Positions 1 through 39,416 of a stretch of 39,416 nucleotides of DNA are shown one piece after another; position 1 is the stretch's first letter, and each line of letters opens with the position of its first letter. The stretch comes from Syntrophaceae bacterium (GTDB taxonomy: Bacteria > Desulfobacterota > SM23-61), in assembly GCA_013388675.1 (NCBI GenBank), contig JACAEW010000049.1, positions 1-39,416 on the forward strand, in the 5' to 3' direction. A model generated the notes under the pieces. That model saw only the letters and a program-made list of their open reading frames with translations. It had not been told where the DNA came from and did no database searches. The position numbers and the translations under genes were made by a program.

Positions 1-2431
1 AGATTACCAAAAACCCGAACAAATAGCAAAGGGCGGCCAGGAAAAAGACCGCTTGAAATCCCCAGTTCAGAGCAATCAGGACCGGTAAAATGGCCCCCCA
101 TACGGAAGCACAGCCGTTTGCGCACCACCCCCAGGAAACCCAGCGGGGCTGCATCGAGCCCACCACGCGGACGGCCAGGGGAAAAGGAATTCCCATGAAG
201 AATCCCGGCGTCGAGATCAGGAGGAAAGTGAAGACCCACCGCAGGAACGCCGATTGCCCCTGGAAAAACGATAGGACGAGGGGATAAAAGAAAGCCGTGA
301 GCAAAAGAAGCCCGGAGAGGAAAAGAAGAGTCCTCCGTAACTGCCGGAGAGGGCGCGCATGAAAGCGCTGGGAGAAGCGGCTGCCCATTCCCGCCGAGAC
401 CAGGAGAGAGAAAAAAACCAAAGAAACGGAATAAACGGGGTGGCCCAGGAAAAGGACGAATTTCTGTATCAGAGAGACCTCCACGAGCATGAACCCCACT
501 CCCAGGGAGCCAAAGCATGCCAGCCAGGGGATGAGGGAATTCCTGTCAGCCTCCCTCTTCTCCCTTCCCGCCAAAAGGGCGGGGAGAAGAATGAAAAGCC
601 CGCTGACCAGGAGCGCCAGGACGAAAACCACCGGGACCAGGAACCCGCCTTCGAGGAGAATCTGCCACTTCTCCCCCGCCAGGCGGTATATTTTTTCCCA
701 GTATTTCCAGCGGAAAAAGGAATGGAAAAAGGGGCGGTCATCGGTCGCCGGGCTTAAATCGAAGGTATAACGGGAATAATAACCCTCTCTCTCCCGCAGC
801 AGGTCCCCCACCGCTTCGAAATAGATGGGGCGGGGGAAACGATTGTACAGGTTCGCTTCCCCCGCAGACATGCCCGGATAGTAAACCAGGTCAAACCGCA
901 TCTCCCGGCAAAAATCTTTGAGCTTTTCTGTCTCCCCTGGACCCAGGGGGTCTTTCTTCACCAGGAGCGAAAAGGTCCCCCAGGTGCGAAAGGAAAGAAG
1001 ATGATCCGGGGCACGCTTCCCATCCTTCTCCAGGGCTCTTTGGATGGTGGAAACCAGGCGCAGTTCCGCCCGGGGAGGCGGAAGGAGGAAAAGGCTGAAG
1101 GACAGGAACCCCCCCGGTCGAAGGGCTTTCAAATAGACTTGGAAAGTTTCCGCGGTGAGTCGGTAATCTTCCTGTAATCCGATGATCCCCCCGGTTGAAG
1201 CGCCCAGACTCTCCGAGAGAGGGACCACAATGAGGTCAAAAGAAGAAGGAGATCGATGAAGAAAACTTCTCCCATCTTCGACGATCACCCGAACCCCCGG
1301 GCGGTCATAGATCTTTCCCGCAAACTCCCCATATCGGGTTTTCAAGAGGTGCACAATGGAAGGGTTGGTTTCCACCACCACAACTTCCGTGACCCCGTGA
1401 TAGAGGGCGGTGAGGACCTCCAGCCCTCCCTTGGGCTCAAGAATCAGGATTTTCCGGGGCCGGGCGGCTTGGTAAGGAAAAGCGGAAGGAAGAAAACCCA
1501 GGAATCTGAGCTCGTCCGCCCCGGCCGGCTCTCCTCGGAGGCGGGTAATCGCGGTTAGCTGGTCCCCATCAACCGCCAGTCCAAGCTGTTCCGGAATGGG
1601 GCCCGAATATTCCAGGCTCAGGCCGGGAGCGGTCCTGGCTGCCGGGCTTTTCAGAACATCCACCCGGGAAGTGGCGCTCCAGTGGGTTTCCAATAAATGG
1701 GCACCCGGAAACCGGAGGGCGGTACTCAATCCCTTGTAAGGGGACAGGCGGAGGTCCATCCAGGAAGGTTGCCAGAAGATAAGAAAGGCGAGAAAGGCGG
1801 TCCATACCCAGGGAAAGGCAGCTCTTTGTCCCTTGATTCCCCCGAAAACTACAGAAGCCAATCCGCCAAGCAGACCGGAAAACAAGACCGTCCCCGGCCC
1901 CCCGAAAATTTGGAAAAGCCCGAGGACAAGGACACACCCCAGGGAGGCGCCGGCCAAATCGGAGAAGTAGATTTTCCCGGCTGCCCCGCTCCACTGGGTC
2001 AGGGCAAAGGAGCTGACCAAGCCGGAGAAGAAGAAGGGCAAAGAAAAGAGCAGATAAAAAAGGAAAAGGTAGAGGACCTGCCACCGATCGAAGGCCATCC
2101 GGGCCAGGTCAAAAGGGATTTGGTTCCCGGCCAGATAAGCTACCAGGGAGCTTATTGAAAAAAGCCCGCTCCCTTTGATCAAAAAATTCAGGGGGTCCCG
2201 GTCTCGGAAAGAGGGAAAAGAGGATAAAAAGGAGCCGCTCGCCCCATAACCCAGAAGGGCCATACTCACCACCAGGAAGGCAAAGTGGTGTCCCTGGGCT
2301 ATGGAGAGAAGGCGGATGACGGAAATTTGGAGGGTCAGGGCGGCGGCCGAGGTCAGGAAAATTCCCAAAAGCAAAAAAATTTCCGGCGGCGGATTGCGGA
2401 TCGCGGATTGCGGATTGAATGCCCCGGCCAT
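1..2431 (-). CDS. Membrane-embedded spermidine synthase-like (SAM-dependent methyltransferase fold) protein, C-terminus truncated by the window edge
   Basis: Reading the minus strand by hand gives a continuous frame, absent from the ORF track because it has no stop in the window: MAGAFNPQSAIRNPPPEIFLLLGIFLTSAAALTLQISVIRLLSIAQGHHFAFLVVSMALLGYGASGSFL...KILILEPKGGLEVLTALYHGVTEVVVVETNPSIV...SPATDDRPFFHSFF...; TM helices flank a spermidine-synthase-like core. Confidence 0.85.
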   Translation of the reverse strand, partial: MAGAFNPQSAIRNPPPEIFLLLGIFLTSAAALTLQISVIRLLSIAQGHHFAFLVVSMALLGYGASGSFLSSFPSFRDRDPLNFLIKGSGLFSISSLVAYLAGNQIPFDLARMAFDRWQVLYLFLFYLLFSLPFFFSGLVSSFALTQWSGAAGKIYFSDLAGASLGCVLVLGLFQIFGGPGTVLFSGLLGGLASVVFGGIKGQRAAFPWVWTAFLAFLIFWQPSWMDLRLSPYKGLSTALRFPGAHLLETHWSATSRVDVLKSPAARTAPGLSLEYSGPIPEQLGLAVDGDQLTAITRLRGEPAGADELRFLGFLPSAFPYQAARPRKILILEPKGGLEVLTALYHGVTEVVVVETNPSIVHLLKTRYGEFAGKIYDRPGVRVIVEDGRSFLHRSPSSFDLIVVPLSESLGASTGGIIGLQEDYRLTAETFQVYLKALRPGGFLSFSLFLLPPPRAELRLVSTIQRALEKDGKRAPDHLLSFRTWGTFSLLVKKDPLGPGETEKLKDFCREMRFDLVYYPGMSAGEANLYNRFPRPIYFEAVGDLLREREGYYSRYTFDLSPATDDRPFFHSFFRWKYWEKIYRLAGEKWQILLEGGFLVPVVFVLALLVSGLFILLPALLAGREKREADRNSLIPWLACFGSLGVGFMLVEVSLIQKFVLFLGHPVYSVSLVFFSLLVSAGMGSRFSQRFHARPLRQLRRTLLFLSGLLLLTAFFYPLVLSFFQGQSAFLRWVFTFLLISTPGFFMGIPFPLAVRVVGSMQPRWVSWGWCANGCASVWGAILPVLIALNWGFQAVFFLAALCYLFGFLVI

Positions 2432-2573
2432 TCCCTTCTCCGCCCGGCTATCTACCCGGGTTTGAGCATGAGCGTCTTTTCGCTGTAACGCGGACCCCGA
2501 AACTTCTTTTTCTATTCGATCCGGGTAGGATTATAATATAGTTGAACCACCGATCCAACTTCTAACTTCGAAG

Positions 2574-2990
2574 ATGAAGAGGTACGAAACCTTTGACCAC
2601 ACGGCGGATATCGGGGTCCGGGTCTTCGGGCGAACCGTGGAAGAAGTCTTTGTCAATGCCGCTTACGCCCTCTTCGACCAATTGACGGACCTGACACAGG
2701 TCGGGGACGGAGCGGTCCAGGAGATTTCCGTGGAAGGATCGGACCAGGAAGACCTCCTGATCCGGTGGCTGGGTGAACTGCTGTTTCTTTGCCAGAGTCG
2801 AGGGTACCTGTTTAAAAATTTTTCCATTCTCAGCCTGGACTCCAATTCCTTGAAGGCCCTGGCCCGGGGAGAAATCTTCGATCCTTCCCGCCATCGCTTC
2901 AAGACCGAAATCAAGGGGGTTACGTATCACCAGGTTGAAGTGCGGCAAAAGGATAGGGGCTGGGAAGGAAGGGTCGTTTTTGATGTGTAA
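2574..2990 (+). CDS. Archease family protein (RtcB activator)
   Basis: MKRYETFDHTADIGVRVFGRTVEEVFVNAAYALFDQLTD; archease N-terminal signature; directly upstream of rtcB. Confidence 0.93.
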   Translation: MKRYETFDHTADIGVRVFGRTVEEVFVNAAYALFDQLTDLTQVGDGAVQEISVEGSDQEDLLIRWLGELLFLCQSRGYLFKNFSILSLDSNSLKALARGEIFDPSRHRFKTEIKGVTYHQVEVRQKDRGWEGRVVFDV

Positions 2991-3013
2991 ATTCGCCGAA
3001 TGGAGGGCCGTCC

Positions 3014-4465
3014 ATGAGCAGTCAGGATAAAATCCACATGGAAAAGATCGACGAGTTCCGCTGGCGGATCCCCCGAACCGGCAAGATGCAGGTGGATGGA
3101 GTCATCTACACTTCCGAGGAAATGCTTAGGGATATAAACCTGGACGAGAGTCCGAAGCAGGTCGCCAACGTGGCCCATCTTCCGGGAATTCAGAGGTATT
3201 CCCTGGCCATGCCGGATATCCACTGGGGCTACGGCTTTCCCATCGGGGGCGTGGCCGCCTTCGACTGGAAAGAAGGGGTCGTATCCCCCGGGGGAGTGGG
3301 TTATGACATCAACTGCGGGACGCGGTTGCTCCGTTCGAACCTTTCCCGGCAGGATTTGGGGCGAAGGATCAAGGAACTGGCCGATGCCCTGTTTGAATCC
3401 ATCCCTTCGGGTGTGGGCTCGAAAGGGGTCCTGCGGTTAAGCTCCCAGGAATTGCGCCAGGTCCTGAAGAAAGGCTCGGCCTGGGCCGTGGAAAACGGTT
3501 ACGGCACCCCCGAAGACCTGGACCGGACCGAGGACCGGGGCTGCATGGAGGGGGCGGACCCCGAAGTTGTCAGCGACCGCTCCATGGAACGGGGCCGGCC
3601 CCAGCTGGGCACCCTGGGATCGGGGAACCATTTTCTGGAAGTGGGATACGTGGAAGAAATCTATGACCCGGAAGTGGCCGGGGTCTTCGGCCTGGAGAAG
3701 GACCAGGTGACGGTTTTCATCCATTCGGGTTCGCGGGGGTTCGGCTACCAGGTGTGCGACGACTTCCTGAAAAAGATGGGGGAGCGGGTCCGTCAGTTGG
3801 GTTTGGAACTCCCCGACCGGCAGTTGGCCTGCGACTTCATCCGCGACCGGACCGGGCAGGCATACCTCGCCGGCATGGCCTGCGCAGCCAATTACGCTTG
3901 GGCCAATCGGCAGATGCTCATGCATTGGACCCGGGAGGTATTCGAGCGGCTCCTCCGGATGGGCCCCCGGGACCTGGGAATGCATCTGATCTACGACGTT
4001 TGCCATAACATCGCCAAACGAGAATGGCATACGGTGGAGGGGGAGAAACGGGAGGTCTGCGTCCACCGCAAAGGGGCCACCCGGGCCTTTCCGCCCGGAC
4101 ATCCGGCGGTGCCCGAAGTCTACCGCAAGGTAGGCCAGCCGGTGCTCATTCCCGGGGATATGGGAAGGTATTCCTACGTGCTGGTGGGAACGGAGGAGGC
4201 CATGAAACAGACCTTCGGCAGCACCTGCCACGGTGCCGGAAGAGTCCAGAGCCGCACCCAGGCCAAAAAGGCCAGCAAAGGGAGGCCCCTCCACCGGGAG
4301 CTGGAGGATCGGGGTATCTACGTCCGGGCGGCCAGCCGGGCCACGCTCGTGGAGGAGGCGCCGGAAGCCTATAAAGACGTCAGCCAGGTGGTGGAAGTCG
4401 TCCACCACGCAGGAATCTCCCGCAAGGTGGCCAAGTTAAGGCCCTGGGCCGTGGTGAAGGGGTGA
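3014..4465 (+). CDS. rtcB: RNA-splicing ligase RtcB
   Basis: GGVGYDINCGTRLLRSNL, GTLGSGNHFLEVGYV, HSGSRGFGYQVC, GSTCHGAGR motifs; length 483 aa. Confidence 0.96.
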   Translation: MSSQDKIHMEKIDEFRWRIPRTGKMQVDGVIYTSEEMLRDINLDESPKQVANVAHLPGIQRYSLAMPDIHWGYGFPIGGVAAFDWKEGVVSPGGVGYDINCGTRLLRSNLSRQDLGRRIKELADALFESIPSGVGSKGVLRLSSQELRQVLKKGSAWAVENGYGTPEDLDRTEDRGCMEGADPEVVSDRSMERGRPQLGTLGSGNHFLEVGYVEEIYDPEVAGVFGLEKDQVTVFIHSGSRGFGYQVCDDFLKKMGERVRQLGLELPDRQLACDFIRDRTGQAYLAGMACAANYAWANRQMLMHWTREVFERLLRMGPRDLGMHLIYDVCHNIAKREWHTVEGEKREVCVHRKGATRAFPPGHPAVPEVYRKVGQPVLIPGDMGRYSYVLVGTEEAMKQTFGSTCHGAGRVQSRTQAKKASKGRPLHRELEDRGIYVRAASRATLVEEAPEAYKDVSQVVEVVHHAGISRKVAKLRPWAVVKG

Positions 4466-4507
4466 TGGGAGCTACCGTTTCACCGCGGTCTGCCTCCCCA
4501 CGCGCTT

Positions 4508-6568
4508 TTATCTTGTCTTTATGATCTCTTCGTCGGGAAGCCTCTTAACCCCCGCAGGCCGCGCATTCCCGCCGTTGGGCTCCGTTCCCTCCCTGAAGCA
4601 CTCGTACAGGATTTTCCCTGTTTTTGCCCAACGGGTGGAAAGCAGGGGCTCTCCGTTTTCCTTGTCCACTTTGACGAAGACCACCCCTTCGGGAACGGCA
4701 AATTCCCCCACCGGCACATCCTTGGCCGCTTCCTTCATGAATTCAAGCCAGATCGGCAGCGCGGCCACAGCTCCCGTCTCATGCGTCCCCAGGGGTTTTT
4801 CGATGTCGTAACCCACCCACGCCCCGGCAACCACCTTCCGGGGCAGGTACCCGATAAACCAGGCATCGCGCGTATCATTAGTCGTTCCAGTCTTCCCGGC
4901 GGCGGGGCGGCCCAGAGCCCTGGCCCTCTGCCCGGTCCCTTCCTGAATCACGCTCTGCAAGAGGCTCGTAATGAGGTAGGAGGTCTGCGGGCTGATCACT
5001 TCCATGGAGGAAGGCTCGGTCTCCTCCAGCACCGTCCCGTCCTTGTCCACGACCTGGGAAACCAGAACCGGTTCGGCCCGGTATCCCTGGGCGGCAAAAA
5101 CCCCGAAGGCCTGGGTCAGCTCCAGAAGGGTCACGTTCGCCGCTCCCAGGGCCAGGGAGAGATTCGGTTCAAGCTTGGCCTTAATTCCCAGGTTTCCCGC
5201 GTATTGGATCAGGTAATCGAGGCCGATGGACTGGGCAATTTGGACCGTGGGAACGTTCCGGGAAAAAGTCAGGGCCTTGCGCACGGTGATCGGTCCCCAG
5301 AATTCGCGGTCGAAGTTCTGGGGCTGCCAGGGGTCTTTTCCCGGGACATCCTCGAAGGAAAAGGGCTCATCCACAATGAGCGTGGCCGGGGTAAACCCCT
5401 TATCCAGGGCTGCGGCATAAACGATGGGTTTGAAGGCCGATCCCGCCTGCCTCTTCGCCTGGAGGGCCCGGTTAAACTGGCTCGCGGAAAAATCCCTTCC
5501 CCCCACCATGGCGAGAATAAACCCCGATTGGGGCTCCAGGGCGATCAAGGCCCCCTGGATGGCTTCCCTTCCCTTCCCTTTTCCGCCCCGGCTCTCAAAC
5601 TCCTCCAGCCCCACCTGGACCGCATGCTGGGCTGCCTTCTGCAGCCGGGAATGGATCGTGGTGTAGATTTTCAGGCCCCCCTTATACAATAAATCCTTTC
5701 CGTACTTCTGTTCCATGTACTGGCGGACCTGTTCCACAACATAAGGCGCATCGAGATATCCTTTGGGGCCCCGGGGCTTCAGCCTGACTTCTTCCGTCTG
5801 GGCTTGCTGCGCCTGCTCCTTGGTGATCATCTTCCTTTCGACCATCCGGTTGAGCACGTACAACTGTCGTTCCCGGGCTTTTTTGGGGTTGCGCAGGGGA
5901 GAAAAGTTGTTCGGAGAGGGGGGAAGCCCGGCGAGGATGGCGCATTCCGCCAGAGTCAGGTTCTGGATGGGTTTTCCAAAGTAGGTGCTTGCCGCGGCAG
6001 CCACTCCGTAGGCTCCCTCGCCGAGGTAAATCTGATTCAAATAAAGGAAAAGGATTTCATTCTTGGTCAGGTAGTGCTCGATGCGCTGGGCTAGAATGGC
6101 TTCCTTTAATTTCCGGGAGTAGCTCCGTTCCGGAGTGAGGAAGAAGGACTTGGCAATCTGCTGGGTAATGGTACTTCCTCCCTGAACCACATCCAAAGCC
6201 TCGATATTCCGGAAGGCCGCGCCCAAAATTCTCCAGTAGTCGATGCCCCGGTGCTCGAAGAACCGGGCGTCTTCAGCGGCGATGAAAGCCTTGGGCAGGA
6301 AACGGGGCATCTGGGAAAGGGATACGACCGTCCTTTTCTCGATGAAGAACTCCCCGATCAGCACCTCATCCTCCGAGTAAACTTCGGAGGTAATGTAAGG
6401 CTGATAGTCCTTCAGGGTCGTAAGCCGGGGAAGGTCGAAAACGATGGAGAAATAAAAGGCCATCCCCACTCCCGCCAGGACCACGAGAGCTAGGAGCAGG
6501 ACGATAAGAAAGGGAATCCATCCCCTTTTCTTCCCCTTTTTCCCCTGTCTTTCTCTCTCTTCGTTCAT
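4508..6568 (-). CDS. Penicillin-binding protein 1A (bifunctional transglycosylase/transpeptidase)
   Basis: GT51 EDARFFEHRGID and GGSTITQQ motifs; transpeptidase GSAFKP (SxxK), SRN, KTGTTND; N-terminal TM. ORF extends to 6634; MNEERERQGKKGKKRG start at 6568 preferred. Confidence 0.95.
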   Translation of the reverse strand: MNEERERQGKKGKKRGWIPFLIVLLLALVVLAGVGMAFYFSIVFDLPRLTTLKDYQPYITSEVYSEDEVLIGEFFIEKRTVVSLSQMPRFLPKAFIAAEDARFFEHRGIDYWRILGAAFRNIEALDVVQGGSTITQQIAKSFFLTPERSYSRKLKEAILAQRIEHYLTKNEILFLYLNQIYLGEGAYGVAAAASTYFGKPIQNLTLAECAILAGLPPSPNNFSPLRNPKKARERQLYVLNRMVERKMITKEQAQQAQTEEVRLKPRGPKGYLDAPYVVEQVRQYMEQKYGKDLLYKGGLKIYTTIHSRLQKAAQHAVQVGLEEFESRGGKGKGREAIQGALIALEPQSGFILAMVGGRDFSASQFNRALQAKRQAGSAFKPIVYAAALDKGFTPATLIVDEPFSFEDVPGKDPWQPQNFDREFWGPITVRKALTFSRNVPTVQIAQSIGLDYLIQYAGNLGIKAKLEPNLSLALGAANVTLLELTQAFGVFAAQGYRAEPVLVSQVVDKDGTVLEETEPSSMEVISPQTSYLITSLLQSVIQEGTGQRARALGRPAAGKTGTTNDTRDAWFIGYLPRKVVAGAWVGYDIEKPLGTHETGAVAALPIWLEFMKEAAKDVPVGEFAVPEGVVFVKVDKENGEPLLSTRWAKTGKILYECFREGTEPNGGNARPAGVKRLPDEEIIKTR

Positions 6569-6666
6569 CGGCGTTTTTTTCTTATCCGACGTCAGAAATC
6601 GCACATCGAAATTTCTTTTGGTTCCATTGCCCATCGGTTATCGGCTCTCGGCCATTCGTCAGAAAT

Positions 6667-7443
6667 CTACGGTTGCTTCCTCTTGAACACACCGACCCCG
6701 TTGGGCACTCCCCACCCCCCGGGGATGTGGATTCTCAAATCCTTATATTCGGCGTACATCTGCGCGGAAGGTCCCCCGTCCAGGGCCATGGCATCCCGGC
6801 ACTCCAGCCCGCCCCGCGCTTCGGGAAGGTGAAAGAAGTGGGCCAGGTCCTGGGCGTAAACATCGGTGTCTTCCGTGGTGAGAAGAATGACTTGGTTCTT
6901 CAGGGTCACGCCGAGCGCCGACCGCCTGGCGATCTGCCTTTTCATTTGCAGCTCCCGCCCGTTGACGACCAGCCGCGGACCCACCTGCAAGGCCTGGGTT
7001 ATGTTTCCATCATTCTGGTACTCGGTGGTGTGAATGATCCGGGGACGCTCATCCTGGACCAAAAAAACTCCCCAGTCGGCCTTCCTTAGGGGGTTGGTTT
7101 CCTTCCCGTCGACGATCAAGAGCCCAAGCGGTCGGTATCCAGGGAGGAAGAAGCCCCCGTTAATCCCTGCCAGAGCCTGGGCCTTCCGGGTCAAAGCTTT
7201 GATCTCCATCCGGTCCATGCCCAGGTTCCGGCTGTCCATGATCCTGACCTGAAATTGCTCGAAACCGATTCTGAGGATGGCCATTTTCATGAAGGACTGG
7301 TAGGGCGGGCCCTCGACCCGAATAGACTTGTATTCAAACCCTTCGTCGATCTTCTGCCAAGGCAAATCGCCAGAGGCGATACAATTCCCTGCGCTCCCGA
7401 AAAGCAAGAACCCAAAAAGCGCCGCCAGGAGAAAAACAATCAT
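6667..7443 (-). CDS. Phosphodiester glycosidase (NAGPA-like) family exported protein
   Basis: [23 protein letters not shown] ... [16 protein letters not shown]; hydrophobic N-terminus if start is [19 protein letters not shown]. Confidence 0.8.
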
Positions 7444-7566
7444 TGTCAAAACCCTTCCCTTGTTGACAAATCTATTATAATTCCAAAAAGATACACAAAT
7501 CAATCCCCCTTTTCCCCGTTTGACTCCCTTCCGGTCCCCGACTATAATGGGGCATCCCGGGCACAA

Positions 7567-8331
7567 TTGTCTCCGGAAGAATCAAAAGCCCAGAAAAGAG
7601 GAACCAGGGACCTGTATTCTTCGAGAAGAAAGTTTACGGCAAAACGCCTATCGATCGTGATTCCGGTATTCAATGAGGCGGGGACCATCCGGGAGGTCAT
7701 CGACCGGGTGCAATCCGCCCCCCTTCCCGAAGGGATCGAACGAGAGATCATCGTGGTGGATGATTTTTCCGGCGACGGCACGCGCGAGATTCTCCGCGCA
7801 TGTGCCTCGACGGACTCTTTTAAGCTTTTCCTGCATGACCGCAACCGGGGAAAGGGGGCCGCCCTTCGAACGGGCTTTGCCCAAACCACGGGCGATATCG
7901 TCTTGGTCCAGGATGCCGATTTGGAGTATGACCCATGGGAATATGGAAAATTGCTCGCTCCCATCCTGGAAGGGAAAGCGGACGTGGTATATGGCTCCCG
8001 GTTCATGGGCGGCGAGGCCAAACGAACACTTTTCTTCTGGCATTACTTGGGAAACCGAATCCTGACCAACCTATCCAATATCTTCACCAATCTGAATCTC
8101 TCCGACATGGAGACCGGCTTCAAGGTTTTTCGGGGGGAGCTGATCCGCAAAATCAAAACCAAGGAAAACCATTTCGGCTTTGAACCGGAGATCACCTCGA
8201 AGATCGCGAAAATGGGAGCCCGGGTATACGAAGTCGGGATCGGCTATTCGGGCCGAACCTATGAAGAGGGGAAAAAGATCACCTGGAAGGATGGGGTGCG
8301 GACCATCTGGACCATCCTGAAACACCACTAA
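7567..8331 (+). CDS. Glycosyltransferase family 2 (dolichyl-phosphate mannose synthase-like)
   Basis: [22 protein letters not shown] ... [21 protein letters not shown] ... [12 protein letters not shown]; probable TTG start at 7567 (ORF track begins at 7255 inside the divergent gene). Confidence 0.85.
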
Positions 8332-8441
8332 AGACATCCTTAACCACTCCTCAACTAACTACCCTGAATCCATCCCCACTTCTAAAATGCCCAATCAAAG
8401 GAAAGATTCCCTAAACCATCTTTTTCTGGTAAGTTTAAGAT

Positions 8442-9296
8442 ATGGCCAGGGTAAACGGAAATAAGGATTATTATCAAATCCTGGGGGTATCGCGCGAGGC
8501 TCCTCCCGAGGAAATCAAGAAGGCTTACCGACAGTTAGCCCTGAAATATCATCCGGACCGGAACCCGGGAAACCGGCTGGCTGAAGAGCGGTTCAAAGAG
8601 ATCAGCGAGGCCTATGGGGTCCTGATGGACCCGGAAAAGAGGAACCAATACGACCTCCTTTCCCGGACCCCCTTCGGGGCCGGCAGACGGCCGGATTTTT
8701 CCTATACTCAGGAAGAGATCTTCCGGGACATTTTCAACAACCCCCAGGCAAGCGATGTTTTCTCCGAACTGGGCCGGGAGTTTGGCCGCATGGGTTTCCG
8801 GTTCGACGAGCGGTTCTTCGACCGCCTTTTCTTCGGAGGGCAGGGTTTCTTCTTCGTCATCGGGGGTCCGGGGGGGTTCCGGTATTCAGCTTCGGCAGGG
8901 CCCCGGGGCCAAAGCAGGAATGCGGATGAGGCCTTCTCTCCCATTCTGGAAAACATCCTGATCCCCCGGGGGACCTCCCTGAAGGGAAGAGTTTTTTCCT
9001 GGGTCTTTCGAAAAGGGCTCGGTTATTTTCTCCGCAGATTCCTGCCCAACGCCTTCCCATCCCAACCTGCTGAGGACAATCCCCTGGACCTCACTTATAC
9101 CATTCCCCTTTCCCGGAAGGAGGTTTCCGTAGAGACCATCAAGGAAATATCCTTTCAGCGAAATGGCCGACAGGAAAGGCTGACGGTCAAGATCCCCCCG
9201 GGGGTCCGGGAGGGCACCCTTCTTCGGCTGCGGGGCAAGGGGAAAGTTCAGGAAGGGGAAGCCGGGGACCTCTACTTGAAAATTCACCTGACCTAG
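8442..9296 (+). CDS. J-domain protein with a single, short C-terminal substrate-binding-like domain
   Basis: [35 protein letters not shown] (HPD); C-terminus [36 protein letters not shown] then stop; no Zn-finger. Confidence 0.88.
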
Positions 9297-9658
9297 CCCC
9301 GAATCCATGTTTAAGATGACATCCCGCTCCATCGCGGACGCACTTGGGTTACGGCCTTAGGCGAGACTGTTTCAAGACAATGGGGAAAAGGGTTTTTTCA
9401 AAAGAAGTGGAGTTAACCAGGGGCCTCGACGAGAGCCAGCCAACAGCTGCCTTGGTTCCCCAATCGGGGGTCCAAAAAACTCTGATCTGCCCACCCAACC
9501 CGCCCTTTTGTTGGGAATGGATTCGTTTAAGACGGCCGCCCGCTTCCTCTAACTGGCCGCCGTTGACTTGGTCCTTAAATGTTCCTTTTATTTTTGACCC
9601 ATCCAGTTAACTTGTAAATCTTCCACCTCCCCTTTTCGTCGGGCGCTGCAAAAAAGGT

Positions 9659-9687
9659 TTGACAAAAGAATTATCTGGAATTATTCT
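9659..9687 (+). promoter_or_regulatory. sigma70-type promoter of perR: TTGACA - 17 bp - TATTCT
   Basis: TTGACA 9659-9664, spacer 9665-9681, TATTCT 9682-9687, ~65 bp upstream of the Fur-family ORF. Confidence 0.65.
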
Positions 9688-9703
9688 TAATTAAGAATTA
9701 TTC
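9678..9703. promoter_or_regulatory. Tandem PerR/Fur-type operator GAATTATTC-TTAATTAA-GAATTATTC
   Basis: Two identical palindromic nonamers (9678-9686, 9695-9703) around the palindrome TTAATTAA; overlaps the -10; a third degenerate copy GAATTATCT at 9668-9676. Confidence 0.65.
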
Positions 9704-9750
9704 TCCTTAACCAATGGGTGGAGAAAACCGGACCGGCGAATTGAGAAAGT

Positions 9751-10209
9751 ATGATCGAGCCTAAAAACCGCCTGGAAAGCATGCTCAAAAAATTAAGAGG
9801 GCGTCAATTCCGAATCACCCCTCAGAGAACTGCGATTTTGAAGGTTTTGGTTTCCAGCATTGAACACCCAACCGTGGAACGAATCTATGAACAGGTCAAA
9901 GCGGATTTTCCAACCACAAGCCTTGCAACGGTGTATAAAACGGTTACCCTCCTCAAAGAACTCAATGAGGTCCTGGAATTAGGGTTCCCCGAAGGGAGCA
10001 ATCGGTATGATGGCCAAAAACCCTATCCTCATCCTCATGTCATTTGCATTCAATGCAAAAAAATCGTCGATCCCGATCTAAGCGGTTTGGCCGATATGAC
10101 CTCCGAACTGAAACAGGAAACCGGTTTCCAAATTATTACCCATCGCCTGGATTTTTTTGGGGTCTGCCCCAGCTGTCAGAAGAAATATAATCAGAAGAAA
10201 TGTAAATAG
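9751..10209 (+). CDS. perR: Fur-family transcriptional regulator, PerR-type
   Basis: FRITPQRTAILKVL..HPTVERIYEQVKADFPTTSLATVYKTV; two CxxC pairs (CIQC, CPSC); Asp in CKKIVD at the position typical of PerR. Confidence 0.87.
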   Translation: MIEPKNRLESMLKKLRGRQFRITPQRTAILKVLVSSIEHPTVERIYEQVKADFPTTSLATVYKTVTLLKELNEVLELGFPEGSNRYDGQKPYPHPHVICIQCKKIVDPDLSGLADMTSELKQETGFQIITHRLDFFGVCPSCQKKYNQKKCK

Positions 10210-10314
10210 GGGTCCTGGATGTTTTCCGTTTTTAGGGATCATAGCGGTCATGAAATTGCCATCATCATTGCATCCCGGTTAGCTAGATGGGCAGCGAAAC
10301 ACCACGATTCATAG

Positions 10315-12552
<2,238 letters not shown>

Positions 12553-12566
12553 GGTAGCCCAACCAA

Positions 12567-12605
12567 CCGGTTCCAGCGGGCGGCTTACCGCCGCCGCTGG
12601 ACCGG
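12567..12605. terminator. Strong inverted repeat between convergent katG and the cPGS-like gene (possible bidirectional terminator, no clear T-tract)
   Basis: CCGGTTCCAGCGGGCGG (12567-12583) versus CCGCCGCCGCTGGACCGG (12588-12605). Confidence 0.45.
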
Positions 12606-13958
12606 AACGTTCAATCGCCCCGACCCCGCCTCGAGATTTTTTTCTTGGATGAAATCCTCGATTACTTGCTTTAGGGTGGTCTTTCCCCAATCCTCCACTC
12701 GGTAGGACACGCGAAGCACCGGCTGCGGGATTTGAATCAGGCGGGAGAGGTCTATGGGGGTCGCGACGAGCACCAGGTCGCAGGGAGTGGCCCGGATGGT
12801 GCCTTCCAGGTCTTTGAGCTGCTCGGGAAAATATCCTTGAGCCGGCAGGGTTTGGTTTAAGTGGGGATAGGCTTCGAAGACGGCTTGCAGCGATCCCCGG
12901 GCAAAGGGCCGGGGGTCCACCAACTCCGCTGCGCCGCACTGGCGGGCGGCGAGGGCCCCGGCCCCGTAAGGCATTCCGCCATGGGTCACGGTCGGGCCAT
13001 CCTCCACGACCAGAACCCTCTTTCCCTTGATTTTCTCCCCTCCCTCCACATAGATTCGGGAGGCGGTTTGCAGGACCTTGGCTCCTGGATTCGCAGTGGA
13101 GATCGAGGCTAGGAGGCGGCCTACCGCTTCCGGAGTCGCAGTGTCCACTTTGTTGATCACTAAAACCTTGGCTCGAAGATAGTTGACCTCTCCGGGGTGG
13201 TAAAGGCTTTCATGACCCGGGCGGTGCGGGTCGAGAACGACGATCTCCAGGTCCGATCGGTAGAAGGAGAAATCGTTATTCCCCCCATCCCATAAGATTA
13301 CCCGGGCTTCCTTTTCCGCGGCGCGCAGAATCGCCCCATAATCCACCCCCGCATAAACCGTGATCCCCTTCACCACCAGGTGTTCATACTCTTCCCTTTC
13401 CTCGACGGTGCAGGCATACCGGTCCAAGTCTTCCATCGTCGCAAACCGCTCCACCTTCATTCGATTCAGGTCGCAGTAAGGCATGGGATGACGAATGACC
13501 ACGGAGCGAATTCCTCTTCCTTGCAAAATTTCCCAGACCCTTTCCGTGATTCCGCTCTTGCCGCAACCGGTCCGGACCGCGCAGACCGAGATCACCGGAA
13601 CTTTGGACCTGAGCATGGTTCGGTCCGGCCCCAGAAGGACAAAATCGGCCCCCAAGGACAAGGCTAAGGACGCTTTGTGCATCACTACCTCGTGGGGGAC
13701 GTCGCTGTAAGCGAAGATGACCTTTTGGACCTTTTGTCCACGGACGATCTCCGCGAGCCTTTCTTCGGGAAAGATGGGGATCCCGCGGGGATAAAGAGAA
13801 CCGGAAAGCTCGGGGGGGAAAATACGGTTTTCGATTCCGGGAATTTGAGCGGCGGTAAAGGCGACGACTTCCGCGGTTAGATCGTCCCGGAAGCAGACTT
13901 GAAAATTATGAAAATCCCTTCCCGCCGCACCCATGATGAGAATTTTGGTTCGCTTCAT
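12585..13958 (-). CDS. Cyclic 2,3-diphosphoglycerate synthetase-like P-loop NTPase
   Basis: MKRTKILIMGAAGRDFHNFQVCFR...SVCAVRTGCGKSGITERV...VILWDGGNNDFSFY...VLVINKVDTA; start MKRTK at 13958 (ORF extends to 14069). Confidence 0.75.
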   Translation of the reverse strand: MKRTKILIMGAAGRDFHNFQVCFRDDLTAEVVAFTAAQIPGIENRIFPPELSGSLYPRGIPIFPEERLAEIVRGQKVQKVIFAYSDVPHEVVMHKASLALSLGADFVLLGPDRTMLRSKVPVISVCAVRTGCGKSGITERVWEILQGRGIRSVVIRHPMPYCDLNRMKVERFATMEDLDRYACTVEEREEYEHLVVKGITVYAGVDYGAILRAAEKEARVILWDGGNNDFSFYRSDLEIVVLDPHRPGHESLYHPGEVNYLRAKVLVINKVDTATPEAVGRLLASISTANPGAKVLQTASRIYVEGGEKIKGKRVLVVEDGPTVTHGGMPYGAGALAARQCGAAELVDPRPFARGSLQAVFEAYPHLNQTLPAQGYFPEQLKDLEGTIRATPCDLVLVATPIDLSRLIQIPQPVLRVSYRVEDWGKTTLKQVIEDFIQEKNLEAGSGRLNVPVQRRR

Positions 13959-14078
13959 CGAAGGCTCAACCTTTCTTCCTGGCATGGCCTCGTCGGGGCA
14001 ATTCCTGAATTGCCCCTGCATCCGGGTTCTCCCCATAAAAAGGCGACCCAACGGCTCGCCCCCCTGCATGGGGGAATT

Positions 14079-15077
14079 CTACCCGAGCTTTACCAGCGGC
14101 TTCAGGGTCTTTCCGGCGCAGAAATCGATGAACGCCTCCTGCAGTTTTTCCAGGGGAACGATGGGAGAGATCATCTGCCGGTAATAGCCGGCGCGCGCCC
14201 GGAATAGGTCTATGAACTCCGCGGCCATCCCGATGGGAAAATAGAAGGAATGAACGATGGAAAAATCTTTCCGCCGCCACTTGATATGGGGCTGGATGAT
14301 CCAGGGGTTCGGACTCTGGCCAAAAAGGACCACGCATCCCCCCGGCTCGACTAAGTCGAACACCAGGTCCCGGCCGGCCTGCTGCCCGCTGGCCTCCACC
14401 ACCAGGCTGAATTCGCCCCGGGGATTAATTCCTGCCGGGTCTATGGCCTTCGCCCCCCACCCAAGGGCCGCCCCCATTCGCACCGGGGCGGGGTCATAGG
14501 CATAGACATTTCCTTCCATCCCCAGGCTGGATAGGATGTGGAAGCTGCCCAGGCCCAGGGGCCCCAGCCCGACCACCGCAGCCCTGCCCGAGCGGGCCTG
14601 CGAGTCCAGGGCCCGCAGGCCATATTTTACTCCGTAGGTGGCCGTGCCGATCGTATCCAGGATCAAAACCCCTTCCGCATCGGAGATGTCCGGGGGAAGT
14701 TCAATCAGGCAGGATGCCGGGACGGTGACATTCTGGGCATAGCCCCCCGGCCGGTTGAAACCAATCTGGCCGCCCAGAACGTTAATGCAGCGGTTGGTCT
14801 CCCCTACCCGGCAAAAGCGGCACTGCCCGCAATAAGGATGGATGTAAACCGCCACCCGGGCCCCTTCGGGGGCGGTTGCCCCGGGGCCGTTCCTTCGGAC
14901 TATGCCCGTCAATTCATGACCCGGAGTATTTTGCGTACCGTTGTGAAACAGGCGTTTGTCCGATCCGCAAAGGCCGCAGTAGCTGGTTTGCACGAGGACT
15001 TCTCCTGCCCCCGGTTCGGGAATCGGCGCCGAGACGATCTCGATCTTATCCCCGCCCTGGAAGACGGCTTTCAGCAT
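14079..15077 (-). CDS. Zinc-dependent medium-chain alcohol dehydrogenase (threonine/sorbitol dehydrogenase-like)
   Basis: GAGEVLVQTSYCGLCGSDKRLF..GHELTGIV, CGQCRFCRVGETNRC structural Zn cysteines, VVGLGPLGLGSFHI Rossmann motif. Confidence 0.9.
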   Translation of the reverse strand: MLKAVFQGGDKIEIVSAPIPEPGAGEVLVQTSYCGLCGSDKRLFHNGTQNTPGHELTGIVRRNGPGATAPEGARVAVYIHPYCGQCRFCRVGETNRCINVLGGQIGFNRPGGYAQNVTVPASCLIELPPDISDAEGVLILDTIGTATYGVKYGLRALDSQARSGRAAVVGLGPLGLGSFHILSSLGMEGNVYAYDPAPVRMGAALGWGAKAIDPAGINPRGEFSLVVEASGQQAGRDLVFDLVEPGGCVVLFGQSPNPWIIQPHIKWRRKDFSIVHSFYFPIGMAAEFIDLFRARAGYYRQMISPIVPLEKLQEAFIDFCAGKTLKPLVKLG

Positions 15078-15327
15078 GGTTGAGTTTGACAGAATAGACT
15101 CCTCTCCATTTCATAGCGCTGGGGGCACGCTACCGGGCCGCCGAAGGACAGGGCGTTTTGAATATGAATCTTCGATTTTCGGCATGCATTGCCAGATTGC
15201 TGAACTTCCACGTTAGCGGGACCAGCTTTTTCATCCGGGCGAAACCCATCCTATTTCCGTCCCCGGTCTGGCATATCAGGACAACCATTCCCAGCCTTGC
15301 CTTGTGAGCGTTGGGAGCGATTAGTCT

Positions 15328-15990
15328 TTACTCATACGGAGTGGCATCCCAGGAATCCGAGAACCGCTTGAGTCCCATGGCCGTGTAAGGATTGTCGAAA
15401 GCCTCCTTGAAAACGTCGAAACCCGCAGTCACGATGTGCGCCCCGGCTACGGCCGCCTCAACGATCTGGCGGGCGTTGCGGACCGCCGCCACCAGGACCT
15501 CGGTTTTAAAGTGGTAGTTGCGGTAGATGGTCACGATCTCCTGGACCAGATGGGAGATTTCCTCCCCGTTCGCCTCTTTCCACCCCACGAAGGGGGAAAC
15601 GAAGGTCGCCCCCAGACGGGCCGCCTGCAAAGCCTGCATCGCCGAAAAGACCAGGGTCAGGTTGACCCGGATTCCTCTCTCGCTCAGGGTCCAGAGGGCC
15701 CGATACCCGGCCTCGGTTGCCGGAAGTTTAATGACGAAGTTGGGCGACATGGAAGCCAGTTTGACCGCCTCCTCCACCATGGCCTCAGCCGTCAGGTGAT
15801 GGGGATTGACTTCTACGGAAATGGGCTTGCCAGTCCCCTCGAACTCCCGGGCGATGTCCCGAATGGCTGTTAGAAAAGGTTTCCCGCTGTTGCGAACATG
15901 GCGCGGATTACTGGTCACTCCGTCGATATTCCACATATCCCGGGCATAACGGATTTCATCCGCTTTCGCACTGTCCAGAAAAAATTTCAT
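15328..15990 (-). CDS. Transaldolase / fructose-6-phosphate aldolase-like (FSA/TalC type)
   Basis: MKFFLDSAKADEIRYARDMWNIDGVTSNPRHV...PNFVIKLPAT...GIRVNLTLVFSAMQALQAARLGATFVSPFVGW; start at 15990 (ORF extends to 16272). Confidence 0.9.
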   Translation of the reverse strand: MKFFLDSAKADEIRYARDMWNIDGVTSNPRHVRNSGKPFLTAIRDIAREFEGTGKPISVEVNPHHLTAEAMVEEAVKLASMSPNFVIKLPATEAGYRALWTLSERGIRVNLTLVFSAMQALQAARLGATFVSPFVGWKEANGEEISHLVQEIVTIYRNYHFKTEVLVAAVRNARQIVEAAVAGAHIVTAGFDVFKEAFDNPYTAMGLKRFSDSWDATPYE

Positions 15991-16310
15991 TTTTTCTCCT
16001 TTTGGGCCTATGGCCGGGCATATCGGTGGCGGTCGAACACCCTGAAAATAAGAAGCTAACAACTGTGAGAGGGGACGATACCATAGCGAAATCTTTCTAA
16101 AATTATGGCGCAATTCAGTAAATCCCGCAAGCTCATCCGCCGAAATCGGGTGCTGGGGCTCCATCGCTATATGGTTAGAATTGCTGTCGGGGGCGGCCGG
16201 GCTAATGAAGCGGCGAAAGGAGATGGGGGTTATAAACCCAAGGAAGATGAAGGGCTCCCTCGGAGGGGACAAATCGGGTTATCCAATTTTTTTTATGATG
16301 ACCCTTTGGT

Positions 16311-16778
16311 CTAATGAAAAATATGAAATTTCAGGAGAACAACCTGGTAGGTGATAATCCCCAGATAAACGAGCGTAATCCCAAAAATGGCTTTATGAAC
16401 ATGGCGGAACCGGCTGTGGAGGCATAAAAGGATCAAATTTACCGAAACGATCACGAATTTCCACGCCCAAAACTTGTCCCCGTAAACCTCGATTGCCGAC
16501 CGAACGAGCGGGTTCACCTCCCAACCCCCGCAATCCAAAATAATCAAAGTGAACAGAGAATCGAGGACATTCAGCCCAACCATCAAGACCAAAAAAAAGA
16601 GCAGGCTGGGGCCGTAACGGTCGACATAGCCTCCCTTTTCTCGATCTTCTTTTCTCCGGAAGCCCTTTCTTCGGCCCCATAAGGTATAACGGCTGAAGAG
16701 AGGAGTGGGTTGTCTCCGCCGATCCTTGAAGTTTCTTCTATCCATTTTATTTCCGAAAGCCCCTGAATTGATGGACAT
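16311..16778 (-). CDS. Small integral membrane protein, DUF5658-like
   Basis: VGLNVLDSLFTLIILDCGGWEVNPLVRSAIEVYGDKFWAWKFVIVSVNLILLC; hydrophobic helices. Confidence 0.6.
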   Translation of the reverse strand: MSINSGAFGNKMDRRNFKDRRRQPTPLFSRYTLWGRRKGFRRKEDREKGGYVDRYGPSLLFFLVLMVGLNVLDSLFTLIILDCGGWEVNPLVRSAIEVYGDKFWAWKFVIVSVNLILLCLHSRFRHVHKAIFGITLVYLGIITYQVVLLKFHIFH

Positions 16779-17076
16779 GAAATCATCCCGGGCTGCAGAA
16801 TGGATGCCAAAAAGCGAATGACCGTTTCCCTAAAATCTCGTTAATAAAAGGAAATGGTTACGAATAGATATATAAGAAGAGACGATACCTTCATGACCGC
16901 CGGAGTCCGGGCTATAGAGAAAAGGGTACAGAAGTGTACATGCCGGACTATGGTTTGGATTGGATAACTTTTCGCCCCGTATTCCTTCGCCTTTCCTGAA
17001 AGGCCGGGTTGTGATATTTTAAACCTGGGAATCATGCTAATATCCCCCGCAGGCATTTGTAACCGATCTTTACCGG

Positions 17077-17679
17077 GTGCGGATGGCATGGGAAATGGAT
17101 AATCTTTCCGGTCAAATCGAAATCTCCTTTGCAGATCCCGATCCAATCCGCCCTTGCGCCCCGGGTGATTTCAAAGCCATTTACGAAATCATCAACGACG
17201 CAGCGAAAGCATACCGGGGGATAATCCCTAAGGACCGGTGGAAAGAGCCTCACATGCCCCGGGAGGAACTAAAAGGAGAGATTGAGGCAGGTGTGGCTTT
17301 CTGGGGCTATCAAGAGAAAAACGAACTGCTGGGCGTAATGGGGCTCCAACCGGTTCACGATGTAACCCTGATCCGCCATTCTTACGTACGAACCGCCTGC
17401 AGGAATCAGGGAATCGGGGGAAGGCTTTTGTCCTTCCTGAAGGCTAAAACCGACCGCCCCCTTCTCGTCGGAACCTGGGCCGCTGCCGCATGGGCGATTC
17501 GCTTTTATGAAACATACGGTTTCCGCCAGGTATCTCCCAAGGAGAAAAACCGGCTGCTCGGGCGATACTGGTTCATCCCCAACCGCCAAGTGGAAACCTC
17601 CGTCGTTCTGGCCGACCCGAAATGGTTTAAGGTATTCGCGAGGGGAGAACGGGAATTCAACCTGGGTGAAAAAGATTAG
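17077..17679 (+). CDS. GNAT family N-acetyltransferase
   Basis: IRPCAPGDFKAIYEIINDAAKAYRGIIP..SYVRTACRNQGIGGRLLSFL..FYETYGFRQVS. Confidence 0.88.
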   Translation: MRMAWEMDNLSGQIEISFADPDPIRPCAPGDFKAIYEIINDAAKAYRGIIPKDRWKEPHMPREELKGEIEAGVAFWGYQEKNELLGVMGLQPVHDVTLIRHSYVRTACRNQGIGGRLLSFLKAKTDRPLLVGTWAAAAWAIRFYETYGFRQVSPKEKNRLLGRYWFIPNRQVETSVVLADPKWFKVFARGEREFNLGEKD

Positions 17680-18574
17680 CAGCATTTCTTTAAGTATCAT
17701 ATTTTTTCTTCTGGCTGGGCCTTTGATCTTCATAGCCCAAGAGGCTCTCGCCTCCCCCATCTCCCACACCTGGGTTCACGCGACTGTCCGGGTGGAGAAT
17801 GAATGGAAAAAGGGGGGAACCGGGTTCCTGGTGATCCGTAAGCTGGGCAAGAAGCAGGGAAAAGTCTTTCTGGTTACGAACAAGCATGTAATCCACCCGG
17901 ACCCGGAATCAAGGGAGAAGGCCCAGTATTTGACTCTTTTTCTGAATGTTCGGGAAACGGATGGGGCGGTGGCGGGGAAAACCTTTCAGGTTCCCCTGCA
18001 TGAGGATGACCGTAAGCTCTGGCGCGAGCACCCGAATCCTCATGTGGACGTCCTGGCCGTGGATATTACCTCGCTCATCAATAGCCAACCCAACCTTGAA
18101 AACCGAGGGGCGGATTACTCTCTCTTTGCCACTCCTCAGGTCCTTAAGGAAGAAAACATTACCGAGGGGGAAGAAGTCTTTGTTTTAGGGTATCCCCTCG
18201 GACTTTTTCACCCCCGCGTCCATTCCCCCCTGGTGCGCCAGGGGATCGTGGCCAGCAAAATCGGGGAGAGAATCCAGGTTCGATTCCGCTCCTCCTCGGG
18301 GGGCCCTCAGAGAGTAAAGATTCCCGGATTCCTCATCGATGCCCACGTTATCCCCGGGTCCAGCGGCAGCCCGGTAGTGCTCAAACCCATCATCGGTCGA
18401 AAGGTACAAGATAAAATCGAAATGGGAACAGCCACCCCTTACCTCCTGGGCATCGTCTCCGCCACGGAAACGGCGGCCATTCGCATGGAAGGGTCTGCTT
18501 TTGCAACCCTGGCCGGCCTGGGGATCGTCTTTGATACCTCCACGATCCAAGAGACCATCGAGCTTTTCTTCTAG
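17666..18574 (+). CDS. Secreted trypsin-like serine peptidase
   Basis: Probable GTG start 17666 giving signal peptide VKKISSISLSIIFFLLAGPLIFIAQEALA; catalytic His in VTNKHVI, Asp in HVDVLAVDI, Ser in IPGSSGSPVV. Confidence 0.75.
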   Translation: MKKISSISLSIIFFLLAGPLIFIAQEALASPISHTWVHATVRVENEWKKGGTGFLVIRKLGKKQGKVFLVTNKHVIHPDPESREKAQYLTLFLNVRETDGAVAGKTFQVPLHEDDRKLWREHPNPHVDVLAVDITSLINSQPNLENRGADYSLFATPQVLKEENITEGEEVFVLGYPLGLFHPRVHSPLVRQGIVASKIGERIQVRFRSSSGGPQRVKIPGFLIDAHVIPGSSGSPVVLKPIIGRKVQDKIEMGTATPYLLGIVSATETAAIRMEGSAFATLAGLGIVFDTSTIQETIELFF

Positions 18575-18588
18575 AAGGAGCGCCGTCC

Positions 18589-19572
18589 ATGAAAACCCCG
18601 GACTTCAAGGATGTCCTTCTTGCCCAAAGCCGGATCCGGCCCTATCTCCCCCGGACTCCCCTACACACCTACCCGGCCCTCAACCAGCTCATCGGCACCG
18701 AAGTCTTTATCAAACACGAAAATTACCAGCCCGTGGGGGCGTTCAAGGTCCGCGGGGGGATCAACCTCATCTCTCAGCTCAGCGCGGAAGAAAGGAAGCG
18801 GGGAGTGATTTCCGCCTCCACTGGAAATCATGGCCAGTCGGTAGCCTATGCGGCCGGGAAGTTCGGCGTTCAGGCCCGGATCGTGGTGCCGGAAAAGGCC
18901 AATCCGGGAAAAGTGGCGGCCATGCAGGGGATGGGAGCGGAGGTGATTTTTCACGGGGCCGTTTTTGACGAGGCCCGCCTGCACTGTGAATTCCTGGCCC
19001 AAGAGAAGGGATACCGGTACATTCACTCGGGAGACGAACCGTTGCTCATCGCCGGCGTGGCCACCGGAGTCCTGGAGATGTTGGAGGACCGGCCTGACTT
19101 GGAGGTCATTTTCGTGCCCGTCGGGGGCGGCAGCGGAGCGGCCGGGGCCTGTATCGTGGCCCGGGCGGTGAATCCGGGGATTCGGGTCGTTGGAGTTCAA
19201 TCGGAGGCCTCTCCCGCGGCCCACCACTCCTGGAAGCTGAAAAAAATGGTGGAGGCCCCCAATCGGACCATCGCCGAGGGGCTGGCCACGGGGACCGCAT
19301 TTTCGCTTCCCCAGGCGATCCTGCGGGAGCATTTAAAAGACTTCGTCCTGGTTCCTGACGGGGAGATTCTCCGGGCCATGGTATGGATGATAGAGCGCGC
19401 TCATACCCTGGCGGAGGCTGCCGGAGCCGCCCCATTGGCCGCCGCCTACCGCCTGCGGGAGAAATTGAAGGGCAAGAAAATCGGCCTCATCTGTTCGGGC
19501 GGAAACGTTTCGCTGGAGCAATTGAAACAAGCATTGGCAAATGCGGAATGCGGAATGGGGAATGCGGAATGA
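18589..19572 (+). CDS. Threonine/serine dehydratase, PLP-dependent (IlvA/TdcB-like)
   Basis: TPLHTYPALNQLIGTEVFIKHENYQPVGAFKVRGG, STGNHGQSVAYAA, PVGGGSGAAG; C-terminal LANAECGMGNAE is encoded by repeat sequence. Confidence 0.92.
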   Translation: MKTPDFKDVLLAQSRIRPYLPRTPLHTYPALNQLIGTEVFIKHENYQPVGAFKVRGGINLISQLSAEERKRGVISASTGNHGQSVAYAAGKFGVQARIVVPEKANPGKVAAMQGMGAEVIFHGAVFDEARLHCEFLAQEKGYRYIHSGDEPLLIAGVATGVLEMLEDRPDLEVIFVPVGGGSGAAGACIVARAVNPGIRVVGVQSEASPAAHHSWKLKKMVEAPNRTIAEGLATGTAFSLPQAILREHLKDFVLVPDGEILRAMVWMIERAHTLAEAAGAAPLAAAYRLREKLKGKKIGLICSGGNVSLEQLKQALANAECGMGNAE

Positions 19573-19685
19573 AAGACAAACCATTTCTTATCCCTATTCA
19601 ACAATCCCCCTTCTTCCTTTCCCCTTCGGATGGTTGGATGGTTCGTGTCTCCTATTCCGAATTCGGCATTCCGCAATCCGCATTT
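19539..19685. repeat. Inverted-repeat element A: 32-bp arms of GCGGAAT-like heptads
   Basis: Left arm 19539-19570 AAATGCGGAATGCGGAATGGGGAATGCGGAAT; reverse complement of right arm 19654-19685 AAATGCGGATTGCGGAATGCCGAATTCGGAAT (28/32 match). Confidence 0.88.
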
Positions 19686-19702
19686 CATCGGGGGGGTGAT
19701 CC

Positions 19703-20665
19703 ATGGCTAAAGCAATCGAACAGTTGCCTTCCGGAATAACCATCGGCCACGCCGGCCTGGGATACCGCGGCGGGGTGGCGGGGAGCGTTCGGCAGCAGGT
19801 CCACGACGGGGATACCATCGTCGTCCGGGCCATCGGGAACTTCGGGGTGCGATTCTTGGGTGTTGATGCGCCGGAAATCAGCTTTACGATCCCCGGGGAA
19901 CGCACCTTTCGCGGCCTCTCCGATCCCCGATGGGAAGAATTTCTCTCCAAGCCATTCGACGAGAAATATCCTCCCTTCGATCCCCCCTTGAGCCAGGGCC
20001 TGCGGCAGCACCTGAAGGCCCGGGTGGGGGTGGGAACCGCCCTGAACCATCGCCGCCATGCCGAGGCGGCGGAGGACCTGCTGGAAGAAGAGGTCCGCAA
20101 GGACCTGAGCGCCCTCGGCCAGGCGGAAGAGGACTTTCGGTTTTACCTGGTGTTTGCCGCCGAGGTCATGGACCGCTACGGCAGGCTTCTCAGCTTCCTA
20201 AACCGATTTCAGCCGGAACCCTTTACTCCGGAGGAACGGCCCTTCAGCTATAACGAGCGCCTGTTGCGCGAGGGGAGAGTGATGCCTTATTTTATTTGGC
20301 CCAACATCAACCCCTTTCGAAAACAGGGGTCCTCCGTGCAGGCGGTCATCCCTCCGGGAAAGGCGAGCCAAATCGCGGAAGAGGACAGCGCCCTGCGCCA
20401 GGCCCGCGGATGGGTTCGTGCCGCCCGGCAGAAGAAGATGGGGATATTCGATGGGAGCGATCCCCTGAGACTTTTACCGTTCGAAGTCCGGTTTCTGGCC
20501 CGAAGACGCCCGCCGGACCGGTGGGTTATCGATTTAAGCAAGGATGACAATCTTTTAATCAGGCCCGAGAAGTACTACGCCGTTGCCAATATGGAAGACC
20601 GTCTGTTCATCCCGGAAGAATATGGGCCTTTATTCATGCAGGCGGGGTGGAAAAAGAAGAAATGA
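19703..20665 (+). CDS. Staphylococcal nuclease (SNase)-like protein with internal insertion and C-terminal extension
   Basis: VHDGDTIVVRAIGNFGVRFLGVDAPEIS ... MDRYGRLLSFLNRF ... YNERLLREGRVMPYF; 320 aa. Confidence 0.75.
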   Translation: MAKAIEQLPSGITIGHAGLGYRGGVAGSVRQQVHDGDTIVVRAIGNFGVRFLGVDAPEISFTIPGERTFRGLSDPRWEEFLSKPFDEKYPPFDPPLSQGLRQHLKARVGVGTALNHRRHAEAAEDLLEEEVRKDLSALGQAEEDFRFYLVFAAEVMDRYGRLLSFLNRFQPEPFTPEERPFSYNERLLREGRVMPYFIWPNINPFRKQGSSVQAVIPPGKASQIAEEDSALRQARGWVRAARQKKMGIFDGSDPLRLLPFEVRFLARRRPPDRWVIDLSKDDNLLIRPEKYYAVANMEDRLFIPEEYGPLFMQAGWKKKK

Positions 20666-20740
20666 ACTAGCCGCAAAACCCTTGCGAACCTTCAGTCCGG
20701 GGAACGGTCTCCGGAGTCCGGTCCTTTCCCGCGAACATCC

Positions 20741-21226
20741 ATGAAACTTTTCCTTTTCTTTTTTTCCCTTGGCCTTCTCCCTTTTCCGCTCCAAGCCGGC
20801 GAGAACCCCCGGGTCCGAAATCTTCGGGACCTTCCCGCCTTTCGGGTCCTGGTTGAACACCTCACTCCCGATGCCAGGCAGGCGGGAATCTCGGAAGAAG
20901 CCATCGAAAGTCAGGTGCGGGCGAACTTTCGTAAATTTCTTCCCCATATTTCTTTGGAGGAAAGAGAAGGCCCTTCGATCTACATTCGGATCGTGCTTCA
21001 CAAGAGAAAAGCGGAAGACCTTTATTATGGGATGATCGGCTTGAGCATCGACAGGCCGGTCATGGTATTATCCTCGAAAGGAGATTTTCCCACTCTCTCG
21101 CAGGTTTGGGAGAGAACCGCAGTTTTCTCGGGCAGGGATCCCCTCTTGGGGGTTTTTGAAATTCTTGCCAGGCTGCTCAATCAGCTCATCGAGGATTTGA
21201 AAGCCGCAAATCCTCCACCCCGATAA
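20741..21226 (+). CDS. Secreted protein of unknown function
   Basis: Signal peptide MKLFLFFFSLGLLPFPLQAGE; coding-like composition and collinear with neighbours. Confidence 0.6.
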   Translation: MKLFLFFFSLGLLPFPLQAGENPRVRNLRDLPAFRVLVEHLTPDARQAGISEEAIESQVRANFRKFLPHISLEEREGPSIYIRIVLHKRKAEDLYYGMIGLSIDRPVMVLSSKGDFPTLSQVWERTAVFSGRDPLLGVFEILARLLNQLIEDLKAANPPPR

Positions 21227-21243
21227 AAGAAAGGAGAAAAAGG

Positions 21244-21543
21244 ATGGCTCTCATGCAGATCGTCATCTCCCCCCGGATCTACCAAGGGGAAAGCCTCAGT
21301 CCCTACGTGGCGGAAATCCACAAATATCTGAAGAAGACCAAGTTTCCCCATACCCTTCATGATATGGGGACCATTGTGGAGGGCAAGGCCGGAGAGCTGC
21401 TGGCGCTGGCTCGAAAGCTTCATGAGATTCCTTTCAAAAAAGGGGTCACTCGAGTTTATACAACCATCCAGCTCGATGACCGCAGGGACAAGAAAGTGGT
21501 TCTGGGAGACAAGATCAAATCGGTGCGAAGCGAAATGCGGTGA
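21244..21543 (+). CDS. MTH1187 family (YqgV-like) thiamine-binding-type protein
   Basis: MQIVISPRIYQGESLSPYVAEIHKYLKKTKFPHTLHDMGTIVEG...; ~100 aa. Confidence 0.85.
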   Translation: MALMQIVISPRIYQGESLSPYVAEIHKYLKKTKFPHTLHDMGTIVEGKAGELLALARKLHEIPFKKGVTRVYTTIQLDDRRDKKVVLGDKIKSVRSEMR

Positions 21544-21560
21544 TCAAGGAAAGCTCGCCG

Positions 21561-21603
21561 AAAAAAAGGACCGGCCCTGGATTTCCAAGGCCGGTCCTTT
21601 TTT
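21561..21603. terminator. Bidirectional rho-independent terminator between convergent genes
   Basis: AAAAAAAGGACCGGCC-ctggatttccaa-GGCCGGTCCTTTTTT. Confidence 0.95.
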
Positions 21604-21624
21604 GGAGGGCTCCCCTTGAAACTA

Positions 21625-22551
21625 CTAGGTTAGATGGACGGACTGGCCGCCGATTACAATGATCACCCGCATCACGAAAATCCCGATAATTACCAGGGCC
21701 GCGGAGCAATACTGGACCGCCGGGATCATCCTGGTTTTGGGATGGGCCAGCAGGCCCAGGGGCAGAAAGGCCCCCAGCAGGAGTTCAATCCCCAGGAACC
21801 AGAACGCGTACTCCCCGGTGGTCAGGAGCTGCAGCATGGCGTAGGATTCCGTATCCGAAGAGGCCAACACCGTGAGGTCGCTGCCGATGAGGAAAAGGTC
21901 CGCCACGATAAAGATGATGAACAGGCGAAGCAGAGTTCCGATGACTCCGCGCTGTTTCTCAACCTGCGCCTCGCTCATGGCGGGGGCATTCCGGCGGAGC
22001 CAGATATTGCTCAGAATGATGAGTACGGCCAGCCCGCAAACCATGGCGGAAACCATGAAGAGGGCCGGGTTCAGGGCCGTATTCCAGAACGCCCGGGCCT
22101 TGGAAAGAGCCAGGAAGAATCCCGTGTATCCATGACCGGCAATGGCCACCGGAAGGCCGATGAGGCCCCATGCCCGGGCCTGTTTGGAATTCTCCTGAAG
22201 GACATGGTAGGTGTACCCGACGCAAACGATGGCGTCCAGGGTCAGAAAGATGCTGCCCCAGGTCAGGGGAGAGCTCGGGTTCAGGTACACGAAAAGATGC
22301 CAGAAGCGAAAGGGCTGATTCAGGTCCAGGATGAGAAGGACCGGCGCGCACATGAGAAGAAGCAGAGCGCTCACCGCCCCGATTTTGGCCGTGGGCTTCC
22401 ACTCTTCTTTCTTCATCAGAGTGGCAATGACCGAGGTAATGTACAGACCGGCCATGGAACCGGTTAGGAAGAAATAAACGGCGATTGGCCAACCGATGGG
22501 CATGGCCGAATTGGCGAATTCCGGAAGGTTGTAAATAACGCTTAGGTCCAT
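21625..22551 (-). CDS. NrfD/PsrC-family polysulfide-reductase-like integral membrane protein (orphan)
   Basis: Multi-TM; MPIGWPIAVYFFLTGSMAGLYITSVI..LDLNQPFRFWHLFVYLNPSSPLTWGSIFLTL; start MDLSVI at 22551. Confidence 0.88.
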   Translation of the reverse strand: MDLSVIYNLPEFANSAMPIGWPIAVYFFLTGSMAGLYITSVIATLMKKEEWKPTAKIGAVSALLLLMCAPVLLILDLNQPFRFWHLFVYLNPSSPLTWGSIFLTLDAIVCVGYTYHVLQENSKQARAWGLIGLPVAIAGHGYTGFFLALSKARAFWNTALNPALFMVSAMVCGLAVLIILSNIWLRRNAPAMSEAQVEKQRGVIGTLLRLFIIFIVADLFLIGSDLTVLASSDTESYAMLQLLTTGEYAFWFLGIELLLGAFLPLGLLAHPKTRMIPAVQYCSAALVIIGIFVMRVIIVIGGQSVHLT

Positions 22552-22594
22552 GGTGAATCCCCCCATTTTAAATGGTCTTTGCTTTTTTGATTTA

Positions 22595-22609
22595 GCAAAC
22601 GGTGTGCCA
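22595..22609 (-). promoter_or_regulatory. sigma54 (-24/-12) promoter motif upstream of nrfD: TGGCAC-ACCGT-TTGC
   Basis: Minus-strand TTGGCACACCGTTTGCTAAA matches TGGCAC-N5-TTGC-W with correct spacing; ~44 bp from the nrfD ATG. Confidence 0.75.
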
Positions 22610-22712
22610 ATTAGGATGATTCCGGGGAACTTTAAAAATTTGAAATCATTTAAAAAGGTTAAGCGTAGGCATCCTTCCCCGTTCGAGGTAGAAAGATCGG
22701 AAAGGAGAGGCG

Positions 22713-22734
22713 AATGCAGTAAATTTACTGCATT
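22713..22734. promoter_or_regulatory. 22-bp perfect palindrome AATGCAGTAAATTTACTGCATT, candidate activator/enhancer site
   Basis: Perfect self-complementarity; ~140 bp upstream of the inferred nrfD start site; half-site TTTACTGCAT repeated at 22805-22814. Confidence 0.65.
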
Positions 22735-22770
22735 TTAGTCATTTGAATCTGTAATATTTCAAGGGGTTAT

Positions 22771-22799
22771 AAAAAGGCATTGATTTAATGAGGCATGCC
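22771..22799 (-). terminator. Possible rho-independent terminator after tctA
   Basis: Minus strand GGCAT-gcctcattaaatca-ATGCC-TTTTT; short stem. Confidence 0.45.
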
Positions 22800-22813
22800 A
22801 TTTTTTTACTGCA

Positions 22814-24310
22814 TCAAGAAGTCCGATTCTTTTTGGCTCTTTCCAGGAAAGCGGCCAGAAACGGGAAAAGCCAGATAATTACGGTTATCGTGCCCAGTAT
22901 GGCGCCGATCGGGCGCATGAAAAAGAGGGTCAGGTCCCAATCTGACTTGATCATGCTGGTCATGAAATTCTGCTCTAATATCGGCCCCAGAACGAGGCCC
23001 AGGACAATCGGTGCCACCGGATACCCGTTGGCTTCCATGAAGTAGCCGATGATCCCCATGATCCCTAGTATCCCGATATCAAAGACGCTGTTGTTGATGG
23101 CAAAGGCCCCGGTGATGGCAAACATGAGGATTCCCGGGATGAGGATGTTCTTGGGAACCCGGAGCATCTGGGAACTGGTTTTCACCGCCAGATACCCGAA
23201 GGGGATCATTAAAATATTGGCCACGATGAAGGCCAGGTAGACAGCGTAAATGATCTGGGGCTGCTGCTCGAAGATCATCGGGCCGGGACGGAGCCCCTTC
23301 ATGAAGAGGACGCCGATGACGATGGCGGTGATGGAGTCCCCGGGGATCCCGAAGACGAGCGCCGGGACCCAGTCGCCGGCAAGGCAGGAATTGTTGGCGG
23401 TCCCGGAATCAATGATCGATTCGATGGAGCCGTAGCCGTATTTCTCGGGCTCCTTGGAGCCTCTCTTGGAAACGGCATAGGCGAGCCAGGCGGCGATATC
23501 GGCTCCGGCTCCTGGAAGAATGCCAATGAAAGTCCCCAGAAGCCCGGACCGCAGAACATTCCATTTATACTTTATGAAAAGTTTCCCCGTGCCCTGAAAA
23601 ATCTTTCCGGCCTGGACCCGGGCGATGGCGAATTTCATCTCCCCCTGCATGACATTGCGCATGACCTCGGAGATGCCGAAAACCCCGATCATGGCCGGGA
23701 TAAAAGAAATCCCGTTCAGCAGCTCCACGCTGCCGAAAGTAAAACGGGGGTACCCCAGAGTGATGTCTACGCCGATGGTGGAAAGGAAGAGGCCCAGAAG
23801 CATGGCCAGGGCCCCCTTAACCTGCGATCCCCGGGAAACCATGACCGTGGCGCTGAGTCCCAGGGCGGCCAGCCAGAAATACTCGAAGGAAGAAAAATTC
23901 ATCGCTACTTCGGCCAGCATCGGGGCTGAGGTCATGAGCACCACAGCGCCCATCAGGCCCCCGATGGCGGAGAAGACCACGTCCACCCCCAGGACCATTT
24001 CCGCCTTGCCCTGCTGGGTCAGGGCGAAGGAATCATGGGTATAGGCGGCGGAAGAAGGGGTTCCGGGGATTCGCACCAGGGCCGCCGGAATATCCCCGGC
24101 AAATATGGCCATGGCCGACATGGTCACGATGGAAACCAGGGCCGGAACCGGATCCATGAAGAAAGTGAAGGGAATGAGCAGGGAGGCGGCCAGGGTGGCG
24201 CTTAAGCCCGGAATGGAGCCGACGAACAAACCGTAAAGAGAGCAGATGCAGATGACCAGCAAGACCTTCGGCGCCATGAGAAGGCCGAGGCCCTGAATTA
24301 GAAAATCCAT
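22814..24310 (-). CDS. Tripartite tricarboxylate transporter large permease TctA
   Basis: GLFVGSIPGLSATLAASLLIPFTFFMDPVPALV..GILPGAGADIAAWLAYAVSKR.. TctA signatures. Confidence 0.95.
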   Translation of the reverse strand: MDFLIQGLGLLMAPKVLLVICICSLYGLFVGSIPGLSATLAASLLIPFTFFMDPVPALVSIVTMSAMAIFAGDIPAALVRIPGTPSSAAYTHDSFALTQQGKAEMVLGVDVVFSAIGGLMGAVVLMTSAPMLAEVAMNFSSFEYFWLAALGLSATVMVSRGSQVKGALAMLLGLFLSTIGVDITLGYPRFTFGSVELLNGISFIPAMIGVFGISEVMRNVMQGEMKFAIARVQAGKIFQGTGKLFIKYKWNVLRSGLLGTFIGILPGAGADIAAWLAYAVSKRGSKEPEKYGYGSIESIIDSGTANNSCLAGDWVPALVFGIPGDSITAIVIGVLFMKGLRPGPMIFEQQPQIIYAVYLAFIVANILMIPFGYLAVKTSSQMLRVPKNILIPGILMFAITGAFAINNSVFDIGILGIMGIIGYFMEANGYPVAPIVLGLVLGPILEQNFMTSMIKSDWDLTLFFMRPIGAILGTITVIIWLFPFLAAFLERAKKNRTS

Positions 24311-24314
24311 ATCC

Positions 24315-24773
24315 TCACCACCCTAATAAACCGATTGGCAGGGGAACCCTGAGAAGCTTCGAGAAGATAAGGAAAACAAAGCAGACCAGAGCGACCGAGA
24401 CGATCGACCTTTTCAGAAGGGATACCCGCAGCTTTGTCATTAGTGTAAAGAGTATGGCAACCCCGGAAATGATAAATCCCAGCTTGTTGGCCAGGGCGAT
24501 AAACGCGGCAATCAGGATGATCACCAGGATGGGGTTGAAATAATTCAGGGGGATTTCCTCCCCGGGAGAAGACTCTTCTTTAACCTTCTTGGTTTTCCAT
24601 CCGTTATATATTACGAGAGACCCGAAAAAGATGAAGAGCGTTCCCAAAACTTGGGGGAAAAGAGAAGGGCCCGGATGTCCCTTGTCCAGGCCCGGGAATT
24701 GAAATGTCATCGCCCAGATAAAAACCCCGAGGGCAACAAAAATCCCTCCGCCGATATAATCATTCTTTCCCAT
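24315..24773 (-). CDS. Tripartite tricarboxylate transporter TctB-like small permease
   Basis: Four-TM protein between TctA and TctC; GGGIFVALGVFIWAMTFQFPG..GPSLFPQVLGTLFIFFG. Confidence 0.88.
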   Translation of the reverse strand: MGKNDYIGGGIFVALGVFIWAMTFQFPGLDKGHPGPSLFPQVLGTLFIFFGSLVIYNGWKTKKVKEESSPGEEIPLNYFNPILVIILIAAFIALANKLGFIISGVAILFTLMTKLRVSLLKRSIVSVALVCFVFLIFSKLLRVPLPIGLLGW

Positions 24774-24800
24774 GATGCAACCATCCTGCAAAAACGACGA

Positions 24801-24829
24801 AAGCGGTCCGGATGCACTCCGGACCGCTT
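24801..24829 (-). terminator. Intra-operon hairpin between tctC and tctB (attenuator/partial terminator or mRNA stabiliser)
   Basis: 12-bp perfect stem AAGCGGTCCGGA-tgcac-TCCGGACCGCTT; on the minus strand followed by TTCGTCGTTTTT. Confidence 0.7.
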
Positions 24830-24850
24830 CGCCAAGTCAATGTCCTGCGC

Positions 24851-25834
24851 CTATTTAATAAGCCCGGCCTCTTTCATGATCTTGCCCTTCACTTCATCCT
24901 GCTCCGCAAGGAACTTGTCGAATTCCGCGGCCGGCTTCCACCAGATTCCGTATCCGTTCTTATCCATAAATTCCTTGAACTTCGGGCTCTTGACCGCCTT
25001 GTCCAGGGATTTTTCCAGCACGGCGACGACTTCCGGCGGAGTTCCCTTCGGAACGGTAATCCCCCGCCAGGCACCCTCCGCCCAGTTCAGACCCAGCTCT
25101 TTGAGGGTGGGAACATCGGGGAACAGGTCAGCCCGCTTTTCAGCCATGACCGCCAGAGGCCGGACTTTCTTGGCTTCGATCAGGGCCCGGGCCTCGGGCA
25201 GGCTGCAGGGAACCACCTGCACGCCGCCGGCCATCATTTCCTGCAGGGCGGGAGCTGCCCCGTTGCTGGGAACCCAGGGAATCGCATCGACCGAAATCCC
25301 GGCGGTTTTCAGCCAGCCCGCCCGGGCCAGGTCCCAGATGCCACCCTTCCCGGTTCCGGAAGCCTTCAATTTTCCGGGATTGGCCTTGGCATAGTCCTGG
25401 AGCTCCTTCAGGGTCTTCCACGGCGAGTCCATCCGCACGTTCACCGCGGCGGGATCGAAATTGATAAGGGCGGCGCCCTTTACGTCCTTGTAATTCAACT
25501 TGGCCAGGCCCATCCAGTGCATCATGGTAATTTCCACCGTGGCGATGCACATGGTGTATCCATCCGGATCAGCGGTTGCCGCCGCAGTATGCCCGACCGC
25601 GCCGCTGCCTCCCGTCCGGTTCACAACGTTGACCGGCTGTCCCAAGTCCTGCTCCATCAGAACCGCCAGCATCCGGGCCACGGCATCGGTCCCTCCCCCC
25701 GCACCCCAGGGGCAGATGATGGTCATGGGACGGGACGGAAACTTCTGGGCCGCGCCGTCAGAGCTGGAAAAACCCAGGATCAGGGTGACGATCCCGAAAA
25801 CCATGAAAGCCTTCTGAAAAATACCTTTGCGCAT
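24851..25834 (-). CDS. Tripartite tricarboxylate transporter substrate-binding protein (TctC/Bug family)
   Basis: Signal peptide; FPSRPMTIICPWGAGGGTDAVARMLA..VVNRTGGSGAVGHTA. Confidence 0.94.
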   Translation of the reverse strand: MRKGIFQKAFMVFGIVTLILGFSSSDGAAQKFPSRPMTIICPWGAGGGTDAVARMLAVLMEQDLGQPVNVVNRTGGSGAVGHTAAATADPDGYTMCIATVEITMMHWMGLAKLNYKDVKGAALINFDPAAVNVRMDSPWKTLKELQDYAKANPGKLKASGTGKGGIWDLARAGWLKTAGISVDAIPWVPSNGAAPALQEMMAGGVQVVPCSLPEARALIEAKKVRPLAVMAEKRADLFPDVPTLKELGLNWAEGAWRGITVPKGTPPEVVAVLEKSLDKAVKSPKFKEFMDKNGYGIWWKPAAEFDKFLAEQDEVKGKIMKEAGLIK

Positions 25835-25924
25835 GTTCTCTTTCTCCTTTCCTTCAAGTAGCTGCTACCTTTATAATTTTATGAGAGCGACCGGAAAAGA
25901 ACAAGACCGAATTTCATAAAAATT

Positions 25925-26986
25925 TCAACAGGATTTTTCTCTCTTTCCGGGAACCCTGATCTCTTTACCCCCAGAATATAGGACGGAAGAGGACACCTCG
26001 GCCAGCGACTTGCACCCGGCATAAATCATGGCCGTCTTCAACTGGTCGGCGTACTGGTTGAGCAGCAGGGCCACTCCTTCTTTTCCTCCCCCCACCGCAG
26101 CAATCGCCATGGGCCGGCCTACCAGAACCGCCTCAGCGCCTAGGGCCAACATTTTCAGCACATCCGCTCCGCCGCGGATTCCACCGTCAACGAATATTTT
26201 GATTTTGCCCTTCACCGCCGCGGCGATTCCGGGAAGCACCTCCGCCGTCCCCGGGGTGTGATCGAGAACTCTCCCGCCGTGATTGGAGACGACGATTCCC
26301 CCGGCCCCGGCCTCCACCGCCAGTTTCGCGTCCTGGACGGTCATGACCCCCTTAAGGATGACTGGCACCTTTACCCGGGAGATGACCTTTTTCCAAGCGT
26401 TGACCGGCCAGGGGCCTGCGGGCTGCCCGGCCTTCTTCAAATGGATAATCCCCGCCGCGTCGATGTCCGTGGCAATCGCGTTGACCCCGCACTCCTCCGC
26501 CCTTCGGGCCAGGGGCAGGAAGGTCTCTTCCGGCCGCGGCTTGAGGGTGGGCACCCCCCAGCCTCCGTTGCCTTTCAACATCTCCATTCCCAAGTCGAAG
26601 AACAGGGGGTTGGGGCCGTCACAGGTGCAAGCCATGGACCCCGCCTCTTTCGCTCCCGCCACCATGGCCGACAAATAGGGCCTTTCTTCCATGGCGTTTC
26701 CCATATTGATCGCCATTCCCGCCAGGGGGGCGACGAGGATGGGCATCTTCAAAGAGCGGCCGAAAAAGTCATAGCCAATGTCCGGTTCCCGGACTTCATG
26801 GATCGTCCTCAAATTTAGCTTGATCCGGGCCAGGCTCTCGTAGTTGGCGATGAAGGAGGACCCGGTCCCGATCCCCCCGATGCCGGGCATCTCCCCCGCG
26901 CAGGCCCTTCCGTTGCAAACCGGGCACACCCGACAAGCCCCGTTGAATTTTTCCTTGGCAATCCGGTTGACTTCCTTTAATTCCAT
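25925..26986 (-). CDS. FMN-dependent alpha-hydroxy-acid oxidizing protein with N-terminal Cys motif
   Basis: CRVCPVCNGRACAGEMPGIGGIGTGSSF..PILVAPLAGMAINMG..GIVVSNHGGRVLDHTPGTAEVLP..FVDGGIRGGADVLKMLALGAEAVLVGRP; start MELKEV at 26986. Confidence 0.9.
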   Translation of the reverse strand: MELKEVNRIAKEKFNGACRVCPVCNGRACAGEMPGIGGIGTGSSFIANYESLARIKLNLRTIHEVREPDIGYDFFGRSLKMPILVAPLAGMAINMGNAMEERPYLSAMVAGAKEAGSMACTCDGPNPLFFDLGMEMLKGNGGWGVPTLKPRPEETFLPLARRAEECGVNAIATDIDAAGIIHLKKAGQPAGPWPVNAWKKVISRVKVPVILKGVMTVQDAKLAVEAGAGGIVVSNHGGRVLDHTPGTAEVLPGIAAAVKGKIKIFVDGGIRGGADVLKMLALGAEAVLVGRPMAIAAVGGGKEGVALLLNQYADQLKTAMIYAGCKSLAEVSSSVLYSGGKEIRVPGKREKSC

Positions 26987-27235
26987 AATCAATTTCCTTT
27001 GGCGAATGGATATGCCCGAACGATGCCAAAATCCCTTCCCCGGCATCTCTAGGCTTCGCATTCATTGTTGGGGAAGCAACGGTTCGGATTTTCCCCGGGG
27101 AGGCTTACTGGCGGATGAAGATCGAAGATCCTCCCGTTTCCCCATGAATGGTTCCATTGTAACTTGAATCCATTCGTTTGCAAGGGGTCCCCCCCTGCCT
27201 GTTTCCCCCTTTCATCCCTCTCTCCCGACGAGGGC

Positions 27236-28141
27236 CTAAAGGAAGGCCTTTTCCAGAAGCGTGATATCCCTTCGCCGGTAAGCCGACACGACCTCGGCGC
27301 AGAACAGGAGGATGATCGAGGAATAGAAAACCCAGATCACCAGAATAACGATGGCCTCCAGCGACCCGTAAATAACGTTGTACTTGGGGGATCGAATCAC
27401 GAACCAGGTGAAAAAATGCTTGGCCATCTCGAAGAGAAAGGCACAGCTCATTCCCCCCGCCGCCGCGTGCCGCAGCGAGATGGAGGTGTGGGGAATCACC
27501 CGGTACACGGCGGTGAAGGCCAGGGCCAGCACCAGGTAGGGAAAAAGGTAGCCCACCAGAAACCCGAAGGCCGCGGACCGGCTGAGGTCCCACCCCAAAA
27601 TAGGGAAGCCGTAGCTCGCCCGGATCCCGGCGAAAGCGGTCACGAAAAGCGAAAGCAAGAAAATCACCGAGGAAGCGGGAATCATGGAAAGGGCCAGCAA
27701 CTTGGCCTTCCAGAATTTTCTCCTCTCCTCCACCCGGAAGACCACTCCCATGGCGAATTCCAGGGAGGAAAAAATCACGGTCGCCGTCCAGATCATGGAA
27801 AGAAATCCCACCCACCCCAGAACCCCGGCTCGGCGGGAGACCGCCTCAACCTCTTGAAGGATCAGGGCGCCGGCCTGGGGGAAAAATCGCTCCATGAAGG
27901 CGACGACCATCCGATGGGCGTCCTCGGAGGAACCGAGAAGGTAACCGGCCGCAGAAACAAAAAGGAACAGGAAGGGAATCAGGGAAAGGATGGTGTAAAA
28001 GGCCAGGGCGGCGGACAGGTTCATGCACCCATCCTTTATGAATGCTCCCCGGGCTTCCCAGAGAATGTCCCAAGCCGCCCGCAACTGGAAGCGCAGTCGG
28101 TTATTCCAAAGAAAAACCGCCGTATGCTTCCAGGAGGCCAT
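27236..28141 (-). CDS. YihY/BrkB family inner membrane protein
   Basis: Multi-TM; FIKDGCMNLSAALAFYTILSLIPFLFLFVSAAGYLLG; start MASWKH overlaps the upstream stop (TGATG). Confidence 0.9.
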   Translation of the reverse strand: MASWKHTAVFLWNNRLRFQLRAAWDILWEARGAFIKDGCMNLSAALAFYTILSLIPFLFLFVSAAGYLLGSSEDAHRMVVAFMERFFPQAGALILQEVEAVSRRAGVLGWVGFLSMIWTATVIFSSLEFAMGVVFRVEERRKFWKAKLLALSMIPASSVIFLLSLFVTAFAGIRASYGFPILGWDLSRSAAFGFLVGYLFPYLVLALAFTAVYRVIPHTSISLRHAAAGGMSCAFLFEMAKHFFTWFVIRSPKYNVIYGSLEAIVILVIWVFYSSIILLFCAEVVSAYRRRDITLLEKAFL

Positions 28142-28779
28142 CAGAAATCTTTCTTTCCACCCCAAGGGTGAATGGATTTCAAGTGGCAGGTATCATTCAG
28201 AAGGGAAACGATAAATATTCCCCGGGCATATTCCAGGCAGTTGATTGCCGTCGTGTCTTGCTTGATCTGCCAGAAATGGGAGTTGTCCAGGCCCAAAGCC
28301 GCGCAAAGGAGAACCTTGGTGATGACCCGATGGGAGACGATCACCACGGTTCGATCCGGGCTCTCCTGAGCGATTCGGAGAAGCCTTTCCCAGGCGCGCG
28401 TCCGCACTTGGTCCAGGTTCTCTCCTTGCGGAAAGGTTACGTCTTGGGGCCTTTCCCGCCAGGCTCGGTATAGCTCGGGATATCGGTCCCGGACTTCTTT
28501 CAAGGGATGTCCCTGCCATTCGCCGAAGTCCAGGTCGGTAAAGGCAGGCTCGAGGATGACTTCGACCCCCCGCCCCGCGGCGCTCGCCCCCCCCGTGTAC
28601 CCCGCCCGGGCCAGGGGGCTGCTAAAAACGCTGTCAATCGGAATGCCCTGAAAATAGGACGCCGTGGCTCGAGCCTCGGCCTTGCCGGTTTCATTCAAGG
28701 GGCAATCCACCCGCCCCCGGAAGACCTCTTCCCGGTTCCATTCCGTGGTTCCGTGGCGGACTAAATAGATCCGGGTCAT
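28141..28779 (-). CDS. Histidine phosphatase family protein (phosphoglycerate mutase-like)
   Basis: MTRIYLVRHGTTEWNREEVFRGRVDCPLNETGKAEA..VIVSHRVITKVLL; start at 28779. Confidence 0.92.
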   Translation of the reverse strand: MTRIYLVRHGTTEWNREEVFRGRVDCPLNETGKAEARATASYFQGIPIDSVFSSPLARAGYTGGASAAGRGVEVILEPAFTDLDFGEWQGHPLKEVRDRYPELYRAWRERPQDVTFPQGENLDQVRTRAWERLLRIAQESPDRTVVIVSHRVITKVLLCAALGLDNSHFWQIKQDTTAINCLEYARGIFIVSLLNDTCHLKSIHPWGGKKDF

Positions 28780-29011
28780 CTCTTCCCCACTTTCCTCCAA
28801 CGTTTCTGCCTTGGCCTCCTCTCCTGGGAAAGCATTATTGCCCAAGGCAGGGACCAAGTCAATCCGAATCCGGAACTTGCCCACTTTCACTTTTCGGCAA
28901 AGGGCCGTAAGCTCTGATGAATTTCAGGCATTGCCCGGCCCGCAAGCTCAGTTTTCCGCGGAAGAAACGAGAACCAAAGTGAAGGCGGGCAAGGAAATCG
29001 GATGGGGAGGG

Positions 29012-29098
29012 GGAAATGCGGAATTCCAAACCCGCAAGGCCCCAAGAAGCGCGGCGGAGATTTTATTCCGAGTTTCGCCTTCCGAATTCCGCATTTCC
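29012..29098. repeat. Inverted-repeat element B (GCGGAATTC type)
   Basis: GGAAATGCGGAATTC (29012-29026) and its perfect reverse complement GAATTCCGCATTTCC (29084-29098). Confidence 0.85.
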
Positions 29099-29102
29099 AT
29101 GG

Positions 29103-29131
29103 GTGACATTCATTTTTCCGGGTGTTATAAT
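29103..29131 (+). promoter_or_regulatory. sigma70 promoter of the uspA gene: GTGACA - 17 bp - TATAAT
   Basis: GTGACA 29103-29108, TATAAT 29126-29131, ~50 bp upstream of ATG. Confidence 0.7.
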
Positions 29132-29182
29132 TTCTTCATCGTTTCCGAGTAGGGTTCCTTTCAACTAGATGGAGGGAGGAAT

Positions 29183-29602
29183 ATGTTCAAGAAGATCCTT
29201 GTTCCCTTGGATGGCTCCAAATTGGCGGAAAAGATCCTGCCCCGGGTGGAAAAAATAGTGGGCCGCGGACCAACCGAGGTTCATTGTATTCGTGTTGTCG
29301 TGAGCTACCGGGTTGATCCCCAAGAGGAAAAAGAGGAACGGGAAAAATTGATGCAGGAAGCCTGGAGCTACCTGGAGGGAATTGTTTCCCGTTTTCGGAA
29401 AAAGCGAGTGAAGGCTTACGCCACGGTGGTTTACGGCAAAGATGCCGTTCAGATCTGTGACTATGCCCGCAAAAATAAGTTCGATCTCATCGCCATGGCG
29501 ACCCATGGCCGGAGCGGAATCAGTCGCTGGGCGCTGGGAAGCGTGGCCGACAAGGTCCTGAGCTGTTCGGCGGTCCCGGTCATGCTGATCCGCGTGCTCT
29601 AA
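29183..29602 (+). CDS. Universal stress protein (UspA family)
   Basis: MFKKILVPLDGSKLAEKILPRVEKI..FDLIAMATHGRSGISRWALGSVADKVLSCSAVPVMLIR. Confidence 0.96.
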   Translation: MFKKILVPLDGSKLAEKILPRVEKIVGRGPTEVHCIRVVVSYRVDPQEEKEEREKLMQEAWSYLEGIVSRFRKKRVKAYATVVYGKDAVQICDYARKNKFDLIAMATHGRSGISRWALGSVADKVLSCSAVPVMLIRVL

Positions 29603-29620
29603 CGCGAAAGGGGAGGGAGG

Positions 29621-29812
29621 ATGCCCAAAATTCCCGTGGTCAAACAGGAGGAATGCATTTCCTGCGGTCTTTGCGCGGAGGTCTGCCCGGAGGTGTTCCG
29701 CCTGGACGATAAAGACCTTTCCGAGGTGTATAATCCCACCGGCGCCCCGGAAGAGAAGGTCCAGGAGGCCATCGACAGCTGTCCCGTCCAGTGTATCGTT
29801 TGGGAAGGATGA
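29621..29812 (+). CDS. Ferredoxin [4Fe-4S]
   Basis: ECISCGLCAEVCPEVF ... SCPVQCIVW. Confidence 0.94.
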   Translation: MPKIPVVKQEECISCGLCAEVCPEVFRLDDKDLSEVYNPTGAPEEKVQEAIDSCPVQCIVWEG

Positions 29813-29813
29813 A

Positions 29814-31109
29814 TTGAAAGGGATTCCGGATTTTTCCGAACATCGCCTCCCCAACGGCCTCCATATCCTGGTGGGGCCGGTTCATTCCCTGCCCATGATC
29901 TCCTTCCAGGTCCATTTCGCCGCCGGCTCCCGGTACGAGCGGCCGGGGATCACCGGGATCACCCACCTCTTCGAGCATATGATGTTTAAGGGAACCCATG
30001 AAGTGGGGGCGGAAGAGTTCTCCCGGATTATTCAGGCCAACGGCGGTTCGCTCAATGCCTTTACCACCACCGATAACACCTCCTACTACGAAAATCTTCC
30101 GGCGGACCGATTGGAGTTGGCCGCCCGTTTGGAGGCGGACCGTCTGCAGAATCTCCTTTTAACCGAAGAAAACCTGGAGACGGAACGGGAGGTGGTGCGG
30201 AGCGAACGGAAGCTCCGCACCGTCAACAGCCCCTTCGGCCTGCTCATCGAACAGCTTGTCTCCCTGGCCTACGAACAGCATCCCTATCGCTGGCCGGTTA
30301 TCGGTTGGGATTCGGACCTGAGAAGTCTGACCCTGGAGGATTGCCGGGAATACCACCGGACCCATTATGCCCCGAATAACGCCGTGATCGTAATCGTGGG
30401 AGATGTGGGTCCGGATGAGGCGGTAAAAACCGTAGAAAAATACTTCGGCCCCATTCCCTCCCAGCCTCCCCCCCGCCTGGCCATCACTCCCGAAAAACCC
30501 CAGCGCGGGGAGAAGCGGGCGGTTTTTAAGAAGGTTTCCCAGGTCGCCGCCTTTTTCGCCGCTTTTCATGTTCCCGGAATCACCCATCCCGACCTGATCC
30601 CGCTGCAGATTCTTTGCGTCGCTCTCTCCGTGGGGCGTTCTTCCCGGTTTTACGAGAAGTTCGAGAAGCCGGGCAAGGCGGTGGAGGCCCAGGCGGAAGT
30701 GGGATATCCCCCTTTCTTCTCCATGGACCCGGGGTTGTTGCAGGTCTCCGCCGTGGCTTCTCCCTCCGTCCCGGTGGATTCGCTGGAGAAAGAAATTTGG
30801 GAAGAAGTGGAAAAGCTCCGCGGGCGAGCTCTCTCCCATGAGGAGGTCGGGAAAGCCAAGAAACAGGCCCGCTCGCATTTCCTGCAGGGCTTGCAGACCC
30901 TTTTCGCCAAAGGTCTACTGGCCGGGCTCTACCAGGTCAGGGCCGGAGACTTCCGGGATATTTACTCGCTTCTCGACCGGTTCGATTCGGTGACCCCCGA
31001 CGATGTATTGCGTGTGGCCCGGCAGTACCTGCGCCCGGAAAACCGGACCGTCGTGACCCTCCAGCCGGTCAGCCAGAAGGAACACGAAGAACTGGGGGAG
31101 GTGGAATGA
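29814..31109 (+). CDS. M16 family zinc metallopeptidase, catalytically competent
   Basis: HLFEHMMFKGT (HxxEH) and downstream ENLETEREVVRSE; TTG start one nt after the ferredoxin stop. Confidence 0.93.
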   Translation: MKGIPDFSEHRLPNGLHILVGPVHSLPMISFQVHFAAGSRYERPGITGITHLFEHMMFKGTHEVGAEEFSRIIQANGGSLNAFTTTDNTSYYENLPADRLELAARLEADRLQNLLLTEENLETEREVVRSERKLRTVNSPFGLLIEQLVSLAYEQHPYRWPVIGWDSDLRSLTLEDCREYHRTHYAPNNAVIVIVGDVGPDEAVKTVEKYFGPIPSQPPPRLAITPEKPQRGEKRAVFKKVSQVAAFFAAFHVPGITHPDLIPLQILCVALSVGRSSRFYEKFEKPGKAVEAQAEVGYPPFFSMDPGLLQVSAVASPSVPVDSLEKEIWEEVEKLRGRALSHEEVGKAKKQARSHFLQGLQTLFAKGLLAGLYQVRAGDFRDIYSLLDRFDSVTPDDVLRVARQYLRPENRTVVTLQPVSQKEHEELGEVE

Positions 31110-32428
31110 AGGCCGGAACCTCCTTTCGTGAATTTGTCTTACCCCCCGTATCCTCTTTCCGGCTGCGAAACGGCTTAAAGCTTTTTGCCGTCCCCCTGCC
31201 TGACCTTCCGCTGGTCAGTATCCATCTCCTCATCCCCCGCGGCGCCGAAGCGGACCCGGTAGACCGGGCTGGGCTGGCGGACCTCTCCGCCGAGATGCTC
31301 ACCCTGGGAACCCGCAAACGCTCCGCTTTCCAGCTGGCGGCGGAAATGGACGGCATGGGCGCCATTTTTTCCGCTTCCGCCGGGTGGAACGTCTCCTCCC
31401 TTCAAATTTCTGGACTGAGCGAGGACCTGGAACGGCTCCAGGAGCTGCTCCTGGAAATCTACACCGAGCCGGCCCATTCTCCCGAGGAATTCGAGCAGCT
31501 AAAACAACGCCGGATCGGACAACTGATCCAGCAAAAGGACGAATCCCAGATCATCGCCGATGAATGTTTCCAGCAGACGCTTTTCCAAGGAACCCCCTAC
31601 GACCACCCACCCTACGGAACCCTGGAATCTTTGCCGAAACTTACCAACGAAGACGTGAAAAAATTCTATGCGGATGGATTTCTTTCCCCGGGGAGCTTTC
31701 TGGTTTTTGTCGGGGACCTATCGGTCGATGGAGTCTGCCGTTGGGTTGAAGGATTTTTTCCTCCCGCAAATCGCAAAAAGCCGGAGATTCGGGAATTTCG
31801 CCCCTCTCCGCCCCGCGGCATCCGAACCCGAATCATCGACCGGCAGGATTTGACCCAGAGCCAAATCCGCCTGGGCCATATCGGGATTCCCTTGGCTCAT
31901 CCGGACTACATTCCCTTCGAAGTCATGAATTACATTCTTGGGGGGGGCGGATTTTCATCCCGCCTCATGCAAAAAATTCGGTCGGAATTGGGCTATACGT
32001 ACGGAATCCATTCCCTGCTGGAGCCCCGAAAGGTTCCCGGGCCTTTTACCATATCCACTTTCACCCCCACGGATATCACTTTTTCCTGCGTTCAGGAGAT
32101 CGGGGCCGTTCTCCAATCCTTTCTCGAGCGGGGCGCGACCGCTCCGGAACGGGATGAAGCCGTAAACTTCTTCACCGGCAGTTATCCCCGGCGTTTCGAG
32201 ACTCTTTCGCAGATTGCTCAAAGGATCATCCAGGCCGAGCTGCACGAAGTGGGGATCGAATACTTGTCTTCTTACCCGCGGCGGATCGCCGCAGTTTCCC
32301 TGGAGGAAATCTCCCGCGTCGCAAGGCAGTACGTTCATCCTCAGGATTTGCTGGCGGTCATCGTGGGTCGAGCTGATGTTTTCCGGCGGGCTTTTGAATC
32401 CCTGGGCCCGGTGGAAGTCCTGCAGTGA
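31106..32428 (+). CDS. M16 family peptidase-like protein lacking HxxEH (inactive partner)
   Basis: Starts in ATGA overlap; RAGLADLSAEMLTLGT replaces the HxxEH region; MQKIRSELGYTYGIHSLLEPR present. Confidence 0.92.
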   Translation: MKAGTSFREFVLPPVSSFRLRNGLKLFAVPLPDLPLVSIHLLIPRGAEADPVDRAGLADLSAEMLTLGTRKRSAFQLAAEMDGMGAIFSASAGWNVSSLQISGLSEDLERLQELLLEIYTEPAHSPEEFEQLKQRRIGQLIQQKDESQIIADECFQQTLFQGTPYDHPPYGTLESLPKLTNEDVKKFYADGFLSPGSFLVFVGDLSVDGVCRWVEGFFPPANRKKPEIREFRPSPPRGIRTRIIDRQDLTQSQIRLGHIGIPLAHPDYIPFEVMNYILGGGGFSSRLMQKIRSELGYTYGIHSLLEPRKVPGPFTISTFTPTDITFSCVQEIGAVLQSFLERGATAPERDEAVNFFTGSYPRRFETLSQIAQRIIQAELHEVGIEYLSSYPRRIAAVSLEEISRVARQYVHPQDLLAVIVGRADVFRRAFESLGPVEVLQ

Positions 32429-32473
32429 ACCGGAAGGTTCGCTCCATTAAAACCCAAAAAGGAGGGTCCAACC

Positions 32474-32650
32474 ATGGCAGTGAAGAAGGCAGCCAAGAAA
32501 GCAGCGGTCAAAGGCAAGGGCAAAAAGGGAGAGGCTTACACCTGCGGGGTTTGCGGCCTGTCGGTCACCGTCGATGAGGTCTGCGGCTGCGCGGAAGCCC
32601 ATCCCATCATCTGCTGCATGAAGCCCATGAAAAAGAAACGCAGCAGGTAA
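32474..32650 (+). CDS. 58-aa Cys-rich small protein with Lys/Ala-rich N-terminus (not in supplied ORF track)
   Basis: RBS aaaaaggagg then ATG; MAVKKAAKKAAVKGKGKKGEAYTCGVCGLSVTVDEVCGCAEAHPIICCMKPMKKKRSR*. Confidence 0.82.
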   Translation: MAVKKAAKKAAVKGKGKKGEAYTCGVCGLSVTVDEVCGCAEAHPIICCMKPMKKKRSR

Positions 32651-32707
32651 TCGGTCGATCTTCCGCTCCCCGGTGGAGAGAGGGGCATCTCCTCCGGGGA
32701 ACGGAGG

Positions 32708-33568
32708 CTAATTTCCGGAACCCATTTTCATCTGGAGGCTTTCCCGGTACACCTGCCGTCGGGGAATTCCCAGCTCTTCGGCCACCCGGGCTACGGATTC
32801 CTTCAGGGATAGCCCCATCTCTTGGGAATAATGCTTCAGGGCTTCCAAGACGTTTGCCCGCTCGTCCGAGGGCGGAGAAGTACATCCTTCCAGAATGACC
32901 GTGACCTCTCCTTTTATCTCTTCCCCCCTCAGCCGATCTAAAACTTCCGAGAGAGTCCCGCGATAGACCTCCTCGTAGACCTTGGTCATCTCCCGCGCCA
33001 CCGCCACCCGCCGATCTCCCAGGACCTCGGCCGCGCTTTCCAGCAGCGAGGCCAGCCTTCGGGGCGATTCGTAAAAAACCAGGGTCTCGGGCCGGTCCTT
33101 GAGGGACGCGAGCCACTTCTTCCGGGCGCCGGCCTTGGAGGGAAGAAATCCGTAAAAAAGGAAACTCTCCGTGGGAAGGCCGGAGATGCTCAGCGCCGCG
33201 ACCAAGGCCGTCGGTCCGGGAACCGGCACCAAAGGGATTTTTTCCTGGACCGCCCTGCGCACCAGCTCTTCTCCCGGGTCGGAGACCCCCGGGGTTCCCG
33301 CATCGGTCACGAGAGCGATGCTTTTTCCCCCGCGGAGTTCCAACAGGAGCGTTCTTTCCCTCATCCGGCGGTTGTATTCGTGGTAGCTGATCAGGGGTTT
33401 ATGGATTCCGAAGCGGCTGAGAAGCTGGCGCGTGCGCCGGGTGTCCTCGGCGGCGATCAGGTCCACCTCTCTAAGGACCCGCAGGGCCCGCAGGGTAATG
33501 TCCGCCAGGTTCCCGATGGGAGTGGAAACGATATACAGGGTTCCCGGCGATTTTTCGTCCATAGCCAT
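32708..33568 (-). CDS. rsmI: 16S rRNA (cytidine(1402)-2'-O)-methyltransferase
   Basis: GTLYIVSTPIGNLADITLRALRVLREVDLIAAEDTRRTRQLLSRFGI..TDAGTPGVSDPG..VVPVPGP-type motifs. Confidence 0.95.
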   Translation of the reverse strand: MAMDEKSPGTLYIVSTPIGNLADITLRALRVLREVDLIAAEDTRRTRQLLSRFGIHKPLISYHEYNRRMRERTLLLELRGGKSIALVTDAGTPGVSDPGEELVRRAVQEKIPLVPVPGPTALVAALSISGLPTESFLFYGFLPSKAGARKKWLASLKDRPETLVFYESPRRLASLLESAAEVLGDRRVAVAREMTKVYEEVYRGTLSEVLDRLRGEEIKGEVTVILEGCTSPPSDERANVLEALKHYSQEMGLSLKESVARVAEELGIPRRQVYRESLQMKMGSGN

Positions 33569-33580
33569 TGGAGAAATCAA

Positions 33581-33691
33581 AAATGGGGGGCGCGGAATGG
33601 GGAAAGCGGAATCATGAGGTCCGGGTCCCTATGGCCGAAGGATGCAAGGAACATATTTTCTTCCGCATTCCCCACTCCGAATTCCGAATTT
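33581..33691. repeat. Inverted-repeat element C (GCGGAAT type)
   Basis: Left 33581-33611 AAATGGGGGGCGCGGAATGGGGAAAGCGGAA; reverse complement of right 33661-33691 AAATTCGGAATTCGGAGTGGGGAATGCGGAA (23/31; inner 20 bp 17/20). Confidence 0.8.
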
Positions 33692-34877
33692 AGAAGAGTT
33701 TTAGCCCCAGATATTCATCGATGATCCGGGCGAACATTTCCACGCCGAAAGGAAGCACCTCTTCATCGATGTCGAAACGGCTGCTGTGAAAGGGATGGAC
33801 GATTCCCTTCGCTTCATTGCGGCACCCCAGCCGGAAAAAGGACCCGGGCACTTTCTGCAGGTAGTAAGAAAAATCCTCCCCTCCCATGGATGGGCGGATG
33901 AATTCCACGTTTTCCTTTCCGATCCCTTTGGCGCACGCCGTCGCTATCAGACGGGACATTTCCGGATCATTAACCAGTGCGGGGTATCCGTATTGAAAAT
34001 CGAAGGCGGAATCCATGCCGAAGGACTCGGCTACTCCCCGGGTTGCCTGTTCCATGCGGGATTTCAGCTCCTGCCTCACTTGGGGGGTCAGGGATCGAAC
34101 CGTGCCCAGAATTTCCGCCTCGTCGGGAATGATGTTGAAGGCCGTGCCCCCGCTAACCTTTCCGATGGTGATGACCGCGCTGTCCAGGGGGCTGATGCTC
34201 CGGCTCACGATGGTATGGATCTGGGTAATGAGGTGCCCCACCGCGGCAATCGGATCGCGGGACAGATGCGGATACGCCCCATGAGCTCCCCTTCCGATCA
34301 TTTTGATCACAAACCGGTCGGTGGCTGCCAGCCCTTCTTTTTCGTGAATCCCAACTTTGCCGATTTGCAGGTCCGGAAAGAGGTGGGCTCCGAAAATGGC
34401 GTCCACTTTGGGATCTTCCAGCACTCCCTCTTCCGTCAGGACCCGGCCTCCTCCGCCCCCTTCTTCGGCGGGCTGGAAGATCCATTTGATGTTCCCTTGA
34501 ACCTCCTGGCTCAAAGAAGAAAACAACCGGGCCACTCCCAAGAGGATGGTTACGTGGGCATCGTGGCCGCAGGCATGCATCTTTCCTTTTGCCTTGGAAC
34601 AGTACGGGACCTGATTGGCCTCTTCCATGGGCAGGGCATCCATGTCCGCACGAATGGCGACGGTTCTGCCCGGCTTGCTCCCCTCCAGAAGGCCGATGAC
34701 CCCGGTCCGGGCCATCCCGGTTCTCACCCGAAGCCCGAACTTATCGAGGTATCCTGCCACCAGCTTTGCGGTCTCCACCTCCTCGAACCCCAACTCGGGG
34801 TTCATGTGAAGGGTCCGCCGGGTCTCGACGAGCCAGTCCTTCATTTCCGCAATCTTCTCTTTCACCGCGTTGCTCAT
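33690..34877 (-). CDS. M20 family amidohydrolase (N-acyl amino acid / hippurate hydrolase-like)
   Basis: RRTLHMNPELGFEEVETAKLV..KMHACGHDAHVTILLG..QPAEEGGGGGR..SMGGEDFSYYLQKVPGSFFRLG. Confidence 0.94.
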   Translation of the reverse strand: MSNAVKEKIAEMKDWLVETRRTLHMNPELGFEEVETAKLVAGYLDKFGLRVRTGMARTGVIGLLEGSKPGRTVAIRADMDALPMEEANQVPYCSKAKGKMHACGHDAHVTILLGVARLFSSLSQEVQGNIKWIFQPAEEGGGGGRVLTEEGVLEDPKVDAIFGAHLFPDLQIGKVGIHEKEGLAATDRFVIKMIGRGAHGAYPHLSRDPIAAVGHLITQIHTIVSRSISPLDSAVITIGKVSGGTAFNIIPDEAEILGTVRSLTPQVRQELKSRMEQATRGVAESFGMDSAFDFQYGYPALVNDPEMSRLIATACAKGIGKENVEFIRPSMGGEDFSYYLQKVPGSFFRLGCRNEAKGIVHPFHSSRFDIDEEVLPFGVEMFARIIDEYLGLKLF

Positions 34878-35002
34878 AAGCGCCCCTTATCCATGTTTTG
34901 TTGAGTTCCCCTTTTCCCGCAAATTCCCTTCTGTTAAGGATAGGTCAAAAAAAGGAAACTGTCATCCGCCTTTTTATCCATTGCCTTTCGGGCGGACTTG
35001 GC

Positions 35003-35737
35003 ATGAAGATTGCTCATTTAGTGGCTGCCATGATCGGGAAAATAGACCCGCAACACTTGCTCGCCCGTAACCCTTTTTCTTCCCCGACGGCTCCCAAACG
35101 GCAGCAGGCTAATTTCCTATCCTATCTGGAAGAAAAGATGAGCGAGCCCATCGCCATGGAAAGGGTTGCCCTGCAAATTTTGAAGAAAACCATAGATTTA
35201 GGAGTCGCGGGGGCAGAAACGGCAGAGGCCGCTTCTCCCCTTCCCTCTCCCCTGATTTTTCCGAATTTTCCGGTCTCTCCGAATCCGCCGCCCTCCCAGG
35301 AACCGCTTGAAGGCAAGCTTGAATCCAGGGAGTCAAATTTTTTACTCTTCGACCGGGATTTTGAATCGATTATCCAAGAGGCGGGACAAAGATACAGGGT
35401 GGACCCAGGACTGATCCGGGCGGTTATCCAGGCCGAGAGCGGCGGAAATCCCTTGGCCGTATCCAGGGCAGGAGCCCGGGGATTGATGCAACTGATGCCC
35501 GAAACCGCAACGGAACTGGGGGTCACGAACCCCTTTGATCCCACTCAGAACATCATGGGCGGGACGAGTTATTTGCGCCGGCTTTTGGACCGCTACCGGG
35601 GCGATGTAAAGCTGGCCCTGGCGGCGTACAACTGGGGAATGGGGAATTTGGAAAAGCGCCCCGAGGCCCTGCCCCGGGAGACCAAGAGTTTCATCGCCAG
35701 GGTCGAAAGAATTAGGGAAAATCAAAACAAAGCTTAG
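35003..35737 (+). CDS. Lytic transglycosylase (SLT domain)
   Basis: YRVDPGLIRAVIQAESGGNPLAVSRAGARGLMQLMPETATELGVTNPFDPTQNIMGGTSYLRRLL..LALAAYNWG; start MKIAHL (ORF from 34898). Confidence 0.9.
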   Translation: MKIAHLVAAMIGKIDPQHLLARNPFSSPTAPKRQQANFLSYLEEKMSEPIAMERVALQILKKTIDLGVAGAETAEAASPLPSPLIFPNFPVSPNPPPSQEPLEGKLESRESNFLLFDRDFESIIQEAGQRYRVDPGLIRAVIQAESGGNPLAVSRAGARGLMQLMPETATELGVTNPFDPTQNIMGGTSYLRRLLDRYRGDVKLALAAYNWGMGNLEKRPEALPRETKSFIARVERIRENQNKA

Positions 35738-35775
35738 AAGCCTTATCCCCGAAGGGCGTCGAGATTTCCGGGGGC

Positions 35776-36756
35776 TTAAAATCCCTCCTTCTTCAACTCT
35801 TCGATCAGCTTCTTCTGCCTATCGTTAAGATTCCTGGGGTATTTGATCAGGATCCGGACCAACTCGTCCCCCTTGCCCCCATCATGAAGGCGGGGAAGGC
35901 CGAATCCTTTCAGCCGAATCCGGCTGTTGCTCTGGGTTCCCGGCGGGACCTTGATGGTCTTGTTTCCTTCCAGCGTGGGAACTTCGATGGATGTGCCCAG
36001 AACCGCATCGGAGAACTTGATTTCCTTGTCAACTACGATGTCGCTGCCCTCCCGTTTGAAAACCGGGTGCTCCGCGACGTTCACTTTGAGGTAAAGGTCT
36101 CCCGCCTGACCTCCCCCCATCCCTTCCGCCCCCTTACCCGCAAGCCTTAATTTCTTCCCGCTTTCAATTCCCGCGGGAACCTTCACGGACACTTCTTCAA
36201 TCCGGTTCCCCTTGGAGAGCCTCACCTTTTTTTCCGTGCCCCGGGCGGCTTCTTCGAAGGAAAGGTGCAATTCCGAATTGAGGTCCTGGCCTTTCTGGCC
36301 GAAGGGACCTTGATCCTGATATCCCCCTCCCGAGAAGATATCCCGGAAATCTCCGGGCTGGGGTCCTCCGGCCTGGCCCCTTTGAAAGCCGCCGAAGAGG
36401 TCTTCGAATCCCCCGTATGGGGTTCTCCCCCTCCGGCTGCTGCCCCCGGCCCGGCCGAAGGAAAAGCCCAGGTCCTTGAGCAGATCGCTGATATCAAACC
36501 CCCGGAAAATATCCTCCTGCGAGTAGCGCTGGCTGAAACCGGAAGGGCCGAACTGGTCGTATTGCTGGCGTTTTTTCGCATCGCTCAAAACCGCGTAGGC
36601 CTCGTTGATCTCCTTAAACCGCTCCTCGGCCTGCTTATTTCCGGGGTTGCGGTCCGGGTGATGTTTCATGGCCAGCTTGCGGAAGGCCTTCTTAATCTCA
36701 TCTTCGGTGGCGGTCTTCTTGACTCCCAGGACCTCGTAATAGTCTCTCTTGGCCAT
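35776..36756 (-). CDS. DnaJ-family co-chaperone, CbpA-like (no zinc finger)
   Basis: [39 protein letters not shown]-rich linker; two C-terminal domains, no CxxCxGxG repeats. Confidence 0.93.
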
Positions 36757-36760
36757 ATCC

Positions 36761-38509
36761 TCACTCGCAACGGTAGGTTTCCTGAATCAACCCGTTCAAA
36801 AACTGCTCCGGATTTTCCATCCCCTCGGCGGATATCGAGAACTCCCGTTTGCCCGTCTTTTCCCGGATGAGCTTCAACCCGTGTTCATAGTTCTGGAAGC
36901 TTTTCCCCAAATATTCAACCGGGTCCAGCCCCTCCTTCCACACCGTCTCCACCAACCGGTCGATGGCGTCCTCGGTGAAGGACATGGCCAGGTCATTGCG
37001 CCGGGAGAATTTCTCCGCGAATTCCCGGGCCGTATGATGAAGGGCCTGAATTTCCTCCACGACCCCATCCACGTCGGTCAGCGTCTCCACCGACCGACGA
37101 GTAATCAGTTTGATTCTTTCGTCGGAAAAGCGCATCCCGTATTGGGCCTGCCACTCCTGCGCCTTTTGGCGGAGCGAAACCTCCAAGCTTCTTTCCTCCT
37201 CGGCCAAGAGTTCCTGGAAGGCCCTTTCTTGGCCGGGATCGTCGGCATGATCCAGAATTTTTTTCAGTTCCCCCGCGGGGTCGTCCACCATGGCCGGGGT
37301 CACGACCAGGTGGCGGATATTGGTAGAGGGCAGGGTATGCTCGAACTTCAAAAGAACCCTTTCCACCGCGCTCACCAAGCCCCGGGCCCCGGTCCTTTCC
37401 TGGAAGGCGTTTTCCGCAATCCGCCGCAGGGCCTGATCCTCGAATTGCAAATGGATCCCGTAGGCCTTGAAGTCCCGTTTCTTCCCCATGATGATGGGGC
37501 TCTTGGGGTTGCGCAGGATTTTATAGAGGTCGTCCACTTCCAGGTGTTCGAAAACGGTAACCACCGGCAGCCGGCCGATGAACTCCGACTCGAAGCCGTA
37601 TTCGATGAGGTCCTCCGCCTTGACCTTCTTCAGGTACTGGGTCTTCTCGTCTTTGGACCGAATTTCCGCTCCGAACCCCATTCCCTGCCGGTTGATCCGC
37701 TTCTTCACGATGTCGTCCAGGCCGTTGAAAGCGCCGCTCATGATGAAAAGGATATTTTTGGTGTTGATCTTCTTCTTTTCCCGCTTCCCGGTTTTCTGAA
37801 ACTCCATGAGGGCTTCCATCTGGGACACCGGATCATGGGGGACCTTCAATTCCACCTCGGTTTCTTCCATGGGTTTCAGCAACGCCCGCTGGACCCCCGA
37901 ACGGGATACGTCAGGCCCGACCAGATTCGGCGAAGCCGCGATTTTGTCCACTTCATCCAGATAGATAATGCCGTACTGGGCAAGCTCGATGTTTCCCTTG
38001 GCCTCGTAAACCAGGTCCCGCACTAGGTCCTCCACATCTCCGCCCACGTAGCCCGTCTCGCTGAACTTGGTGGCATCCCCCTTGACGAAAGGCACCCCGA
38101 TTTTTTTGGCGATGAGTTTGACCAGAAAAGTCTTGCCCACCCCCGTCGGGCCGATCATGATGATATTGTTCTTGATCTCCCCGACGCTTTCCTGCGGCTT
38201 ATGCCTCCGGTTTGTTTCGAAGGCTTTAATCCGGTTGAAATGGGTGCAGACCTTGGTCGCCAAGACCTCTTTGGCATCGTCCTGCTTGATAAGGTATTCG
38301 TCCAGGTACGCCTTGAGCTCCTCGGGCTTCATGTCGAAATGAATGGCAGCCAGACCCGGCTCTTTTTCTTTTTCCCCGTCGTCAACCTTTTCACCCGCCG
38401 GTTCCGGGATGGGGGCAAACCCGGCAAACTGAATCCTCCGCCCGTATTTTTTGGTCAGGTAATCGCTGAGGTCTTTTTGAATCTCTTTGATATCAATATC
38501 TTTTTCCAT
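36761..38509 (-). CDS. ClpX-like AAA+ ATPase lacking the N-terminal zinc domain, with long C-terminal extension
   Basis: Walker A GPTGVGKT, pore-loop GYVGGDVED, Walker [17 protein letters not shown] near the ClpX IGF-loop position, FIGRLPVV, sensor-2 GARGL; 582 aa. Confidence 0.88.
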
Positions 38510-38674
38510 CTTGGCTGGCTTATTCCTCCATCATTTTTTCATTTTATATTATAATACCTTTCACCCCGGAATGCCAGTTTTCGGGCTTTTGCCCGAGGAA
38601 TCCGCGCCGATCCTCCCCCGTTTCTCCCTGTCAATGAATGGGGAGGAAGAGGGATTTCGGGCAGGACAAATTGC

Positions 38675-39022
38675 ATGCACGAACTATCCGTAACCCAGAG
38701 TATCCTGGACATCTCCCTCGAATACGCCCGCCGCCACCGGGCCGAAAAAATCCTGGCCGTCGATCTGCGGATCGGCGAAGTAACCGATTTTGATGACGAA
38801 TGGATTCAGCGGTATTTCGACTTCGTGAGCAAAGGAACGTTGGCCGAGGGCGCCAAACTGCGGATCACCCGAATTCCGGCTAAGTTGCAATGCAACTCCT
38901 GTTCCTCCATTTTTCCCCTGGACCGGTCCACCTGGAACAACCAATGTCCCTCCTGCCAGAGCAAAGACACCCAACTCATTTCGGGAAGGGAGTTTCGGGT
39001 GGAGGCGTTGGAAGTGAATTAA
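38675..39022 (+). CDS. hypA: Hydrogenase/urease nickel incorporation protein HypA
   Basis: MHELSVTQSILDISLEYARRH..CNSCSSIF..CPSCQSKD. Confidence 0.95.
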   Translation: MHELSVTQSILDISLEYARRHRAEKILAVDLRIGEVTDFDDEWIQRYFDFVSKGTLAEGAKLRITRIPAKLQCNSCSSIFPLDRSTWNNQCPSCQSKDTQLISGREFRVEALEVN

Positions 39023-39037
39023 GACAGCTTTCAGCGG

Positions 39038-39066
39038 GTAGGGGCGGTTTTGAAACCCGCCCTTAC
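39038..39066. repeat. Short hairpin/REP-like inverted repeat after hypA
   Basis: GTAGGGGCGGTTTTGAAACCCGCCCTTAC. Confidence 0.6.
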
Positions 39067-39416
39067 GGAATGGGGAGCGACGATCTTCTTTCTTCCAAAC
39101 TCCCAAATTCAATGGCTCTTGAAAACTTTATCAGAAACAGACCTCCTCGTCCAACTCCATCGGTTGCGAATATCCCTTGATGTAGGTTCTTCGCCCTGCT
39201 AATCTTTTTATTAGGGTCATCTCCCAAGCGAGTGGGTGCTTGAGGAAGATTTTGAGCTTCCCGGGTCTACCCCTGCCGGAAGAGAGTTGGCCGGGCCCAG
39301 GGCGGCATCCCGCCCGGGGCGGGACAGCCTCGGCGGGAAAAATCCGGGGGTCCGGAGCCCTGGCCCGGCTTCCCCAAGGCCCCGGTCCCCGCACCCTACG
39401 CCTAAAACGAAATCCC

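Follow-up and report, generated by a model that had tools for sequence, protein, structure and literature searches.

A solitary nrfD gene of a Syntrophaceae bacterium is very probably controlled by its own conserved sigma54 promoter and two upstream operators

Comparative analysis of a 39,416-nucleotide stretch of a Syntrophaceae bacterium genome (contig JACAEW010000049.1, the whole of which is here called the window) indicates that its solitary nrfD gene is very probably under its own conserved sigma54 control, with an enhancer-binding protein (EBP) acting at two upstream operators and expression conditional on one signal. This reading is strongly supported because promoter box, operators, ribosome-binding site (RBS) and start codon stand out as conserved islands in four genomes. 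A previous sequence-only reading of the window had proposed sigma54/EBP control by a dedicated regulator; its sigma54 part is borne out by strong footprinting, while the dedicated part receives indirect support, from the uniqueness of the operator per genome. The features of the locus are as follows (the relatives G002, G005 and G006 are introduced below).

21625..22551, minus strand: nrfD-family gene (Pfam NrfD, E = 3.4e-41; 308 aa from the conserved ATG 22551)
22559..22563, minus strand: GGGGG, conserved core of a G-rich RBS (invariant alignment run)
22583, minus strand: predicted +1 of transcription from the sigma54 promoter, placed from the GC at -12 (22595)
22594..22609, minus strand: sigma54 -24/-12 promoter element TGGCACACCGTTTGCT, exact consensus; GGCA and TTGC invariant in the window, G002, G005 and G006
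22715..22732, no strand assigned: putative operator C, TGCAG-N8-CTGCA, core of the palindrome; arms 10/10 invariant, inner bases 2/8; centre at about -140
22777..22781, no strand assigned: third, weaker half-site, ATGCC on the minus strand here and CTGCA in G002, G004, G005 and G006 (alignment)
22796..22813, no strand assigned: putative operator A, TGCAGTAAAAAAATGGCA on the minus strand; 14/18 invariant; abuts the tctA stop codon; centre at about -221
22814..24310, minus strand: tctA, upstream tandem gene (Pfam TctA, E = 1.9e-131)

On the minus strand, genes for an FMN-dependent alpha-hydroxyacid dehydrogenase, tctC, tctB and tctA are followed by nrfD as the last gene, and a convergent gene for a thiamine-binding protein lies next downstream. 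ORF calling chose an in-frame ATG at 22566, 247 bp from tctA, which would give a product of 313 aa. It is not the nrfD start, since ATG 22551 (the start implied by the sequence-only reading) and the G-run preceding it are conserved in relatives, unlike ATG 22566; the ATGGA start and the GGGGG RBS are common to four genomes. The claim that nrfD has no iron-sulfur (Fe-S) or molybdopterin gene beside it agrees with our scan of the window ORFs, and no CxxCxxCxxxC motif was found within 1.2 kb of nrfD on the same strand. The scanned ORFs likewise include no real EBP, as had been stated; a weak Sigma54_activat match at 36761-38509 turned out to be a ClpX-type AAA protein.

The pattern TGGCAC-N5-TTGCW has a single exact match in the window, TGGCACACCGTTTGCT (about 0.7 matches expected with at most one mismatch), with GG at -24 and GC at -12 correctly spaced upstream of nrfD. 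The box proposed by the sequence-only reading thus stands, but the 20-mer quoted for it lies at 22610-22591 on the minus strand and not at 22609-22595. From the predicted start at 22583, a 32-nt leader would extend to ATG 22551. The genome itself (G000) has one rpoN gene (Sigma54_DBD, E = 2.2e-61) and about 27 strong EBP domains, and genome-wide pattern searches for TGGCAY-N5-TTGC returned 41 sites versus 9 for the reversed control.

Further upstream, the perfect 22-bp palindrome AATGCAGTAAATTTACTGCATT (22713-22734) reported in the sequence-only reading proved to be real: none was expected in shuffles, and any perfect palindrome of at least 22 bp occurred in 2 of 200 simulated windows with the same dinucleotide make-up. 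The distance of ~140 bp given for it is correct from its centre to the predicted transcription start, but not from the ATG, for which it is ~172 bp. The inverted repeats at about -140 and -221 are conserved and fall within the ~80 to 250 bp upstream of the start that characterize EBP enhancer sites. Operator C reads TGCAGCAATAAAACTGCA in G002, TGCAGTAAATTTACTGCA in G005 and TGCAGTATATTTACTGCA in G006, and operator A in relatives reads TGCAG-N7/8-TGCA.

Three intact nrfD orthologs were found in the same GTDB family, in G002 (an SM23_61 MAG; 91% identity) and in G005 and G006 (82%). All four intact genes encode 308 aa, with dN/dS of ~0.1. As dS between the nrfD lineages is 0.6 to 1.4, with synonymous sites near saturation, neutral positions would not show the conservation found upstream. 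Alignment of the four intact leaders (window, G002, G005 and G006), in which the full arrangement is represented by three independent lineages only (G005 and G006 are close, dS 0.12), revealed that 18 of 18 critical bases (two operator arms, -24 and -12) are invariant versus 62 of 244 elsewhere in the leader (Fisher p = 1.2e-10). The conserved runs of at least four bases in the operator region are ATGCAGT, AAAAA and GCAT (operator A), AAAT, and TGCAG plus ACTGCA (operator C); between promoter and start they are GGCA (-24), TTGC (-12), GGGGG (RBS) and ATGGA (start). The spacer within the box is invariant at 0 of 6 positions. All three orthologs carry GGCA-N6-TTGC, as GGGCATAGGGCTTGCA in G002, with a mismatch at the first T, and as TGGCATGCCCTTTGCT in G005 and G006. 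The check suggested by the sequence-only reading, conservation of box and palindrome upstream of related nrfD genes, therefore came out in its favor in 3/3 intact orthologs.

A search of the genome for other copies of the palindrome, also proposed there, found only the nrfD site in 5.0 Mb, even allowing 3 mismatches. In G000, G005 and G006, TGCAGT-N6-ACTGCA is confined to the nrfD locus, and G007 has one other, unrelated match. The A/T-centred form of the operator was present in 5 of 395 genomes of the phylum and lay at nrfD in 3 of those 5. In two further phylum genomes with TGCAGTATATATACTGCA, neither nrfD nor a sigma54 box lies close to it, and these matches are likely due to chance. The other near-consensus sigma54 sites fetched from G000 have no copy of the operator in the 500 bp upstream of them, so there is no sign of a wider regulon and, judged by these searches, the operator looks private to nrfD, like a single-target switch.

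For protein binding, looping, signal, partner and function of the nrfD system, we infer the following here and below. As a single-gene transcription unit, nrfD would be transcribed from its own sigma54 promoter, with RpoN-containing RNA polymerase bound and waiting on the -24/-12 box at 22609-22594. A dimeric EBP, probably of the NtrC family, would occupy both operators, TGCAG-N8-CTGCA at about -140 and the second one at about -221. The EBP would reach the polymerase via DNA looping across the A+T-rich stretch and, once the signal is present, use ATP hydrolysis to open the promoter. The cell would thereby make this single NrfD-type quinone-interacting membrane protein only in response to one signal.

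Other explanations of the upstream region fare less well. We consider it improbable that the palindrome is the site of a conventional dimeric repressor or activator (GntR, TetR or MarR type) for nrfD or the end of the tct operon, with a real sigma54 box served by another activator. A perfect, unique palindrome of 18-22 bp would suit many such regulators, and no EBP is linked to it; however, its position ~110 bp upstream of -24 is too distant for it to repress in a simple way, a second operator is found 81 bp further on, as expected for enhancer sites, and palindrome and sigma54 box are kept together in every intact locus. That the sigma54 box arose by chance and nrfD is transcribed from a different promoter is very hard to credit: some near-consensus boxes elsewhere in G000 sit inside genes and are clearly due to chance, and the reversed control gave 9 matches, but here both tetrads are invariant in four genomes at fixed spacing while the spacer diverges freely, and a scan of the nrfD upstream region predicted no sigma70-type promoter. 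Least credible of all is a terminator or processing hairpin that ends the tctA mRNA, with nrfD transcribed by read-through, since, although nrfD directly follows tctA on the minus strand and a hairpin of 9 bp can form in the transcript (-10.3 kcal/mol, z -3.1), there is no U-tract, the terminator scan was negative, G002 has operators and box without tctABC, and it keeps only the TGCAG/CTGCA arms with inner pairing lost, which shows that the DNA arms and not the helix are conserved.

As to the EBP that sigma54 control of nrfD would require, the dedicated regulator of the sequence-only reading gains from the uniqueness of the operator at nrfD in the genome, but an EBP gene next to an operator copy was not found: the operator lies near 0 of the about 25 EBP genes examined in this genome, and by synteny no EBP is located beside nrfD in any ortholog (G002, G005 and G006). 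In phylogenetic profiles of the EBPs of 8 genomes, only a GAF-EBP on G000:C72 (L045) had a reciprocal best match exactly in the genomes with intact nrfD, closely followed by its tandem neighbor, L066. This is not convincing; the match of L045 is probably a coincidence because these genes belong to an exopolysaccharide-like cluster and lack the operator. The tandem pair on G000:C72 (L190, 8273-11528) consists of a GAF-AAA EBP, the one with the reciprocal best match, and a PspF-like EBP, with a sigma54 box between them.

A distant nrfD paralog in G005 (L112, G005:C681, 2998-7191) is located directly 3' of a histidine kinase gene and an EBP gene, with a sigma54 box of its own, TGGCACGAGGATTGC; this provides a precedent in the GTDB family for an NrfD under an EBP. 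No Fe-S gene lies beside it, and the adjacent EBP, frameshift-split in the assembly, has GAFTDA instead of GAFTGA. The sensor region there contains a CxxCH motif, possibly for haem, and a multihaem cytochrome gene (7836-10112) is found alongside on G005:C681.

The nrfD product matches Pfam PF03916 (NrfD) over its full length (profile 8-310 of 313, E = 3.4e-41). NCBIfam equivalog cut-offs were not reached (best TIGR03148, 62.7 versus 347.6 bits), with sub-threshold matches to the NrfD, TtrC, DsrP and QrcD models, and the adjacent Fe-S and catalytic (cytochrome or Mo) subunit genes that define NrfABCD, PsrABC, TtrABC and QrcABCD are absent among the window ORFs scanned. A single-sequence phmmer search yielded no solved-structure relative at E 0.001. 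In the tree, the four solitary NrfD proteins form one clade (support 100/100), whose sister clade comprises NrfDs from G003 and G004 that are Fe-S-linked and encoded in molybdoenzyme clusters, plus a solitary one in G001. Since these closest outside relatives, in the GTDB-family mates G003 and G004, belong to Fe-S/NrfD/molybdoenzyme clusters, the nrfD product is probably an exchangeable quinone- or ion-handling membrane subunit serving a partner whose genes lie elsewhere. That nrfD has been retained under purifying selection while neighbor genes were lost points to a functional protein, in the simplest case such a subunit. More speculatively, and in our view unlikely, the solitary NrfD may be the sole target of one EBP, either as a signal-induced, free-standing quinone/ion-handling module that joins existing respiratory or transport complexes when needed or as a protein acting alone, carrying ions or sensing in a quinone-linked manner.

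The components of the system are of known kinds; what sets it apart is the solitary nrfD as target and the single-target operator. The sigma54 regulome of Desulfovibrio vulgaris, also of the Desulfobacterota, similarly combines a -24/-12 box with pairs of inverted half-sites further upstream, an intervening A+T-rich leader and many EBPs per genome (PMC4641369). Here, however, the target is a solitary nrfD, a protein family without mention in the main text of that study, and the EBP is not adjacent, in contrast to the promoters with NtrC-family EBP sites described there. The Escherichia coli AtoC operator of atoDAEB (GCTATGCAGAAATTTGCACA; PMC3118216) likewise has two neighboring elements upstream of a sigma54 promoter and TGCAG and TTGCA half-sites, but the half-sites are spaced by 4 bp versus 7-8 bp here, and the target gene is unrelated. 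In its 18-bp dimension the present operator is nearer the NtrC type. The membrane subunits PsrC, NrfD, TtrC, DsrP and QrcD (reviewed in PMC8076601) share a nearly full-length Pfam NrfD domain with the present protein, but no Fe-S or catalytic subunit gene adjoins any of the four orthologs studied here. NrfD-like subunits are familiar as components of complexes, with the Fe-S and catalytic subunits encoded next to them, and no papers on a solitary NrfD under sigma54 were found in the literature searched. A solitary NrfD under strong purifying selection with a conserved sigma54 switch suggests a quinone-handling module regulated apart from its partners. For an uncultured deltaproteobacterial lineage, it also offers a clean promoter with a single target, which can be used for seeking the matching EBP.

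The surroundings of nrfD have been remodelled in several relatives. While tctA is directly upstream of nrfD in G005 and G006, G002 (L070, G002:C228, 12335-12764) has lost tctABC but kept the dehydrogenase gene, nrfD, operators, sigma54 box and whole leader. In G005 (L072, G005:C473, ~5690-5990), an insertion of ~296 bp separates the -12 box from the nrfD start, with box and operators intact; it carries the dispersed inverted repeat GTCATTCCGGCGAAAGCCGGAATC, of which exact copies of the core number 41 in G005, 85 in G006 and 2 in G000. Deletion has reduced nrfD to a remnant in G007 and G004, where the sigma54 box is missing too, but operator A is retained in both (alignment), and in G004 the operators nearest tctA persist despite the dehydrogenase, tctC and tctA being remnants. 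The G007 remnant (L076, G007:C34) has nrfD codons 124-166 fused to 246-313; that of G004 (L077, G004:C126) consists of codons 245-312, accompanied by only the 3' parts of the dehydrogenase gene, tctC and tctA. The retained nrfD 3' parts of both start at CAGCTCTTAACC, a shared junction that may reflect a short-repeat deletion.
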